Of a stretch of 64,000 bases of DNA, positions 1-64,000 are shown in pieces (position 1 is the first letter of the stretch; every line of letters starts with the position of its first letter). A model generated the notes under the pieces. It was given only the letters and a program-made list of their open reading frames with translations. It had not been told where the DNA came from and did not search any database. This stretch comes from Methanolinea sp. (GTDB lineage Archaea; Halobacteriota; Methanomicrobia; Methanomicrobiales; Methanospirillaceae): assembly GCA_018263335.1 (NCBI GenBank), contig JADFCY010000003.1:1-64000 (forward strand). Direction: 5' to 3'. A program made the translations under genes and the position numbers.

Positions 1-69
1 CCTGTCCTTATCCTGGCCATGGGATTCGCGAGGGGATTCGAAGCCCGGGTGAAGGGAAGCAGGAGATGA
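1..69 (+). CDS. C-terminal end of an unidentified protein (partial)
   Basis: An open frame enters from the left edge and ends at TGA 67-69. It encodes about 22 residues: a short hydrophobic stretch (PVLILAMGF) and then a basic tail ending KGSRR. A membrane-protein C-terminus would fit, but too little is present to name a family. Its stop overlaps the ATG of the next small frame in an ATGA arrangement, which argues that the frame is real. Confidence 0.45.
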   Translation, partial: PVLILAMGFARGFEARVKGSRR

Positions 70-203
70 ACTTCCTGCAGAAGATACAGCGGATCCTGGC
101 AGGGGTACTGGGGATAGATCACAGGAACACATCTGAAAGGGAGAAGGTGCCGGGGAAATTGACCGGACGATCCCCCGCTGGCTTTCACTCGCGCCTTTTT
201 TAA
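66..203 (+). CDS. Possible small protein, 45 aa
   Basis: This is a short frame starting at the ATGA overlap with the upstream gene and ending TAA at 201-203. The product starts MNFLQKIQRILAGVLGID, an amphipathic helix-like segment, followed by a polar tail. I recognise no family. The overlapping start is the main support. The second half reads less like protein, so the real gene could be shorter or absent. Confidence 0.3.
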   Translation: MNFLQKIQRILAGVLGIDHRNTSEREKVPGKLTGRSPAGFHSRLF

Positions 204-215
204 AATGAAGGTATT

Positions 216-389
216 TCAGACCACTTTCCCCTTCCAGAAACCGACGATGGCAGTGACTATCAGGATAATTCCAAAAATTATCGAGAAATAGTCAATGATC
301 CCGGGGGAGGCCATCACCTGCATGATGCCGGTCAGAAGGAGGAAAAAGCCGACCACGAGGAGGAGGATATTGATAATCTTTGGATCCAT
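216..389 (-). CDS. Small membrane protein, two TM helices
   Basis: A 57-residue protein starting MDPKIINILLL, with two hydrophobic segments (about residues 4-24 and 31-50) and a short basic end (WKGKVV). A longer frame exists, but its extra N-terminus is cysteine/tryptophan-rich and not conserved-looking, so I place the start at the ATG at 389. It lies just downstream of the PEGA-domain gene on the same strand (76 bp) and could be cotranscribed with it. The function is unknown. Similar tiny two-helix proteins are common in methanogens. Confidence 0.6.
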   Translation of the reverse strand: MDPKIINILLLVVGFFLLLTGIMQVMASPGIIDYFSIIFGIILIVTAIVGFWKGKVV

Positions 390-465
390 GAGAGGTTCTC
401 GCCACGGGGGTATAAAAAATTTCACTCCCCCGGATGGGGAGATCAGGAATAAAAAAATGAGGTCC

Positions 466-1830
466 CTAATGCTTTCTTCCCAGGAAATACACGCCAATGA
501 TCGCCAGTGCACCAGCGACGATCGTAATGGGAAGGGGGGACCTGGTGGGTGCCGTGGTGGGAACAGGGGAGAGCATCCCCATCACGGGAGTTGTCTGCCC
601 TGCAGCGACCTGGGCGGAGACCTGGGCATCGGTATACCCTGGCATCCTGAACGTCACGACGTGCGATCCCGCCGGGACATCATGCAGGGAGAGCGGGGTG
701 AATCCCTTGTACACGTTGTCAAGGTAGACATCGGCGCCTGAAGGGGAGGACTGTGCGGTGATGTCCCCTGTCGCGGGCGGGACGGATCCAGGAGTGAGCG
801 AGACGGATACCGTCGACGTCTGCCCGGCCGCGACCACGACCGTGGTGGAAGAGTCCTGGTACCCGCTCTTCAGCAGCGTGACGGTATGGGTCCCCGGTGC
901 GACACCCGTAATATCGAACGGGTTTCCATGGAGGGTCTTGCCACGGTAGTTCCCATCGAAGTAGATGGCGGCGCCGTCAGGGACAGAACTGACGAGGATG
1001 TCACCGGTGGTAGGCTGGTAAAGAGGGGTAAGTGAGACTGAGACTGTTGACTGGCTCCCGGTCGAAATATCCACGTTCTGGGTGTAGTCCTGGTAACCCG
1101 AGAGGTGGAGGCGGACTGCATGCCTGCCCGTGCTCAGGGATCCGACGGTGAGTGGCGTGTATCCCCTGTAAATCTCGTCGACATAGACCTCTGCGCCGGA
1201 TGGCGAAGAAGTGACACGGAGCGACCCGGTAGTCTGCATGGGGGAGAGCGATGCACTGACGCTGGAGGTCCCGCCCGCACTCACGCTCACAGAAGTACTG
1301 TAGGGGAAGTATCCGGCCATTGATATCTCGACCGTGTGGTATCCCGGTGTCACATACATGAAGTTCCCGGGGGTTGTGATGGTAAGGCCCCCGTCAAGCC
1401 TGGCAATAGCCCCGGATGGCGAGGAGCTCACCTGGATGGTCCCTGTCTGGACAACCGGCTGGAGGTTTGCGTTTACGTAGATGGTCTGGCCCGGCGACGG
1501 GTTCTGGTTATACGTCATGGTCCAGGTATTATACCCGTATTTGCTGATCGAGATGGAGTGGGATGGAGTCCCGGTCACATACACCTCGGTGACCACGGGG
1601 GTCTCTCCGAGGAATTTCCCGTCGAAGATGACATCGGCTCCACTCGGGACCGAACTGATCGAATAATACCCTACATCTCCACCGATCTGCTGACGGTACG
1701 CCATCCCCTCCGGCGGCATGGGTGTCTGTTCCGGGGTCAGGGATTCAAAGGGGGTTTCTGCGCCCGTGGCAAGCCCCCCTCCAAGGGACATTATGCAGAG
1801 CAGGCAGAAAATAAGGACAGTCGATCTCAT
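466..1830 (-). CDS. PEGA-repeat surface protein with C-terminal membrane anchor
   Basis: An exported protein of about 454 residues with an N-terminal signal peptide (STVLIFCLLCIMSLGGGLATGA). Five tandem PEGA domains follow, each about 70-80 residues. They show the typical motifs: SxPSGAxVYxD, then G-x-TPL, then PAGxHxVxLxxxGY, then a VxxGQTxxVxxxL end. Threonine/serine-rich linkers (PVPTTAPTRSPLP) precede a single C-terminal helix (ITIVAGALAIIGVYFLG) and the basic tail RKH. The architecture is that of a cell-surface protein anchored at the C-terminus. An ATG at 1842 has a GGAG motif directly abutting it, which is too close to act as a ribosome site, so the ATG at 1830 is preferred. The repeats are DNA-level paralogues and could recombine. 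Confidence 0.85.
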   Translation of the reverse strand: MRSTVLIFCLLCIMSLGGGLATGAETPFESLTPEQTPMPPEGMAYRQQIGGDVGYYSISSVPSGADVIFDGKFLGETPVVTEVYVTGTPSHSISISKYGYNTWTMTYNQNPSPGQTIYVNANLQPVVQTGTIQVSSSPSGAIARLDGGLTITTPGNFMYVTPGYHTVEISMAGYFPYSTSVSVSAGGTSSVSASLSPMQTTGSLRVTSSPSGAEVYVDEIYRGYTPLTVGSLSTGRHAVRLHLSGYQDYTQNVDISTGSQSTVSVSLTPLYQPTTGDILVSSVPDGAAIYFDGNYRGKTLHGNPFDITGVAPGTHTVTLLKSGYQDSSTTVVVAAGQTSTVSVSLTPGSVPPATGDITAQSSPSGADVYLDNVYKGFTPLSLHDVPAGSHVVTFRMPGYTDAQVSAQVAAGQTTPVMGMLSPVPTTAPTRSPLPITIVAGALAIIGVYFLGRKH

Positions 1831-2134
1831 AAGATTCAGCATCTCCTTCTGATACTAGAGTCTTCTGACCATCCCCTCATTAAGGCTTCTCTACCGTGGC
1901 GATTCACCAGAATCCGTCTGGTGATAAGCGCGGGAGATCAGGAGGCGAGGTGCCACAATTCCCCCTGTTTTTTGACACAGTAATTCGAAAATTATTCCGG
2001 ATATCACTCTGTCCTGCCACCCGGGGACCCCTGGAAAGGAATGGGGACGTGGCTTTCCCTCATCCTGCTTTTACAGGAGCGAAGGGCGAAGTATCATCTG
2101 CATTCGGCGTCAACCCCTTGGGTGAGCAGAGTCC

Positions 2135-3433
2135 ATGGCTGCCGGATGCGATCTCGTCCTCTCAAATGTTCTCCTCCCGAGTGGAAGAGTTGCGGATATC
2201 TCGGTCTTTCGCGGAAAAGTCTGTCATGTGGGTGCAGCCCGTGCCTGCCCCGAGATTATCGACTGCCGCGGGATGACCGTTCTCCCGGGTGCCGTTGACA
2301 TGCACGTCCACATGAGAGGAAGGGATCAGCGACACAAGGAGGACTGGGCAAGCGGCAGCATGAGTGCCCTTGCGGGCGGAGTCACCGTCGTCGTTGACCA
2401 GCCGAACACGGTCCCTCCGCTCGTCACCCCTGAATCGTTCACGCGCCGAGTAGCCGAGGCCAGGGAAGCATCATGGTGCCACTATGCGATCAACGCCGGT
2501 TTTATCCCTGGATGTGACCTTTCGGCTCTCTGGAGAAGGGGGGCGATGGCGTTTGGTGAGATCTTTGCGGCCGCCTCGAGTTATGCCGAGGGGCTCACTG
2601 TCGCGGAACTTGGCGACGTGCTCTCAACTGTCTCATCCCTGGGAGGCCTCTGCACCATCCATGCCGAGGAGCCGGGTGCGGGGCCCGACACGGACCTGAC
2701 CTCCCACCATGCACTGCGGCCTCCAGAGGGGGAGGCCGCCTCAGTGCGGAGGGTCAGGGACCTCAACGACCGTGGATGCCGCCTTCATTTCTGCCACATG
2801 AGTTGTGCGGAATCGGTGAGCAACGCCGGCAATTCCACGGTGGAGGCAACTCCCCACCACCTCTTCCTCTCCCTCGAAGAGTTCGATCCTTCCGATACCA
2901 GGGGGAAGGTGAACCCCCCGATCCGGCCGGAAGCGGTGAGGAGGAGACTCGTCTCCCTGTGGGACAGGATTGATGTCCTGGCATCTGACCATGCCCCTCA
3001 CACCCTTGCAGAGAAGAGACAGCCGTTCGACAACGCACCATCGGGGGTCCCAGGGGTGGAGACCATGGTGCCGCTGGCTCTCACGTTCTGCCGGGAGAAA
3101 AAGATACCCCTCGCATCGCTCATCGAAAAGACGTCCCAAATGCCTTGTGAGATCCTCGGGATCCCAAGAGCCGGCTTCCAGGTTGGGGACCGGGCGGATT
3201 TTGGAGTCTACCCTCAAGGTGATGTGACAATCGATGCGGATATGCTCCACAGCAGGGCCGCCTGGACCCCGTTTGAGGGAAAGAGGGCAGCCTTTCCTGT
3301 CACCGTGATCATGGGCGGCGAGGTGGTCTTTTCCGACGGCACCTTTTCGCCCGGTCACCCCGTGTGGTTCCCGGGGAGAGGCTTTATAGGAGAGGAACCC
3401 CCCAGGAATAATGCCGACACAGCACAGCCATAG
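2135..3433 (+). CDS. pyrC: Dihydroorotase
   Basis: Converts N-carbamoyl-L-aspartate to L-dihydroorotate in de novo pyrimidine synthesis, in the cytoplasm. The 432 residues cover a full amidohydrolase fold. The metal-binding DMHVHMR motif is at about 55-61, the central HxxE region (CTIHAEE) and the FCHMS histidine lie in the middle, and the catalytic ASDHAPH motif is near residue 285. The C-terminus carries the beta-sandwich return (ADFGVYPQGDVTIDADM). The start at ATG 2135 is preceded by GGGTGAG. About 290 bp of AT-rich upstream DNA separates it from the divergent PEGA gene, so it has its own promoter. Hydantoinase/allantoinase relatives exist, but the motif set and length fit dihydroorotase. 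Confidence 0.9.
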   Translation: MAAGCDLVLSNVLLPSGRVADISVFRGKVCHVGAARACPEIIDCRGMTVLPGAVDMHVHMRGRDQRHKEDWASGSMSALAGGVTVVVDQPNTVPPLVTPESFTRRVAEAREASWCHYAINAGFIPGCDLSALWRRGAMAFGEIFAAASSYAEGLTVAELGDVLSTVSSLGGLCTIHAEEPGAGPDTDLTSHHALRPPEGEAASVRRVRDLNDRGCRLHFCHMSCAESVSNAGNSTVEATPHHLFLSLEEFDPSDTRGKVNPPIRPEAVRRRLVSLWDRIDVLASDHAPHTLAEKRQPFDNAPSGVPGVETMVPLALTFCREKKIPLASLIEKTSQMPCEILGIPRAGFQVGDRADFGVYPQGDVTIDADMLHSRAAWTPFEGKRAAFPVTVIMGGEVVFSDGTFSPGHPVWFPGRGFIGEEPPRNNADTAQP

Positions 3434-3503
3434 GTCCCCGGGTGATCGATTGGCGGATGCCTGGAGATGAACCACGGGACAACCCGGTTGTGCGACAGGC
3501 ACC

Positions 3504-3575
3504 GCCCGGCAATGGGTAAAAACGGGTGAGGGACGGGGTCAGCCCACCGGTGATCCGCAGTTGTTAATGCCGGGC
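3504..3575 (+). other. Inverted repeat upstream of the DUF167 gene
   Basis: GCCCGGCA at 3504-3511 is repeated as its perfect complement TGCCGGGC at 3568-3575, spaced 56 nt. It falls in the gap before the GTG start at 3595. It could pair in an RNA leader, but 8 bp over this distance can also occur by chance. Confidence 0.2.
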
Positions 3576-3594
3576 GACACTACCTTTCCTATGT

Positions 3595-3915
3595 GTGGAT
3601 GCATTGGAGGAAGCGCTGACTGAGAGCAGGGAAGGGACGATACTCTCTCTCGAGGTTGCTGCCGGGGCTAAGGAGAACAGGTTTCCCTCGGGATACAATC
3701 CATGGAGAAAGAGTATCGGCTGCAACGTGCGTGCTCCACCCACCGGAGGAAAGGCCAACGCCGCAGTGGTCAGGCTTTTGGCCGGCTTCTTTTCCATCCA
3801 TGAAGAGAGGGTCTTGATACTTTCGGGAAGCACATCGCACCAAAAACGGGTGCTTCTCAAAGGGCTCGGTCCGCCCGAAGTCCTGGATATCCTCGCGCGT
3901 TCAGGGGGCCCATGA
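3595..3915 (+). CDS. DUF167 (YggU/UPF0235) family protein
   Basis: A 106-residue protein with the DUF167 core: a strand carrying EVAAGAKENRFP, then RAPPTGGKANAAVVRLLA, then a VLILSGSTSHQKRVLL segment. The family is a small alpha/beta fold found in all domains of life with no settled function. The GTG at 3595 is used because no in-frame ATG precedes the conserved core. It sits 160 bp after pyrC on the same strand and before the primase gene. Confidence 0.8.
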   Translation: MDALEEALTESREGTILSLEVAAGAKENRFPSGYNPWRKSIGCNVRAPPTGGKANAAVVRLLAGFFSIHEERVLILSGSTSHQKRVLLKGLGPPEVLDILARSGGP

Positions 3916-3967
3916 CATGATCACTTCCTGTTGTCAGACAGACATGCGCGCCCTCCAGGCAGGGCAT

Positions 3968-4010
3968 TCAAAAATATATTGATATATTATAATATCTAAC
4001 ATATATTTGT
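3968..4010 (+). promoter_or_regulatory. AT-rich promoter region of the primase gene
   Basis: This is a strongly AT-rich block with several overlapping TATA-like elements (ATATATTGATATATTATAAT and CATATATTTG). It lies 70-110 bp before the DnaG start, inside an otherwise GC-rich stretch. This is the normal look of an archaeal promoter, but which TATA is used cannot be told. Confidence 0.5.
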
Positions 4011-4080
4011 CACATGACAGGTGCAGCAGTTCAGCATGGCATTGGTTGGGTGACAGATCATGATTCACGGAGTGGGGTGC

Positions 4081-5325
4081 ATGTACTCCAGCGATACTAC
4101 CAAGTATATGATTCATATTCACCTCGAGGCAGAGGGGGTGGTCGAGAAGCCTGACGTAGTTGGGGCAGTATTTGGCCAGACTGAAGGGTTACTCGGCGAA
4201 GACCTGGACCTGCGCGATTTACAGAGAACAGGGCGCCTGGGCAGGATAGATGTCCAGGTGACAAGCAAGAAAGGCGAGACGAAGGGAGAGATCTACATTG
4301 CGTCCTCACTCGACCGCGCCGAGACTGCCATCCTTGCCGCGTCGTTCGAGACGATTGACCGCGTAGGACCCTGCGTTGCGAGGGTCCGCGTGGAATCGAT
4401 CGAGGACATCAGGGTCACAAAGCGAAGGCAGGTCATCTCACGGGCACGCGAGCTCCTGATGGACGCGTTTGAGGAGGGCACTATCGACAGCAATGTCCTG
4501 ATCGACGAGGTCAGGGAGAGCATGAGGATGGAGAAGATCGGGACTATTGGCGACGACAAGGTGCCTGCCGGTCCGAATGTTGCCGATTCCGATGCCATAA
4601 TAGTGGTCGAAGGAAGGGCAGATGTCCTCAACCTGCTTCGCTTCGGGATCAAGAATGCAGTTGCGGTGGAAGGCACCCGCATCTCCCGGACAATCGTCGA
4701 TCTTTGCGCGAAGAAGACTGCGACTGCCTTCTTTGACGGGGATCGGGGTGGTGACCTGATCCTTCGCGAACTGCTGCAGGTCGCGGAGATCGATTATGTT
4801 GCGTACTCTCCAAGGGGGAAGAGCGTGGAGGATCTCAGCCGAAAAGAGATCACCAAGGCGTTACGAAACAAGATACCTGTTGAGTACGTAAGGGAGGAGC
4901 TCGCAGGTGAGGAAGAGGGTGAACCTGCGGGTGTGACTGCCCAGGCAAGTGATCAGGAGACAGTATCCAGGAAGACGAGGGAGAGTGTCCCCTCCCATAA
5001 AAAGCGGGGGAGCGAGAGATCTCCCGGGGCCCCCGCCCCGACCGCGCCCCGCACGCTGACCGAACACCTCGCTGCAATGCGAGGGTCCCGGAGTGCGCGA
5101 TTCCTCTCGCGGGACTATACCGTCATCCGTGACTTCGATGCGCAGGACATTGAAAGGGCGCTTGAAGAGATGAATGGGGATGCTGTCGGGGTTTTACTTG
5201 ACGGGGAGGTAAACCAGAAGCTCCTTGACACACTTGCGGGAAAAGGTCTCGAGTACGTGGCTGCCAGTGAGTATAAAGGCATAATAAAGCGTCCGTTATC
5301 GATAAAACTCCTAAAAATAGCCTGA
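4081..5325 (+). CDS. dnaG: DnaG-type primase (archaeal, TOPRIM domain)
   Basis: The archaeal DnaG homologue; in several archaea it associates with the exosome as well as having primase activity. The N-terminal domain begins MYSSDTTKYMIHIHLEAEG and carries VVGAVFGQTEGLLGEDLDLR. The TOPRIM core has the acidic motif IIVVEGRADVLNL (about residue 173) and the FFDGDRGGD motif (about 218). A charged, proline-rich linker (about 285-335) leads to a conserved C-terminal segment (LKGKGLEY-type, ending IKRPLSIKLLKIA). An ATG at 4060 would add MIHGVGC. I prefer 4081 because the family normally starts at MYSPDTTKY and a GGAG lies about 8 nt before it. Confidence 0.93.
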   Translation: MYSSDTTKYMIHIHLEAEGVVEKPDVVGAVFGQTEGLLGEDLDLRDLQRTGRLGRIDVQVTSKKGETKGEIYIASSLDRAETAILAASFETIDRVGPCVARVRVESIEDIRVTKRRQVISRARELLMDAFEEGTIDSNVLIDEVRESMRMEKIGTIGDDKVPAGPNVADSDAIIVVEGRADVLNLLRFGIKNAVAVEGTRISRTIVDLCAKKTATAFFDGDRGGDLILRELLQVAEIDYVAYSPRGKSVEDLSRKEITKALRNKIPVEYVREELAGEEEGEPAGVTAQASDQETVSRKTRESVPSHKKRGSERSPGAPAPTAPRTLTEHLAAMRGSRSARFLSRDYTVIRDFDAQDIERALEEMNGDAVGVLLDGEVNQKLLDTLAGKGLEYVAASEYKGIIKRPLSIKLLKIA

Positions 5326-5386
5326 TCTCATTGCAGGGGTTACCTATTTATCCCCTCTGCAACAATCCTCTTTTGGAGGTGGGAGG

Positions 5387-5671
5387 ATGCATAAAGAGGA
5401 ACTGATCACACTTCACCAGATGCTCTATGAGATCAAGGACTATTTTGAGTCCACGAATTCCGACCTGAAATTCAGCCAGTACTACTCTCTTAAAATAAAT
5501 CCCGCTCAGCTTCATAAAAGCAAGATGGAGCATAAATATGCCATCTTCATCCTGGGAAACGAGCTTGCGAATGCCATGAAGGACGTGGAATTCTCTGCTT
5601 CGGGGAGAATCTCGGCGAGGATGAAGGAACTTGCCGCAAAAACCCTTAAAGAGATGGAATTTATCCAATAA
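5387..5671 (+). CDS. UPF0058 family protein
   Basis: A 94-residue, mostly helical protein that matches the archaeal UPF0058 family: MHKEELITLHQMLYEIKDYFE at the start, a central HKSKMEHKYAIFILGNELA block, and AKTLKEMEF at the end. The function is not established. A strong ribosome site (GGAGGTGGGAGG) sits just upstream. It follows the primase by 61 bp and could be cotranscribed. Confidence 0.8.
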   Translation: MHKEELITLHQMLYEIKDYFESTNSDLKFSQYYSLKINPAQLHKSKMEHKYAIFILGNELANAMKDVEFSASGRISARMKELAAKTLKEMEFIQ

Positions 5672-5699
5672 GCAATCTGTTTTCCCGGATCTCCCCCAC

Positions 5700-6494
5700 T
5701 CAGCTCCTCATCTGTCTCTCCTGAGATAAGAGGTACCCGGCAAGGAGCCCGGGGATGTTGACCCCCATGCAGTGCCAGTTGGGTGTCCCGTTCACCTCGA
5801 GCACACAGTAATCATCACCGCACGGCAGGAGATCGACGCCGCCGTAGTCCACCCCTACGGCTCTCGCAGCGGCCCCTGCAAGTTCTCCCATCCGGTCATC
5901 TATCTCCACGGGTCTGCCTGTTCCCCCCTGGTGGATATTGTGGGTCAAAGAATCAGAGGCCCTCGATATGGCGCCCACCGCCTCGCCATCGATGACGAAC
6001 ACCCGGAAATCCCTGTCGTTTGGGACATACTCCTGGAGGTAATAGGGAGGGGTGCGGAGTTGGGTCGGAGAATCGATCAGGAAGATGCCGTTCCCATCAT
6101 AGCCGTAGACTGGTTTGATCACCATCTTTCCAAACCTTGCGAGGAGATCAGCCGCGGTCTCGCGCGACGAAGTAAAGAAAGTCCTGGGAGTCGGGATGCC
6201 CTGGCGGACCAGGAGCGTGCTCGTGAGCACTTTGCTTGCGCAGGTGAAGATGGCAATCGGCGTGTTGATAACGCGGTTGCTGACCGAGAGGGCATGGACG
6301 ACCTCGAACTGGTGCTCGTCCTGCCGGAGCCCGCAGACCCAGATGAGGGCGCCTGATAAGGGAGTCGAGAAAGGATCGAGGGTGTCAAGATCGAGAGAGG
6401 AGCTTCGGCCCCCCTGCCTCGCGATCTCGCGTATGACCATGGAGGTCGAGTCATCGCCAGCGGTATCGGTAGGCTTTCGTACGATGTGGATCAT
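5700..6494 (-). CDS. RimK-type ATP-grasp glutamate ligase
   Basis: A 264-residue ATP-grasp enzyme. It has the substrate-side segment (PIAIFTCASKVLTSTLLVRQGIP-like), the ATP-binding lysine strand (GKMVIKPVYGYDGNGIFL), the hinge LQEYVPNDRDFRVFVI, and the metal-binding end GGVDLLP...CVLEVNGTPNW. This is the RimK/MptN/CofF group. In methanogens these enzymes add glutamate to tetrahydromethanopterin (to make tetrahydrosarcinapterin) or cap the coenzyme F420 tail. Sequence alone does not tell me which. The start is set at ATG 6494 (MIHIVRKP), because the longer frame adds a Cys/Pro-rich unconserved leader. It is divergent from the alanine dehydrogenase-family gene. Confidence 0.75.
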   Translation of the reverse strand: MIHIVRKPTDTAGDDSTSMVIREIARQGGRSSSLDLDTLDPFSTPLSGALIWVCGLRQDEHQFEVVHALSVSNRVINTPIAIFTCASKVLTSTLLVRQGIPTPRTFFTSSRETAADLLARFGKMVIKPVYGYDGNGIFLIDSPTQLRTPPYYLQEYVPNDRDFRVFVIDGEAVGAISRASDSLTHNIHQGGTGRPVEIDDRMGELAGAAARAVGVDYGGVDLLPCGDDYCVLEVNGTPNWHCMGVNIPGLLAGYLLSQERQMRS

Positions 6495-6633
6495 GTGAGG
6501 GTCCCCAATATCTGATATCCCGTTGGAGTCGGGAGGGCATAATGGTGACTTGGCCCCGCAACCAGGAAAACACCTCTCATTTTTGGGAACGGGGGCCATC
6601 ACATTCTTCTTTTCCGGCGCAGTACAGACCAGT

Positions 6634-7569
6634 ATGCGTTATTATCCGGACCCCGGAAAAGCCATCGATCTCTCCAGGCTGAACAGGGTAATAGAAGAGT
6701 CCTTTGCGGAGCATGCCCGGGGCAGGGTGCAGATGCCCCCAAAAATGTACGTGACCCTTCCACGCGGCGATTTTCGGACAATGCCTGCGTATATACCCTC
6801 ACTTGGTATTGCGGGGGTGAAGATCGTGAACGTCCACCCCGAGAACCCCTCGAGAGGTATCCCGTCTGTCATGGCGATCACGATCATCCTCGACGTGGAT
6901 ACCGGGGCCCCGCGTGCCGTCCTGAACGCGACGGAGCTGACCGACATGAGGACCGGTGCTGCAGGTGCGGTTGCGGCAGCGCATCTTTCCCCATCAAGGT
7001 CAGTCAGTCTGGGGTTGGTGGGTTCGGGCAAACAGGCAAAATCCCAGGTGCAGGCGATCGAGAAGGAACTCGACGTCCGCGAGGTCCTCGTCTGGAGCAG
7101 GAGCGAGAAGAATGCGAATACGCTATGCACGCAGCTCAGCCACCTCGAGTGCAGGACTTCGAGCCTCCCGAAAGTATGCGACTGCGATGTCCTGGTCACG
7201 GCCACCCCGTCAAGGGAACCCCTTGTCCGTGACGAGTGGATACGGGAAGGCACACACATCAACGCGATCGGTGCGGATGCCCCGGGGAAGGAGGAGCTTG
7301 ACCCGGCCATTCTCATGAGGGCCAGGGTCTTTGTTGACGATCCCGTGCAGGCAGCCCATTCCGGCGAGGTGAATGTTCCCATTTCAAGTGGCCTTTATTC
7401 AATGGATATGATTGCAGGGACCCTCGGCCAGGTCGTCATTGGTGAGAAGAAGAGGATGAGCCGCGACGAGATCACGGTCTTCGACGCGACAGGACTGGCG
7501 ATACAGGACCTCGCCATTGCATCGGTTGCCCTAAAAGACCAGGACGGCATCGAGCTTGCGTTCCCCTGA
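6634..7569 (+). CDS. Alanine dehydrogenase / ornithine cyclodeaminase family enzyme
   Basis: An NAD(P)-dependent enzyme of the OCD/mu-crystallin family, 311 residues. Seen are the substrate-domain motif QMPPKMYVTLPRGDFRTMPAY, the TELTDMRTGAAGAVAA block, the Rossmann glycine motif LGLVGSGKQAKSQ, and the cofactor-loop IGADAPGKEELD with FVDD. This pattern resembles archaeal L-alanine dehydrogenase (Archaeoglobus type) more than true ornithine cyclodeaminase, but substrate assignment is an inference. The start is at ATG 6634 (MRYYPDPGKAID), the family's usual N-terminus. It is divergent from the RimK-type gene with a short shared promoter and converges on the radical SAM gene. Confidence 0.82.
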   Translation: MRYYPDPGKAIDLSRLNRVIEESFAEHARGRVQMPPKMYVTLPRGDFRTMPAYIPSLGIAGVKIVNVHPENPSRGIPSVMAITIILDVDTGAPRAVLNATELTDMRTGAAGAVAAAHLSPSRSVSLGLVGSGKQAKSQVQAIEKELDVREVLVWSRSEKNANTLCTQLSHLECRTSSLPKVCDCDVLVTATPSREPLVRDEWIREGTHINAIGADAPGKEELDPAILMRARVFVDDPVQAAHSGEVNVPISSGLYSMDMIAGTLGQVVIGEKKRMSRDEITVFDATGLAIQDLAIASVALKDQDGIELAFP

Positions 7570-7624
7570 ACCGGCCGCACGCTGCGCAATTGCCGGGACC
7601 TCTAAAAAAATGTGTGGCAGCACT

Positions 7625-9097
7625 CTAACGGGGGAGGGGAGAGCTCCACTTCTTCCATACTGTCTCCCTGTATACGGGGCCGCTGTTATAGGTGCAGAAA
7701 GGAATGAGGGTGCCATCAGGCGTTGCGTAGTGTATGCAGCAACGCTGCACGCGTGAGAGGTCGTAGTTGTACCTGTCCATGAAATGCATTGTTCCAATAA
7801 AGAGGGCGTTCCAGTGGAAATCCCGCAGGGCTTCGAAGTTCTGGAAGAGAAGCGTCTTTCCAAAGAGTTTCCAGAACTCGGAGCTGCTCCCATGCTCGCT
7901 CTTCTTGAAAGAGTCGTTCATCTCTCCGATTGCCTCGATAAGTGCCTTGTACTTGTTAAAGGTTCCGCCTCTCCGAAGTTTTCCCGCAGTCTCGCTGAGC
8001 GCATGCATGAGACTCTCGACGTCTACCATCCGGTTCACGGGCGTCAGCCCGTCGTCGTTCACAAAAACGTAGGTTGCCGCACCGCAGTGCTGGTGGGCAG
8101 TGAACCGGATCTGCGGCTTGCCGGTGTAGGCCTCCACAAAATCTGAGAAAGGCACCACGCAGGGCACAGGGTAGAAGTCTGCCTTCTTGATCACGCCGTT
8201 TGTCTGGTCTTCAATGTCCCCGAGCAGTTCAGGGATGGTGATCCGTTCACGCTGCACGTCCTCTTCGCACGCAGCCCCGGTGAAGGCGATTGGCTGGAAG
8301 TTGACACCCCTGACAGCGCGGATGTGGTCTGCGGCAAACCTTATGATCGCGCCGACCTCGTGGTCGTTCCTGCCCTTGATTACCGTAGGAACAAGGACGA
8401 TCCCGACCTTTCTCTCCTCGCTGTATTTTACCACTTTCGAATCGCTGGCAAGCTTTGGGTTCGTCTCCCTGCTCACCCCGTCGAAGTGGAGGTACAGCGT
8501 GGAGAGGCCCGCTTCGCGGAGTTCTTCAAGATACGATGGGTCCTGCGCAATCTTGATGCCGTTTGTGGCCACCTGGACCTGGGGGAACCCCAGTTCCTTT
8601 GCGGTGCGGATGATCAGGGGGAGATCCTCCCGCATCGTGGGCTCCCCTCCCGAGAACTGGACTGCCGGTGCAGGAACAGGCATCTCATTCCTGAGCAGTT
8701 TCATCATGTCGACGATCTGATCGAACGTGGGTTCATAAATGTAGCCGCAGGCCCGTGCATTCGCAAAACAGAAGTCGCAATTCAGGTTGCAGCGATTGGT
8801 GAGGTCAATATTTGCAAGGAGGGTGCTTGACTTGTGGTTGCTGCATATCCCGCAATAATGGGGACAGCCATCGGGTGGTGCGAGCCGTTGAGGGTTCTCT
8901 ATGCCCCTCCCCAGCGATTCATACTGCTCGAACCTCTTCCATAACTCTGCATCAGACCAGTATACATCCCGGAAATGACCATGTTCCGGGCAGGAGCGCT
9001 CCAGCCAGACCTTTCCATCCTCTTCAACGATGGTCGCCTCGAGGACCGCGTTGCAGGTCGGGCATAAACTCCTGGTTCTCTTCAAGATCACGGCCAT
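7625..9097 (-). CDS. Radical SAM protein of the tetraether lipid synthase (Tes) family
   Basis: A 490-residue radical SAM enzyme. A rubredoxin-like N-terminal cluster (C12, C15, C36) and a second cysteine group (C78, C82, C85) precede the radical SAM motif CNLNCDFC (C103, C107, C110). A SAM-binding SGGEPT follows. The C-terminus has CCIHYATPDGTLIPFC (about 450-466), a conserved cluster-binding end. This layout matches archaeal COG1964 proteins such as MJ0619 and MA_1486. These couple the phytanyl chains of archaeal lipids into tetraethers, and were earlier annotated as pterin methyltransferases. Paralogues with other functions exist, so Tes itself is probable, not certain. It is divergent from carS, the CDP-archaeol synthase gene, which supports a lipid role. 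Confidence 0.75.
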   Translation of the reverse strand: MAVILKRTRSLCPTCNAVLEATIVEEDGKVWLERSCPEHGHFRDVYWSDAELWKRFEQYESLGRGIENPQRLAPPDGCPHYCGICSNHKSSTLLANIDLTNRCNLNCDFCFANARACGYIYEPTFDQIVDMMKLLRNEMPVPAPAVQFSGGEPTMREDLPLIIRTAKELGFPQVQVATNGIKIAQDPSYLEELREAGLSTLYLHFDGVSRETNPKLASDSKVVKYSEERKVGIVLVPTVIKGRNDHEVGAIIRFAADHIRAVRGVNFQPIAFTGAACEEDVQRERITIPELLGDIEDQTNGVIKKADFYPVPCVVPFSDFVEAYTGKPQIRFTAHQHCGAATYVFVNDDGLTPVNRMVDVESLMHALSETAGKLRRGGTFNKYKALIEAIGEMNDSFKKSEHGSSSEFWKLFGKTLLFQNFEALRDFHWNALFIGTMHFMDRYNYDLSRVQRCCIHYATPDGTLIPFCTYNSGPVYRETVWKKWSSPLPR

Positions 9098-9119
9098 GTC
9101 ACCAATCCACCCAAGAATT

Positions 9120-9151
9120 GATATCTTCTGGGATATCTTAATGTTTATAAT
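9120..9151. promoter_or_regulatory. Divergent promoter with paired GATATC sites between Tes-family gene and carS
   Basis: The 69-bp gap between the two genes contains GATATCTT at 9120-9127 and again at 9132-9139, exactly 12 bp apart, each with a GATATC palindrome. An AT-rich TATA-like stretch (TTTATAAT, about 9144-9151) follows. It can serve carS directly and, on the other strand, the radical SAM gene. The paired sites could be a shared operator; this is inference. Confidence 0.4.
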
Positions 9152-9166
9152 TACTCTTTATTACAG

Positions 9167-9733
9167 TTGTCTGGAGAGCATATTATTAGTCCTGATTCCA
9201 TCATAATAGCATTGGTAGCCGCGTTATGGTGCATGCTGCCGGCATATGTGCCCAACTCGGTGGCAGCAGCCCTTGGCGGTGGCCATCCAATCGACGGCGG
9301 CAGGAGTTTTTCGGATGGGAGGAGGCTCTTTGGGGACGGAAAGACGTATCGTGGATTCTTCGCAGGTGTGGCGGGAGGAATCCTCGTGGGAGTGTTACAG
9401 ATATGGCTCCAGGGGGCGTTCTCACTCTCCATGCTCCCTGCCCAGACCCTGCTCTCCATCATCCTCCTCGCGACAGGGGCCCTCCTCGGTGACCTTGCCA
9501 AGAGCTTCTTCAAGCGGAGGCTTGGAAAGGCCAGTGGAGAGCGCTGGCCTGTCGCCGACCAGTATGACCTGGTGGCGGGTGCGCTCCTGATGCTCGCCGT
9601 CTTTGATCTCCCCTGGCTCATCGACGCAGTCACACTCCCGGTGCTCTTCTGGATACTCGTCCTCACCCCTATTCTCCATAAAACCGCAAACATGATTGGC
9701 TATCTTGCCGGAGTGAAAGATGTACCATGGTGA
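9167..9733 (+). CDS. carS: CDP-archaeol synthase
   Basis: Transfers CMP from CTP to unsaturated archaetidic acid (2,3-bis-O-geranylgeranylglyceryl phosphate) to make CDP-archaeol, the branch point of archaeal phospholipid synthesis, in the membrane. The 188 residues hold about five helices and the family signature LPAYVPNSVAAALGGGHPIDGGR, then DGRRLFGDGKTYRGFFAG. The polar KSFFKRR-GKASGERWPVADQYD block follows. The start is uncertain: TTG at 9167 gives the full length, but no ribosome site precedes it and the TATA-like element at 9144-9151 would place transcription start near 9172. A non-standard downstream start is therefore possible. It overlaps pyrE by 7 bp. Confidence 0.88.
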   Translation: MSGEHIISPDSIIIALVAALWCMLPAYVPNSVAAALGGGHPIDGGRSFSDGRRLFGDGKTYRGFFAGVAGGILVGVLQIWLQGAFSLSMLPAQTLLSIILLATGALLGDLAKSFFKRRLGKASGERWPVADQYDLVAGALLMLAVFDLPWLIDAVTLPVLFWILVLTPILHKTANMIGYLAGVKDVPW

Positions 9734-10281
9734 CAAGAATCGCACACCTGCTGGAAAAGCACGGAGCCCTGGAATTTGGGGATTTTGTCCTGGCATCGGG
9801 TGCCCGGAGCAGTTATTACCTCAATATCAAGAGAGTGGTGACTCAACCAGGGGCTCTCCGGGAGATTGCAGATGTCATCACACGGGGCTACACGTTTGAC
9901 ATGGTTGCGGGAGTCGCCGTGGGAGGAGTCCCCCTCGCGGTCGCAGTCTCCCTTGCGAGCGGCAAGCCCTTTGCGATCATCCGCAGCCAGGAGAAAAGTC
10001 ACGGCAAATCGGGGAGGATCATCGGCGATGTCAGGGGCAAAAAAGTCCTCCTCGTGGAGGACGTGACCACCTCGGGAGGGTCCGCCCTGTTTGGCATCCA
10101 AGTGCTCAGGGATGAAGGAGCGACTGTTGACACCGTCGTGACTGTCGTTGACAGGGAATCGGGTGCCGCTGCGCTCCTTCGTGAGAACGGGGTGTCATTG
10201 GACGCACTTGTCAGGGCGTCGGAAATTGTCGCGGGAAAGACGAGAACAGCAACGGTGAAGACCACCGGTTCAGATACATGA
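9727..10281 (+). CDS. pyrE: Orotate phosphoribosyltransferase
   Basis: Makes OMP from orotate and PRPP. The 184-residue protein has the OPRT N-terminus ([20 protein letters not shown]), the flexible-loop lysines ([13 protein letters not shown], about 85-97) and the PRPP-binding motif [13 protein letters not shown] (108-119). It is the second gene of a tight operon, overlapping carS by 7 bp and purD by 4 bp. It is complete and of usual length. Confidence 0.93.
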
Positions 10282-11570
10282 CTATGAAGATCCTGGTTGT
10301 GGGAGGGGGAGGAAGGGAGCATGCCATCGCCCGGGCACTCTCCCGCAACAAAGAGACAGAACTCTATGCCGTCATGGCCCGGCAAAACCCGGGGATCGCG
10401 AGGCTCTGCAGTCGCTATCTCCTGGAAAGAGAGACCAGGGTCGATTCAGTCGCTGCATTTGCCCTGAAGGAATCGATAGACTACGCGATCATCGGGCCCG
10501 AGGCACCCCTTGAGGCAGGTGTGGTAGACAGGCTCGAGGCAGATGGCATTCCCTGCATGGGCCCCTCGAGGGCAGCTGCCCGGCTCGAGACCGACAAGGC
10601 ATTCTGCAGGGAGATGATGGCGCATCATGGCATTGCAGGGTGTCCCCGCTACCGCATCTTCCGCGAGGCGGAGGATGCAGTCCGGTTCCTCGAAACCCAT
10701 GACGGGGACATGGCTGTAAAGCCTGCAGGCCTCACCGGCGGAAAGGGAGTCCGCATCATGGGTGAGCACCTGGACAGGAGCGGTGCGATCGAGTATATCA
10801 GGAGTCTTTCGTCAGATATTGTGCTCGAGGAGAGGCTTGTCGGGGAAGAGTTCACCCTCCAGGCATTCACCGATGGCGTCCACCTTGTCCCAATGCCCCT
10901 CGTGCAGGACCACAAGCGGGCATACGAAGGTGACGAAGGCCCGAACACCGGGGGGATGGGTTCATACTCCATGCCGGATCACGGCCTTCCCTTCGTGACG
11001 GAGTCGGATCGGCGCCGGGCGCTTGGCATCATGCAGTCCGCGGTTTCGGCAATGGGGGAGGCGGGCACTCCGTACCGTGGGATCCTTTACGGCCAGTTCA
11101 TGAATACCCGCGACGGGCCGATGGTAATTGAGTTCAACGCAAGGTTCGGTGACCCGGAAGCGATGAACGTCCTCTCGCTCCTCGAGACTGACCTCGTGGA
11201 TATCATCGAGCGGGCAGTCGAGGGGACCCTCTCTGGGGGCAGGGTCCGTTTCTCCGCACAGGCCACCGTCTGCAAGTACCTCGTGCCGGAAGGATACCCC
11301 GAGTCCCCTGTCACCGGCCAGCCGGTAATTCCAGGGGCATACGAACCGGCACTCCTCTATTATGCCAACGTGGAAGAGAAGGACGGAGTCCTCTTCACGC
11401 AGTCTTCACGGACCATGGCATTCGTCGGGGTGGCTGCCACCCTCGGGGAAGCAGAAGAGATCGCGGAGCGTGCCGCAGCGGGAGTGAAGGGGAGAGTGCG
11501 CCACCGCAGGGACATAGGTTCCGCATCCCTGCTGAAGAGGCGGGTGGATCACATGAGGGAACTTCGATGA
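10278..11570 (+). CDS. purD: Phosphoribosylamine-glycine ligase
   Basis: The GAR synthetase of purine synthesis: an ATP-grasp enzyme joining phosphoribosylamine and glycine. The N-terminal PurD domain begins [18 protein letters not shown]. The ATP-grasp core has [29 protein letters not shown], the [24 protein letters not shown] signature and the metal site [17 protein letters not shown]. The C-terminal small domain is present; total length is 430 residues. It overlaps pyrE and argF by 4 bp each through ATGA junctions. Confidence 0.94.
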
Positions 11571-12484
11571 AACGGGATATTCTCTCCATTCTGGACCTGA
11601 CAGAAGGGGAACTCCGGGATCTGCTGGATGAGGCGGATCGGCTGAAGCGAATGCGGAAGTCAGCGATACCCCATCTCCTTCTCCCGGGGAAGACCCTTGC
11701 AATGATCTTTGAGAAGTCGTCTACCCGCACCAGGATCTCTTTTGAGGTGGGAATGGCGGAACTTGGAGGTTCTGCCCTCTTTCTCAATGCCCAGGACATG
11801 CAGATCGGCAGGGGAGAGGAGATCCGCGATACCGCGAGGGTGGCATCAAGATACGTGTCAGGGGTGATGATCCGTGCCTATCGGCACGATACCATCACCG
11901 AATTCTCCCGGTATTCCTCGGTCCCCGTGATCAACGGCCTCTCCGATCTCGAACACCCGTGCCAGATACTCGCGGATATCATGACCATCAGGGAGCACTT
12001 CCCTCGCCTGGAGGAAGTCCGCCTTGGATGGGCAGGAGACGGGAACAACGTCTGCAACTCGCTGATACTCTCGACGGTCCTCACCGGTATGGAGATCACC
12101 GTGGCCACCCCCCGGGGTTTTGAGCCCCCCGCAAAGGTGATCGAGATGGCCAAAAAAAGGGGAGGAAAAGTCACCCTTGTCCGGGACCCTGAATCTGCGG
12201 TCAGGGATGCCCACGTCGTGGCGACTGACACGTGGGTCTCGATGGGCACCGAGAAGGAGCGGGAGAAAAGGCTTGAGGCATTCAGGGGATTTACCATCGA
12301 CAAGAGGCTCATGAGGATGGCCTCTCCGGACGCGATCTTCATGCACTGCCTTCCTGCCCACCGGGGCCAGGAGGTCACCGACGAGGTGATCGAGGGGCCG
12401 GAAAGCGTGGTCTTTGACGAGGCGGAGAACCGGCTCCATGCCCAGAAAGCCCTGCTCGTGTCTTTGATGAAGGATGCGGAATGA
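11567..12484 (+). CDS. argF: Ornithine carbamoyltransferase
   Basis: Makes citrulline from ornithine and carbamoyl phosphate in arginine synthesis. Carbamoyl-phosphate-binding SSTRTR is at 51-56, HPCQ at about 128-132, and the ornithine-side [11 protein letters not shown] at about 260. The MGTE loop (VSMGTEKE) distinguishes it from aspartate carbamoyltransferase. At 305 residues it is complete. It is the last gene of the carS-pyrE-purD-argF operon; after it a gene-poor region begins. Confidence 0.94.
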
Positions 12485-12592
12485 AAAGGGGCATTAAGAG
12501 AATTGGTACCCTTTACTAGTATGAAAATGACTCCGTAGTCTTTTATTTTTGGTCCTTGTGTCTCGAACGATGGATCATATGGTTCTCTAGCC

Positions 12593-13039
12593 TTACTCCA
12601 TTGCCGTGGTGGTACCTCCCTTCTCTACAAGGCGTATTGCCCTGTGGTTGCGGGGAATGGGCAAGGGGTATTTTCTCATGAGGAGCAATCCGGACCACAT
12701 TCGCTCGTTAGCCGTTTGATGAACCCCATCCATACCTATCAAGAAGAGATCACCTACTCCCGGTGACCAGGTGAACTCGCGCAGCACCCCTGTCATCACG
12801 TACCTGTCATCGTTCCTGGACGAAGGCAGGCCAGGTTCTGCGAGAGTGCCCCGATGACGCGATCCCCGCTTCCGCCAGGACCGGGCAGGGGCAATCACAC
12901 TCCTCTCGGCAAGGGTGTATCTATCCCCTGGAAGAGAACGCACCCTTTTCGCGTCCTCCCTGAATTTCAATCCCGAGTCATCAATGGCGGCACAGGATAC
13001 CCCTGGCAGAACCGGGATCAGTGCCCTTGATTCAATCAC
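12593..13039 (-). CDS. Uncertain ORF, no recognised family
   Basis: A GTG-started frame of 148 residues. The open frame continues about 100 bp further upstream without a stop (…GGKQVVVPETVHFVSGERSS…), with no start codon there, so if real it may be a 5'-truncated gene. The product is basic in its middle, with a short hydrophobic patch (VGDLFLIGMDG). There is no ribosome site, domain or partner. It could be a decayed gene or a chance frame. Confidence 0.25.
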   Translation of the reverse strand: MIESRALIPVLPGVSCAAIDDSGLKFREDAKRVRSLPGDRYTLAERSVIAPARSWRKRGSRHRGTLAEPGLPSSRNDDRYVMTGVLREFTWSPGVGDLFLIGMDGVHQTANERMWSGLLLMRKYPLPIPRNHRAIRLVEKGGTTTAME

Positions 13040-13294
13040 TGAGGATCTTTCCCCGCTTACGAAATGGACGGTCTCGGGAACAACGACCTGCTTTCCACCC
13101 TGATGTTGGATTACCTTGCTCTGATTATGTGATTGAAAGTGGATTTACGATTGCACGAAGAACGGGCAACTAGTGATGCCCGCAACTGAAATAATAGAGT
13201 GGAATGAATTGGGGATGGGACGGAACCAGCCTGCCTATCGTGCCTCCCCATGCACAAGTATTATCGATATCAACCAGAACCATAAGGAAGGGTT

Positions 13295-13399
13295 ATGGAA
13301 GATTTAATAATTGCTTTGAATGATCCGGAAAAGGAAATATATGTGTGTATGGCATCCCTGCCTTGTGGAACTACACGCGTCCTGCTTCCACCAATTTAG
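13295..13399 (+). CDS. Possible 34-aa fragment resembling a HEAT-repeat start
   Basis: ATG 13295 is preceded by AAGGAAGGG. The product begins MEDLIIALNDPEKE and ends at TAG 13397. The first 14 residues look like a HEAT repeat (LI-ALNDP-KEV), as in the HEAT proteins 4 kb downstream, but the rest does not. It may be a truncated remnant or coincidence. Confidence 0.2.
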   Translation: MEDLIIALNDPEKEIYVCMASLPCGTTRVLLPPI

Positions 13400-13620
13400 C
13401 GGGATAACTTCTCTGTCATCAGGTTTTTTGAGTGACATCCCCTAATAAACTTTATTAACATGCGCTATAAGTATGATGTAACGCCGGAAAAGCAGTGTTC
13501 AACATTCTCAAACTGGGGGGGTTGGTCATACAGCCAGTGAAGGAGTGTAATCTCAAATAGATTGTATGCGGCGTTCTAAATTCAGCCATCCATTCCATTC
13601 CTCATGGAGAGGTGTAAAAG

Positions 13621-14418
13621 ATGCCGAATTACACATGTCAAGTCTATCCTGGAGCAAGCCTTCTGGCGGGCAGCATCAAAGAACTGTTCGATGACCCTGT
13701 TCAGGGGCAACCATCGAATTGTTGTTTCATTGCTGCGCTGTCAGCTGTCGCATGGACGATGGGTAAAAATAAGATTAGAATAAGGGATAATCAGAAAGCC
13801 TCGAAGGAAGATCCTGCGGCCTATACTGTATGGATCAACAACCAGGAAGTAAATGTTTCAGGCAAGCTATCCCTTGATTTTAATTATCCTCCTTTCTATT
13901 ACAAGTGTGCCCGTTCCAGGACCTTATCAGAGATCTGGCCCGGGTTATATGAAAAAGCATATGCAATTGCATACCATCAGGCATCAGCTGATTCATGTGA
14001 TTTCACTGGAATACAATGGGACGGAAATCCTAACAATGCGCTCCAGAACCTTTCGGGGTGCCCTTACAGGCAAAAAAGTGCAAATCTTTCGACAGAGATA
14101 ATAAGTCGATGTGTTGATGGAAAAATAAAATACCCCGCGGTTGCCTGGAATCAAAATCACTGTTATACCGTCCTCGGGCAGAGATCAAGCGATGGGAAGA
14201 TTATCCTTCGTGACCCCTCTCTCCAGAACATTCCTCCAAATACCGAGCAAATTGGGAGTTGGACTATTACAAACCATTTCCTCTGGGATTGTACTATTAA
14301 CAGCAGGGTGGCAACGATGTTAACTCTGTCGGTTAATCTGGGGAACGGTCTCTTTGCCATGAGGACAGGCGATGTGGATACATACTTTACAAATGTAACC
14401 TATGCTGGACCACAATAA
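13621..14418 (+). CDS. Calpain-like (C2/papain-fold) cysteine protease
   Basis: A 265-residue protein whose N-terminal part matches the calpain active site. QGQPSNCCFIAAL aligns with the calpain QGxxGDCWxLAA motif, giving oxyanion Gln28 and nucleophile Cys34. Then comes IWPGLYEKAYA (about residue 105), like the calpain W-LLEKAYAK helix, and NHCYTVLG with catalytic His180. RDPS with Asp198 stands where calpains usually have Asn-Pro. No signal peptide is evident, nor the calcium-binding domains of animal calpains. The ribosome site GGAGAGGTG lies 6 nt before the ATG. The gene is 30 bp upstream of the surface-protein gene, so cotranscription is likely. Whether it is an active peptidase is not shown. 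Confidence 0.7.
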   Translation: MPNYTCQVYPGASLLAGSIKELFDDPVQGQPSNCCFIAALSAVAWTMGKNKIRIRDNQKASKEDPAAYTVWINNQEVNVSGKLSLDFNYPPFYYKCARSRTLSEIWPGLYEKAYAIAYHQASADSCDFTGIQWDGNPNNALQNLSGCPYRQKSANLSTEIISRCVDGKIKYPAVAWNQNHCYTVLGQRSSDGKIILRDPSLQNIPPNTEQIGSWTITNHFLWDCTINSRVATMLTLSVNLGNGLFAMRTGDVDTYFTNVTYAGPQ

Positions 14419-14448
14419 AATGCACGTATCCCCACTGGAGTACAGGGA

Positions 14449-14976
14449 ATGAAAATAGTATCTAAAGGGGTCGGGGAGGCCAAGCCAAATACAGGTCTCT
14501 TTCTTCTTTTCATCATTCTCTTATCATCAACTTTTTCTCTTGTGGCTTTCGTATCCGGAAGTCCTCCTCTTGATAACAGCACAACCACACTCCTTACGAT
14601 TCTATCCGATGAGACCCATCAACAATACCCTGGGATTTACGAGGATTCGGTAATTTGGGTTGATTCTCCCGGAAAGGGGAAAATCCACCTCTATACTATA
14701 TCCACTGGAGAAGAGACATCCCTTGACTCCACGCATATCCCAGCAGATGGAGAAATTCCCGACATCTTCGGCCACTTGATTTCCTGGACCACTCCAATAG
14801 ATTCCGGATATGGAATCCTCCTGAATGATATGTTCGCCGGTGAAGAAATGTGGATTGCAAACAGGAACGGGACCATGGCATGGAATCAGGATCTGGCACA
14901 AGGGGTTATCGTGTGGTCCGATAACAGGATTGGCAGTTTTGATATCTATTTATATTACATTTCCAATCAAACATAG
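14449..14976 (+). pseudogene. 5' part of beta-propeller/PKD/PEGA surface protein, ending at in-frame TAG
   Basis: The frame opens with a signal-like segment (TGLFLLFIILLSSTFSLVAFVSG) and enters TolB-type propeller repeats of about 50 residues (IHLYTISTGEE...GHLISW, then IYLYYISNQT). It stops at TAG 14974-14976 in the middle of a repeat. The same frame continues at once with ILLSSDTADTDES...NYVVWQ, so the two parts are one coding sequence with a nonsense codon. The alignment of repeats keeps its length across the stop, which argues for a point substitution rather than an indel. Truncated alone, this would be a 175-residue secreted fragment. Confidence 0.75.
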
Positions 14977-17286
14977 ATTCTCCTCTCATCTGACACCGCT
15001 GATACTGATGAATCAAATCCGAAAATATCAGGCAATTATGTTGTGTGGCAGAGCATCAACCCTGAAACATATATGAATGATATTTACCTGTTCTCCCTCC
15101 TCTCCAGCACTCCCACTCTCATAACCCCTGCAACAGAAGACCTGGATGGAATAAATCCAGCTATCGATGGTGATTACATTGTATTCCAGGGTATGAATGC
15201 TGAAACCTGGTTCTATGATATTTTTCTCTACAATATTTCATCCGGAGAAACCCTTTTACTGACACCAGGCACTGACGAATGTGATGAAGAGGAACCGGCC
15301 ATCAACAATGGAAAGGTAGTCTGGGTTGGTCAGGACCCTGATGATTTTTCCTATGGTCTCTATCTCTATGACATCAACACCGGAATCACGAGAATACTTA
15401 AAAGAGAAAATGGTGAGATGAAACCGAGTCTCCCGGCAATTTTTCAGGACAGGATTGTCTGGCAGCAGATGGATCCTGATACTGGGTATTTTGATATTTT
15501 TATGATGACTCTTGGTGTTGAAGAGCAACAGATCACCGCAGACTTCACCACTGACATCTTCAGGGGAGGGGTTCCCCTGCAGGTCAATTTCACTGACCTC
15601 TCGATCGGGGAACCGTCAGGATGGCATTGGGATTTCGGGGATGGGAACACTTCGGCAGAGCAGAATCCTTCGCACATCTATACGGCACCAGGTGTGTATG
15701 ACGTTTCGCTGATTGTTAATACTCCATACCAGAGGTCAGGCGTCCGCACCCCCGCATGTATCTACGCAGGAAGTCCTCCGACGCCGGCTTTTTCGTTCGA
15801 CAGGGGAGAGGGGCTCGCTCCTCTGACTGTGAACTTCACCGACCTGTCAACCGGGATGCCGGAAACCTATCTCTGGGATTTCGGGGACGGTTCCACGTCA
15901 TCCGAGAAGGACCCTTCACATACCTACCTTGCCCCGGGCAGCTACAGGGTTTCCCTGACCACCGGCAACGAATTTGGGAAATCTACCAGTTCGGTCGATG
16001 GCTGCATCGTGGTCCCATTCGGTGTGAGGAATGAAATACTGCTGGACATCCCTGGCATCACGGTTCAGGATTCCGTTTCTCCAGGTCGACTGACGCTGAA
16101 TTCGAGTCTTGTCGAGATTAATATCATCAATAGCACGTCAATTGAAGCGATCCCCGATCCGGGAACCGGGATAGAGAAGATACAGTTTTTTTCTGATGAA
16201 GGTTTTTCCTGGATAGACCAGTTCTCGCTCGAAGGGAATCTTACCGGTATAGATATTTCAAGTATTCCGCTCTTCTATGGCGGGAGCAATGACAACTCAA
16301 CCCTTTCGTATTGGGTGCACCTGCATGACTATCCCTCTGAGGGGACATTCCACGCGGAGGTATGGAAGAATGCGACTCCATTGGACTACCAGAAGTTCAA
16401 GGCAATCTCGATACTCGAAGATTATTCAGGGATTTGCGGGGTCGCATTCACTGCAAGGTTCCTGCAATCCAATATCAGCGGTTTTCCAGAGGGGACACTT
16501 GTATTCGGGATAGATTCGGGATGGATTGAGAAGTACGGATGGAGAAGGCCGGTATCCGTGGGATCAGACCCTGAAGGTGCACAAGTGTACTTTGAAGGCC
16601 AGTACATCGGTTTAACTCCGCTGGACCTCCCGGACGATCTTCCCGCGGGGAACCATACGCTGACGATCTACAAATCTGGTTACGGTGAAGAACTGCGTAA
16701 CGTGACACTTGGGGAGAAGAGGGAGAGTATCCGGGTCATTCGAATGGCAGAGAATGGTTCGTATGAGATACTTCCTGTAGCGTTCCTCTCCCATGATGAA
16801 ACCCGCGACCTGGACTTCTTCACTACCAAATCCCCACATGGATTCTCCACGTTCGGTGTGGTGTCCACCAGCCATGCGGGAAGCCCGATCCAGATCTTCT
16901 ACCTCATCCTCAACAAGATAGTCTCAGGCGGTGGAATCACCGCCTCGGTTGGTGGAGGTGGCAGTTACGGTGGTTCAGGATCAGTCGGCTCCGTTGCCCC
17001 CGCCCCGACTACAATCCCGACAGAGAAGGCTCCACCTGAGGAGATCCCTCCGATCATCGAACCACCACCCCCAGGGCCCCCGCCCGAAGTTCCTTCCCCC
17101 GCTGCTCCTGTTCCTTCTGCCTCCCCGCCAATCCCGGGTGAAAATAAAATGCCCAATAACCCTGCAATGGTCTTCCCATCAGTGATAGGATATGCCCTTG
17201 TCAGGAACGTGGCTATCGTCTTTGGGGTGATCCTGGTCGCAGCAATACTCGTCCTGCGGTGGAGAAAAGGAGGAGACGAATCGTGA
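14977..17286 (+). CDS. 3' part of the same surface protein: propeller, two PKD domains, PEGA domain, C-terminal anchor
   Basis: In frame with the upstream fragment and about 770 codons long; if restarted independently, GTG 15043 (VWQSINPE) is the likeliest start. Domains in order are four more propeller repeats (DIYLFSL, DIFLYNI, GLYLYDI, DIFMMTL) and two PKD domains with the signature WHWDFGDGNTS and YLWDFGDGSTSSEKDPSHTY. A beta-rich middle region is followed by a PEGA domain (VGSDPEGAQVYFEGQYIGLTPL...GNHTLTIYKSGY). A glycine-rich patch, a proline-rich stalk and one helix (NVAIVFGVILVAAILVL) with a basic tail RWRKGGDES end the protein. It is a large cell-surface adhesin-like protein. The coding sequence after the stop shows no further lesions, which is unusual for an old pseudogene. 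Confidence 0.75.
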   Translation: MLLSSDTADTDESNPKISGNYVVWQSINPETYMNDIYLFSLLSSTPTLITPATEDLDGINPAIDGDYIVFQGMNAETWFYDIFLYNISSGETLLLTPGTDECDEEEPAINNGKVVWVGQDPDDFSYGLYLYDINTGITRILKRENGEMKPSLPAIFQDRIVWQQMDPDTGYFDIFMMTLGVEEQQITADFTTDIFRGGVPLQVNFTDLSIGEPSGWHWDFGDGNTSAEQNPSHIYTAPGVYDVSLIVNTPYQRSGVRTPACIYAGSPPTPAFSFDRGEGLAPLTVNFTDLSTGMPETYLWDFGDGSTSSEKDPSHTYLAPGSYRVSLTTGNEFGKSTSSVDGCIVVPFGVRNEILLDIPGITVQDSVSPGRLTLNSSLVEINIINSTSIEAIPDPGTGIEKIQFFSDEGFSWIDQFSLEGNLTGIDISSIPLFYGGSNDNSTLSYWVHLHDYPSEGTFHAEVWKNATPLDYQKFKAISILEDYSGICGVAFTARFLQSNISGFPEGTLVFGIDSGWIEKYGWRRPVSVGSDPEGAQVYFEGQYIGLTPLDLPDDLPAGNHTLTIYKSGYGEELRNVTLGEKRESIRVIRMAENGSYEILPVAFLSHDETRDLDFFTTKSPHGFSTFGVVSTSHAGSPIQIFYLILNKIVSGGGITASVGGGGSYGGSGSVGSVAPAPTTIPTEKAPPEEIPPIIEPPPPGPPPEVPSPAAPVPSASPPIPGENKMPNNPAMVFPSVIGYALVRNVAIVFGVILVAAILVLRWRKGGDES

Positions 17287-17314
17287 TCCTGAAATGGGGA
17301 TGGGATGAGCCCAG

Positions 17315-18280
17315 ATGAGCCTGGCGGAGTTGATTCGCCAGACAGTTCCTCCTGATGTTCATGTCCTTGAGTCTCGGGGAGACATCAGGGCACTTCTGGC
17401 ACTCCTCCAGAGCAGGGAGTATACGGTGAGGAATGCGGCCGCCGATGCCCTTGGCAGGCTCGGCGATCCTGCGCTCAAGGTGCTCCATGCCCGTGCTGCC
17501 AGGGGCAAGATCAGCGAACGGATCGGTATCCTTGAGGCGCTGGCAAGGATTCGGAACCCGGCCAGTATTCCGTTTCTTTCGAGGATCCTCACCAGGGATC
17601 AGGCAAGCGAGATGCGATGGATAGCGGCAATCGCGCTCGGCGAGATTGGGAGTGACGAGGCCATCCCGGCACTCAGGGCGGCCCTGAAGGACAGGGACAA
17701 GTATGTACGCTTTGGGGCAGCACAGGCACTTTCACAGCTGGGTTGGAGACCACACGATACCGAAGAGGAGGTGAGGCTCCTCGTGGCACGTCAGGAATGG
17801 AGCGCAATACCTGGTGTCGGCGCCGTACCGTCTCTTGTGCTAATAGAGTATCTCGACGACCCCGACCCTCGTATCAGGAAGGCAGTAGTCTCTGTGCTGG
17901 GGATGTGTGGAGATCCGGTTACGGAAAAATATTGTGAAAGGGCGATGCGTGACACGGACCCTTCCGTCCGCTGGGCCGCAAGCCTTGCATTCCCACAATG
18001 CCATGTCGCCCAGATGTACCTTCCTGGCGCGATGTCACGAAGGCCAAGGACCGGAAAGAACCTGTATGTGGCAGTCTTTCTCAATATCTTCTTCCTGGGA
18101 CTTGGCTACAATTACCTTGGCAAATGGTGGGGTTTCCTCCTTTACCAAATAAATCTCAACACCGTTATGCTTCTCTCTCTCATGTATAAGACGTTCCTCC
18201 CCTATCCTCTCTCCCTCGCATTCACCACGATTGCCGCAGTCCATACCTGGCATATCATGAAGGGGATGCCGGATATATGA
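17315..18280 (+). CDS. HEAT-repeat protein with C-terminal TM2-like membrane domain (copy 1)
   Basis: A 321-residue protein. Residues 1-235 are helical HEAT/PBS-lyase repeats (VRNAAADALGRLGD, MRWIAAIALGEIGS, VRFGAAQALSQLG, IRKAVVSVLGMCGD). A basic linker (SRRPRTGKN) leads to a hydrophobic end with the LNIFFLGLGYNYLGKWWG motif and a second helix. The tail ends KGMPDI. The HEAT part would face the cytoplasm and bind a partner. It follows the surface-protein gene by 28 bp and precedes its paralogue by 24 bp. The function is unknown. Confidence 0.8.
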   Translation: MSLAELIRQTVPPDVHVLESRGDIRALLALLQSREYTVRNAAADALGRLGDPALKVLHARAARGKISERIGILEALARIRNPASIPFLSRILTRDQASEMRWIAAIALGEIGSDEAIPALRAALKDRDKYVRFGAAQALSQLGWRPHDTEEEVRLLVARQEWSAIPGVGAVPSLVLIEYLDDPDPRIRKAVVSVLGMCGDPVTEKYCERAMRDTDPSVRWAASLAFPQCHVAQMYLPGAMSRRPRTGKNLYVAVFLNIFFLGLGYNYLGKWWGFLLYQINLNTVMLLSLMYKTFLPYPLSLAFTTIAAVHTWHIMKGMPDI

Positions 18281-18304
18281 GAGTGCTGGCATCCATCAGG
18301 AAGG

Positions 18305-19276
18305 GTGAGTAAGGTGATACCCGCATGGATTCTTGATATCACAAGGCCTGATGTGGAAACCATGAAGGAGAGGAAGGATTACAATGGCCTCACGAAAGCC
18401 CTCAGCCACCATGATCCGGGGATACAATGGAAGGCTGCACGGGCACTCGGCGAACTCGGAGAAGAGAGCCTTAATCACCTCATCCGTGCGCTTGAGATCA
18501 CCCGGAACAGAGAAGCGAGGATTGGGATCATCGAAGCACTCGGTCTTATCGGGGGCCAAAGGGTGATTGCCCCCCTCGCTGCCCAGATGGATGACAGGAG
18601 CAACGAGGTCCGGTGGGAGGCGGCGATAGCGCTTGGGGAGACGGGACAACAGGATGCGATTCCTGTATTGCGCAACGCACTTGAGGATGAGGATAAATAT
18701 GTCCGGTACGGCGCAGCCCTCTCCCTGCAGAAACTCTCCTGGCAACCCGTCACGGAACGCGATCAAGCATTTTTGATTGTTGGATTGCAGGACTGGGAGA
18801 ACCTGGTGGGACTTGGACCTTCCGCCGTCGAAGCGCTTGGAAATGCCATGCGGGATCCCGACAACAACGTCCGGGTTGAGGCGGTGAAAGGACTTGGTGC
18901 ACTGCGTGTAAAAGAGGCCATCCCAACACTGTATCGTGCAATTCGGGATCCTGACGAGGAGGTCCGGTGGGAAGCAGTGCAGGCTGCTCCTCTGTGCGGC
19001 CTTCCCATGCGTTTTCTCCCAAGAGCCCTTGCACGTCGCCCCCGTTCAAGGAAGAACCCGATCGTCGCCGGCTTCCTCAATTTCATGCTCCCCGGCATGG
19101 GATACATGTATATCGGACTATGGTGGGGTGTTCTGATCTTCCAGGTCGACGTGTACGCGACAATCTGGACCTTCGCAGCAACAGGGGAGTTCATCTCGTT
19201 TATTCTTCTCTTCCCGGTATACCTTCTCCTCGGGTTCCATGCATGGCACAGGGCAAGGCAGATGCCTGACCTGTAG
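18305..19276 (+). CDS. HEAT-repeat protein with C-terminal TM2-like membrane domain (copy 2)
   Basis: A 323-residue paralogue of the preceding gene with the same layout. HEAT repeats come first (IQWKAARALGELGEE, VRWEAAIALGETGQQ, VRYGAALSLQKLSW, VRVEAVKGLGALRV, VRWEAVQAAPLC). The linker ARRPRSRKN, the LNFMLPGMGYMYIGLWWG motif and a final helix follow, ending RQMPDL. The frame can start at GTG 18305 or at GTG 18314; the latter has GGTGA 5 nt upstream and may be the true start. The shared C-terminal motifs show a tandem duplication. Confidence 0.8.
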   Translation: MSKVIPAWILDITRPDVETMKERKDYNGLTKALSHHDPGIQWKAARALGELGEESLNHLIRALEITRNREARIGIIEALGLIGGQRVIAPLAAQMDDRSNEVRWEAAIALGETGQQDAIPVLRNALEDEDKYVRYGAALSLQKLSWQPVTERDQAFLIVGLQDWENLVGLGPSAVEALGNAMRDPDNNVRVEAVKGLGALRVKEAIPTLYRAIRDPDEEVRWEAVQAAPLCGLPMRFLPRALARRPRSRKNPIVAGFLNFMLPGMGYMYIGLWWGVLIFQVDVYATIWTFAATGEFISFILLFPVYLLLGFHAWHRARQMPDL

Positions 19277-19338
19277 TCGCCGGAGATCCGGGTGGCATAT
19301 ATCGTGCCCTACGGCAGAATGATGGATGATTCCTGTTT

Positions 19339-19389
19339 CCAAAAAAAAAGAGAAATATGCGGTTGGAGAGCGTAAATATGGCAAAAAAA
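19339..19389 (-). terminator. T-rich terminator region of the marker-14 operon
   Basis: Downstream of the small gene read on the minus strand, the transcript would contain runs of T (complements of the A7 run near 19383-19389 and the A9 run near 19339-19347). Archaeal transcription commonly ends at such U-runs. Opposite-strand transcription from the HEAT genes also ends in this area. Confidence 0.4.
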
Positions 19390-19480
19390 CATGGGGCTCA
19401 TGATGCCAATATCAATCTCTTCTCCGGCGTGTGTGACCATAGGCGAGCGCCAGAATAAGGACCTGAACCGGACAGGTGGC

Positions 19481-19771
19481 CTATTCTCCCGCGATGAATT
19501 TTTTCAGCTCAGTGAACATAAAGTCCTGGACTTTCTCCACGACAGGGCGTGTCCCCCGGAATGCGAGGATTTCCCGCTCGTCTCCTTCCATGTTTGCGAA
19601 GTGGAGTCGCTGTTTTCGTTCGACAAGCTCCACATCGAACTTCCGTATGATTTCCGCGATGATCGAGCGCGGCACCCCGGGAGGTATCAGGAGATCGAAG
19701 AGCTCCTCCTCTGCTTCTGCACTGTTCCCGGCCTTTTTGGGCGCATTTTCATGCATCTCTTCTTCTGCCAT
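19481..19771 (-). CDS. Small acidic conserved-looking protein downstream of marker protein 14
   Basis: A 96-residue protein. A charged N-terminus (MAEEEMHENAPKKAG) precedes a compact alpha/beta region (LFDLLIPPGVPRSIIAEIIRKFDVELVERKQRLHFANMEGDEREILAFRGTRPVV in sequence), ending in a helix (VQDFMFTELKKFI). It starts 10 bp after the stop of the methanogenesis marker 14 gene, so the two form an operon. I do not recognise the family. The conserved feel of residues 25-96 suggests a methanogen-specific partner. Confidence 0.65.
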   Translation of the reverse strand: MAEEEMHENAPKKAGNSAEAEEELFDLLIPPGVPRSIIAEIIRKFDVELVERKQRLHFANMEGDEREILAFRGTRPVVEKVQDFMFTELKKFIAGE

Positions 19772-19781
19772 CCGGATCTCC

Positions 19782-21281
19782 TCATTTGCCTATCTTTATT
19801 CTTCTTGCCATGATGCAGGGACCACCCCGTACCCCTCCAATTGGCGTCTTCGGCTTTCCCAGCGAGTTCATGCATCGTCCCATCAGCGCCGCACCCCTTG
19901 CGAGTCCGTCGTCGACAAAGACAAGGCGGTCGTTTGGGTTCTCGAAGTACTTCCTCTCGGCGATCCCTTCCAGGATATAATCAGGCTTCCTGCCGGAAAT
20001 AGCTGCCCTCCCGGTGAACCCGATGCTGGAGTTTTGCAATACATGGCCCTGTTCCGCTGCCACGTCGACGAGGCGGAGTGCCATCCGTGCACATACGCGG
20101 TCGATAACTTCATTGACAACGTTCAGACCATGCTGCGTATAGATCTCCCTGCCGAGATCCACCAGTGCAGGGAGGTTACTTCCGTTCTCCCCTGCATCGC
20201 AGCCGATAAGGGCCACACCCGACTCTTTCGCCACGTCCGCATAGACCGGGACCCTGCCGAACCTGCGCCGCTCGGGGGGGACCAGGCGGATATCGATCAA
20301 CTCGTGGGCGCGGTCAACATACCGTTTCACGATGTCACTCTGGCCTTTCAGGGAGAAATCGCTGATGACGCTCCGGTCTCCGAATACGTCAAGCGCGGTC
20401 CCGGTCTGGGGATCGACGAGCCCGGTGCCTTTGACGATCGCATCAGGGATCGCCCCGGCAAGGCCACAAAAGTTGCCCACGGTCTTTGCAAAGGGGTTCT
20501 TCTCGTCGGGGGCAACGTCGCTTGTGATTCGCCCGTCGAGGGTGGTCCCGAAGTCAATCGAGATGCAGGGGTTACGAAAATCAACGGGAGTCCACTTCGC
20601 TCCTTCTTTTATGCCTGCCATGGCAAGCTCCCCCTCCATCTCGTTTGCCACCATCTCGACCCCTGTGCTCCCCACAGGGGGAATCACCCCTGCAACCGCC
20701 CCGATGAAGACCACCTTGTCGGCATAACTGAAGGGCTGGAGCTTCTGGGCCTGGTTGGCTTTTGACATCGGGGGAGTCATCTTTCTAGGCGGCACTCCGG
20801 CAAGCAGGCATCCGTTTGCAAGGGCCAGCACGAACTCTCCCACCTGGTCAGGGGAGTCCATTGCCGCAACCACCCCGGTACTCCTCACGACAAAGTCGAG
20901 GTCCTTCTGGATGTCAAGGTGCACATCCCTGTGGCATTCGACCAGGGTATCCCTCACGAGCTCGGTGACAGACTCCCTTGTCAGCTGGGTTCCGTCGAGA
21001 GTCTCACCGAACACCTCCTCTCCTGGCTTAGGTTTCCGGACATCCCGGCTCATCTTGACGGTCTTGTGGATGACGTAGCTCATCCCGGTCTCAAGGTTCA
21101 CCCCGGTGAGGATGCACTTCGTCGTGGTATTTCCCATCTCCACCGAGGCAACAATAAAATAAGGTTTTATCTTGAATTCCGGAACATAGACGCCAGGACC
21201 GTGCGCGATGGAGGGCGGAGGAGGGCTCTCCACGATATGTGGCCTGGGCTTGAAAAAGCGGTCAAAAAAACGCGCACACAT
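19782..21281 (-). CDS. Methanogenesis marker protein 14
   Basis: A protein of about 499 residues matching the methanogen-restricted marker 14 family. Recognised segments are VASVEMGNTTTKCILTGVNL (an actin/ASKHA-like phosphate-loop motif near residue 46), GEEVFGETLDGTQL, DLDFVVRSTGVVAAMDSP, ALANGCLLAGVPPRKM, and CISIDFGTTLDGRITSD (a second phosphate motif). The ASKHA-like motifs suggest an ATPase, possibly in activation or maturation of methanogenesis enzymes, but no function is proven. The N-terminal 40 residues (proline-rich) look unconserved, so the start is less sure. Confidence 0.88.
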   Translation of the reverse strand: MCARFFDRFFKPRPHIVESPPPPSIAHGPGVYVPEFKIKPYFIVASVEMGNTTTKCILTGVNLETGMSYVIHKTVKMSRDVRKPKPGEEVFGETLDGTQLTRESVTELVRDTLVECHRDVHLDIQKDLDFVVRSTGVVAAMDSPDQVGEFVLALANGCLLAGVPPRKMTPPMSKANQAQKLQPFSYADKVVFIGAVAGVIPPVGSTGVEMVANEMEGELAMAGIKEGAKWTPVDFRNPCISIDFGTTLDGRITSDVAPDEKNPFAKTVGNFCGLAGAIPDAIVKGTGLVDPQTGTALDVFGDRSVISDFSLKGQSDIVKRYVDRAHELIDIRLVPPERRRFGRVPVYADVAKESGVALIGCDAGENGSNLPALVDLGREIYTQHGLNVVNEVIDRVCARMALRLVDVAAEQGHVLQNSSIGFTGRAAISGRKPDYILEGIAERKYFENPNDRLVFVDDGLARGAALMGRCMNSLGKPKTPIGGVRGGPCIMARRIKIGK

Positions 21282-21307
21282 AGTACCGAATGGGATGCTT
21301 GACCTGC

Positions 21308-21318
21308 TTATATCTTTC
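21308..21318 (-). promoter_or_regulatory. TATA promoter of the marker-14 operon
   Basis: Read on the minus strand this is CGAAAGATATAAG, an archaeal BRE/TATA-like element centred about 30 bp before the ATG at 21281. Transcription would start within a few bases of the start codon, so the message would be leaderless or nearly so. This fits the lack of a ribosome site. Confidence 0.45.
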
Positions 21319-21426
21319 GATTTACACCTTTTGCCATCATTTTCCGGTTATTCCCCGCGTTATAAAGCACTTTTTTCTGGCAGGAAGTGAGGGTATCCCA
21401 CAACCCGCATTCGTCTCATGTCCCCC

Positions 21427-22428
21427 TCACCCGGCCGAGTGATGCCGGCAGCTTGAGAGTCCGAAGATGAATGCCCCAAAACCAAGGCAGACGCAAACGG
21501 CAAGGAGTATCAGGCCGATATACGGGATCCTGAAGGCTATCTGCAGGATTACAAAGCCTATCAGGAACTGCTGCCAGGCTTTCGTGTGCCACCCAAGCCG
21601 TTCCGCGATTATGCATCCAATTGAGGAGGATACAAAGAGCGTGGAAAAAAGGAGACCGGCCAACAGTACCATGAGGATGCAGATCGCGAGGGGAAGTCCC
21701 ACGACTGTGAGCGCAAGGAGAACTCCAAGGACTATTCCTCCCAGGATGCCCCCAAGCCCGGTAAGGATATTCACCAGTGGTCGCGACCTCACCCGGGCTT
21801 CGACACCCATGTAGGGCGCCGGTGCGATCCAGATTGCAAGGAGTCCAAGCACGGCCATGCCGAGTGAGAAGAGGATCAGTGCGAGTGAGAGTATCCCAAG
21901 GAGACCTCTTCCAAGAGAAGTGTTGTCCCTCGTGTACGCGAGGTGCCGTTCCGTCCCGGCAGAGATGAACTCCTCGCTTGAAACCGTGAGGTTTCCTTTC
22001 ACCTCTCCCTGGTGGGAGACCCGGCTTGCAGACACCAGGGCATCGGCGCCTACCGTTACACTTCTGGTGATACTTACCTCGCCTGCGTGCACGAGCACGT
22101 TCCTGCCCACGCTGCTGTTCAGGGTGACTGCCCCGCCGGCGAGGAGGACTTTTCCAGATACCGGGGCATTGAGAGTGACCGTCCCCCCCGCGGCAATCAC
22201 ATCGCCCTCAACCGGTGCATTGATCTCAATCTCGCCACCCGCGGCGATGAGGCTGTGGACCGGTGCATTCACGGCCACCTTTCCTCCTGCTGCAATGATA
22301 TCATCGTCTATCGGTTGGTTCAGCACGACATGGTCTCCGCTCTCTGTGACCAGGGCATGGACGGCAGATGGGAGCAGAAGGATGAGAAGTATACACATCA
22401 TGCATGGTCTGGTCATGTAAAAGAGCAT
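21427..22428 (-). CDS. Bactofilin-like polymer domain fused to a multi-helix membrane domain
   Basis: A protein of about 333 residues from ATG 22428 (or 22416). A signal-like helix (CMMCILLILLLPSAVHA) is followed by a right-handed beta-helix of regular 17-18-residue turns: DDIIAAGGKVAVNAPV, EGDVIAAGGTVTLNAPV, SGKVLLAGGAVTLNSSV. Then come about four membrane helices. The repeats are bactofilin-like, but their placement after a signal helix puts them outside the cell. The C-terminal part resembles YccF/DUF-type envelope proteins. A scaffold or envelope role is inferred. A longer N-terminus (ATG 22548) is possible but would overlap the divergent gene. Confidence 0.72.
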   Translation of the reverse strand: MLFYMTRPCMMCILLILLLPSAVHALVTESGDHVVLNQPIDDDIIAAGGKVAVNAPVHSLIAAGGEIEINAPVEGDVIAAGGTVTLNAPVSGKVLLAGGAVTLNSSVGRNVLVHAGEVSITRSVTVGADALVSASRVSHQGEVKGNLTVSSEEFISAGTERHLAYTRDNTSLGRGLLGILSLALILFSLGMAVLGLLAIWIAPAPYMGVEARVRSRPLVNILTGLGGILGGIVLGVLLALTVVGLPLAICILMVLLAGLLFSTLFVSSSIGCIIAERLGWHTKAWQQFLIGFVILQIAFRIPYIGLILLAVCVCLGFGAFIFGLSSCRHHSAG

Positions 22429-22546
22429 CGGCGGGTCATATGAGAATAGTATCGGTGAAAAGAGGGGGAAAGACATCTTTACCCGAACCGCATGCCTGAC
22501 TCGCAAATGGGAATATTTAAATGGAGGCTGGGAGAAATGGCGATAC

Positions 22547-22753
22547 ATGGAGATGCGCGACCCAAGGGGCTGGGTCTTTTATTACCTCATCTGTTTTGTG
22601 GCACTCCTGTGGGTCGGATTTCTCACTGCCCAGGGGGTCATGATCTTTGTCAGTCTCTTTCTCACCCTGATTGTACTCGGGTTCTCTGCAATCCTGTGCG
22701 TGATGCTGGTGCTCGAGTTGAAGAAGACTAAAGAGACACAAAACACACGGTGA
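22547..22753 (+). CDS. Small two-helix membrane protein
   Basis: 68 residues with two transmembrane helices (YLICFVALLWVGFLTAQGVM and FVSLFLTLIVLGFSAILCVML) and a charged tail (LELKKTKETQNTR). The start at ATG 22547 follows GGGAG. A TATA-like ATATTTAAAT lies about 30 bp upstream, so transcription is probably from its own promoter. No family is recognised. Confidence 0.6.
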   Translation: MEMRDPRGWVFYYLICFVALLWVGFLTAQGVMIFVSLFLTLIVLGFSAILCVMLVLELKKTKETQNTR

Positions 22754-22839
22754 AGTGATGGATTTCCCCGTATACACCAGTGGAATGGAAATGTCAGTCT
22801 TTAAATATTCAGAAACACCACCATCCCATTGAGGGGCGC

Positions 22840-23085
22840 ATGAGGACCAGTTCCTTTACGATCTTGATGATTGTGCTCCTGATGATCATCATCGTACTTG
22901 CACTCATTGTGATCATTGGCCTCACCGCGATGCTTGGAACGGGGAGCACTGTCGGAGAAGAGACGGGGCCTATCATGCAGTTCGTGACTCTTGCACAGGA
23001 GCAGATGCTCTCAGTCTTCGATTACATCCAGCAGTGGGTCAACTACATCATTATCCAGATACAGAAACTCTCTGAATTGATCTAG
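22840..23085 (+). CDS. Small single-helix membrane protein
   Basis: 81 residues: a basic start (MRTSSF), one long hydrophobic helix (TILMIVLLMIIIVLALIVII), then an amphipathic C-terminal region (FDYIQQWVNYIIIQIQKLSELI). GAGGGG sits 3 nt before the ATG, and TTTAAATATTC about 35 bp upstream looks like a TATA box. A longer frame from 22780 adds an unlikely His-rich leader. The function is unknown. Confidence 0.6.
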   Translation: MRTSSFTILMIVLLMIIIVLALIVIIGLTAMLGTGSTVGEETGPIMQFVTLAQEQMLSVFDYIQQWVNYIIIQIQKLSELI

Positions 23086-23196
23086 TGGATGCCGCACGGT
23101 GCATGCGGGCTCTTTTATGGTTCCCCTGCTGATAGGGTTATATCCCGGGTGCACCATCTCACTAATAAGGAGCCGGTTCTCCCCGGGTGTGGATAA

Positions 23197-23475
23197 ATGC
23201 AGATGGAACATGTGAAAGGCAGGAGGAGAGGAGAGATCATCCTGTATGCCCTCTCGACGTGTGGGTGGTGCGCGAAGACAAAAAACCTCCTCGGAGAGCT
23301 TGGGGTCGAGTATTCCTATACATACGTCGACCGTCTCTCCCCGGCCGAGATGGAGGACGCGATCCGGGAAGTGGAGAAATACAACCCAAGTGGGTCATTT
23401 CCCACCCTCGTGATCGACGGGTCCAGGGTTATTGTCGGGTTCAGGGAAGCCGAGATCCGTGAGGCGCTGAAATGA
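23197..23475 (+). CDS. Glutaredoxin-like protein
   Basis: A 92-residue thioredoxin-fold protein with the redox motif ALSTCGWCAKTK (C22, C25), the cis-proline segment GSFPTLVIDG, and VIVGFREAEIREAL at the end. This is the glutaredoxin/NrdH-like group. Its stop overlaps the ATG of the next gene by 4 bp, so it is likely the substrate or partner of that reductase. It carries disulfide-reducing equivalents in the cytoplasm. Confidence 0.85.
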   Translation: MQMEHVKGRRRGEIILYALSTCGWCAKTKNLLGELGVEYSYTYVDRLSPAEMEDAIREVEKYNPSGSFPTLVIDGSRVIVGFREAEIREALK

Positions 23476-23978
23476 CAGGCGAGGGCATCCCCGATGAGAT
23501 GGTCGACGCGAGGGTTGAGAAGATCCGAAAGGACGCGGAGGATGGGGGATATATCCTGAACCCCGATCCAGCCTTTGTCAGGGCACTGGTTGCCGGGATA
23601 TGCATCAATGAACAGCGCTATGGGTATGCTGCCTGCCCCTGCCGACTTGCATCAGGGAACAGGGGGGAGGACCTTGACATCATCTGCCCGTGTGACTACC
23701 GTGACTCTGACCTGAACGATTATGGGGCATGCTACTGCGCGCTGTATGTATCTGCTGGAGTTGCTGCGGGAACCATACAGGCCCCCTGCGTCCCCGAGCG
23801 GCGGCCTGCGCGCCAGGAGAGAAAGAAAATGTCAGAGGGTAGCGCTCACGTTTCCAGGAAGGAATCAATGCCTGTCTGGAGGTGCAGGGTGTGCGGATAC
23901 CTCTGCGCACGTGAGAACCCCCCCCTCGTCTGCCCCATCTGCAAGGCATCACAGGATAGGTTTGTCCGTTTCATGTAA
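23472..23978 (+). CDS. Ferredoxin:thioredoxin reductase catalytic subunit fused to a rubredoxin-like domain
   Basis: 168 residues. The first 110 carry the FTR catalytic cysteine pattern: C55-P-C57, C72-P-C74 and C87-Y-C89 plus C44. These would hold a 4Fe-4S cluster next to the active disulfide. After a charged linker, residues 133-168 form a rubredoxin/rubrerythrin-type Fe(Cys)4 site (WRCRVCGYLC...VCPICKAS). The protein would pass electrons from ferredoxin to the glutaredoxin encoded just upstream. The fused one-iron domain may be the electron entry point; this part is inference. Similar fusions occur in anaerobic archaea. Confidence 0.85.
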   Translation: MTGEGIPDEMVDARVEKIRKDAEDGGYILNPDPAFVRALVAGICINEQRYGYAACPCRLASGNRGEDLDIICPCDYRDSDLNDYGACYCALYVSAGVAAGTIQAPCVPERRPARQERKKMSEGSAHVSRKESMPVWRCRVCGYLCARENPPLVCPICKASQDRFVRFM

Positions 23979-24086
23979 TGCCCCCAAGGGAGCGGTGCGA
24001 ATGGGGGAGTATTGAGAAGTGGAACATTGCGTTCCCGATATTTCATTCCACACACTAATGTAGGATACTTCACCAACCTGTATCAC

Positions 24087-24434
24087 ATGGCAGAGACCAT
24101 CTTGATCGAAGTGGTGGGCCTCAAAGACTCTGACTGCTCGCCGTTTCCATGCGATATGACAAGGACATGCGGGCTCTATGACTGTCATCCCACAGGTAAG
24201 CTGGTGCCTGCATTCGAGGCATTGAGAAAAGAACTCCAGGAACAGTATGGTCCGAAAATCCGGATGGACCTTATTTTAATAGACGAAGAAATACCCGGGC
24301 ATATCAGGGAGATCATCGCCACGCAGTATCCGCCGATTCCATTCATTGTCATGAACAAAACGCTGATCCCTATGGGACGGATCTCGCTGCCACTGATGCA
24401 AAAAGAGGTAGAAAAGCGACTCGCAATCAGGTGA
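24087..24434 (+). CDS. Conserved cysteine-containing protein, thioredoxin-like fold possible
   Basis: 115 residues from ATG 24087 (MAETILIEVVGLKDSDCSPFPCD). Four N-terminal cysteines (CSPFPC and TCGLYDC) precede an alpha/beta segment with IRMDLILIDEEIP and QYPPIPFIVMNKTLIPMG. The last part resembles the cis-Pro/strand end of a thioredoxin fold. Position after the glutaredoxin/FTR pair suggests redox chemistry or metal binding. The 3' end overlaps the convergent carbonic anhydrase gene by 8 bp. The longer frame upstream of 24087 is not supported. Confidence 0.6.
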   Translation: MAETILIEVVGLKDSDCSPFPCDMTRTCGLYDCHPTGKLVPAFEALRKELQEQYGPKIRMDLILIDEEIPGHIREIIATQYPPIPFIVMNKTLIPMGRISLPLMQKEVEKRLAIR

Positions 24435-25008
24435 CCCGGGAGAGTTCCCCGTTCTCGAGATCGTAATAAAGCCCGTGGATCTGGATTTTCTTCTCTTCCA
24501 GGGCTTTTTTTACCACTGGGTACCGTGCGAGGTGTTCGATCTGGAGCCTGATGTTCTCCTGCTCGATCATGCGGGATCGTTTCTTTGCCTCATCAGGGTT
24601 CTTCGGCGGGGTAATCTTTGCATCAATCCGGTTCTTGGCCTCAACTGCATTGTTCAGCCAGAGGGGTATGTATACGTCATCGGTTTCCTTGTCAAGTGCT
24701 TTTATCGCTCCGCAGTCCGAGTGCCCACAGATCACGATATCCTTGATCTTCAGGTGGCGGATGGCATATTCAAGCACAGTTGCGAAGTTCCAGTCATGGA
24801 GTGGGGCAATATTCCCGATATTCCTGTGCATGAAGAGGGTTCCTGGCATCGCCTGCGTGATATGACCGGTCTGGAGCCGCGAGTCAGAACACCCAATCCA
24901 GAGGACCTTTGGGCTCTGGCCCCTTGTGAGTTCTTCGTAGTGGGCCTTGTTCTCTTTGAAGAAACCTTCCCTGAACTTTCTGTTGCCTTCGAGCAGTTCG
25001 TCGATCAT
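24427..25008 (-). CDS. Beta-class carbonic anhydrase
   Basis: Zinc enzyme interconverting CO2 and bicarbonate. The 193-residue protein has the zinc ligands and dyad C40-x-D42-x-R44 (WIGCSDSR), H96 and C99 (CGHSDCGA), and MHRNIGNI before them. It resembles the bacterial-type CA of clade B. In a hydrogenotrophic methanogen it would supply CO2 or bicarbonate. TATA-like TTCTATAAAG lies about 50 bp upstream on the minus strand. Confidence 0.92.
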   Translation of the reverse strand: MIDELLEGNRKFREGFFKENKAHYEELTRGQSPKVLWIGCSDSRLQTGHITQAMPGTLFMHRNIGNIAPLHDWNFATVLEYAIRHLKIKDIVICGHSDCGAIKALDKETDDVYIPLWLNNAVEAKNRIDAKITPPKNPDEAKKRSRMIEQENIRLQIEHLARYPVVKKALEEKKIQIHGLYYDLENGELSRVT

Positions 25009-25148
25009 GGTAAATGCACCTCTGGTTCTGTAACGTCTTAGCCGCGAACCCTTTCTTTATAGAAGGTATCGCTTATTGGCCTATAGTATTCCAGGAGAAT
25101 TAAAGATTGATATTTTGCTCTTGACTGTCATAGAGTAAAGAAGAGGAT

Positions 25149-25943
25149 GTGAATCTGGTGAATGATCTCCCGGGAATATGCGATCACCGTGGTTCCGCGA
25201 TACCGAGGTTCTGGGAAATAGATTACTTGCGGGGGATTGCGATCGTGATGATGATCATCTTCCATGTCGCATTCGACATGGCGTATTTTGGAATTGTGAA
25301 TCTTGGAGTCCACACAGTTCCCTGGAGGGCCCTGGCAGTCTGCACGGCATCGCTCTTCCTTCTCCTTGTCGGCGTCTCTCTCACTCTCAGCAGTGCAAGG
25401 GCGCAAAAAACCCTGAAACGGAGAGATTTTCTTCTCAAATACCTTCGCAGAGGCGCAGGGATTATGGGCCTGGGATTTCTCCTGACGCTCGTGACACTCA
25501 TCCTGGCCCCCAAAGAGCCGATACTCTTTGGGATACTCCATCTTATCGGGTTCTCGGTGATCCTCTCCCCCCTCTTCATACGGTATACCTGGGTGAATTT
25601 CTTTGCAGGACTCGGGGCCATATTCGTAGGGTGGGGGATCGGAGGAATACCTGGCCCTTCATATCTCCTATGGCTCGGGGTCCACCCACCGGGTTTTGCG
25701 AGCCTCGATTATACCCCGGTATTTCCCTGGATCGGCGCGGTTCTCCTTGGGGTCTGGCTTGGCCACCTGCTCTATCCAGGGGGCCAGCGAAGGTCGGGAC
25801 TCTCAATTCCTCACCTCCCGTGCAGGGATGTCCTCTGTAGTGCCGGCAGGCACTCGCTGGGAATCTACCTGCTCCACCAGCCCGTCATCATCCTCATCAT
25901 CATAATCCTATGGTCGCCGGCTGGAATTTTTCCGTTGCAATAG
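25149..25943 (+). CDS. DUF1624 (HGSNAT-like) membrane protein
   Basis: 264 residues with about seven helices. The N-terminal motif RFWEIDYLRGIAIVMMIIFHVAFD contains the Asp-Arg-Gly and His of this acyltransferase-like family. The end GRHSLGIYLLHQPVIILI is also typical. Family members resemble heparan-alpha-glucosaminide N-acetyltransferase; the substrate here is unknown. Two GTG codons can start it (25149 and 25158); spacing from GAGG favours the second. It is divergent from the carbonic anhydrase gene. Confidence 0.8.
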   Translation: MNLVNDLPGICDHRGSAIPRFWEIDYLRGIAIVMMIIFHVAFDMAYFGIVNLGVHTVPWRALAVCTASLFLLLVGVSLTLSSARAQKTLKRRDFLLKYLRRGAGIMGLGFLLTLVTLILAPKEPILFGILHLIGFSVILSPLFIRYTWVNFFAGLGAIFVGWGIGGIPGPSYLLWLGVHPPGFASLDYTPVFPWIGAVLLGVWLGHLLYPGGQRRSGLSIPHLPCRDVLCSAGRHSLGIYLLHQPVIILIIIILWSPAGIFPLQ

Positions 25944-25954
25944 GTCACGCCTCG

Positions 25955-27817
25955 TTATGAAGCCTTACGAAACGTCATCCTGAACGAGACGCCCTGCGTA
26001 TGATCGCCGGGTACGCGGTCGGTGACCGATATCGTGCCACCGTAGCGTTCAAGGAGGGTCTTGACGATATAGAGGCCAAGCCCTTTACCGGCATTCTGCC
26101 GGTTAGCATATGAAAAACGCCTGAATATCACGGATTTGAGGTCATCAGGAATTCCAGGGCCCGTGTCTGAGACCTCGACCAGGACCGTCTCGGGGTCGGG
26201 CGTCGTGGATGAGATAAAAATCCTGACTCCCCGTCCCCCGAACTTGACACTGTTACCAAGGAGATTGTTGAAGATCTCACCGATGAGGTCGTCACCCCAG
26301 ACCCTTCCGGCGTTCTCCCGAAACTCGATATGTGCTTCTGGGAAGAGACGCATCTCTTTTCGTATTGCATCATCCAGGCTGACGGCCTTGAGTTCGTTCT
26401 TTCTCACCTGTATCTTCCTGATGGTCTCCAGGTTTCGGATGATATCCCTGCTCTTCTTGATCCCTTCGATCATCTTTCCGGCAATCTCCCTCGATTCACC
26501 CGAGAGCATATCCTGGAGGAGATCGCCATACCAGAGGGAGGCGAGATTCGCATTATTGATGTCATGCATGAGGATATCCAGGTAGAGGTTCACCTGCTGG
26601 TTGGTCTCAGAGACCCTCTGGGAGAGGAGGAGCCTCGTGACCGCCGTTGCAATCTCCCTTGAGAGGGATTCGAGGGTCTGCTGCTGGTCTTTTGACGATG
26701 GCCTGCCGCTCCATGAAAGGAAGTACATGACCCCAATCGTCTCATCGCCGCTTTGCAGCGGGACAACAATACCAGTTTCGGGCGACCTGCACTGGAGTGG
26801 AGATCCTCTGTTCCATACGAGGAACTTCCCCCCGGTTATTGCCCCCTTCACGCGTGCAAGAGACTCGTCATCAGAATCCATGAGACTTTGATAGAGAGAG
26901 CAATCACCGTAATCAACCTTTGCGGCAGGGCGTGAAGACCCTTCTCTAAACAGCGTGATTCCCCCGTATTCACAACCCAGGTACCCGGTCAGGTTTGCGA
27001 GCACTCCTCTTCCCATATCTTCCACACTTGTGGCTGCAGAGGCCTGGGCAATGACCCGGTTGATAATGGAGAGTTGCTGGTTCCTGGCTTCCATCTCCTG
27101 CTCATGAGCTTTCCTGGCAGAGATGTCTATCATGGTGAGAACCATCATACGTCCGGGGAGGAGTGAGCCAGAGATGAGCACCGGCACGCTTTCCCCGTTC
27201 TCCCTGGTCATTGTGCTTTCAAGTTGTGAGATTGAGCCGTCTTTTTTCAGTGATTCAAAGAGGGTCTGTCTTGCCAGGTCGTCTCTCCAGAAGAGTGCGA
27301 GGCTCTCTCCCCTCAAATCGGCAGGATGGCACCCAAGGAGCGTCCCGCCGCCCGGGTTGACCTCTTCAATCCTCATTTCAGAATCGCCATTCTGGACAAG
27401 AAAGATTGCTGCCTCGGAACTGGAAAAAATCCCCCTGTAACGCGCTTCCCTGTCCTTTAAGCCGCTGGAGAGGGAAGAGATGACAACGGCGATCGCGACA
27501 AGTACATAGAAACTGGCGGTGGTAACGGCAAAGGTGATATCCGGGAGGCTCGGGTAATGATAGAGGTATACAAAGAAGACCTCCGCAATCCCGATTCCCA
27601 CTGCAAAGAGCACTCCCTGCCGTGGAAACCAGTATGCCGCGAGGATAATGGGGAAATAAAAGAGGAGCGGGGTGATTGCCGAGAGGCCAAGAATGGTCCC
27701 GGTGACATAGCCGATCCCAACGAGAAGGGTTGCGATAATAACGAGGAATACCTGCATTCTTGGACTCAGGACAACTTCTGATCTGCTCATCAAAGGCATA
27801 GAAAGCCTCGCGTTCAC
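25955..27817 (-). CDS. Membrane histidine kinase (TM region, PAS, GAF, HisKA-like, HATPase)
   Basis: 620 residues. Four or five helices form the N-terminus (about 20-115), followed by a PAS domain (about 125-235), a GAF domain (about 255-395), a dimerisation segment with His418 (LDILMHDINNAN), and an ATPase domain with FNNLLGNSVKF (N-box), DTGPGIPDDL (G1) and GKGLGLYIVKTLLERYGG (G2). The lack of extended periplasmic sequence suggests sensing inside the membrane or cytoplasm. It lies 78 bp downstream of the response regulator gene on the same strand, a likely cognate pair. Confidence 0.9.
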   Translation of the reverse strand: MNARLSMPLMSRSEVVLSPRMQVFLVIIATLLVGIGYVTGTILGLSAITPLLFYFPIILAAYWFPRQGVLFAVGIGIAEVFFVYLYHYPSLPDITFAVTTASFYVLVAIAVVISSLSSGLKDREARYRGIFSSSEAAIFLVQNGDSEMRIEEVNPGGGTLLGCHPADLRGESLALFWRDDLARQTLFESLKKDGSISQLESTMTRENGESVPVLISGSLLPGRMMVLTMIDISARKAHEQEMEARNQQLSIINRVIAQASAATSVEDMGRGVLANLTGYLGCEYGGITLFREGSSRPAAKVDYGDCSLYQSLMDSDDESLARVKGAITGGKFLVWNRGSPLQCRSPETGIVVPLQSGDETIGVMYFLSWSGRPSSKDQQQTLESLSREIATAVTRLLLSQRVSETNQQVNLYLDILMHDINNANLASLWYGDLLQDMLSGESREIAGKMIEGIKKSRDIIRNLETIRKIQVRKNELKAVSLDDAIRKEMRLFPEAHIEFRENAGRVWGDDLIGEIFNNLLGNSVKFGGRGVRIFISSTTPDPETVLVEVSDTGPGIPDDLKSVIFRRFSYANRQNAGKGLGLYIVKTLLERYGGTISVTDRVPGDHTQGVSFRMTFRKAS

Positions 27818-27895
27818 AACACTATTGTCGTCTTCCTTTTTAAATGTGAAGGGATAAAGAATGAGCCGTTATGGGAGAACTGCGATCCGTCAGGA

Positions 27896-29224
27896 TCACC
27901 GATGGGCCTTGTCTGGACTGACCCTCAATATCATCTGGGCTTTGTCAAAAGACCTCCTGGCCTCCTCGAACTTGCCCAGTTCCTTCAGGCAGACTCCCCG
28001 GTAATTCCAGGCATTGACATTGTCGGGCTCCATCTCCAGCACCCTGTCAAAACAGGCAACAGCCTTTTGAAAGAGGGAGATATCGCCTGTTTCCTTGCCC
28101 AGTTTCTCCATCGTCTCACCCAGTGCATAGTATGTGGAAGGGACCCTCCCGTTGAGTTCCAGGGCGCGGTTGAAACACTGGACTGCCTCGTCGTAACGGC
28201 CGAGCTCCTTGAGGCATATCCCTTTCTCGGTCCACGCATTCACGTGGGCGGGGTCCATCTCGATAACCCGGTCAAAACAGCTGATTGCCTCCAGGAACTT
28301 CCCCTGTTTGTAGTACAGGTCTACCCCCTTTTTGTACCAGCTGGCAGTGGACTTCCCAAAGATTCGGTCGAACATCCCGGTCTCCCTCTCACGGGCTGCC
28401 TCTGCCTTCTGCTCCCGCTCTGCCTTCCGGATATCGGTGATGTCACGTATGGACTCGATCGCTCCTATCACATTCCCCTTCCGGTCGGTGATCAGTGTTG
28501 CCCTCGACCAGAAGACCGCAGGTTTTCCGTTCCGTATCCCGGAAGGATTCTCGGCGACAAGGGAATTTCCGTCCCTTCGAATATTCTGGTAGGAAAGCGC
28601 CCGTATCTCCCCTTCAGGGCTGCCGATCAGGTCGACAAGAAGGGGTCTCCTTGTACCATAAAATGGGATTGCATACTCGTAATTTCCCTTCCCGATCACT
28701 TCTGCGGCGGGGATGCCCGTCAGGTCTTCCATGGCCTTATTCCAGGAGATGACGGTCCCATCCCTGTCGGTGGCAAACGTCGCGTCGGGGAGGTGGTTGA
28801 TGATATCGACCATCCTGCGGTCGGCGACTCGGAGGGATTCCTCGGCAAGCCTTCGATTGATGGCCTGCCGGATCATCCTGTCCAGCTCCGAAAACTGGGC
28901 CTTGGGGTCCTGTCCCTTGGAGAGATAGAAGTCTGCACGGTTGTTGAGGGCATCCACGACTACGTGCTCCCTGCCTTTCCCAGTAAATATAATGAAAGGA
29001 GTATTGTCTCCCTCAGCCCGGAGTATCTTAAGGAGGACGATCCCGTCCATCATCGGCATCTCGTAATCAGAGACAATGGCATCAAATGACCTTGATTTCA
29101 GGATTTCAAGGGCTTCAAGTGCAGACCTGCAAGTCTCCACCTTGAGTTCACCTGACCTCTCCAGAAAAAGGCGCGTAATCTCCAGGAGGGCCGGTTCGTC
29201 ATCGATAAAAAGAACTGATATCAT
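27896..29224 (-). CDS. Response regulator with PAS and TPR domains
   Basis: 442 residues from ATG 29224 (GGGGGATG upstream); a longer start at 29263 is less likely. The receiver domain has acidic D8/D9, phosphoacceptor D53 (VSDYEMPMMDG) and K83 (FTGKG). A PAS domain follows (about 140-265), then four or five TPR units (AWTEKGICLKELGRYDEAVQCFNRALELN, split over 310-430). There is no DNA-binding domain, so output is through protein interaction. It precedes the histidine kinase gene. Confidence 0.88.
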   Translation of the reverse strand: MISVLFIDDEPALLEITRLFLERSGELKVETCRSALEALEILKSRSFDAIVSDYEMPMMDGIVLLKILRAEGDNTPFIIFTGKGREHVVVDALNNRADFYLSKGQDPKAQFSELDRMIRQAINRRLAEESLRVADRRMVDIINHLPDATFATDRDGTVISWNKAMEDLTGIPAAEVIGKGNYEYAIPFYGTRRPLLVDLIGSPEGEIRALSYQNIRRDGNSLVAENPSGIRNGKPAVFWSRATLITDRKGNVIGAIESIRDITDIRKAEREQKAEAARERETGMFDRIFGKSTASWYKKGVDLYYKQGKFLEAISCFDRVIEMDPAHVNAWTEKGICLKELGRYDEAVQCFNRALELNGRVPSTYYALGETMEKLGKETGDISLFQKAVACFDRVLEMEPDNVNAWNYRGVCLKELGKFEEARRSFDKAQMILRVSPDKAHR

Positions 29225-29378
29225 GCCATCCCCCGTGATTGATCTCCCCACTTCAAACTCCATTCCACTTCTATTTACTTAATTCTTTCATTTATTCTCC
29301 ATCTCTTGGCCGTTCTTCAGACGTGCCCTGAAGATGCAGGGATTCGATTGGAGCTGCGAAAGGAAGATGGCCTTTCCT

Positions 29379-31049
29379 TCACGCAAAAAGAGGGACGTCC
29401 CGGAATGTATCTGCGTCGAACACCCCCCTGTCAGTCACTCGTAAATGCGGGATGACTGTGAGCGAGAGGAATGAGAGGTACATAAAGGATCCCTTTATGG
29501 CCCCGAGAGCCTCGGCCCTCGCATTCAGTCTTTTCACACTCCCTGCGACCTCCTCTGCCGGGAGAGATGACATCAGTCCTGCACAGTCGAGGGGGAGGAG
29601 ATCGAGGCCGCCGGGTCCCGCAACTGCCATTCCTCCTCCGCTCCTGATTATCTCGCCGAGCACATCACGAATGGCCTGGTCATCGGCTCCCACGGCTACC
29701 AGGTTGTGTGCGTCATGTGCAATGCTCCCGGCGATCGCCCCCTCCACCAGGCCAAATCCATGGACAAGCCCAAGACCGACCATCCTTTCGCGGTATCTGC
29801 TGCAGACTACCACTTTCAGGATATCTCTCTCAAGATCCGGGATCTCGGCCCCGTCAAGTTCGATTGCCAGGGATTCTGTCAGTATCTGATGGGGTACAAT
29901 CCCGATTACCCTCGCCGTTCCCTTTCCCCTGATTCCCATATCTTCAGGAATGGGAACATGAGCCCTCATCGGGGAGGGGATGATTCGCGGTTTGTTCCGG
30001 ATTGGAGGTTTGTGTATCTTTCCCGCCTTGCATGTCTTTTCAACGGTGAAGGGTTCTCCCTCTGCGAGGATGCAGAAGTCCGCGCATCTGCCCGGGGCGA
30101 TCGCTCCCCGATCAAAGAGGCCAAACCTCTCTGCAGGAGAAAGGGTCGCCATTCTGAGCGCAGTCTCTAAGTCAAGACCGTAATCGAGTGATTTCCTGAT
30201 GCAGTCGTCGATATGCCCCTCTTCAACCAGCATATCGGCATGCCGGTCATCGGTGGCAAACGCCAGGCGGGACGCGGTGCAGGGGGATGCGAGAGGGATG
30301 ATCCCGCGAAGGTTCTTCTCCGTTGATCCTTCCCTGGCAAAGATGTACACGCCGCGGCTTAATTTCTCCGCGGCTTCCTCTTTCACTGTACATTCGTGGT
30401 CACTCTGTAACCCTGCAAGGATGTAGGCATTGAGTGATTCGCCAGAGAGGAGCGGCGCATGCCCGTCTCGAAGGGAAAAGAGCGCAAGTTTTTCGAATAC
30501 CCCAGGGTCGCGGTCCAGGACTCCCGGGACATTCATCACCTCTCCAAGGCCGAGCACACCATCACGGCCGATGAATTCCGCGAGATCACTTGCAGTCAGT
30601 TCCGCCCCGCCCACGTCTAGCGGGGTCGCCGGGACGCACGAGGGGAGCATGACGAAGATGTCCACCGGAAGACCTTGGCGCTCACGGAGCATGTACTCGA
30701 TTCCGGCTTTTCCGCATACATTCGCGATCTCGTGGGGGTCCGCCACCACCGTTGTGGTCCCGTGCATTGCGACCACTCTTGCATACTCGGAGGGGACAAG
30801 AAGGGAACTCTCGATATGTACATGGGCATCAATGAGGCCGGGGACCACCCTTCGTCCCTTCAGGTCTACGGTCTCCCTCGCCCTGTAGTGGCCTCCCAGG
30901 CCTACAACTGATCCGGATGCCACCGCAATATCAGTGTCGATCCAGCCACAGGTGAATGGGTCGTATACGCACGCGTGTGAAAACAGCATGTCGGAAGGTT
31001 CAATCCCAAGGGCCTGTTTCATCAGCACTTCCGATGGGGGATATTCCAT
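29379..31049 (-). CDS. ade: Adenine deaminase
   Basis: Converts adenine to hypoxanthine and ammonia in purine salvage. The 556 residues have the amidohydrolase metal motif PGLIDAHVHIESSLL, VVADPHEIANVCG, LGLGEVMN, a conserved SGESLNAY-type core and FATDDRHADML. The C-terminal adenine deaminase domain (GFGLVEGAIAGSIAHDAHNLVAVG) is complete. The length matches the family. Confidence 0.92.
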   Translation of the reverse strand: MEYPPSEVLMKQALGIEPSDMLFSHACVYDPFTCGWIDTDIAVASGSVVGLGGHYRARETVDLKGRRVVPGLIDAHVHIESSLLVPSEYARVVAMHGTTTVVADPHEIANVCGKAGIEYMLRERQGLPVDIFVMLPSCVPATPLDVGGAELTASDLAEFIGRDGVLGLGEVMNVPGVLDRDPGVFEKLALFSLRDGHAPLLSGESLNAYILAGLQSDHECTVKEEAAEKLSRGVYIFAREGSTEKNLRGIIPLASPCTASRLAFATDDRHADMLVEEGHIDDCIRKSLDYGLDLETALRMATLSPAERFGLFDRGAIAPGRCADFCILAEGEPFTVEKTCKAGKIHKPPIRNKPRIIPSPMRAHVPIPEDMGIRGKGTARVIGIVPHQILTESLAIELDGAEIPDLERDILKVVVCSRYRERMVGLGLVHGFGLVEGAIAGSIAHDAHNLVAVGADDQAIRDVLGEIIRSGGGMAVAGPGGLDLLPLDCAGLMSSLPAEEVAGSVKRLNARAEALGAIKGSFMYLSFLSLTVIPHLRVTDRGVFDADTFRDVPLFA

Positions 31050-31230
31050 GAGGAATGGTGTGGTCCGGGATGGAACAAGAATATTTTCTCGCGCGGAATT
31101 GATTGCGGGACATATTATGGATTTGACTGGCGGGAGGAACCGGGAATTATTCTTCAGGGAAAATAGATGGAAAATGAGGCAGAATGAGTGATTGGCGGGA
31201 TGGGGAGATTCTAATTGAAATCTTTAGGTA

Positions 31231-31539
31231 TTACCTTCGTTCCTCGGCAGCGATCTTCTGCTGGGCAGTCAGCACATCCACCAGGAGGTCTTTCATGATC
31301 TTCTTCATGAAATCCCTCCCTTCCTCGGACGCGAGGTAATCATGGAGGTTCTCTTTGAACTGTCCCACATCGTTCTGATTGTCGACGAAATATATTAATG
31401 CTTGGGTGATGCAGTCAGAGACGGTTGAAAACTTTTTCTCTTCGTATACCAGCTTATTCACTTTTTCGTAGATATTTGGGGGCATTTTGTAGGAAATTGC
31501 CACCCGCTCTCCCCTTTTGTTGTTACCCCTATCCACCAT
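31231..31539 (-). CDS. Ribbon-helix-helix DNA-binding regulator
   Basis: 102 residues. The N-terminal half (RGERVAISYKMPPNIYEKVNKLV) fits a RHH/CopG fold: a short basic strand and two helices, then a second amphipathic region FSTVSDCITQALIYFVDN. The C-terminal half is helical and charged. It is probably a dimeric repressor. It is divergent from a membrane-protein gene across a 154-bp gap that holds paired operator-like repeats. TATA-like TTTTTTATACG about 25 bp upstream implies a leaderless message. Confidence 0.72.
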   Translation of the reverse strand: MVDRGNNKRGERVAISYKMPPNIYEKVNKLVYEEKKFSTVSDCITQALIYFVDNQNDVGQFKENLHDYLASEEGRDFMKKIMKDLLVDVLTAQQKIAAEERR

Positions 31540-31590
31540 TCTTAATGAAATGGAGTTCCTTCGTATAAAAAAGCTGCGAAAATTAATGAA

Positions 31591-31640
31591 TTACCTATGA
31601 AATACGAAATCATACATGTTTTACCTATGTATTACATAAA
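31591..31640. promoter_or_regulatory. Twin operator-like direct repeats, 30 bp apart
   Basis: TTACCTATGAAATAC at 31591-31605 and TTACCTATGTATTAC at 31621-31635 share 13 of 15 bases and start exactly 30 bp apart, close to three helical turns. They lie between the divergent RHH regulator and membrane-protein genes. The second copy sits directly upstream of the TATA box at 31647. They are natural candidates for binding sites of the RHH protein. Confidence 0.55.
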
Positions 31641-31646
31641 GAATAC

Positions 31647-31654
31647 TTTATATA
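31647..31654 (+). promoter_or_regulatory. TATA box of the membrane-protein gene
   Basis: TTTATATA lies 40-47 bp before the ATG at 31694. Transcription would start near 31676, leaving a short leader that contains the ribosome site GGAGG at 31680-31684. Confidence 0.55.
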
Positions 31655-31693
31655 GGAACGCCTGCTATGGAAATGTAGTGGAGGCAGACAATC

Positions 31694-32170
31694 ATGAACG
31701 AGATACTGTTCTTTGGAGTGATATTCGGGGGAATCTTCTCCCTCTTCTCCAGTCTCGTGCTGGTGCACATGGGTTTGCTGATCGACAGGTTCCCGGTTGG
31801 GGATGAGGAGGAGAGGGAACGGTCCATATGGAGTCCGAAGGAGTTTACCCGGTACGCGGTGATGATCTACTGGCCAATGTATATCGCCGGTGCCGCGATG
31901 CTCGTCCCCGGAACCCGTGTCCTGACCGTTGCAGGAATTGCCACCCTTTTTGGGCTTATCCTCTTCATGATCACCGCACTGGTGTTTTCAGGCGCGACCT
32001 ATAACCTGATGAGAGCCCAGCGGAAGGGAAGCGGGAGCCCGCTGACCATCGGATCCGTTATGAATCCGGAAAGTATCCTGCGCGCCTTCCGCCTGCCTGT
32101 CCAGAGCAGGAAGGTCCCTTCCACCCGGTCCTCCCAGGCATCGCGACCGGCGGTCGTTGTTGAGGAATAG
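31694..32170 (+). CDS. Membrane protein, three to four TM helices
   Basis: 158 residues. Helices cover about 3-27, 52-73 and 76-98. The cytoplasmic tail is basic and Ser/Pro-rich (RLPVQSRKVPSTRSSQASRP) and ends VVVEE. The start has GGAGG nine nt upstream. The divergent RHH regulator and the operator-like repeats suggest it is regulated. No family is recognised. Confidence 0.72.
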   Translation: MNEILFFGVIFGGIFSLFSSLVLVHMGLLIDRFPVGDEEERERSIWSPKEFTRYAVMIYWPMYIAGAAMLVPGTRVLTVAGIATLFGLILFMITALVFSGATYNLMRAQRKGSGSPLTIGSVMNPESILRAFRLPVQSRKVPSTRSSQASRPAVVVEE

Positions 32171-32202
32171 GGTCTTCTTCGCTCTCTTTTTCTCTCTACA
32201 CA

Positions 32203-32820
32203 CCCAGCACTGACTTTATCTTATTCCGGGGTTGCACAAGCGTGCGGGGGCGTTAGCCCCGAGAACGTCATCGTGTTTGGAGTGCGGTTGTGTTCAAGAT
32301 GGGGAAGGGGGAGAATCCCCCTCCCCAGACCCCTCCCCCGATACGCGATAGCCAGCGGGCAGGGTTGCATGGAGTTAGGATCGACAAAGTATCCCAGCAC
32401 TGGCTCTATCGTGCTTAAGGGATGCCACAGTGGCGGGGCGAAGCCCCAAGAACGTCAACGTGTGTGGAGTAGTACGGTTTTTCACTGACCGGAGGGGGAA
32501 ACGCCGCGAGGGCTCCGCCCCTCGACCCAGGGGCGACCTGTCGGTCGCCGCGATGCATGTTTTCTCCGCCAACCAGAAGGGGAAAATTCCCCTCCGGACC
32601 TCTCCCATGACGCGATAGTCTGCAAGAAGGCCAAATTGGAAAACTCTGATTCTGATCGATACCCAGCACTGGCCCTATCGTGCTTAAGGGATGCTACAGT
32701 GGCGGGGGCGTTAGCCCCAAGAGCGTCATCGTGTGTGGAGTGCGGTTTTAACACGATGGGGAGGGGGAGAATCCTCATCAGAACCACTCTCACAATACTA
32801 TAGTCCATCAGTAGGCTTGC
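32203..32820. repeat. Three copies of a structured intergenic repeat
   Basis: Copies begin at 32203, 32393 and 32662 with CCCAGCACTG, followed by CTATCGTGCTTAAGGGATGC (second and third copies). A small GC hairpin follows: GGGGC-GTTA-GCCCC in the first and third copies and GGGGC-GAA-GCCCC in the second. Then comes an AACGTCATCGTGTGTGGAGT-like segment. The first and third copies continue with a G-rich run (GATGGGGAGGGGGAGAATCC-like). The stem is kept while the loop varies, which suggests selection on RNA or DNA structure. The repeats fill the gap between a membrane-protein gene and pgk. No credible gene is present. Confidence 0.75.
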
Positions 32821-32865
32821 ATTGGGACATTTTAGAAATTCTGCGTGTATAAATACAAGAAGATT

Positions 32866-32873
32866 AAAAAAAA
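32866..32873 (-). terminator. T-run terminator after pgk
   Basis: On the minus strand, eight T residues follow the pgk stop within about 15 bases. This is a typical archaeal U-run end for the ATP-synthase/pgk transcript. Confidence 0.45.
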
Positions 32874-32879
32874 GTCGTT

Positions 32880-34097
32880 TCATCCCCCGAACAACTCGCG
32901 GGACCGTTCCAGTGCCGCGACTGCGGGGAGCTTCTTTCCGGTCAGAAATTCGATGCATGCCCCGCCGCCGGTGGAGATGTGGGTGAAACTCCTGTCGATT
33001 CCCATCTTCTCCACCACCGCGGCGGTGTGTCCACCACCGATGATGGAGAACTCGACCTTTGATGCGGCCCGGAGGAGCTCGTAGGTCCCGGTCGCAAAGT
33101 CCGGCTCCTCGAAGACTCCTGCAGGGCCGTTGAAGACAACCGTCCCGCATTTCCGGATGGCTCCGGAGAGCTGCGCGATCGAGTCCACCCCTGCGTCCAT
33201 GACCGGGGCATCGCCGGGAATTTTGCTGACGGCATACTCGGCCCTCTTTCCGTTCTCCTTGACCGCAACGTGTCCTGGCATGAGGACCCTGTCCCTGAAA
33301 CTGGAGAGGAGCGCCCGTGCCCTCTCAATCTCGCCCTCGTACTTGAGCTGCTGGATCAGCTGGCTGGAGGGCCTGCCGATATCAAAGCCTGCTGCAGAGA
33401 GGAAGATGTTTGCAACCACGCCGGTCACGATGATGAAGTCGGCGGTATTTCCTTTCAGCATGTGCTCGGCGACAGAGATCGAGTCGTCCACCTTGGTCCC
33501 GCCAAGCACCAGGCATACCGGACGGGGGGCGTTCTCAAAGACCCTCGTAAGAGTGGAGACTTCCTTCTCCATCAGGAGTCCTGCAACCGACCTCATGACC
33601 ATGGGGAGCCCTACCATCGTGGGCTGTGATCGGTGAGCGGTGCCGAACGCATCGTTCACAAAAAAGTCTCCCATCCGGGCAAGCTGCTTCACGAGGTATA
33701 ACTTCTGCGCGTCCTCGGCCTTGACTGTCAGGTTCTCCTCGGCGTTGAACCTGACGTTCTCGAGGACGAGGACATCGCCATTCTTCATGCTGCGGACCGC
33801 GTCGCGGGCGCACTGGCCAAAGATGTCGTCCACGTAGCGGACTTTCCGCTGGAGGAGCGCCTCCAGCCTCTCGGCATGAGTCTCGAGGGTGGTAAAGTCC
33901 TTCTTTCCCGGCCGGCTCTGGTGCGTGACGATCACCACGCGGCTCTGTGAAAGGGCCTGGATGGTGGGAAGGTGCTCCCGGAAACGCTTGTCGTCGAGAA
34001 TATGCTTCGTGGCGGGATCGATTGGGGAGTTGAGGTCGAGCCTGAGTAGGATAGTCTTCCCCTCAGGCCTTATCTCGTTCAAGGTCCCGATGGGCAC
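32880..34097 (-). CDS. pgk: Phosphoglycerate kinase
   Basis: Interconverts 1,3-bisphosphoglycerate and 3-phosphoglycerate, mainly for gluconeogenesis in a methanogen. 405 residues with the substrate strand LLRLDLNSP, HQSRPGKKD, VLVLENVRFNAEEN, NDAFGTAHRSQPTM, CLVLGGTKVDDSI and the nucleotide end IIGGGHTAAV with STGGGACIEFLTG. It lies 15 bp after atpD on the same strand, so it is probably the last gene of the ATP synthase transcript. Confidence 0.93.
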   Translation of the reverse strand: MPIGTLNEIRPEGKTILLRLDLNSPIDPATKHILDDKRFREHLPTIQALSQSRVVIVTHQSRPGKKDFTTLETHAERLEALLQRKVRYVDDIFGQCARDAVRSMKNGDVLVLENVRFNAEENLTVKAEDAQKLYLVKQLARMGDFFVNDAFGTAHRSQPTMVGLPMVMRSVAGLLMEKEVSTLTRVFENAPRPVCLVLGGTKVDDSISVAEHMLKGNTADFIIVTGVVANIFLSAAGFDIGRPSSQLIQQLKYEGEIERARALLSSFRDRVLMPGHVAVKENGKRAEYAVSKIPGDAPVMDAGVDSIAQLSGAIRKCGTVVFNGPAGVFEEPDFATGTYELLRAASKVEFSIIGGGHTAAVVEKMGIDRSFTHISTGGGACIEFLTGKKLPAVAALERSRELFGG

Positions 34098-34112
34098 CTC
34101 CTCTCCCTCCCT

Positions 34113-34739
34113 CTATACGTTCCTTGCCTTGATCTTCTTCAAGCGGAAGAGTTCTTCGCGCTCCATCTCGTCAAGACGCATCTTGATGAAATCCCGGGCC
34201 TCGGTGAGCTCGGGGATCACTTTGAACTCGAGGGCATTGACCCTCCGTTTCGTAGACTCGATCTCGTCGAGAAGCTTCTTCATCGTGGTCTCGATCTCCG
34301 CGCTCCGAATGATCGCTTCCACGAGCTCTTCAAACGAGAGCGCCGTCTCGTCAATGACAGAGGTGGTCCCAAGTATCCCGTACCCCCGCTCGTTTAAGCC
34401 TTTCCTGACCTTCGAGGACTCGATCTCGGGGACCACAACGCCCATGATGTTCTTGCTGGCCACTTTGATGTCAGGCTCCTGCTGGACAGAGAACGCCGCC
34501 GCCTTGACACCGATTGCTCCTTCCACGGTATTTGCGACTGCCATCATGGCCTGGGCGCTCTCGTACCGTTCATTAAGGTCCCCCCGCGTGTCCTTTGCCT
34601 GTTCGAGCACTTTGAAGAACTCCAGGATAAGCCCGTCCCGCTTCATCTTGAGGATCTTGTACCCTCTCTCGGAGAGGGCAATCCTCTTTTTCAGATTGAT
34701 CAGCTCGGACCTGGTGGGCTTGATGTCTCGGAGTGCCAT
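34113..34739 (-). CDS. atpD: A-type ATP synthase subunit D
   Basis: The 208-residue coiled-coil subunit of the central rotor shaft. The N-terminal start MALRDIKPTRSELINLKKRIALSERGYKILKMKRD is typical, followed by a long helix and the conserved TKRRVNALEFKVIPEL segment near 170. It is separated from atpB by 6 bp. Coiled-coil character fits the family. Confidence 0.93.
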   Translation of the reverse strand: MALRDIKPTRSELINLKKRIALSERGYKILKMKRDGLILEFFKVLEQAKDTRGDLNERYESAQAMMAVANTVEGAIGVKAAAFSVQQEPDIKVASKNIMGVVVPEIESSKVRKGLNERGYGILGTTSVIDETALSFEELVEAIIRSAEIETTMKKLLDEIESTKRRVNALEFKVIPELTEARDFIKMRLDEMEREELFRLKKIKARNV

Positions 34740-34745
34740 AGGCCC

Positions 34746-36133
<1,388 letters not shown>

Positions 36134-36137
<4 letters not shown>

Positions 36138-37900
36138 GCCGCCGACCTCAGTGCATTGAATTCTGCGTCCATTTCGGCCTGGATCTTGTCCAGCGAAGGC
36201 TTGTAGTCCTTGATGAACTTGATCTGGGGCAGGTCGTTCTTTGACTTGACAGAGATGATCTGCTGCGGGGTCACCCCTGCGCTCTGTGCCGCGTACGCGA
36301 GGTCAGAGTACTGGCGGATGGCCTTCATCATGTCGTACTGCTTCTTCATGTCGCAGAAGGTGTCCACCGCGTCGTAGGCATTCTGCTGGAGGAAGATCTC
36401 GCGGATCATCCTGGCCACCTCGATCGTGATCTGCTCTGCCTCGGGAAGCGCGTCTGATCCCACCAGCTGCACGATCTCCTGGAGTTCCGCCTCCTTCTGG
36501 AGGATCTCCATGGCCCACGACCGGATGGTATTCCACTCCGGGGACACTTCCTTGTCATACCAGTCGTGCAGACTGTCAAGGTACAGCGAGTAGGAGTTGA
36601 GCCAGTTGATTGCCGGGAAGTGCCTCCGCTGGGAGAGCTTTGCGTCAAGGGCCCAGAAGACCTTCACGATACGGAGCGTGTTCTGTGTGACAGGCTCGGA
36701 GAAGTCGCCACCGGGTGGCGAGACCGCACCGATGACCGATACCGATCCCATGCTGCCGGAAAGGGTCATCACTCTCCCGGCCCTCTCGTAGAACTCCGAG
36801 AGGCGCGCTGCCAGGTATGCGGGGTACCCTTCTTCACCAGGCATCTCCTCGAGACGGGAGGAGATCTCACGCATGGCTTCTGCCCAGCGTGAGGTGGAGT
36901 CTGCCATCAGCGAGACATCGTACCCCATGTCCCTGAAATACTCGGCGATGGTGATCCCGGTATACACAGACGCTTCACGGGCAGCCACCGGCATGTTGCT
37001 GGTGTTGGCGATGAGCACGGTCCGCTCCATCAGGGGTTTTCCTGACTTCGGGTCCTCGAGTTCCGGGAACTCGGTCAGCACCTCTGTCATCTCGTTGCCG
37101 CGTTCACCGCACCCGATGTAGACGACGATCTCGGCATCACTCCACTTTGCGAGCTGCTGCTGGGTGACGGTCTTTCCGCTCCCAAAGGGCCCGGGGATTG
37201 CCGCGGTCCCGCCCTTTGCGATGGGAAAGAGCCCGTCGAGGATCCTCTGCCCGGTGATCAGGGGAACCGTCGGGTTCATCTTCTCGTTCACCGGCCGCGG
37301 GACACGGACCGGCCATTTCTGCATGAGTGAGATCTGGACGCCGTTGTCAAGGGTGCACACCACTTCGTCGACAGTGAAGGATCCGGCCTTGATGCTCTTT
37401 ACCACACCCCCCTTCACGTTGGGAGGGACCATGATCCGGTGGACGATGTTCGTCTCCTGCACTTCGCCGATGATGCTTCCCGGCCCGACACTTGCACCTT
37501 CTTTTACCAGCGGTTTGAACTCCCACTTCTTCGCATGGTCAAGACCCGGGGCGGAGACCCCGCGCTGGATGAAATCGCCCATCTTGTCCACCAGGACCGA
37601 AAGCGGCCTCTGGATTCCATCGTAGATACTGGTCAGCAGCCCGGGCCCGAGTTCCACCGCGAGCGAGAGGCCGGTGTTGATGACCGGCTCCCCGGGCCTG
37701 ATACCTGATGTATCCTCGTATACCTGGATGATGATGTTCTCACCCTGGATCTTGATCACTTCTCCCATGAGCTCTTCGTTGCCGACCTTCACCACGTCGT
37801 ACATGTGGGCGTCAATTCCCACGGCGGTGACCACAGGACCGGCGATTCTCTTGAGAACTCCTGTTGTATCACTTTTTGGTTTCTCTGTCTTCACTTCCAC
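36134..37900 (-). CDS. atpA: A-type ATP synthase subunit A (catalytic)
   Basis: The 588-residue catalytic subunit. The P-loop is GPFGSGKT (about residue 240). GCGERGNEM, the [11 protein letters not shown] segment and the bulge insertion [17 protein letters not shown] (about 145-165) are A-specific. It overlaps atpF by 10 bp. The start at ATG 37900 ([21 protein letters not shown]) precedes the conserved beta barrel by about 15 residues. Confidence 0.95.
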
Positions 37901-38193
37901 AGGTCAACACCCACTGAACGCTTTATTCTCTCCCTCATGGAGAGTCCCCCTTCCTCTGCACCAATGGTGATCACCGTCGGCTTCACCGATTCCTCGAGGG
38001 TCATCTGGAGGCGGCGTGGTATCTTTTTCAGGTCCCCGCTCTGGAGTACCAGGATCCCCACGGCCGGGTCCTCAAGCACGCGGTTGATGTGCGCGACGAG
38101 TGTCTCGTCGCTCTCAACCGGATACGTCTTCCGGATCCCGGCAAGCCTGAAGCCGAGGATGAACTCCTGGTTTCCAATGACTGCGATCTCCAT
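37891..38193 (-). CDS. atpF: A-type ATP synthase subunit F
   Basis: A 100-residue small rotor subunit with the Rossmann-like start [20 protein letters not shown] and the [15 protein letters not shown]-like core. It shares one base with atpC at its start and overlaps atpA at its end. Length is typical. Confidence 0.92.
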
Positions 38194-39248
38194 TATATCA
38201 CCAGGTACCCCCTGATTCGATCAGGAGACAGGTTTGACTCCTTCCCGCGTGCCAGGGCTCGAAGGTTGAAGATCTCGTACTTCTTCATCTCCAGGTAGGC
38301 GAGTATGGGATGGATGGAGAACGGATGCAGCTTGGACATGGTCTCCATCTCGGCTATCTGGACCTTGATTAAGTCGATCTCGATCTCACGGATGGACTTC
38401 TCTTCCCGGAGGGTCTCCAGCAGTTCGCGCAGGACCCTCGTCTTTATCAGGGGGACAAGCGCGTCGATGAATTCGTTCCGGTCCTTAATCTGGAGTAACC
38501 GCTGCATCATCTGGGGGGAGATCGTGCCCCCGGGAATGGCGACATTCATGATATCGTCACCTGATTGATCGGCCCTGAACCTGAACATGTTCCGGATGTT
38601 TGTGATGTCGATATCAAGCGTGAGGTAATCCAGGAACTGCCGCCCGCCTTTGATCCCACTCCTTGCCATCTCGATGAGATCGGCATAAAACTGCTTGTAA
38701 AGCTCGTTCTCTGCCTTTGGAAGGAGCTCCTCCCTGACCCCGCCTTCGAACAGCCTGGAGAGGAGTGGGTACTCGGCCTTCCCTTTCAGGCTCTCAATTA
38801 TCCGCTCGGGCGAAGGCTCCTCTATCATGCGATCGAGGAATGCCTTGTCAAGCTCCCCGGCGGGAACCAGAACCTCCTTTATTTTCCCGGGCCGCTCACC
38901 ATGGAGTTTCCCCCTGATGATCGTGAGGATGTTCTGGATATCCCACCGGCGCAGGTATGCCCTGGTAAGATCTTTCAGGGTCCCCGGCGTGATCTTCTGG
39001 ATATTCTGGTACTCCTTTGCCAGGTTCCAGCTGAGCGCGATCTCTATCAGGTCGATGCCATGGAAGGCAGTGGCAAGTTCGTCAATCTCTTTCTTGTACT
39101 GTGTCTCCTCCACGAACCGGGTGATCTCCGAAAGCCCCATGTTCAGCATCCGCAGGTACTCCTCGCGGGGGATAAGCTTGGACTTTCGCACCCGCATCCT
39201 GGTGCAGACATAGATGTAGGGAACCGGGCCCGCTTTCACTTCAGTCAT
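38193..39248 (-). CDS. atpC: A-type ATP synthase subunit C
   Basis: The 351-residue funnel-shaped subunit linking the rotor shaft to the membrane ring. [25 protein letters not shown] at the start, the repeated helical VNA6 domains and [20 protein letters not shown] near the end are typical of the AtpC/NtpC family. It lies 12 bp after atpE. Confidence 0.93.
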
Positions 39249-39260
39249 GGGAACCCTCCC

Positions 39261-39839
39261 TCATCCAAAGAGCAAGTCTGACGCATCTTTGAGTCCTGAC
39301 TCCCAGATCATGTCCAGGAATGTGCGATAGCTGAGATCAAGCTGCAGGGTCCCATCCCTGCTCTCAACTATCACCCCTCCCTCGATATCCACATCGCTGC
39401 CCAGAGAGAATGCCTTGAACTCGGGATTGGCCGATATGACCTGTTCAAGTGTCTTCCGGTCACGCGTGTTGACATGGACGATCCCTTCGGGGACCTGTTT
39501 CTTCGCCTCTGCGAGGAGCGTAGTGATGGCCTGCCGGTGCGAACTCTCCGGCATCCCGGCACAGGCCCTGAGGGCATTCTGGTACACCTGGTCAAGGAGT
39601 TCTTTCTGAGCATTCAGCTGTTCCCTCTTGACCAGGAGGTTGGCAGCAGAGCTCATCTGGCCCATGATATTCGCTGCCTGGCGGTCGGCATCTTCGCTGG
39701 CCGCCTGTTTGATCTTTCCCGCACGCTCCTGCGCAGCAGTGAGAATCGCATTGACCTCCTGCTGGCTCTCGCTCCGGATCCGATTCACTTCCTGCTGCCC
39801 TTTCTTGCGGATCTCCTCGAGGACTGCATCCAATCCCAT
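39261..39839 (-). CDS. atpE: A-type ATP synthase subunit E
   Basis: A 192-residue peripheral-stalk subunit. The N-terminal half is a long helix rich in Q/E/R (VLEEIRKKGQQEVNRIRSES). The C-terminal globular part has the IEGGVIVESRDGTLQLDLSY segment and ends with LKDASDLLFG. Length and order in the operon agree with the family. Confidence 0.92.
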   Translation of the reverse strand: MGLDAVLEEIRKKGQQEVNRIRSESQQEVNAILTAAQERAGKIKQAASEDADRQAANIMGQMSSAANLLVKREQLNAQKELLDQVYQNALRACAGMPESSHRQAITTLLAEAKKQVPEGIVHVNTRDRKTLEQVISANPEFKAFSLGSDVDIEGGVIVESRDGTLQLDLSYRTFLDMIWESGLKDASDLLFG

Positions 39840-39851
39840 GATCCGCTCCTC

Positions 39852-40121
39852 TCAGAATAACAGCAGCAGGCTCACCACGAGACCGAATATCACGATAGTT
39901 TCAGGGATCACAGTGAGCAGAAGGACCAGACCGAAGACATCCTTATTCTCAGCCGTTGCTCCAACTGCCGCAGAACCAATGGCCATCTCTGCAATACCCG
40001 TGGCTATCCCGGTGAGACCGACGGCAAGGCCCGCGCCAAGCGCCTTCATTCCCAGCTGCGATGCTTTGATCATTTCTACTGTCATTTCAGTTGCTGCGAC
40101 TGCTGTTGCTGCGTCTGCCAT
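39852..40121 (-). CDS. atpK: A-type ATP synthase subunit K (membrane rotor ring)
   Basis: An 89-residue proteolipid with two transmembrane helices. Helix 1 has the glycine-rich GAGLAVGLTGIATGIAE; helix 2 carries the ion-binding Glu in LTVIPETIVIFGLVVSLLLL. This is a single-hairpin ring subunit with one carboxylate per subunit. Whether it binds Na+ or H+ cannot be settled by eye. A 25-residue polar N-terminal extension (MADAATAVAATEMTVEMIKA) precedes helix 1. Confidence 0.93.
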   Translation of the reverse strand: MADAATAVAATEMTVEMIKASQLGMKALGAGLAVGLTGIATGIAEMAIGSAAVGATAENKDVFGLVLLLTVIPETIVIFGLVVSLLLLF

Positions 40122-40124
40122 ATC

Positions 40125-42095
40125 TTAATCCTCCATAAATCTCTTTTTCATCCCGAAGGGGGTGTATTTTTTGCCTCCACCTTTATAGAACTTGGTGAAG
40201 AATTCGACATACTGTAACCTGAGGGACTGGAGCCCTCCACCGAGCATCCCGAGGATGGTGTTCAGGAGATGCCCGATGACAAAGACCAGCGCACCCATGA
40301 TGACGATGATCACACCGAACGCCGTCAGGGACTCCAGTTGGGGTTCGATGATCAGTCCGATAGCGATGAAATTCACCACCATCGCGATTGCCACAGATGA
40401 GAGTCCTACGCCCACAAGACGGGCATAGGAGAGCACATGGCTCAGGATGGTGGGCAACTCGACAATCTCAAGTGCGGAGTCCCGGACGATGAAGACGACA
40501 CCGAGAAGTATCAGCACGAGCCCAAGGATGGAGCCCATGTTGAGTCCCATCACGATGGGGGGCAACCCGGTGAGGTCAGGCATGAACGGCAGGGGGAAGG
40601 CTGCCCATAGCATCGCCAGTATCCCCCAGAGGACCATTATCCACCCGAGGTTTGCCATGACTGCCTTGATACGGTGCGAACCATGGTCCTGCCGTGCATG
40701 GTTGACCATGCCGAGTACTCTCCCGAGCGTGATCTGCAACACGCCGATCCAGATGGCCATGATCATCAGCGAGGTCACATCAGGCCCGTGACCACCCGCA
40801 TGACCGCCGATGTTCAGGTGCCTTGAGAACAGAATAGGGTCCCACGGAAGAGAAAACCCAAAGAACTCGCTGAAAAGGACACCGAAAATGATGCTCGAGA
40901 TACTCGCGTTCCGAAGCACCTTGAGGAGCTTCTGCCCCTCGTCACCCTTGAGGAACCGCTGGAGCCCGAGGCTGAGTACCAGCAATATTGCCCCGTATCC
41001 CACATCACCAAGAATTATCCCGAAGAATATGGGAAAGATGATCGAGATCAGCAGGGTAGGGTCAATCTCGGTATAACGGGGCCGGGAATACACATCCATC
41101 AGCATCTCGGTGGGTCTTGCGAAGCTGACATTGTGATATTCGGTTGGGGCCACGTCCTCCACTTCTGACTGGTCCAGCTCGTAGACGTAGACCTTGCCGC
41201 CGGTGGCGTAGTGGATGCCCTGCCTGAAGGTCTCGAGGCGCTCGGTGGGGACCCACCCCTCGACGATGAAAGACTCGCCGGTGGTTGCAAACCTGAGCGG
41301 TGCCTCGGCCATCTCGACGTCAGCGGTGAGGAGTTCGTTGCACGCAAGGAAAAAGTCCTTGTGCCGCTTCTTGATCTCGTCAAGCCTGCGGTTGATCTCT
41401 TCGAGTTCACCCTTGACTGCAAGGACCTGGCCCTCGTAGTACCCGATCCTGCTTGCCGCCGTCCCGGTCTCCTCGGGGACGGGGACGGCCTGGAACTGGG
41501 CGTTCTGGAGCGCCTGCTCTGCGATACTGCGGTCCTGGTTCGGAACAATGAGGACAATGAACCTGTCCTTCTTTGATTCCGACATAAGGATCTCGTGAGG
41601 AATATCCAGGGAAATGTTCCGTGAAATGTATCCGCAGAAGACCGAGAACATCTGGAAGCCACGAAGGAGTTCAAGATCGATTGGGACACTGGCGAATGGT
41701 TTCAGTGCGTCGATCTTCTGCTCGTACTCCTTGATTTGAGAATCCAGTTTTGCTCTCCTTGAGAGGAGGTCCTCGACCTCCTGCTCGATGGAGGGGAGTT
41801 CCCGTTCGACAAGTTCTTTGAGATGACCGTGTTTCTGTTTTCCCCCCGTCTCTGCCTCGTCTTCGTGGATCATGAACGCATTGTTGATGCCACGGAGCCG
41901 GAGCAGCTGGCGCGAGGTCTCGTTTGCCGCAGGGAGCGGGGTGCCAATGCGGTACCCTTCATACTCTTTCTTGTCTTTCTCCACGAACTCTTCGATGTGG
42001 AACAGGTGCTGCCGGTACATTTCCCGGATAACAGGTTCCATCTGTGATTTGGTGGCCGCGATCAGGACACGGGTCATTCCTTCAGGAGTGAACAT
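40125..42095 (-). CDS. atpI: A-type ATP synthase subunit I (membrane stator)
   Basis: A protein of about 656 residues. A long cytoplasmic coiled-coil domain (about 1-320) leads to about seven or eight helices, with the conserved TEIDPTLLISIIFPIFFGIILGDVGYG and LSHVLSYARLVGVGLSSVAIA segments that include the ion-channel arginine. The start is ATG 42095 (MFTPEGMTRVLIA), preceded by AAGGAGCGG. A longer frame from 42158 would read through the atpH end and looks unlike the family. It overlaps atpH by 14 bp. Confidence 0.92.
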   Translation of the reverse strand: MFTPEGMTRVLIAATKSQMEPVIREMYRQHLFHIEEFVEKDKKEYEGYRIGTPLPAANETSRQLLRLRGINNAFMIHEDEAETGGKQKHGHLKELVERELPSIEQEVEDLLSRRAKLDSQIKEYEQKIDALKPFASVPIDLELLRGFQMFSVFCGYISRNISLDIPHEILMSESKKDRFIVLIVPNQDRSIAEQALQNAQFQAVPVPEETGTAASRIGYYEGQVLAVKGELEEINRRLDEIKKRHKDFFLACNELLTADVEMAEAPLRFATTGESFIVEGWVPTERLETFRQGIHYATGGKVYVYELDQSEVEDVAPTEYHNVSFARPTEMLMDVYSRPRYTEIDPTLLISIIFPIFFGIILGDVGYGAILLVLSLGLQRFLKGDEGQKLLKVLRNASISSIIFGVLFSEFFGFSLPWDPILFSRHLNIGGHAGGHGPDVTSLMIMAIWIGVLQITLGRVLGMVNHARQDHGSHRIKAVMANLGWIMVLWGILAMLWAAFPLPFMPDLTGLPPIVMGLNMGSILGLVLILLGVVFIVRDSALEIVELPTILSHVLSYARLVGVGLSSVAIAMVVNFIAIGLIIEPQLESLTAFGVIIVIMGALVFVIGHLLNTILGMLGGGLQSLRLQYVEFFTKFYKGGGKKYTPFGMKKRFMED

Positions 42096-42411
42096 TGAGC
42101 CGCTCCTTGAACCGCGACACCAGGAGATCGACCGCCTTGCCGAGATTTCGTGCCCCACGATCCTTCAATTCGGCTGCGCGTCGTTTCCCTTCCATGAGGA
42201 TCTCTTCATGTCTCTTCTCCGCACTCGCCCGTGCCTCAGCCATCCTGGCTTTCCTGTACTCTTCGGCATCGTGAGTTGCCTTCATGATCAGGTTGTCGGC
42301 CTCCATTTCTGCGTTTGCACTGTTCCGTTTTTTCTCGGCCAGGGCATCACTGATCATCTTCTGGTACTCTGATTCTGTCGCTTTGATGTTCTTCAAAACC
42401 TCAGTCTTCAT
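42082..42411 (-). CDS. atpH: A-type ATP synthase subunit H (peripheral stalk)
   Basis: A 109-residue helical subunit (TEVLKNIKATESEYQKMISD, then alanine/glutamate heptads) that pairs with subunit E in the peripheral stalk. It is the first gene of the operon. GAGGAGGG lies 4 nt before the ATG. Coiled-coil composition is evident across its whole length. Confidence 0.88.
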   Translation of the reverse strand: MKTEVLKNIKATESEYQKMISDALAEKKRNSANAEMEADNLIMKATHDAEEYRKARMAEARASAEKRHEEILMEGKRRAAELKDRGARNLGKAVDLLVSRFKERLNVHS

Positions 42412-42455
42412 CCAACCCTCCTCTCACGGCACTGAAATGTTAGACCGGAATTGTT

Positions 42456-42466
42456 CTTATATCTGT
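42456..42466 (-). promoter_or_regulatory. TATA promoter of the ATP synthase operon
   Basis: On the minus strand this reads CAGATATAAG, a BRE/TATA-like element about 50 bp before atpH. Transcription would start near 42434, giving a leader of about 23 nt with the strong GAGGAGGG site. The rest of the 42412-42641 gap shows nothing gene-like. Confidence 0.55.
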
Positions 42467-42641
42467 TGATATTTTTTCAGGAGAACAGAAGTGATAGAAA
42501 AGGATTGGGGGGAATCCGGGTTCAATAGAATGATATATTGGGAAAAATTGTCTCCCCAAGGGAGCGCATAATTCCCTGGGAGACCATTCCTGAAAGGACG
42601 GGGGTATTAAAAGAAATTTACGGCTCTCTGGAAGGATATTG

Positions 42642-43181
42642 TCACCGCAGGGAAGGCGTCGGGACAACACTGATATCCACTCCATCCGGAACACCGCTGA
42701 CCAATATTCCGGAGGCGTTGCCAAGAAGGCGGATGCCCCCCATCTCTTCAGATGAGCAGAGCAGGTGCTGTTCCGGATGCGTCCCCCTCTCGATCGTGCA
42801 CGAGAGGAGTATCTCCTCTCCTGCCGACACGACGTAGCGGAGGCGGCGGGAGCCAGGATGGCTGCGGGGTATCACGACGAGGGGCATCCGGTGCGTCCTG
42901 ACCAGTTCAATCAGCATCCAGGCAGCTTCCGTCGATCCTCCTTCAGGGGCAGACACTGCAACCAGGTGGGCAGGCTCGAGGGTCTGGCAGTATTCTTCTC
43001 CATATGTTTCGATGCAGAGCGGGAAGCGGGAGCCGGCCTGCCCGGCGAGAAGGAACGACGAATTCCCTTTGATCAGGAGGAGCGTGTCATTCCGGATCTG
43101 AATAAACCTCTCCTGCAGTATACGGATTCCTCCTATATGAACAGGTTGAAGATCACCAGTGCGATGACCATCATGATGCAC
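42642..43181 (-). CDS. Hypothetical protein after the secretion membrane platform
   Basis: 179 residues if the ATG at 43181 is used, which overlaps the preceding gene by 49 bp. The conserved-looking part starts IRILQERFIQIRNDTLLLIKG. It is a compact alpha/beta protein with HLVAVSAPEGGSTEAAWMLIELV (about 93-115) and a C-terminal beta region (IRLLGNASGILVSGVPDGV). A perfect ribosome site AGGAGGA (43128-43134) sits 7 nt before an in-frame ATA (43121), with no ATG/GTG/TTG nearby. The true start is therefore unclear. No family is recognised; synteny ties it to the secretion genes. Confidence 0.6.
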   Translation of the reverse strand: MHHDGHRTGDLQPVHIGGIRILQERFIQIRNDTLLLIKGNSSFLLAGQAGSRFPLCIETYGEEYCQTLEPAHLVAVSAPEGGSTEAAWMLIELVRTHRMPLVVIPRSHPGSRRLRYVVSAGEEILLSCTIERGTHPEQHLLCSSEEMGGIRLLGNASGILVSGVPDGVDISVVPTPSLR

Positions 43182-45067
43182 GAGTGCTTGATCCCCGCCT
43201 TGATGGAACCCTCTCCCATCTGCCCGGCGATGAGCCCGGACAGGAGTGCCTGCAGGACCACCGAGTGGAACATCAGCCGCAGGATTGCCTTGATGGAGGA
43301 TGCGCTTACGTTTGAGATCGCGGTTCCCTGGGGTATTCCGCCTGCATCGACGTTTCCGAGGATTGGGAGGAAGTTGTTCGAGATCACCGCGACCACGAAG
43401 ACGAACACCACGAATGCAAGGTAGATGATCGCCGTATAGATGAACATCTCGGAGAGGCGTTCTCTTTTCAGGAGATCTGACATCTTGGCATCGCTCGCTG
43501 CGATGGCAAGCACGTCCCCGATCGATCCGCTCATCTGGCTGGCCTTGGTGATGAGGGTCACTGTCCGGGCGATCAGGGGCGTCCTGATCCGGTCCTCGAA
43601 GCGGATGAGCGCGTCAGAGAAACTTGCCCCCCAGTCGATGTCCCGCTTGATCCGCTTGATCTCATAGGAGAGGAGCCCGAGGTTCGTGTTGACCATGATT
43701 CCGATGGCCTGGGCAATAGTCAGTCCTACCTGGTTTATCCCGGCCATCCTGTCCAGGAACTCGGGGATCAGGGACTCCATGCCCTGGACATTCCGTCGCC
43801 ACATCTCGTAGAAGAATGCGTAGGGCACAAGGACGATAAGCAGTGCGATCATGACGTGGTCGTCCACCACGTCGATATAGATCTCGATGTCCTGATAGTG
43901 GGGGACGACCCAGAAGACGGCGATGAGGTAGATGAGGGCTATCGGAACAGTGATAAAGAGCGTGAGGTTGTAGTTCTTCTGGAACGCATCGAACGGGTGA
44001 CGGAAGAACTCGCGTGCGTTCCTCACCCGGTCATAATGGACGAGCCGCGCAAAAAAGGGCTCCTCGCCCTCCTTGTGATAGACATTGACGTCGCTGTACT
44101 CGTGCAGCCATTTTAGACGGACAAACCGCTCAACGGTCTCTCCCTTGAGAGAGATGATGTCGATGAGCAATATGAAGACCGCGGAACCGATTGGAAAGAC
44201 GAGGTAGATCACGGCAGTGAGCTGGAGGATTGCAACCCCGCCCATCATCCCCATCACGACCATGATGATGATCAAAAAGAGCGGTCCTGCAACAAAGAGA
44301 GTCACGTAGGACTCTGCGACGAGGGAGAGGAAGCTCAAAAACTGCTTCTGCTCGAACCGTGCCTCTTCCTGGTAAAGCCTGACGCGGCCGGAGAGGAAGC
44401 TCACAAGGTCGCCGCCGCTCTCGATAACCGAGACCATGTCTTCAAGGAACTGTTTTAATTTCTCGGAAGGAGTGGTCTCCATCAGGTGGCGGATGGCAGA
44501 GACCACGTCGTATCCGAAGAAGTCTGCGTCCCTGACGACCTGCCTGAACTCGAGGGCCACCTCCCCGTAAATCTTTGAGTTCTCGGAGAGGGAGCGAAAG
44601 ATTGTCATCAATTGTGCTCCACCCTTCCGCATCGCATACATATACGCCACTGCGTTGTGGAGTGTGAGGTTGATCTTGGTTGCCCTGTTGCCTTTCTGCA
44701 TGCCAGGATATTTCAGTGCGATGAAATAGACGAGAAGGGACCCGATAAAGAACGCGATGACCGCCCCTGCGACCTTGGCAACCAACATCTCGGGAGAGAA
44801 GGGGTCGATTTCCTGCGAGACGGGTAGGTTGAACACGTTGTAAATGTGGATGTATCCCCCTGTGCGTGCAGATACCATCAGGAACTGCGTCAGCCAGTAC
44901 CCAAGCACCGCAAACCCCGCGCCTGCAAGGACTGCGACCTCGATCGACCGGAGGAGATAGCGCTCAAGCGTCACTCCCGCCCTTGATGAGATGAGGTTTG
45001 CCTGAAGGTCCTGGTAGCGCAGGGGATTGCGTTCGATCCTCCTCCTGATCAGGGCATTGAAGATCAT
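43133..45067 (-). CDS. Type II secretion/archaellum-type membrane platform protein (GspF/ArlJ-like)
   Basis: 644 residues with two GspF/T2SSF domains. The first covers about 130-330 (MYAMRKGGAQLMTIFRSLSENSKIYGEVALEF in two parts, PSEKLKQFLEDMVSVIESGGDL). The second is at about 430-570 (FLDRMAGINQVGLTIAQAIGIM, TRTVTLITKASQMSGSIGDVL). About nine helices are present. It is the inner-membrane platform that works with the ATPase encoded upstream, with which it overlaps by 4 bp. ArlJ of the archaellum and archaeal pilus platforms both fit; no archaellin or ArlF/G gene is seen nearby. Confidence 0.85.
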   Translation of the reverse strand: MIFNALIRRRIERNPLRYQDLQANLISSRAGVTLERYLLRSIEVAVLAGAGFAVLGYWLTQFLMVSARTGGYIHIYNVFNLPVSQEIDPFSPEMLVAKVAGAVIAFFIGSLLVYFIALKYPGMQKGNRATKINLTLHNAVAYMYAMRKGGAQLMTIFRSLSENSKIYGEVALEFRQVVRDADFFGYDVVSAIRHLMETTPSEKLKQFLEDMVSVIESGGDLVSFLSGRVRLYQEEARFEQKQFLSFLSLVAESYVTLFVAGPLFLIIIMVVMGMMGGVAILQLTAVIYLVFPIGSAVFILLIDIISLKGETVERFVRLKWLHEYSDVNVYHKEGEEPFFARLVHYDRVRNAREFFRHPFDAFQKNYNLTLFITVPIALIYLIAVFWVVPHYQDIEIYIDVVDDHVMIALLIVLVPYAFFYEMWRRNVQGMESLIPEFLDRMAGINQVGLTIAQAIGIMVNTNLGLLSYEIKRIKRDIDWGASFSDALIRFEDRIRTPLIARTVTLITKASQMSGSIGDVLAIAASDAKMSDLLKRERLSEMFIYTAIIYLAFVVFVFVVAVISNNFLPILGNVDAGGIPQGTAISNVSASSIKAILRLMFHSVVLQALLSGLIAGQMGEGSIKAGIKHSCIMMVIALVIFNLFI

Positions 45068-46728
45068 TCCAGTACCAAGGAGAGGTTCCCGAGGTTCTCA
45101 GTCACGCGGGCCGGGTTGATGCTGTATGCCTGGAAGATACGGGATACCCGGATGTAGTCGATGATCTTCTGTCGCTGCATCGCGTCGAGGATCTTCTTCC
45201 GGGTCTCGATCTCCTGGTCGAGCCGCTCCCTGCTCCATCCGCGCCGCTCCGCGATATCGGCATAAATTTGCGACCTGCCCTTATAATTGAAGACATCCCT
45301 GACAGGATCATAGGTAAAGACCGTGTTTACCCGGAGATTTCCCGTGCTGGGGTCGATCCCCGCGATCTCAACGATCTCGAGGCAGCGTCGGACTCGTTCC
45401 GTGCCACGGTATACGAGTGCCTGCACGCTGACAATGTTGAGGGCGGTGACCATGTTCCTCGGGACATTCAGGGGCTCGTTCTCGAGCCGGTGGATGGCCG
45501 CATCCACGCTTCCGGCGTGCATGGTGGAGAAGGTGGTATGCCCGGTGTTCATCGCCTGGAAGAGGGTCTGTGCCTCGACACCCCTGACCTCCCCTACGAG
45601 GATGTACTCGGGCCTCTGTCGCATCGCTGCACGAAGGAGGTCGAACATGGAGATGATGTTGGACCCCTCTGAAACCGTCTCCCTCGTCACGCTCGCGATC
45701 CAGTTCTCGTGAAAGAGCGTAATCTCACGGGTGTCCTCGATACTCACCACCTTGGCCATCGGGGGGATGAAGAGCGAGACGGCGTTCAGTGAAGAGGTCT
45801 TCCCCGATGCAGTCCCGCCGATGAAGAGGAGGCTCTTGTTGTTCTCGATTGCCATCCAGAAGTACGCAAGTTCATCGGCGCTGAAGGTTCCGTATTCCAT
45901 CAGTTCCACGGGAGAGAAGGGGTCCTCGCGGAACTTGCGTATGGTAAAGGACGTCCCTCTTGTCGTAACCTCGGTCCCGAGGGTCAGCTGGAGCCTCGAG
46001 CCGTCAGGAAGGGTTGCGTCGAGCATGGGTGTGCCCGTCGAGATGTGTTTCCCTGACCGCTGTGCAAGGGTGATTGCGAGCGAATTGAGTACATCCGCCT
46101 CGAACCTGATGTTCGTCTTGACATTCCGATACTTGCGGTGATAGAGGAATATCGGGATCCGGTGGCCGTCGCAGGAGATGTCCTCGAGGTAGGGGTCTCG
46201 CATCAGCGCATCGATCCTCCCCCAGCCGAGGAAGTTGCGGATAAGGTAGTATTGGAGCCGGAAGAGGCCCCCCTCATCGAGGGTAATGCCGTACTCATGC
46301 AGAAGATCGTGCATCTTTTCCATCAGCAGGGATTTTCGGTCTTTTCCAAGCTCATCATCGGTGAGGATGAGAGCAGAACGCATGTCTTCGTGGATCCTCT
46401 CGAGGAGTTCGTATTCAAACTCCGAGAGGCTTGGCTCGTAAAGGAGGTACTCGTACTGGTTGGTGTCCTCGTTCAACGCGATGTCGACGAGCGACCTCCC
46501 CTCGTCTACCCAGTAGCGTTCGACTTCACGGTATCCTGGGGGCAGGTCCGCAGCCACCAGGGGACCATTCACCTTGAAGTCATATTCCGGCAGGACTGAA
46601 GTGGATTTTTTCCGACTGATGATGTGCGAAATGGAAAAGTCGGGCGGCGTGGTGTCAACCTCGTCATTCCCCTTCACCGGCCTGAGCCGGTTGGCAATCC
46701 CCTTCAGGTCCAAAACTTTGAGTGGCAC
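45064..46728 (-). CDS. Type II/IV secretion ATPase (ArlI/GspE-like)
   Basis: 554 residues from GTG 46728 (VPLKVLDLKGIANRL), preceded by GGAGAGGGAG. A longer ATG frame from 47052 would overlap the divergent gene and looks non-coding. Motifs are Walker A FIGGTASGKTSS, Asp-box KVVSIEDTREI, Walker B EYILVGEVRGVEA and His-box MNTGHTTFSTMHAGS. The N-terminal domain carries LFRLQYYLIRNFLGWGRIDALMRD. It powers pilus or archaellum assembly or protein secretion. TATA at 46798-46805. Confidence 0.9.
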   Translation of the reverse strand: MPLKVLDLKGIANRLRPVKGNDEVDTTPPDFSISHIISRKKSTSVLPEYDFKVNGPLVAADLPPGYREVERYWVDEGRSLVDIALNEDTNQYEYLLYEPSLSEFEYELLERIHEDMRSALILTDDELGKDRKSLLMEKMHDLLHEYGITLDEGGLFRLQYYLIRNFLGWGRIDALMRDPYLEDISCDGHRIPIFLYHRKYRNVKTNIRFEADVLNSLAITLAQRSGKHISTGTPMLDATLPDGSRLQLTLGTEVTTRGTSFTIRKFREDPFSPVELMEYGTFSADELAYFWMAIENNKSLLFIGGTASGKTSSLNAVSLFIPPMAKVVSIEDTREITLFHENWIASVTRETVSEGSNIISMFDLLRAAMRQRPEYILVGEVRGVEAQTLFQAMNTGHTTFSTMHAGSVDAAIHRLENEPLNVPRNMVTALNIVSVQALVYRGTERVRRCLEIVEIAGIDPSTGNLRVNTVFTYDPVRDVFNYKGRSQIYADIAERRGWSRERLDQEIETRKKILDAMQRQKIIDYIRVSRIFQAYSINPARVTENLGNLSLVLE

Positions 46729-46797
46729 GAGATCTCCCTCTCCTGTGGCCAGGCGCTGGGCGCGTCCCCTGTGTAGTGATTGGTTTCCCTGCACACC

Positions 46798-46805
46798 TAT
46801 ATAAA
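46798..46805. promoter_or_regulatory. TATA box between the secretion ATPase and KaiC-like genes
   Basis: TATATAAA is a good TATA element. On the minus strand it would start the secretion ATPase transcript near 46776, about 48 nt before its GTG. It may also serve the divergent KaiC-like gene, whose likely start is at 46931. No second TATA is as clear in this gap. Confidence 0.5.
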
Positions 46806-46930
46806 TGCATGATTGGGGAACCGATCCCGCGTAGCCGCAAATCGTGCATGAAGCCGCAATCTCTCCGTTCTCACAGAAATCTACATGTATTTTAGACCCC
46901 TCACTCTTCTTGGAATGTGTGAGGTTCTGC

Positions 46931-47755
46931 ATGCATGATACGGCGCGCCGGATAATGCCCACCGGTATTCCATCACTTGACCCGGTGATAGAAGGGGGAG
47001 TCCCTCCCGGGTCTCTCATCCTCCTTCTCGGGGACATCGGAGCCGGGAACAATGAATTCGTCTACAGTTCCATCATGCTCCTTTCGAAGATGAAGCAAAA
47101 ACCCGGAGGTGATGGACTCGTGCTTCCGGCTGAAGTCGACTATATCACGTTCACAAAGGGAAGTGCCGATATCAGGGAAGAGATGCAGAGATCCTTCCAC
47201 CCGGATCTGACCCAGGCACTGGGAGACGTGAAGTTCAAGGATCTCTCCCATATCTATTTTGACTCAAGCATTATCCCCCTTGACTGGTACTCTGAAAAAG
47301 ACATCATATCACGCCTCCAGTCAAGGGGAGAGCATGACCAGATCCTCGGCAACCTTGCGTCCGAGCTGAACAGGATACCAAAGAACAGCATCGTCGTGCT
47401 CGACTCCATCACCGACCTTGCCACGCAGTTCAACAAGATAGGCAAATGGAATGATTTTTCGGCATTCCTGAGGGGTTTGCAGCGGGTAGCGAAGGAATGG
47501 GGCACGACTGTGTACCTTCTCCTCACGAAGGGCATCCTTGATACTCCCCGCGAGCTGGAAGTCGCGGACGCCGCGGATGCGGTCCTCCTCTTCAGGTGGG
47601 AAGAGACCCCTGGGGCAAGGCGGCAGCGGGTAATGTACATCGAGAAGTTCCGCGGTCTGATGCCTTATCTCGAAGATAAGGACCTCGTGAAATTTGCCGT
47701 CCGGATTACCTCCACGGAAGGGTTCGATGTGAGCAACATCAGGGTGGTCATATGA
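46931..47755 (+). CDS. KaiC/RadA-like protein with degenerate Walker A
   Basis: 274 residues from ATG 46931 (MHDTARRIMPTGIPSLDPVIEGGVPPG). The RecA-fold core is visible, but the phosphate loop reads GDIGAGNNE (34-42). Both the lysine and the following Ser/Thr are Asn, so ATP binding is doubtful. The Walker B-like IVVLDSITDLATQF (about 152-165) is kept. It overlaps the next KaiC-like gene by 4 bp. The likely role is as the inactive partner of that ATPase. ATG 46844 would give 303 residues, but the added sequence is poor. Confidence 0.8.
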   Translation: MHDTARRIMPTGIPSLDPVIEGGVPPGSLILLLGDIGAGNNEFVYSSIMLLSKMKQKPGGDGLVLPAEVDYITFTKGSADIREEMQRSFHPDLTQALGDVKFKDLSHIYFDSSIIPLDWYSEKDIISRLQSRGEHDQILGNLASELNRIPKNSIVVLDSITDLATQFNKIGKWNDFSAFLRGLQRVAKEWGTTVYLLLTKGILDTPRELEVADAADAVLLFRWEETPGARRQRVMYIEKFRGLMPYLEDKDLVKFAVRITSTEGFDVSNIRVVI

Positions 47756-48450
47756 GCGAGGAGCGGGTGAAGATCGGGATCGAAGGCCTCGATCAGATGA
47801 TGGGCGGAGGACTCATCCCTGGGAACATCTGTGCCATCATCGGCACCTATGGTACAGGAAAGACCACATTTGCCCTGGAGTTCGTCTGGGAAGGGCTCAA
47901 GAAGGGGGAGAATGTCATCTACATCAGCCTCGAGGAGCGTGAGGACCGCATACTCCGCTACATGGACGAGAAGGGATGGGATACCACGCCCTACCGGGGA
48001 AGGGCGCTTTCCGTGCTGAAACTTGATCCCTCCGATTTCAACCTGGCCATCAACAGCATCAAGAACGAGCTCCCTGCCCTTGTCAGCCAGCTGGGGGCGC
48101 AGCGGGTGGTGATCGACCCGGTCTCCCTCTTTGAGGATCTCTTTGACCGTGATTCCGACCGAAGGAGGGAGATGTTCAGGTTTGTCGACACCCTGCGGGA
48201 CCAGCACTGCACCATCGTCCTGACGAGCGAGACTGACAAGGACAATCCTTTTGCCAGCCGGCATAACCTCATCGAGTACCTCGCTGACACGGTGATCCTC
48301 CTGCGCTATGTGAGGCCTTCCGATCTGACAGACGTACACCTTGCACTCGAGGTAGTCAAGATGAGGCTCTCTGCCCATTCACGGGAGATCAAGCCGTACG
48401 AGATCCAGCAGGGCCAGGTGCTGGTATACACGGAAGCGAACGTTTTTTAG
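47752..48450 (+). CDS. KaiC-like RecA-superfamily ATPase
   Basis: 232 residues with an intact Walker A GTYGTGKTT (31-39), the KaiC start VKIGIEGLDQMMGGGLIPGN, EGLKKGENVIYISLEE, and Walker B RVVIDPVSLFEDL. It ends near YEIQQGQVLVYTEANVF. It is of ArlH/KaiC size. With the preceding pseudo-ATPase it forms a pair divergent from a secretion ATPase, a plausible regulatory module like ArlH with ArlI. It is followed at once by a hairpin and the 107-bp repeat array. Confidence 0.85.
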   Translation: MSEERVKIGIEGLDQMMGGGLIPGNICAIIGTYGTGKTTFALEFVWEGLKKGENVIYISLEEREDRILRYMDEKGWDTTPYRGRALSVLKLDPSDFNLAINSIKNELPALVSQLGAQRVVIDPVSLFEDLFDRDSDRRREMFRFVDTLRDQHCTIVLTSETDKDNPFASRHNLIEYLADTVILLRYVRPSDLTDVHLALEVVKMRLSAHSREIKPYEIQQGQVLVYTEANVF

Positions 48451-48750
48451 AGCAGCAGCGGGCGAAAGCCCGCTGCTGCAAGGGTATATTCGCGAACAGC
48501 CCCGGGACAGTCAATCGCTCAGTTGATGCGAGAGTGAGTGGGTGAAATGCAATTGCAGGTGTTAGGGGGCGAAAGCCCGCTGCTGCAAGTGTATATTCGC
48601 GAACAGCCCCGGGACAGTCAATCGCTCAGTTGATGCGAGAGTGAGTGGGTGAGACGCAATTGCAGGGGTTACGAGGCGAAAGCCCGCTGCTGCAAGGGTA
48701 TATTCGCGAACAGCCCCGGGACAGTCAATCGCTCGGTTTGTGCGAGGGAT
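48451..48750. repeat. Tandem 107-bp repeat array, with a GAAA-capped hairpin in the first copy
   Basis: Three copies of a unit begin at about 48462, 48569 and 48676, an exact 107-bp period. Each carries GCGAAAGCCCGCTGCTGCAA, then GTATATTCGCGAACAGCCCC, then GGGACAGTCAATCGCTC. The first copy has a perfect 12-bp stem with a GAAA loop (GCAGCAGCGGGC at 48452-48463 and its complement at 48468-48479). In copies two and three only the inner stem (GGC-GAAA-GCC) pairs, because the left arm is different. It directly follows the stop of the KaiC-like gene. No coding frame fits it. Confidence 0.8.
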
Positions 48751-48765
48751 GGCTGTCAGCGCTTC

Positions 48766-48777
48766 TTTTTTAAAAAA
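48766..48777. terminator. Symmetric T6-A6 terminator between convergent genes
   Basis: TTTTTTAAAAAA is a palindromic T-run/A-run that gives a U-run in both directions. It lies between the plus-strand KaiC/repeat unit and the minus-strand BofA-like gene, 31 bp beyond the BofA-like stop. Confidence 0.45.
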
Positions 48778-48807
48778 TACGCAGGGCAGAAGGGAGATTT
48801 CTCCCCC

Positions 48808-49074
48808 CTAGAAGCCCTCGATTCCGAGCAGGTGGAGCACGATCACGATGAGAGCTCCAGGGATGCCCCCAAGGATGCAGAGGAGGACGTTCACAAGCGA
48901 GTAGGGGACATCGGGCCTGCCGAGGCTTCCCATGATGTTGAACAGGTTCACGAAGAAGAGGATCAGGAGACCGAGGATGGAGTTGATGATCAGTTTTGTG
49001 ATGTCCTTGATCAGGAAGAAGAGCGCCACCGCGATGATGATTCCGGCAATCAGGACTGCGAAATCTATATTCAT
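48808..49074 (-). CDS. BofA-family membrane protein
   Basis: 88 residues with two or three helices. The pattern LFFLIKDITKLIINSILGLLILF then VNVLLCILGGIPGALIVIVLHLLG matches the BofA family. Its namesake inhibits pro-sigma-K processing in spore formers. Archaeal members have no known role. It is 2 bp from the TldE stop, so it is probably in the same transcript as tldD and tldE. Confidence 0.8.
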   Translation of the reverse strand: MNIDFAVLIAGIIIAVALFFLIKDITKLIINSILGLLILFFVNLFNIMGSLGRPDVPYSLVNVLLCILGGIPGALIVIVLHLLGIEGF

Positions 49075-49076
49075 GC

Positions 49077-50360
49077 CTAATTACCAATGAGCGCCAGGTT
49101 TTTTAATCTTATCTCAGGCAGGACCATCGATCCGACCACCCTCTCCTCTCGACTGATCCCCCCGGTCTCTTTGAGCATCTCAAATACATTCCCTGAGAGC
49201 ATCGCTTTCCTTACGGGAAATTCGACATTTCCGTCGCGCATGAAGAAGGCGTTCGAGAGTTCCACCGAGAAATCCCCTGACAACGGGTTTGCGGTGTGCG
49301 CCCCGACCACGTCGTGGACGTGCACGACCTCGTCCTCCACGACATTGCACCTCGGCCCAACGATTGAGAGGACGTGGACTCCAATCGATGGCGACCCCCC
49401 GTGACCCCCACGCACCGCGCTCCCCGTGCTCTCTCTCTCGTACCGGTACGCAGTCTTCAGGTCATAGGCGAATTCACTGAGGATACCTTCTTTTACAAAA
49501 TTGATCCGCCTTGCAGGGCTGCCCTCCCCGTCCCACCGGCAACGCGAGAGGCCTTTGGGGTGGAACGGGTCGTCAATGAGAGAGAGAGACGGGTCCATGA
49601 CCTCCTGTAAAAGCAGTCCTGCGAGCCTCGATCGCCCCGCGTGCACGTTCTTTCCGCTCAGTGCCGGGACAAAGACGCTGCCAAGGATCTGGGAGAGGGC
49701 TACGGGGGAGAGAACCACGTCGTATGAGTCAGTCTTGATATCCTCTCCTCCCTGCGACGCATATGCAAGGTATGCTGCCTTCTCCCCCACCTTCTGCGGA
49801 TCGATATCCATCCTGCAGGATGCATCGAACTCGTATCCCGTTGACTGGCCGATGATCGCCTCGATACCGATGCTCACCATGCTCTCCTGCTCGAGGTATC
49901 TGACCCCGTGACTGTTTGCGAGCACTGCATCCGACCGCGAGACCTCAGCACTCCCCGATGTGATCTCCACAGGGTAGGCCTCCGCTCCCTCGATCAGCCC
50001 CTGCAGGAGCTTGCGGGCGGTCTCGGGGTCGGGTACGACAGCCGGGTCGAAGTTCATCGGGGCAGTATCGAGTTGGCAGGGCCCCGGCAGCCCTTTCCAG
50101 TTCTGTGGCGTCGCGAGGCGGGCGCTGGAGATCGCAGCGTCAAGGCATTCTTCCCATCGCTGCGGGTTGCTGGTCGCAGAGGTTCCGATCCTCCCTTCAT
50201 GAATTACCCGAAGGGAGAGGCCCTGGGTTTTTGAACCAGACGCATAATGGATCTCTCTCCTCCGAAGCCGGGCAGTCACTGTATCCCCCGAGAAGAGGTA
50301 GACCTCGAGTTCCGGGACTCTCCTCTCCCCCTCCTTTATAATCCGGTCAATGAGATCCAC
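49077..50360 (-). CDS. TldE/PmbA-family metalloprotease subunit
   Basis: 427 residues from GTG 50360; the ATG at 50378 is possible, but GGTGGTGGGC is better placed for the GTG. Motifs: LEVYLFSGDTVTARLRRREI near the start, SVFVPALSGKNVHAGRS, DDPFHPKGLSRCRWDGEG and the VGAHTANPLSGDFSVELSNAFF end, typical of TldE. It lacks the zinc HExxxH of its partner TldD, as expected. TldDE is a two-subunit protease that acts on unfolded or modified peptides. It overlaps the tldD gene by 14 bp. Confidence 0.88.
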   Translation of the reverse strand: MDLIDRIIKEGERRVPELEVYLFSGDTVTARLRRREIHYASGSKTQGLSLRVIHEGRIGTSATSNPQRWEECLDAAISSARLATPQNWKGLPGPCQLDTAPMNFDPAVVPDPETARKLLQGLIEGAEAYPVEITSGSAEVSRSDAVLANSHGVRYLEQESMVSIGIEAIIGQSTGYEFDASCRMDIDPQKVGEKAAYLAYASQGGEDIKTDSYDVVLSPVALSQILGSVFVPALSGKNVHAGRSRLAGLLLQEVMDPSLSLIDDPFHPKGLSRCRWDGEGSPARRINFVKEGILSEFAYDLKTAYRYERESTGSAVRGGHGGSPSIGVHVLSIVGPRCNVVEDEVVHVHDVVGAHTANPLSGDFSVELSNAFFMRDGNVEFPVRKAMLSGNVFEMLKETGGISREERVVGSMVLPEIRLKNLALIGN

Positions 50361-51678
50361 TGCCGCCCACCACCGCATTCAGCAGGAGCACGTGCGGTGC
50401 ACCATCGCTCACCGGGACGCTCTGCCCGCCCTTGCCGCAGTACCCCTGGTGCATCGTGCGGTCTTTTGCGCAGAGCGAGATGGAGTGCAGTGTCCGGAGT
50501 ATCTCTCCAGAGAGTGAAACATCTCTTACCATCTCTCCCACCTCCCCGTCTTTGATCAGATAACCGTACTCGGCGTTGAACTGGAATACCCCCCTCCCCG
50601 GGTCTACCTGTCCCCCCCTGGTTCCCTTGAGGAGGATCCCGGACCCGCACTCCCGGATCAGCTCTTCGAGAGTGCTGTCCCCGTCTTCGATGTAGGTGTT
50701 GCTCATCCGGACCTGGGGTGGTTCGCCTGGCATGGCCCGGGCGTTCCCGGCATGCCCGTGCCCTACCGCAGCGAGGGTCTCCCTGCTGTGGAGGAATGCA
50801 TTCATCACGCCGTGTCTGATGATCTCGGTCCTGCCAACCCTGGTCCCTTCTGCGTCGAATGGCTCGAACCCGAACTCGGGAAGAGAGGGGTCGTCAACGA
50901 TGGTGATGACGGGACTCCCGATCCGTTCGCCTATCCTCCCGCCAAGCACCGAACTGCCTTCCTGAACGAGATCCCCCTCGCTCGCGTGGCCTACCGCCTC
51001 ATGCGCGAAGACCCCTGCAAGCTCGGGGTCAAGGACAGCGTTCATCGTGCCTCCCCTGGGAGTCCTCGCATCAAGGAGGGCTATTGCCCTTGCTGCTGCC
51101 TCCCTTCCCTCCTCCTGGCGGTGTCGCAGGTTGAAATCCTGCAGGACGTGCCTTCGCACGTATCCCATCTGCATGTCCCCCCCTCGCCCTGCGACAGCAA
51201 GGATTGAAAACCCTGACCTGGAGATGGCGAAGGAGGACTCGTTTCCGCTGCTGTCCTCGAAGTGGACTTCCTCAAAACGCTCGATATAATTTGCCCGGGT
51301 GCTCTTTATCCCTTCAATTCGTGCACTTCTCTCAATCTCTGCCAGGAGTTGCTGCTTCTCCTGGAGGTCCACCTCTGCAGGGTTCTCCTTCAGCGGGGGG
51401 ACCGCGATGCTTCCGGCCGGGACATCTGCAAGGTGCACCTCCTGGCCGGTGAGTGAAGCAAGGCCTGCCGCCTTTTCGACAAGTTCCTCGAACAGCGTTC
51501 CTCGCGGTCGGGTATAGTGGTCGATCTCGAGGATTCCCCAGCCCCTTGGGCCAAGCACCCGGAGTATGGCACGATCCAGGAACACAGTTCCCGCTGATTC
51601 CACGCGTGCATTGTCCATGTCCACGTGGGTGACGGTGCCCTTCACGTGGCGGATATCAAAATATCGGGCATCTGCCAT
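50347..51678 (-). CDS. tldD: TldD-family zinc metalloprotease subunit
   Basis: 443 residues with the zinc motif H226-EAVGH231 (FAHEAVGHASEGD). GAGRGGDMQMGYVRRHV-like sequence and SNTYIEDGDSTLEELI are conserved, as is GTRGGQVDPGRGVFQFNAEYGYLIKDG (seen in two parts). It is the catalytic partner of TldE encoded just downstream. It lies 5 bp upstream of the lon stop, in the same direction, so a lon-tldD-tldE-bofA unit is plausible. Confidence 0.9.
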   Translation of the reverse strand: MADARYFDIRHVKGTVTHVDMDNARVESAGTVFLDRAILRVLGPRGWGILEIDHYTRPRGTLFEELVEKAAGLASLTGQEVHLADVPAGSIAVPPLKENPAEVDLQEKQQLLAEIERSARIEGIKSTRANYIERFEEVHFEDSSGNESSFAISRSGFSILAVAGRGGDMQMGYVRRHVLQDFNLRHRQEEGREAAARAIALLDARTPRGGTMNAVLDPELAGVFAHEAVGHASEGDLVQEGSSVLGGRIGERIGSPVITIVDDPSLPEFGFEPFDAEGTRVGRTEIIRHGVMNAFLHSRETLAAVGHGHAGNARAMPGEPPQVRMSNTYIEDGDSTLEELIRECGSGILLKGTRGGQVDPGRGVFQFNAEYGYLIKDGEVGEMVRDVSLSGEILRTLHSISLCAKDRTMHQGYCGKGGQSVPVSDGAPHVLLLNAVVGGSGSH

Positions 51679-51682
51679 GGCT

Positions 51683-53599
51683 TCACGCGGGGGTTGTGGA
51701 GATCCCCGTGGTGTCCAGGAACGGCCCGGTTGGGGTTGACGCCATCTTGCGGAGCTTGTTCAGGAACCCCTCGCGGTTCTCGGGCACAAGTGCAATCTTG
51801 AGGACGTCCTCGATATGGTCGACGGGGATGATGGTGACCATTGACTGGTAGCGCTCCTCGATAAGTACATCCTCAATATTTGCCCTTGGGATAAGGACGG
51901 TCTTGATACCGGCCTTTGCCGCGGCCTCGATCTTGTATGTCACTCCGCCGACGGGGAGGACGTCGCCCCTGACCGAGAGGGAACCGGTCATACCGATGTC
52001 CTGGCGGACGGGAATTCCCTCGATGGCGCTGATGACCGCGGTGGCAACGCTGATCGAGGCCGAATCGCCTTCCACGCCACCATATGTCCCGATGAACTGG
52101 ATATGAACATCCATGTTCTTGATGTCCTTTCCGGTGAATTTCTTCAGGATCGCGCTCACGTTCTTGATGGACTCCTGGGCGATCTCCTTGAGCATCCCTG
52201 TTGCGATCACCGTCCCGCTCGCACCCTGTGCGGGGGTCACCTCGGCCATGATGGGGAGGACCGATCCCGAGTCGCTTCCCATCACTGCGAGTCCGTTGAC
52301 GCGGCCGACCCTTGTCCCGTCCACCACCGTCAGCTCGTATTCCCTGCTCCGGTGTATGTATTCGTCCGAGACCTGGTCCTCGATCGACCTCGCGGTCTTC
52401 TTGGCGGCGATGACATGCTCGGCGGTCGTCACATCGGCCCCCTGTTGCCGTGCCAGGTCCCCGGCTACCCGGATAAGTCCCCCCATGTCCCTGAGCTTGA
52501 GGGTAAGGTGACCCTTCCGGTTGGAGCGCCTGCGGGCTTCCCGGATGATCTCCTCCATCGCACCCTTGTCGAAGTGGGGGATCTTTCCATCGTTCTTGAC
52601 CTCCTGGGCAATGAAACGGATGAACTTCTCACGGTTCTCGGGCGTATCAAGCATACTCTCACTCATGTAGACTTCGTAGCCATAGCCACGGATACGCGAC
52701 CGGAGCGCCGGATGCATTCCCTGGATGGCATCGAGGTTCCCCGCGGCGATCATGATGAATTTGCACGGGACCGGCTCGGTCCTGACCATGGCGCCGCTCG
52801 ACCGCTCACTCTGCCCGGTGATGGGGAACTCTCCCTCCTGGAGGGCGGTGAGGAGGTTCTGCTGGGAGTGAGGTGTGAGGGTGTTGATCTCGTCAATGAA
52901 GAGCACACCTTTGTGGGAGCGGTGAATTGCCCCTGCTTCAACGCGATCGTGGCTTGGGGTCTCGAGTCCACCGCTCTGGAACGGGTCATGCCTGACATCC
53001 CCGAGCAGCGCACCCGCGTGCGAACCCGTTGCGTCGATGAAGGGCGCGGTGGTGGTGGCATCGTTGGATACGAGGAGTTTCGGGACCATTGACTCCTCGC
53101 GGGGAGTGGCGTACCGCAGTGCCATGAAGATGAACGCTGCAGCGATGATACCCATCAGCCACTGGTAAGTGATGAACGAATATCCGATGATCCCGATGAG
53201 GAGGAGGAGAAAGAGAGTGTTCCGAAGCTGGATCTTCTTTCGTGCCTCTGCCTTGTGGGCGGCCACGATCTGCTTCCCGCGGCCTGCAGGGACCGTCCTC
53301 ACAATCGGGTTGTTCGAGTCATCAGAGTTGGGGTATACGAGGATATCCTGCATCTCCTCCTTTGGCAGAAGCTCCGCCATGGCCTTTGCGAGCATCGACT
53401 TCCCGGTGCCGGGGCTCCCAATCATCATGACGTGGCGTCTCTGGGTTGCAGCCTTCCTGATGACCTCTACCGCATGTTCCTGGCCGATCACCTGGTCGAT
53501 CAGAGACGGAGGGACTTCGACCTGTGCAGAATTCACCATGGAAACCTCCACAGGTACCTCCTCATCATGAGTCTCTTCGGCAACCTGCTCCTGTTCCAT
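51683..53599 (-). CDS. Archaeal LonB protease, membrane-anchored
   Basis: 638 residues from ATG 53599 ([14 protein letters not shown]); longer frames run into the divergent prs gene. The AAA+ P-loop is GSPGTGKS (61-68). A two-helix insert ([32 protein letters not shown], about 140-180) is the LonB mark. Walker B reads [11 protein letters not shown]. The protease dyad is Ser513 (EGDSAS) and Lys556 (GGVTYKIE), 43 apart as in Lon proteases. It is the main membrane quality-control protease of archaea, which have no FtsH. Confidence 0.94.
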
Positions 53600-53605
53600 A
53601 GGAAA

Positions 53606-53641
53606 ATTGACCTCTTCTGTCAATGAGATAGTGATATAATT
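53606..53641. promoter_or_regulatory. Perfect inverted repeat plus TATA in the lon-prs divergent promoter
   Basis: ATTGAC-ctcttct-GTCAAT at 53606-53624 is a perfect 6-bp inverted repeat around a 7-bp spacer. Next to it is AATTATATC on the minus strand (53631-53641), a TATA for lon, which puts transcription start near 53610, inside the repeat. This is the position of a classic repressor site. The prs ribosome site GAGGT follows at about 53670. Confidence 0.45.
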
Positions 53642-53683
53642 TATTCCTGCTCGTTTAAGTACTTTCAGCCTGAGGTAGCGGAA

Positions 53684-54535
53684 ATGTTGGTCGTAAGCAC
53701 AGAATATTCCCAGATCCTGGCTGCAAACGTGGCGAAAGGCCTGGATTGCCCCCTGGGCGGGGTAAAGTTCAGCCGGTTTCCTGACGGTGAGCAGTATCTC
53801 CGTCTCTCGGCTACGGACCGGCATATGGTCATCGTGGGGAGTATCCCAGACGCAGATGCCCTTGTACAGACCCTCCTCCTCGTTGATGCCTGCGAAGGCG
53901 CCGAGATAACCCTCGTGGTCCCGTACATGGGATATGCAAGGCAGGACAAGCGCTTCAATGAGGGTGAGCCACTCAGTGCGAGGGCAATTGCGAGGGTGCT
54001 TTCGACAGGGGTGTCGCGTGTTCTTACTGTCAATATCCATGACCGGGCGGTGCTCTCCCATTTCCGTGTTCCTGCGCATGATGCCAGCCTGGCTGGAGAG
54101 ATTGGACGCTACCTCGAAAAGAGCGCATTCAGCAGCCCGCTTGTCCTTGCACCCGATGAAGGCGCGGCTGCATTTGCCGGCCAGGTCGCGACAGTATACG
54201 GATGGGAGACAGACCACCTCGAGAAGACCCGGATCTCCGGGAACGAGGTGAGAATGGCGCCGAGGAACCTGGAGGCGAAGGGACGTGATGTAGTGATCGT
54301 CGACGACATCATCTCGACAGGAGGCACCCTTGCGACCGCCGCGGCCATGCTGAAGGAGCAGGGGGCAAGAAGCGTCTCATCGGTCTGCGTCCACGGGGTG
54401 CTCGCAGAAGGGGCGTATGCAAGGCTGCTTTCAGGCGGTGTCCGGGAGGTGGCCTGCAGCGATACCCTGGAGAGGGCGTGCAGCCGCTACTCCGCTGCAG
54501 GTGCGATCGTGGATGGAATCGAGGGATGCTGGTAA
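53684..54535 (+). CDS. prs: Ribose-phosphate pyrophosphokinase
   Basis: Makes PRPP from ribose 5-phosphate and ATP. The 283 residues are typical of archaeal class III PRPP synthetases: [36 protein letters not shown] (seen in sequence), [13 protein letters not shown] and the PRPP motif [13 protein letters not shown]. It overlaps rtcA by 10 bp and starts the prs-rtcA-nob1 operon. Confidence 0.93.
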
Positions 54536-55524
54536 TTGACGGCTCCCACCTGGAAGGCGGCGGGCAGATCGTCCGCTCAGCTGTTGCCCTTTCGGCCCTG
54601 ACATGCACACCCGTAAGGATTGAACATATCAGAGCGGGGAGGCAACAGCCCGGCCTCCGGCCGCAGCACCTCGCTGCGGTCGGCGCGGTCGCGGCGGCCT
54701 GCAACGCCACGGTCACCGGGTGCACCACTGGCAGCCAGGAAATAGAATTTTTTCCGGGATGCATCTCTTCGCACGAGATTGCAATCGACGTCGGGACCGC
54801 GGGGAGCATACCCCTGGTGATACAGGCCTGGCTCCCTGTCGCGATCCAATTAGGCGGTGTGCTGACCCTGACAGGCGGGACGGAGGTTGAAAGAAGTCCC
54901 AGCATCGACTATTTTACCAATGTCCTTGTCCCCTTCCTCGGGATGCACGGGGCCCGAATCTCGGTCGAGATCACCAGGCGGGGGTATTACCCAAGGGGTG
55001 GAGGGTTGGTGAAGGTGGAAGTAAAGCCTTCAGTCTTGAACCGGCTCTCCACAGACTGCCAACGGCCTGGAGGAGACCGTGGTATCTGCTCCTGCAGCGC
55101 AGGCCTCCCCGCGCACGTGGCGAAGCGGCAGGCGAATGCGGCGGCATCCCACCTATCCCGGCGCATGGGGCTTGAATTCCCCGTGACAGTGGACATAAGG
55201 CCAGGTCCCGGTACAGGAAGTTCCTGCACCGTCTGGAGGGGATGGATGGGGGGGACAGGCCTTGGAAAAAGGGGGTATCCTGCAGAGAGAGTGGGAGAGG
55301 ATGCAGCGCTCGCACTCGTCAGGGAGTGGGAAGGCGATGGACTCGTCGACTCGTTTTTGGCAGACCAGCTCCTGATATATCTCGGTATGGCTGGAGGCAC
55401 GTACACAAGCCATACCTGCACGCTGCATGCCCGGACAATGTGCTGGCTGCTGGCGGAGTTTGGGATCAATGTCAGAGTCAGCGAAGAGAAAATCGTGAGG
55501 TTTGAACATGCGGCGCGTGCTTGA
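54526..55524 (+). CDS. rtcA: RNA 3'-terminal phosphate cyclase
   Basis: 332 residues. Converts RNA 3'-phosphates to 2',3'-cyclic phosphates using [26 protein letters not shown] at the start, RAGRQQPGLRPQHLAAV, GTAGSIPLVIQAWLP and RRGYYPRGGGLVKVEV are family motifs. The nucleotidyl-accepting His-containing end (TCTLHARTMCWLLAEF) is present. The start is ATG 54526, inside the end of prs. A longer frame from 54478 is not supported. Confidence 0.92.
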   Translation: MLVIDGSHLEGGGQIVRSAVALSALTCTPVRIEHIRAGRQQPGLRPQHLAAVGAVAAACNATVTGCTTGSQEIEFFPGCISSHEIAIDVGTAGSIPLVIQAWLPVAIQLGGVLTLTGGTEVERSPSIDYFTNVLVPFLGMHGARISVEITRRGYYPRGGGLVKVEVKPSVLNRLSTDCQRPGGDRGICSCSAGLPAHVAKRQANAAASHLSRRMGLEFPVTVDIRPGPGTGSSCTVWRGWMGGTGLGKRGYPAERVGEDAALALVREWEGDGLVDSFLADQLLIYLGMAGGTYTSHTCTLHARTMCWLLAEFGINVRVSEEKIVRFEHAARA

Positions 55525-55963
55525 CGCGACTGCATTCTTCGTAGAGATACCCCTTGAAGGGGAACTCTACACCTCGCCACTGGTGGTGGATGAACTCGCC
55601 GATGCAAGGTCCCGGTGCCGGTTGGAGGCGCTCTTGGCAGTCGGCCTGCGGGTGGTCTCTCCAGGCCGGGACTCCCTCCGGAGAGTTGAGCAGGTATCCG
55701 AGACGAGCGGGGACGCGGGGGTGCTCTCACCTGCCGACCGCGATATCCTGGCGCTTGCACTCGAATTGTCCGCGGAAGTGGTCTCCGATGACTTTGCCGT
55801 CCAGAATGTTGCCCATCACCTCCGAATCCCTTCGTGTCCGGTCCAGCAGAGAAGGGCGAGAAAGAGAAAGTGGAGGTTCCGGTGTCCCGGCTGCGGCAGG
55901 AACCTGGAGGGCCCGGAAGAGTGCCCTGTCTGCGGGGCCATCCCAAAAAGAACCATTAAGTAG
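55508..55963 (+). CDS. nob1: Nob1 endonuclease (PIN domain plus zinc ribbon)
   Basis: 151 residues. The PIN nuclease part has the acidic positions MRRVLDATAFF, VVDELADAR, LSPADRDILALALE and VVSDDFAVQNVA. A zinc ribbon FRCPGCGRNLEGPEECPVCG closes it. Nob1 cleaves the 3' end of 16S rRNA in 30S ribosome maturation. It overlaps rtcA by 17 bp (start ATG 55508; TTG 55502 also possible), so RNA-end enzymes are translated together. Confidence 0.9.
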   Translation: MRRVLDATAFFVEIPLEGELYTSPLVVDELADARSRCRLEALLAVGLRVVSPGRDSLRRVEQVSETSGDAGVLSPADRDILALALELSAEVVSDDFAVQNVAHHLRIPSCPVQQRRARKRKWRFRCPGCGRNLEGPEECPVCGAIPKRTIK

Positions 55964-55984
55964 GAGACAGAATACTGTTTCACC

Positions 55985-56605
55985 ATGTCGTCGCTCGACG
56001 AGCTGATCCAGAAAGCAAGGATGCTCCTCTCCGAGGGTCACAGCCCCGGGCAGATCGCCGATGAACTCTCGCTCTCCATGGAGACCGTGACCTGGCTGCT
56101 CACCCAGCAGAAGGGAGCGGCCATCCCGAAGGATGTGCATATTGACTGGACCGCGGTCAGCGGCCAGGGCGCACTCATTGATGGGGTGGCAATGATGCTC
56201 CTGAAGCGTTATTATTCGGCCCTTGAAGAGGGTGAGAAGGAAGAGGGATATTCCGAGCGCTTCCCCACCCTCGCAGTAGGAATCGCCATCTCAGGGATAC
56301 CCCTTGCCACCCTTATCGCGGTTGAGGAGGATATCAAGCTCGCCATTTACCACCCCGCAAAGCACAGCACGCAGGACCCCCCGGTAGGCTCGATTAGCGG
56401 AAATTTCTCATCGGTAACCGGGGAGCGATGCATCATCGTCGACGACGTCATCACTTCAGGCAACACGATGCAGGACGTCGTGAAGTACCTGCGGCGGCAC
56501 GGAGCAACTCCCGTTGCCATATGGGTGATATTTGACAAGCGCGGACTCCGGGACGTGGACGGCGTTCCCGTATACTCGCTCTTTAAAATATCCCGGATCG
56601 ACTGA
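55985..56605 (+). CDS. gfcR: Orotate phosphoribosyltransferase-like regulator (GfcR family)
   Basis: 206 residues. An N-terminal helix-turn-helix ([26 protein letters not shown], about 15-41 in sequence) is joined to a phosphoribosyltransferase fold with the PRPP motif [16 protein letters not shown]. This layout is the archaeal PurR/GfcR family, regulators that sense a phosphoribosyl metabolite. Haloferax GfcR controls sugar catabolism. The target here is unknown. It starts 22 bp after nob1 in the operon that begins with prs. Confidence 0.85.
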
Positions 56606-56614
56606 TCATCTCAC

Positions 56615-56621
56615 TTTTTTT
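56615..56621 (+). terminator. T-run terminator after gfcR
   Basis: Seven T residues follow the gfcR stop within 16 bases, before the TATA box of the thermosome gene. A U-run end of the prs-rtcA-nob1-gfcR transcript fits. Confidence 0.45.
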
Positions 56622-56640
56622 ACACTCAAAAATAGGTTGT

Positions 56641-56648
56641 TTTATATA
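56641..56648 (+). promoter_or_regulatory. TATA box of the thermosome gene
   Basis: TTTATATA lies about 45 bp before the ATG at 56689. Transcription would start near 56670. The leader contains the ribosome site GGAGG at 56677-56681. A strong single promoter fits an abundant chaperonin. Confidence 0.6.
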
Positions 56649-56688
56649 GAAGTTTAATTCCATCTTTTACAGCATCGGAGGAATTGCT

Positions 56689-58305
56689 ATGCTTGGAGGA
56701 CAACCTATCATCATTCTCAAGGAGAACGTGGAGCGCAACCGGGGCCTCGAAGCCCAGCGCTCGAATATCGCGGCTGCGAAGGCCATTGCGAGCGCAGTCA
56801 GGACCACGCTCGGACCCCGCGGCATGGACAAGATGCTCGTGGAGGGGACAGGCGACGTGACCATCACCAACGATGGTGCAACCATCCTCCAGGACATCTC
56901 GGTCGTGCACCCTGGAGCCAAGATGGTCATTGAAGTGGCCAGGGCACAGGACGAGGAGGTAGGGGACGGCACCACGACGGCCGTGGTTCTGGTTGGCTCC
57001 CTCATGGAGAAAGCAGAGCAGCTGATCGAGAGAAAGATCCACCCCACAGTGATCGCCGAGGGATACCGCATGGGCATGAAGAAATCGCTCGAGATCCTCG
57101 ATGAACTCTCCCTGACCATCGATCCCTTCGACAGGGAGAAGTTGATCAGGATCGCGGACACCGCCATGACCGGCAAATCGATCGAGTCGGTCAAGGACAA
57201 GCTGAACGGGATCGCTGTCGATGCGGTGATGGCAATTGCCGAGAAAGAGGGGAATAAGATCACCGCGGACGAGGACAACGTCCTGATCAAGAAGCAGGCA
57301 GGGGACACGATGGATGATGCCGAGCTTGTCCGCGGCGTGGTCATCGATAAGAAGCGGATCAGCGAGGACATGCCCCGCAAGGTGAAGGATGCAAAAATAG
57401 CGCTGGTTGCAAGCCCCATGGAGATCAAAAAGACCCAGGTCAAGGCAAAGATCCATATCAGCTCAAGCGAGATGGTCAGTGCATTCTCCGCTCAGGAGAG
57501 GGAGGCATTGAAGAGATTTGCCGACAAGGTCATCGAGAGTGGCGCAAACGTGTTGCTCTGCCAGAAAGGTCTTGCGGACGCAGTCGCTTTTTACCTTGCC
57601 AAGGGGGGAGTACTGGCTGTCGAGGATGTTCCCGAGAAGGACATGAAGTTCGCGGCAAGGGCGCTCAATGCCCAGATCGCCAACAAGGTTGACGAGTTGT
57701 CCCCTGACATGCTTGGTCGCGCCGAGCTCGTGGAGCAGCTGGAAGACGGCGAGTTTGTCAAGATCTCGGGCTGCGAGAACCCAAAGACCGTTACCATTCT
57801 CCTTCGTGGGTCGTCCGAGTATCTCCTCGACGAGCTCGAAAGGGCGGTTGTGGACGGGACCCGCGTCGTAATGGACGCAATGGAGGACGGGAAACTGGTC
57901 GTCGGCGGGGGTTCGGTCGAGACAGAGATCCTGATGAAGGTCAGGGACTACGCCGCCAACGTCGGGGGCCGCGTGCAGCTCGCAATTGAAGCGTTTGCAA
58001 ATGCGTTCGAGGTCATCCCTGTCACCCTTGCCGAGAACTCGGGTTACAACCCGGTGGACAAGCTGGTGGACCTGAAGAACGCCCACGCCAAGGGAGAGAA
58101 GTATGCGGGCCTGAACGTATACAACGGCAAAATCATTGACATGCTGAAGGAGGGCGTGATCGAGCCCCAGCGCTCAAAGCGGCAGGCCATCCAGAGTGCG
58201 ACCGAGGCCGCGATCCTCCTCCTCAGGGTGGATGATATGATGGTGACCCGTGAGTCCAAGGGCCCGGAAGGTGCCCCTGGCGGCGGCATGCCCCCGATGG
58301 GCTGA
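56689..58305 (+). CDS. thsA: Thermosome subunit (group II chaperonin)
   Basis: 538 residues. ATP-driven folding chamber of archaea. VRTTLGPRGMDKMLV, TNDGATIL, the ATPase motif VGDGTTTAVVL, ISEDMPRKVKDAKIAL, the GGGSVETEI motif and the final Gly/Met-rich tail (GPEGAPGGGMPPMG) mark the family. One gene is present here; other subunits may lie elsewhere. Confidence 0.96.
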   Translation: MLGGQPIIILKENVERNRGLEAQRSNIAAAKAIASAVRTTLGPRGMDKMLVEGTGDVTITNDGATILQDISVVHPGAKMVIEVARAQDEEVGDGTTTAVVLVGSLMEKAEQLIERKIHPTVIAEGYRMGMKKSLEILDELSLTIDPFDREKLIRIADTAMTGKSIESVKDKLNGIAVDAVMAIAEKEGNKITADEDNVLIKKQAGDTMDDAELVRGVVIDKKRISEDMPRKVKDAKIALVASPMEIKKTQVKAKIHISSSEMVSAFSAQEREALKRFADKVIESGANVLLCQKGLADAVAFYLAKGGVLAVEDVPEKDMKFAARALNAQIANKVDELSPDMLGRAELVEQLEDGEFVKISGCENPKTVTILLRGSSEYLLDELERAVVDGTRVVMDAMEDGKLVVGGGSVETEILMKVRDYAANVGGRVQLAIEAFANAFEVIPVTLAENSGYNPVDKLVDLKNAHAKGEKYAGLNVYNGKIIDMLKEGVIEPQRSKRQAIQSATEAAILLLRVDDMMVTRESKGPEGAPGGGMPPMG

Positions 58306-58678
58306 TATTCCATCCTTTTTTCCACATTTTTTCGGGGGGACATCCCCGGGCAGGCAATTTTTGCTGGTGATTGCCAGGTGGTATGTGCAGGATAAACCGA
58401 CGGGATACATTTTTTCCAGGGCGTTTTGCCCACATACCAACGGGAACGATCCACGCCCCCTGAATCACCGCGAAGGTTCCACCAATCGATTCCGAGGGAG
58501 GCACTTTGACCGCTTGTACTGACTTCAACGAGGTAATAATTAGTCCGGAACAATTAATCCGTATCGTGAGACGGAATTGGTTTTGTGACTGATTTTGTAT
58601 GCGGATACCAGCATCGATCTATCCTCCGCACAGAAAATTTCAAGGACGCAATTTTTTTATCTCCTCCCTCTTTCCGGG
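58306..58678. other. Intergenic region after the thermosome gene
   Basis: Two T-runs just after the stop (58315-58321 and 58327-58332) form a likely transcription end. The remaining 330 bp hold no convincing frame or RNA that I can see. Confidence 0.4.
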
Positions 58679-58888
58679 TCATCCTCTCGATCCGGTGGAC
58701 ACGATCTCCACTTCGTCCTCTCCGATCCGCGTGTCCTGGGGGAGGCTCTCTCCTTTGAAGAGAATGAGCACGGTATCAGGTATGATCCCGATGGAAAGGA
58801 GGGCGTCCTCGTAAGTCGCACCATCCACTCCCTCGTATTCGATACATTCTCCCCCTGGGATAAGGAGAAGGCGGCACTTCACTCCCAT
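58679..58888 (-). CDS. Ubiquitin-like small protein (ThiS/MoaD/SAMP-type beta-grasp)
   Basis: 69 residues of beta-grasp pattern: a strand pair (VKCRLLLIPGGECIEYEGV), a helix segment (TYEDALLSIGI), and the family end VLILFKGESLPQDTRIGEDEVEIV. The C-terminus is STGSRG, with one final glycine instead of the usual Gly-Gly. It may be an archaeal sulfur-carrier or protein modifier, but the missing diglycine makes function uncertain. It is read opposite to the tRNA next to it. Confidence 0.65.
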   Translation of the reverse strand: MGVKCRLLLIPGGECIEYEGVDGATYEDALLSIGIIPDTVLILFKGESLPQDTRIGEDEVEIVSTGSRG

Positions 58889-58931
58889 TCGATAGGATTA
58901 TACGAGAAAGAAGGCAAAATATCTACCCCGT

Positions 58932-59016
58932 GCCGAGGTAGTCTAGCCCGGAAAGGCGGTAGCCTCGAAAGCTACTGGCGCTCGCCGCCTCGGGAGTTCA
59001 AATCTCCCCCTCGGCG
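58932..59016 (+). tRNA. tRNA-Ser (anticodon CGA)
   Basis: The 85-nt gene has a 7-bp acceptor stem (GCCGAGG with CCUCGGC) and the anticodon arm GUAGC-CUCGAAA-GCUAC with anticodon CGA, reading UCG. A long class II variable arm (UGGCGCUCGCCGCCUC) and a T arm (GGGAG-UUCAAAU-CUCCC) are present. The discriminator base is G, as in archaeal serine tRNAs. There is no encoded CCA and no intron. Confidence 0.93.
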
Positions 59017-59219
59017 TCAAAGTCACTCCAGTCTCTTGGATAAAAAAAGTTCACCGCCCCCCACGCTCCAATGAATAGGTGGTACGCACTCTCCCCGGCG
59101 TGAGTCCTGCACATGGGTGAGAAAGAGACAGGGAACCTGAGCGCTGCCGGGATCGGTTTTTTAGGATTGATGAGGAGTGATGGTGAATGCAGGGTGAGAG
59201 GATTTCCCTCTGTATGCTA

Positions 59220-59690
59220 TCATTCCATATTTTCCCCATGCCCGCTCAGGTACATCATCTTCCTGACCTCCCGCATGCAGGGGTTCATGGAAGCAAGGCA
59301 ACTCCTCGCGGAATCGACAAACGCATCTGCCCCGGCCGAATCGATTGCCCTTATCGGGAGCGGAACAGAGAGGACGTAACCAATGAACAGGTTGTCCAGC
59401 TCCCACAGGTCAAGGATCGGGACATAGCGTTCGTAAGACCCGGCTGCGGTCACACGGAAGAGGGTCGCTGGATGCAATCCTGCAATGAAGAATGATGGTT
59501 CGCCTGATATTTTCCGAAACCCAATCCCTCGGTCGTCAGGAAAGGGACAGACATGGCGCCATCCCAGAAGGATCTCCTCTGGAATTCCTTCGGGGAATGC
59601 ATCGCATGCCGGGGAGCTCACATTGCGGTGGAGGTGGGCGCATACCATGCAGAGGGGTGAGACTGCGCCCGCATCCGGGTTGTCAGTCAT
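59220..59690 (-). CDS. Conserved cysteine-containing protein
   Basis: 156 residues from ATG 59690 (MTDNPDAGAVSPL). The N-terminal part has CMVCAHLHRN...CDAFPEGIPEEIL and GWRHVCPFPDDRGIGF, a pattern I know from uncharacterised bacterial and archaeal proteins; CxxC and a later Cys/His could bind metal. The second half (LDLWELDNLFIGYVLSVPLPI) has no known domain. An upstream ATG at 59720 adds ten residues. The function is unknown. Confidence 0.65.
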   Translation of the reverse strand: MTDNPDAGAVSPLCMVCAHLHRNVSSPACDAFPEGIPEEILLGWRHVCPFPDDRGIGFRKISGEPSFFIAGLHPATLFRVTAAGSYERYVPILDLWELDNLFIGYVLSVPLPIRAIDSAGADAFVDSARSCLASMNPCMREVRKMMYLSGHGENME

Positions 59691-59768
59691 GACAGTTCGA
59701 GCAATGGTATACTTTACCATGGGTAAAAAGGTTGGCGTGGAGGATCGCGTTCTCCATTCTGCTCTCCT

Positions 59769-60740
59769 TCAGGCCCGCAGCGTGACCTGCCCGGGCTCGA
59801 TGTATTTCCCTGCACCGAGCATCCAGGTCCCGTCGACGTCAGTCACGTAACTGATTTTCAGGTCCGTCCTGTTGGTAAATGGGTTCACAGAGTAGTAACC
59901 GACCATTCCCCCGCCGCTCTTTGCCACGCTTAGGAACTCCTGTACGTGATGGTTGCCGACCGGGTCGGTCACGTTGAGCCGGTTTACGCCGACCTGCTCC
60001 GGTTGGTAGGGCCATGAGAGCACCGTCCCGTTGTAATCATAGGCGAAGACGTAGAGGTCTCCGCGTATGAATGGGCCGCTCTGGTTGTTGAATGCAGCAG
60101 TGGCCCTCTCGCGGCCCTGGTCAAGCCCATAGGCCCTTGCCTCTGCGACGAACTGGCGAAGTTCGTTGTCAATGAGGAGGTCCTCACGGGTATATATCCC
60201 CGCCCCTATCCAGTAGGTATCGTCGACAGGGCGCACATAGCTGATCTTGAGCATGCTCTGCTTTTCGCCTGCAGGATACGGGTAACGGTAAAGGACATAC
60301 CCTCCACCTCCCTTTGCCAGCTGGATCTCGATCTCAGTGTACGGTTTTCCGGCTGCGTCCTTCAGCGGGCGGAAATCGGTCCCGACCATGCCGGGCTGGA
60401 AGGGGAGGGCAAGTGCAACTCCCGAATAATCGAGGGCATACACGTATACATCGCCATTGACGAAGGGGCCTGATGCATTGTGAAATGCAGCGATAGCGGC
60501 CTCTTTTCCATTCTCCTTTGCCCAGGACGCGGCGTTGTCCACGTATTCCTTTATTTCGAGCGACGTTGCGGGATAGAGGTGAACGGAGGACCCTTGCCCG
60601 ATCGTGGGAACCGGCGACATTTCTACCAAAGGAGTTGGGAAGGTGGTTGCCGGGGCAACGGGCGGGGATGTCTGCATGCACCCTGCTGCAAGAAAGAGGA
60701 CAGCGAGGATCACCAGCATAAGAGAAGGATGAGGTCTCAT
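59769..60740 (-). CDS. Lipoprotein with two Cache-like sensor domains
   Basis: About 323 residues. A signal with lipobox (LFLAAGC, Cys about 21-23) is followed by a Thr/Pro-rich linker and two similar domains of about 120 residues. Each has the Cache pattern: a long helix (EYVDNAASWAKENGKEAAIAAF; RQFVAEARAYGLDQGRERATAAF), GPF-x-GDxYVxAxDYxG, then GGGYVLYRY and KISYVRPVDDTYWIGAG. Cache domains bind small molecules outside the cell. Without a signalling domain it may feed a partner such as the nearby histidine kinase; this is inference. Confidence 0.8.
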   Translation of the reverse strand: MRPHPSLMLVILAVLFLAAGCMQTSPPVAPATTFPTPLVEMSPVPTIGQGSSVHLYPATSLEIKEYVDNAASWAKENGKEAAIAAFHNASGPFVNGDVYVYALDYSGVALALPFQPGMVGTDFRPLKDAAGKPYTEIEIQLAKGGGGYVLYRYPYPAGEKQSMLKISYVRPVDDTYWIGAGIYTREDLLIDNELRQFVAEARAYGLDQGRERATAAFNNQSGPFIRGDLYVFAYDYNGTVLSWPYQPEQVGVNRLNVTDPVGNHHVQEFLSVAKSGGGMVGYYSVNPFTNRTDLKISYVTDVDGTWMLGAGKYIEPGQVTLRA

Positions 60741-60746
60741 GGACAC

Positions 60747-61082
60747 TCTGTAATCCCTGATTCCTATTAAACAAGTCTCTTGGCGTTTTTGGAGTGATAA
60801 TGCCTTATTCCTGGTTCAATCAAATATTCTATCCTCTGTTCGGATGGAGCCCCGGCTGTCATCTCTTCCTCTCGGGAGGACATTGGTTCTTGAGAGGAAT
60901 TACTTCTGGAATTATTCCTGATCTCATGGATCCAGGGTTCCAAATGCTGTATTCACCCTTGTGCGAGGGATTTTTCAAAGCATTGAGAACCCAGAATTTT
61001 CCCCTCGTCATTCTCATCAAGGCGGAATGAGGGAACATTCCCGAGGGCACACGAGATCCCTCCGATGCACAATCCGGGGTGG
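60747..61082. other. Intergenic region without a gene
   Basis: About 340 bp between the lipoprotein gene and the stop of the histidine kinase gene. Short frames exist on both strands, but none has a ribosome site or protein-like composition that I trust. It holds the upstream half of no obvious promoter other than AT-rich spots near 60780-60830. Confidence 0.4.
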
Positions 61083-63338
61083 TCAGGACTCCTCACCAAG
61101 AGAGAAATAGAATGTCGCCCCATGCCCTGGTTCGCTCTCTGCCCAGATCTCTCCGCCATGCCGCCTGATGATGCGATCAACGATTGCAAGGCCGATACCC
61201 GACCCCTCGTATTCCTCCTGCGTGTGCAGTCGCTGGAATTCCATGAAGAGTTTGTTCGCATACTTCATATCAAAACCGGCACCGTTGTCCCGCACATAAT
61301 ACACGGTCTTTTCATCCCTGAAGAGAGATCCTATGTCGATCTGTGCATTTTCAGTTTTCCTTGTGAATTTCACTGCGTTGCCAATGAGGTTCGTGAACAC
61401 CTGTCGGAGCATTGCGGGGTCGGCGTAGCACTCCGGCAACGAACCAATCCTTACATCGATCTTTCGGCCCGGCGCCTGGTTCAGAAATTCAGCCATGACT
61501 TCACGCACCATTGGTTCGGGAGATATCCATTCACGCTTCAGTTCCTGCCGGCCCATCCGGGAGAGTGCAAGGAGACCGTCGATGAGACTGTCCATCAGTT
61601 CCACGTTATGCCTGATCACATTGATGAAGTGCTGTTGCCTCTCATCAAGGCAGGGACCTGCTGACTCGGAGAGGAGGTGGGAAAACCCGTCAATAGCCCG
61701 AAGCGGGCCGCGGAGATCATGCGAGACCGAATAGGTGAATGCCTCCATTTCCCGGGTCGCAAATTCGAGTTCGGAAGTCCGCTGGGCAACCCTGGCTTCC
61801 AGCTCGGCATTCATTTTTCTTATCTCTTCTTCGACCTTCTTTAGGTGGGTAATATCCACAATCGTTCCGCGTATTCCATTCACGATTCCCAGGTCTTTTC
61901 GTGCCGCAGAATAGACCATGATGGGAAATGTGCTGCCATCTTTGCGGATCCCTGAATATTCAGACCCTTGGGACTTCTTTCCTTCCAGGATCTCCCCGAA
62001 TCGCGCTCTCGCCAGCAGATGATCTCCGGGTGCCAGGATGTCGAATATATTGATCCCTCTCTCGAAATCTTGTAGGGAATACCCAAAGACCTCGAACGCG
62101 GTGGGGTTGGCAAATGTGATATTCCCGTTGAGATCGGTCTCAAAGACCCCCTGGGGGAGGAGCTGGACGAGTTCCATGAAGCGCTCCTCGCTGGCATCGC
62201 ACTGCCGGATCTGTGCTTTCAGACGGTCGACCATGAGCTGGATGCTGTCGGAAAGGTTCGAGAGCTCGAGACTGGGGGAAGGCCTGACCGAATGATCCAG
62301 GTCCCCTTCGGCAATCATGTTGACATCCTCAACGAGCTTCTCGATGGGCCTTGAGAGTTTTCGCGAGACCGTGACCGCGATCAGCCCTCCTGAAAAAATG
62401 ACGAGCAATGCGGCAAAGCCATGCAGGATTCCAATATTGTCTATCTCTCTATTGAGCATCGCGTCGTCAAAGGTGAGTTTTGCAAAGATGCTCATGTCAG
62501 CAGCATAATCCGGGTCACGAAGGTCGATGACCTGCCAGACCACTGTTTTTCCTGCATTTTCGTCTGTTATCACCTGGGTAGACCGGTTCTCCCAGAGGAT
62601 GTAGTCGAGCATCTCTGATTCTTCGGGGGTGGGAACATAGCTGGTGTTGTACATCAGCCTCTTCTGTTTCTGGAACAAAAGGACTTCTTCCAGGTAGGGA
62701 TTGAATGCCTTCACCTCCTCAACTACGTCGCTGTACTGGAGATCCATCCTCTCCCCTGCAAATGATTCCGAACGAAGCGCAAGCTCAATGATGTAGCGGT
62801 GATCAGGTGAAGGCATATACCCGTATTTTGTGAGTGCCCCCGTATACCATTCCATCACGACCCTGTCGGGGTAATATCCCGAAGAATTCCATATATTGCG
62901 AAGATATTGACAGAAATCAGGATAAATAACCGAAAAATCGAGCCCAACCTCCAGTGGTGATGATGAATGCTCGATGACACAATGATCATTGATGAGATGA
63001 ATATCCATTCCACCGATCCTGTCCTTGAGCGCAGGAAGGTCCATCAGAGAGGGGTCTCCTTTCGCATCGAGATATTCTGCCATGAAAATATCGAACCCAT
63101 CCCGCATCTCCTGGTTGTAGGTATTGTCGTAGAGCTTCAGGCCGGTGTCAATCATCCTGAAGGAGTTATCCATGTGCGATTCCGTCATTGCCCGGAGTCG
63201 TTCTGCATTCTCTTTTGCATGACTGGCAGAGTTCGCGTGATTGATCCAGATGCCGGCGAGGAGGACAATGACGATGATCAGGAAAATGATTCCCATGAGG
63301 AGGTATGAAAATGGCAGTTTCCTCTCAACAGGTCTCAA
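61083..63338 (-). CDS. Membrane histidine kinase (sensor, HAMP, PAS, HisKA, HATPase)
   Basis: 751 residues. Helix 1 (YLLMGIIFLIIVIVLLAGIWI), an extracellular sensor region of about 270 residues, helix 2 (ILHGFAALLVIFSGGLIAVTV) and a HAMP domain (LSRPIEKLVEDVNMIAEGDL) come first. A PAS domain follows (about 390-510), then a coiled coil. The phosphorylated His lies in YSVSHDLRGPLRAIDGF, and the ATPase ends LIGNAVKFTRKT, VRDNGAGFD and GSGIGLAIVDRIIRRHGG. The sensor ligand is unknown. No response regulator is adjacent. Confidence 0.92.
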   Translation of the reverse strand: MRPVERKLPFSYLLMGIIFLIIVIVLLAGIWINHANSASHAKENAERLRAMTESHMDNSFRMIDTGLKLYDNTYNQEMRDGFDIFMAEYLDAKGDPSLMDLPALKDRIGGMDIHLINDHCVIEHSSSPLEVGLDFSVIYPDFCQYLRNIWNSSGYYPDRVVMEWYTGALTKYGYMPSPDHRYIIELALRSESFAGERMDLQYSDVVEEVKAFNPYLEEVLLFQKQKRLMYNTSYVPTPEESEMLDYILWENRSTQVITDENAGKTVVWQVIDLRDPDYAADMSIFAKLTFDDAMLNREIDNIGILHGFAALLVIFSGGLIAVTVSRKLSRPIEKLVEDVNMIAEGDLDHSVRPSPSLELSNLSDSIQLMVDRLKAQIRQCDASEERFMELVQLLPQGVFETDLNGNITFANPTAFEVFGYSLQDFERGINIFDILAPGDHLLARARFGEILEGKKSQGSEYSGIRKDGSTFPIMVYSAARKDLGIVNGIRGTIVDITHLKKVEEEIRKMNAELEARVAQRTSELEFATREMEAFTYSVSHDLRGPLRAIDGFSHLLSESAGPCLDERQQHFINVIRHNVELMDSLIDGLLALSRMGRQELKREWISPEPMVREVMAEFLNQAPGRKIDVRIGSLPECYADPAMLRQVFTNLIGNAVKFTRKTENAQIDIGSLFRDEKTVYYVRDNGAGFDMKYANKLFMEFQRLHTQEEYEGSGIGLAIVDRIIRRHGGEIWAESEPGHGATFYFSLGEES

Positions 63339-63398
63339 TCGTCCCCCCTCCCTTTCAGCGAGATGTATGCAATGATATTATATAAACGGACTCTTCAG

Positions 63399-63842
63399 TC
63401 AATGGGATTTATGTTCCGGCAGGTACTTTCCAGGTATTCTCATCTCCCCAGTCTCGTCGTTCCAGATGATTGACACTATCATCCAGGCGGATCCCAACTT
63501 TATCAGTTGAATACTGTTGATCCCAAAGGAGGAGGGTTTTGGATCTTTCCGGTTGAAACGTGCTTCGTAGGTGCTGAACCGCTGGGCAATCCTGCCAAAA
63601 TGCTCCGTGCGGGACCACACCTCTCTCTCTTCGAATTCCTCGAGGGCGCCCTGGCGAACCCGTTCCTCTACCACGTCGATGAATCTGTCAACGGAGAATA
63701 TGAGGGGATCATCACCCTTGTTATTAATCAGCACTCCTTCCGGGAGGAAGATATGCCTGAGCATGTCGAGTCGTGGGCGGTCTCCCCGGTCAAAACTTAT
63801 GGACTGGTATAATTGCGATATTACCCTGTCGATCTCATCCAT
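63399..63842 (-). CDS. NTF2-like (SnoaL-type) protein
   Basis: 147 residues from ATG 63842 (MDEIDRVISQLYQSISFDRG); ATG 63911 is also possible. LDMLRHIFLPEGVLINNKGDDPLIFSVDRFIDVV, AQRFSTYEARF and GINSIQLIKLGSAWMIVSIIW (in sequence) make a cone-shaped NTF2 fold. Proteins like this occur in bacteria and archaea without a known function. It ends about 60 bp before the histidine kinase start. Confidence 0.7.
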   Translation of the reverse strand: MDEIDRVISQLYQSISFDRGDRPRLDMLRHIFLPEGVLINNKGDDPLIFSVDRFIDVVEERVRQGALEEFEEREVWSRTEHFGRIAQRFSTYEARFNRKDPKPSSFGINSIQLIKLGSAWMIVSIIWNDETGEMRIPGKYLPEHKSH

Positions 63843-64000
63843 GTCGAGAACTTGCCTGGATACCCGGAAATACTCTCCGCTATCACTGTGACCTTGCAGA
63901 ATGCCCTGCAACGCGGGGTGCAGGATTTCAAAGGGGTCTCAACAGGCAGCGTCCTCGAAGAGAGGTAAAATTCCAGGATAACAAAGAAAGTACTCCTTCA

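Follow-up and report, generated by a model that had tools for sequence, protein, structure and literature searches.

A tandem array behind a KaiC-family gene as a probable diverged member of a Methanolinea-specific family of extragenic palindromes

Described repeats and the Methanolinea hairpin family

REP and BIME elements associated with RAYT are short extragenic palindromes, dispersed as well as clustered and often found just 3' of genes (PMC3733652, PMC2817692), and a family of hairpins in Methanolinea shares these traits. Other described repeats combine purine-rich strands with a C-tract. The rPQS of Methanomicrobiaceae, which are intergenic and dispersed, form a G-quadruplex or antiparallel triplex with a C-tract, and the published oligo reads GGGGGGTGGGG-GCA-GGGGAGGGGG-CTCG-CCCCCTCCCC (PMC8044849). 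The TMECO intrastrand triplex repeats are likewise intergenic and pair a purine mirror repeat with a C-tract (PMC4666352). Hairpins can also be created and maintained by template switching, which stable loops promote (PMC8794818). Our literature search on Methanolinea and palindromes found no paper on elements of the kind described here.

The Methanolinea family has the layout GGGAGCAG-[variable stem]-CTGCGGGGG, with the outer 4 bp fixed while the letters of the stem vary, and its consensus is GGGAGCAG-[variable stem]-loop-[variable stem]-CTGCGGGGG-(TTATGC)-GGGGGTGG-TCC-GGAGGGGG-NNN-CCCCCTCC-GGTC. A covariance model, R1, built from twelve hairpins of the type found behind a KaiC-like gene, matched in nine of the 13 Methanolinea genomes, with at least 19 matches in G012, 17 in G005, 16 in G008, and eight in G000, the genome of the window (the whole 64-kb stretch of DNA analyzed); these counts are lower bounds, as 150 candidates were scored per genome. 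None of 95 genomes from other genera of the same family contained an R1 match, and an order-wide search outside the genus returned two weak single matches (30-32 bits), which we took as noise. A pattern search of the 13 genomes for GAGCAGN{10,24}CTGCGGGG agreed with R1, yielding 79 matches versus 15 for a reversed control, the latter being few in the element-rich genomes. Among extragenic palindromes, the family is a new form specific to this genus, and it carries no sign of a new machine.

These elements work like REP elements but fail RAYT-type tests. Unlike REP/BIME elements (PMC3733652, PMC2817692), they have no consistent tag (of 76 elements, four have GTAG nearby and six have CGTC), and a Y1 (RAYT) transposase was detected in none of the 13 genomes of the genus (controls were positive in 5/14), so mobilization of the RAYT/REP type was rejected. 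They also differ in having only about 6-20 copies per genome, with 6-19 in the richer carriers, and in combining fixed outer pairs with a changing stem. A hairpin of the DGR type was ruled out since the reverse transcriptase PF00078 is likewise missing from all 13 genomes (controls positive), and integron attC sites were rejected because the core pair RYYYAAC / GTTRRRY occurs in 0/76 elements.

The elements lie in same-strand clusters, spaced 40-230 bp. In 14 clusters, the first element begins 0-3 nt past a same-strand stop codon, and in about eight it overlaps the last codons of a gene, as judged from the calls of a home-made gene caller that uses codon-usage scoring. These compact genomes leave scant room for insertions other than behind stop codons.

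In many family members, the hairpin is followed by a G-rich mirror repeat and a C-tract. This second module has the layout GGGGG[T/A]GG-N2-4-GGAGGGGG-loop-CCCCCTCC, in which a purine stem is preceded by its mirror image 2-4 nt away. Of 103 purine hairpins at the loci covered, 36 have the mirror third strand (shuffles: mean 5.6, maximum 13), and the A position of the stem tracks the T/A of the mirror strand (13 own versus 1 swapped in class 1, and 6 versus 1 in class 2). The layout is that of the rPQS oligo, known from a sister family within the same order; the Methanolinea module differs in coming after a variable-stem GAGCAG..CTGCGGGGG hairpin, in being clustered on one strand, and in its frequent location at stop codons. 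Compared with TMECO repeats (PMC4666352), which the module also resembles, the strand order is reversed and the leader hairpin is genus-specific. With these observations, the range of triplex/G4 repeats grows from Methanomicrobiaceae to include Methanoregulaceae, in which they have a new leader hairpin. The window copies differ from both published types in that the G-rich mirror strand, purine stem, and C-tract are all absent from them, and at the same site in other species the module is found in G008 and, in degenerate form, in G012. The triplex motif also appears in a second context, TATCGGGGGAGG-TCC-GGAGGGGG-ATTCT-CCCCCTCC, without the GAGCAG hairpin (L108, L140, several positions), and a triplex-type hairpin is present in G003, G006, and G010, where the hairpin family is missing or nearly so.

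The array behind the KaiC-family gene

We consider the array in the window to be probably a locally amplified, diverged member of this Methanolinea-specific, REP-like family of extragenic palindromes. Its features are listed in Table 1.

Table 1. Positions of the array, its hairpins, and its neighbors in the window
Feature	Positions	Strand	Remarks
KaiC-family ATPase gene, 232 aa	47752..48450	+	Pfam PF06745 KaiC, 172 bits; TAG stop at 48448-48450
Copy 1 of 107-bp unit	48451..48557	+	A-type, with complete leading hairpin and junction-type 3' end
Leading hairpin GCAGCAGCGGGC-GAAA-GCCCGCTGCTGC	48452-48479	+	Perfect 12-bp palindrome, GAAA loop; dispersed GAGCAG..CTGC family
Copy 2 of 107-bp unit	48558..48664	+	Hybrid: left flank B-type, right flank A-type; hairpin reduced to 4 inner bp
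Copy 3 of 107-bp unit	48665..48771	+	B-type: without outer left arm, with own closing hairpin
Closing hairpin GACAGTC...GGCTGTC	48720..48757	+	In copy 3 alone; RNA fold; DNA fold z -3.2
TTTTTTAAAAAA	48766..48777	.	T-run on either strand; possible two-way transcript end of archaeal T-tract type
BofA-like small membrane protein gene	48808..49074	-	Convergent; Pfam PF07441, 40.6 bits

An earlier note on this DNA had described a three-copy tandem repeat of 107 bp with nearly identical copies. TRF bears out the repeat at 48460-48746, with a period of 107, 2.7 copies, a score of 511, and 94% matches at 0% indels, and it is by far the strongest tandem array of the window. With unit borders set by the register of the hairpin, the whole array spans 48451-48771 and holds three copies, a count derived from one MAG assembly. 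Near-identity holds for copies 1 and 2 (98/107) and not for copy 3, which matches copy 2 at 81/107 and copy 1 at 76/107, differs mainly at its ends, and diverges at the 3' end; identical stretches between copies are up to 62 nt long. The array DNA occurs once in its own genome. The unit is not unique to one assembly, with diverged versions at the same site in G002 and G009.

The note was also correct that copy 1 has a 12-bp stem with a GNRA-type tetraloop right after a stop codon and that the later copies hold the loop and right arm without the outer left arm, leaving 4 inner pairs in copy 2 and 3 in copy 3; it had missed the closing hairpin of copy 3. The leading hairpin starts 1 base past the stop codon of the KaiC-family gene. 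Within the 64 kb, no other perfect stem closed by a loop of 3-6 reaches 10 bp, so that this hairpin is also the longest of its kind, and it is stable as RNA (MFE -29.2 kcal/mol, z -7.2) and as DNA (MFE -18.8, z -6.8).

The nearest relative, G002, carries a dimer at this site, in which the first copy (A) has the full leading hairpin and the second (B) has half a hairpin and a different 3' end. By alignment score, copy 2 in the window resembles the second G002 copy in its left flank (6.0 versus -1.5) and the first in its right flank (20.5 versus 3.0), and the right flank of copy 3 resembles the second (20.0 versus -1.0). Taking both flanks together, copies 1, 2, and 3 are A/A, B/A, and B/B. This order, A-(B/A)-B, is the one expected if an ancestral A-B dimer underwent a single unequal exchange or slipped during replication, and such an event would account for the outer left arm being found only in copy 1 and the closing arm only in copy 3. 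A separate four-copy array with an 83-bp unit lies at a gene 3' end in G005 (L064 1-2701; G005:C27:192500-195200), is led by GCAGACCGCGGGCGAAAGCCCGCGGTCTGC, and has the full left arm in its first copy only. Both this array and the L022 site independently repeat the pattern in which half hairpins follow a complete one.

Hairpin elements lie directly past the KaiC stop codon in six species of the genus, namely the window genome, G002 (L058), G009 (L021), G005 (L022), G008 (L023), and G012 (L024). No element lies behind the KaiC stop in other species, which include four close relatives (L025, L027, L050, L057). The KaiC tree leaves the backbone of the genus without resolution, so a single gain and a gain plus loss are both compatible with this distribution. 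The stem letters vary by species yet pair, as in CAGCGGGC/GCCCGCTG in the window, CTGGGGC/GCCCCAG in L021, and CAGCGGAC/GTCCGCTG in L023. A second model, R2, trained without any KaiC-locus sequence, ranked the window hairpin, a GAGCAG..CTGC palindrome with a variable paired interior, first in the 64 kb (E 1.6e-5); its score was 27 bits, versus 45-66 bits for typical members. At the orthologous site, R2 identified clear family members in L023 (1.6e-10), L024 (6.2e-10), L022 (3.5e-7), and L021 (1.5e-5), and gave the hairpin of G002 an E value of only 0.79. The right flank in the window is CTGCAAGGG rather than CTGCGGGGG; because L021-L024 and L058 have CTGCGGGG(G) there, the conserved CTGCGGGGG flank was probably lost in the window lineage. 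With this flank and the triplex-type module lost, the membership of the window array rests on its GCAG..CTGC hairpin and its orthologous position.

The KaiC-family gene has relatives at 40 loci, with 57-98% identity. The genes on either side of the array converge, and the array ends at TTTTTTAAAAAA, which leaves 30 bp before the stop codon of the BofA-like gene. A bacterial-type intrinsic terminator (a GC stem followed immediately by a T-run) was rejected, as there is none in 48300-49000. Upstream, 46844-48450 holds two adjoining, overlapping KaiC-family ATPase genes, the first of which is divergent (PF06745, 45 versus 172 bits), and beside this pair lie reversed genes that, from a reading of the ORFs, resemble a type II/IV secretion ATPase and its membrane protein.

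Stem covariation and the competing explanations

Across 74 distinct rows, 95.1% of stem cells are paired (75.6% in shuffles), 157 cells carry double changes (44.9 in shuffles), two-sided changes occur in 9 of 12 pairs, and the covariation score is 0.426 (0.100 in shuffles), with the caveat that R1 supplied the structure to which A4 was fitted. Compensatory changes, which the earlier note had proposed to look for, are thus found across the family and not among the three copies of the array. Selection for RNA pairing tolerates G-U, which the opposite strand reads as A-C. Among 850 cells, 796 are Watson-Crick, 12 are G-T, and 11 are A-C, and this balance is the more telling because the covariance model itself favors G-U. 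That G-T is no commoner than A-C suggests that the palindrome is maintained as DNA and not by selection on RNA; recent origin could be an alternative cause of the low use of G-T. The matched changes in both arms and the stable GNRA tetraloops are shared with template-switch hairpins (PMC8794818), although in that work rRNA ancestors were reconstructed and here the mechanism is drawn from the balance of G-T and A-C only. The same addresses with different, still perfect stems in related genomes offer a natural test of RNA selection versus DNA template switching, and they caution that what looks like covariation of an RNA can originate at the DNA level.

In the species that carry the family, its hairpins are dispersed over anything from several places to about 19 in a genome, with constant GAGCAG/CTGCGGGGG ends, a stem that changes in matched pairs, and a start that is often at the stop codon of the preceding gene. 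In the course of events that we propose, palindromy would be kept in the DNA, most simply by hairpin-primed template switching at replication, aided by the very stable GAAA loop, and the dimer would have become the trimer as outlined above. Less firmly, the hairpin, which lies where the KaiC-like transcript has its 3' untranslated part, may shield or shape the end of the mRNA, which would favor tolerance of insertions just past stop codons. The plausibility of such a role at the KaiC mRNA 3' end comes from the hairpin's position only. A more far-reaching version of our reading, which we hold only tentatively and think doubtful, is that these palindromes are independent of any transposase and keep fixed addresses at stop codons where template switching rewrites both arms, such that position and shape would be inherited rather than sequence, and the DNA structure might serve transcription ends or ease conflict between convergent genes.

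The earlier note had offered a small RNA, a 3' regulatory element, or a mobile-type repeat as explanations. The second of these is possible, as the element lies 1 nt past the stop codon. In one competing explanation, the array would be a structured 3' UTR element selected as RNA, whose hairpin would end transcription or keep 3' exonucleases away from the KaiC mRNA and whose compensatory changes would reflect selection for pairing. The sense orientation at many loci, the fold of the full array as RNA (z -6.2), the T-run where the array ends, and the retention of the site in six species despite different stems are all consistent with such an element. We nevertheless think it unlikely, given that G-T pairs do not exceed A-C pairs overall or in the subset of elements in sense orientation after a stop codon (4 versus 6), that other loci, such as the GNAT site, hold the element in antisense to the genes on both sides, and that four close relatives have no element behind KaiC. 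A tandem small RNA gene could draw on the same stable fold, but copies 2 and 3 folded singly are weak (z -1.0 and -2.6), the flanks diverge fast among relatives, Rfam covariance models gave no match in 47000-50000 even at E<=5, and no promoter-like or terminator-like match was found at the array in a scan for sigma-70-type sites and intrinsic terminators only. Together with the strand symmetry of the compensatory changes, this makes a small RNA highly improbable.

A mobile-type repeat comes nearest among the three options, insofar as the hairpin belongs to a dispersed, genus-wide family, although the process that is visible in the window is local amplification. A MITE-like element with hairpin ends, a preference for stop codons, and a transposase that is unidentified or lost, with the array arising by repeated insertion, would fit the dispersed and genus-restricted family, the precise placement at stop codons, and the nesting of elements within elements (e.g., L118 1965/2026). 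This is more unlikely still than the 3' UTR element, since both Y1 transposase and reverse transcriptase are missing from the 13 genomes, no target-site duplication is evident by eye when the KaiC site is compared with empty relatives, and near-identical copies are local tandems, whereas distant copies within one genome differ in their stems. The window array can moreover be explained without a new insertion. Under the reading that we prefer, a diverged and locally amplified extragenic palindrome, no coding, small RNA, or active-transposon function is needed to explain the array.

Other sites of the family

Several further sites bear on how family members change in place. Behind a gene of ~480 aa ending in TCGTATTGA, an orthologous site is occupied in four species by elements at the same base (L104 2008, L118 1965, L126 1399, L139 2044), three of them with wholly different stems. 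As far as the sequences can tell, this is one of the best cases for turnover of the stem at a fixed address. At L119 1967 and L123 2006, the element overlaps the 3' end of the gene and the stop codon TGA lies inside the hairpin loop (GGGCTGAAAAGCCC), with the apparent effect of making the protein longer than its L115 orthologue. One member, found in three species (G000:C16:231-267, G009:C75:868-900, and G004:C109:5786-5818), has a conserved AACGGCGC stem, in contrast to the fast-changing stems of the other family members.
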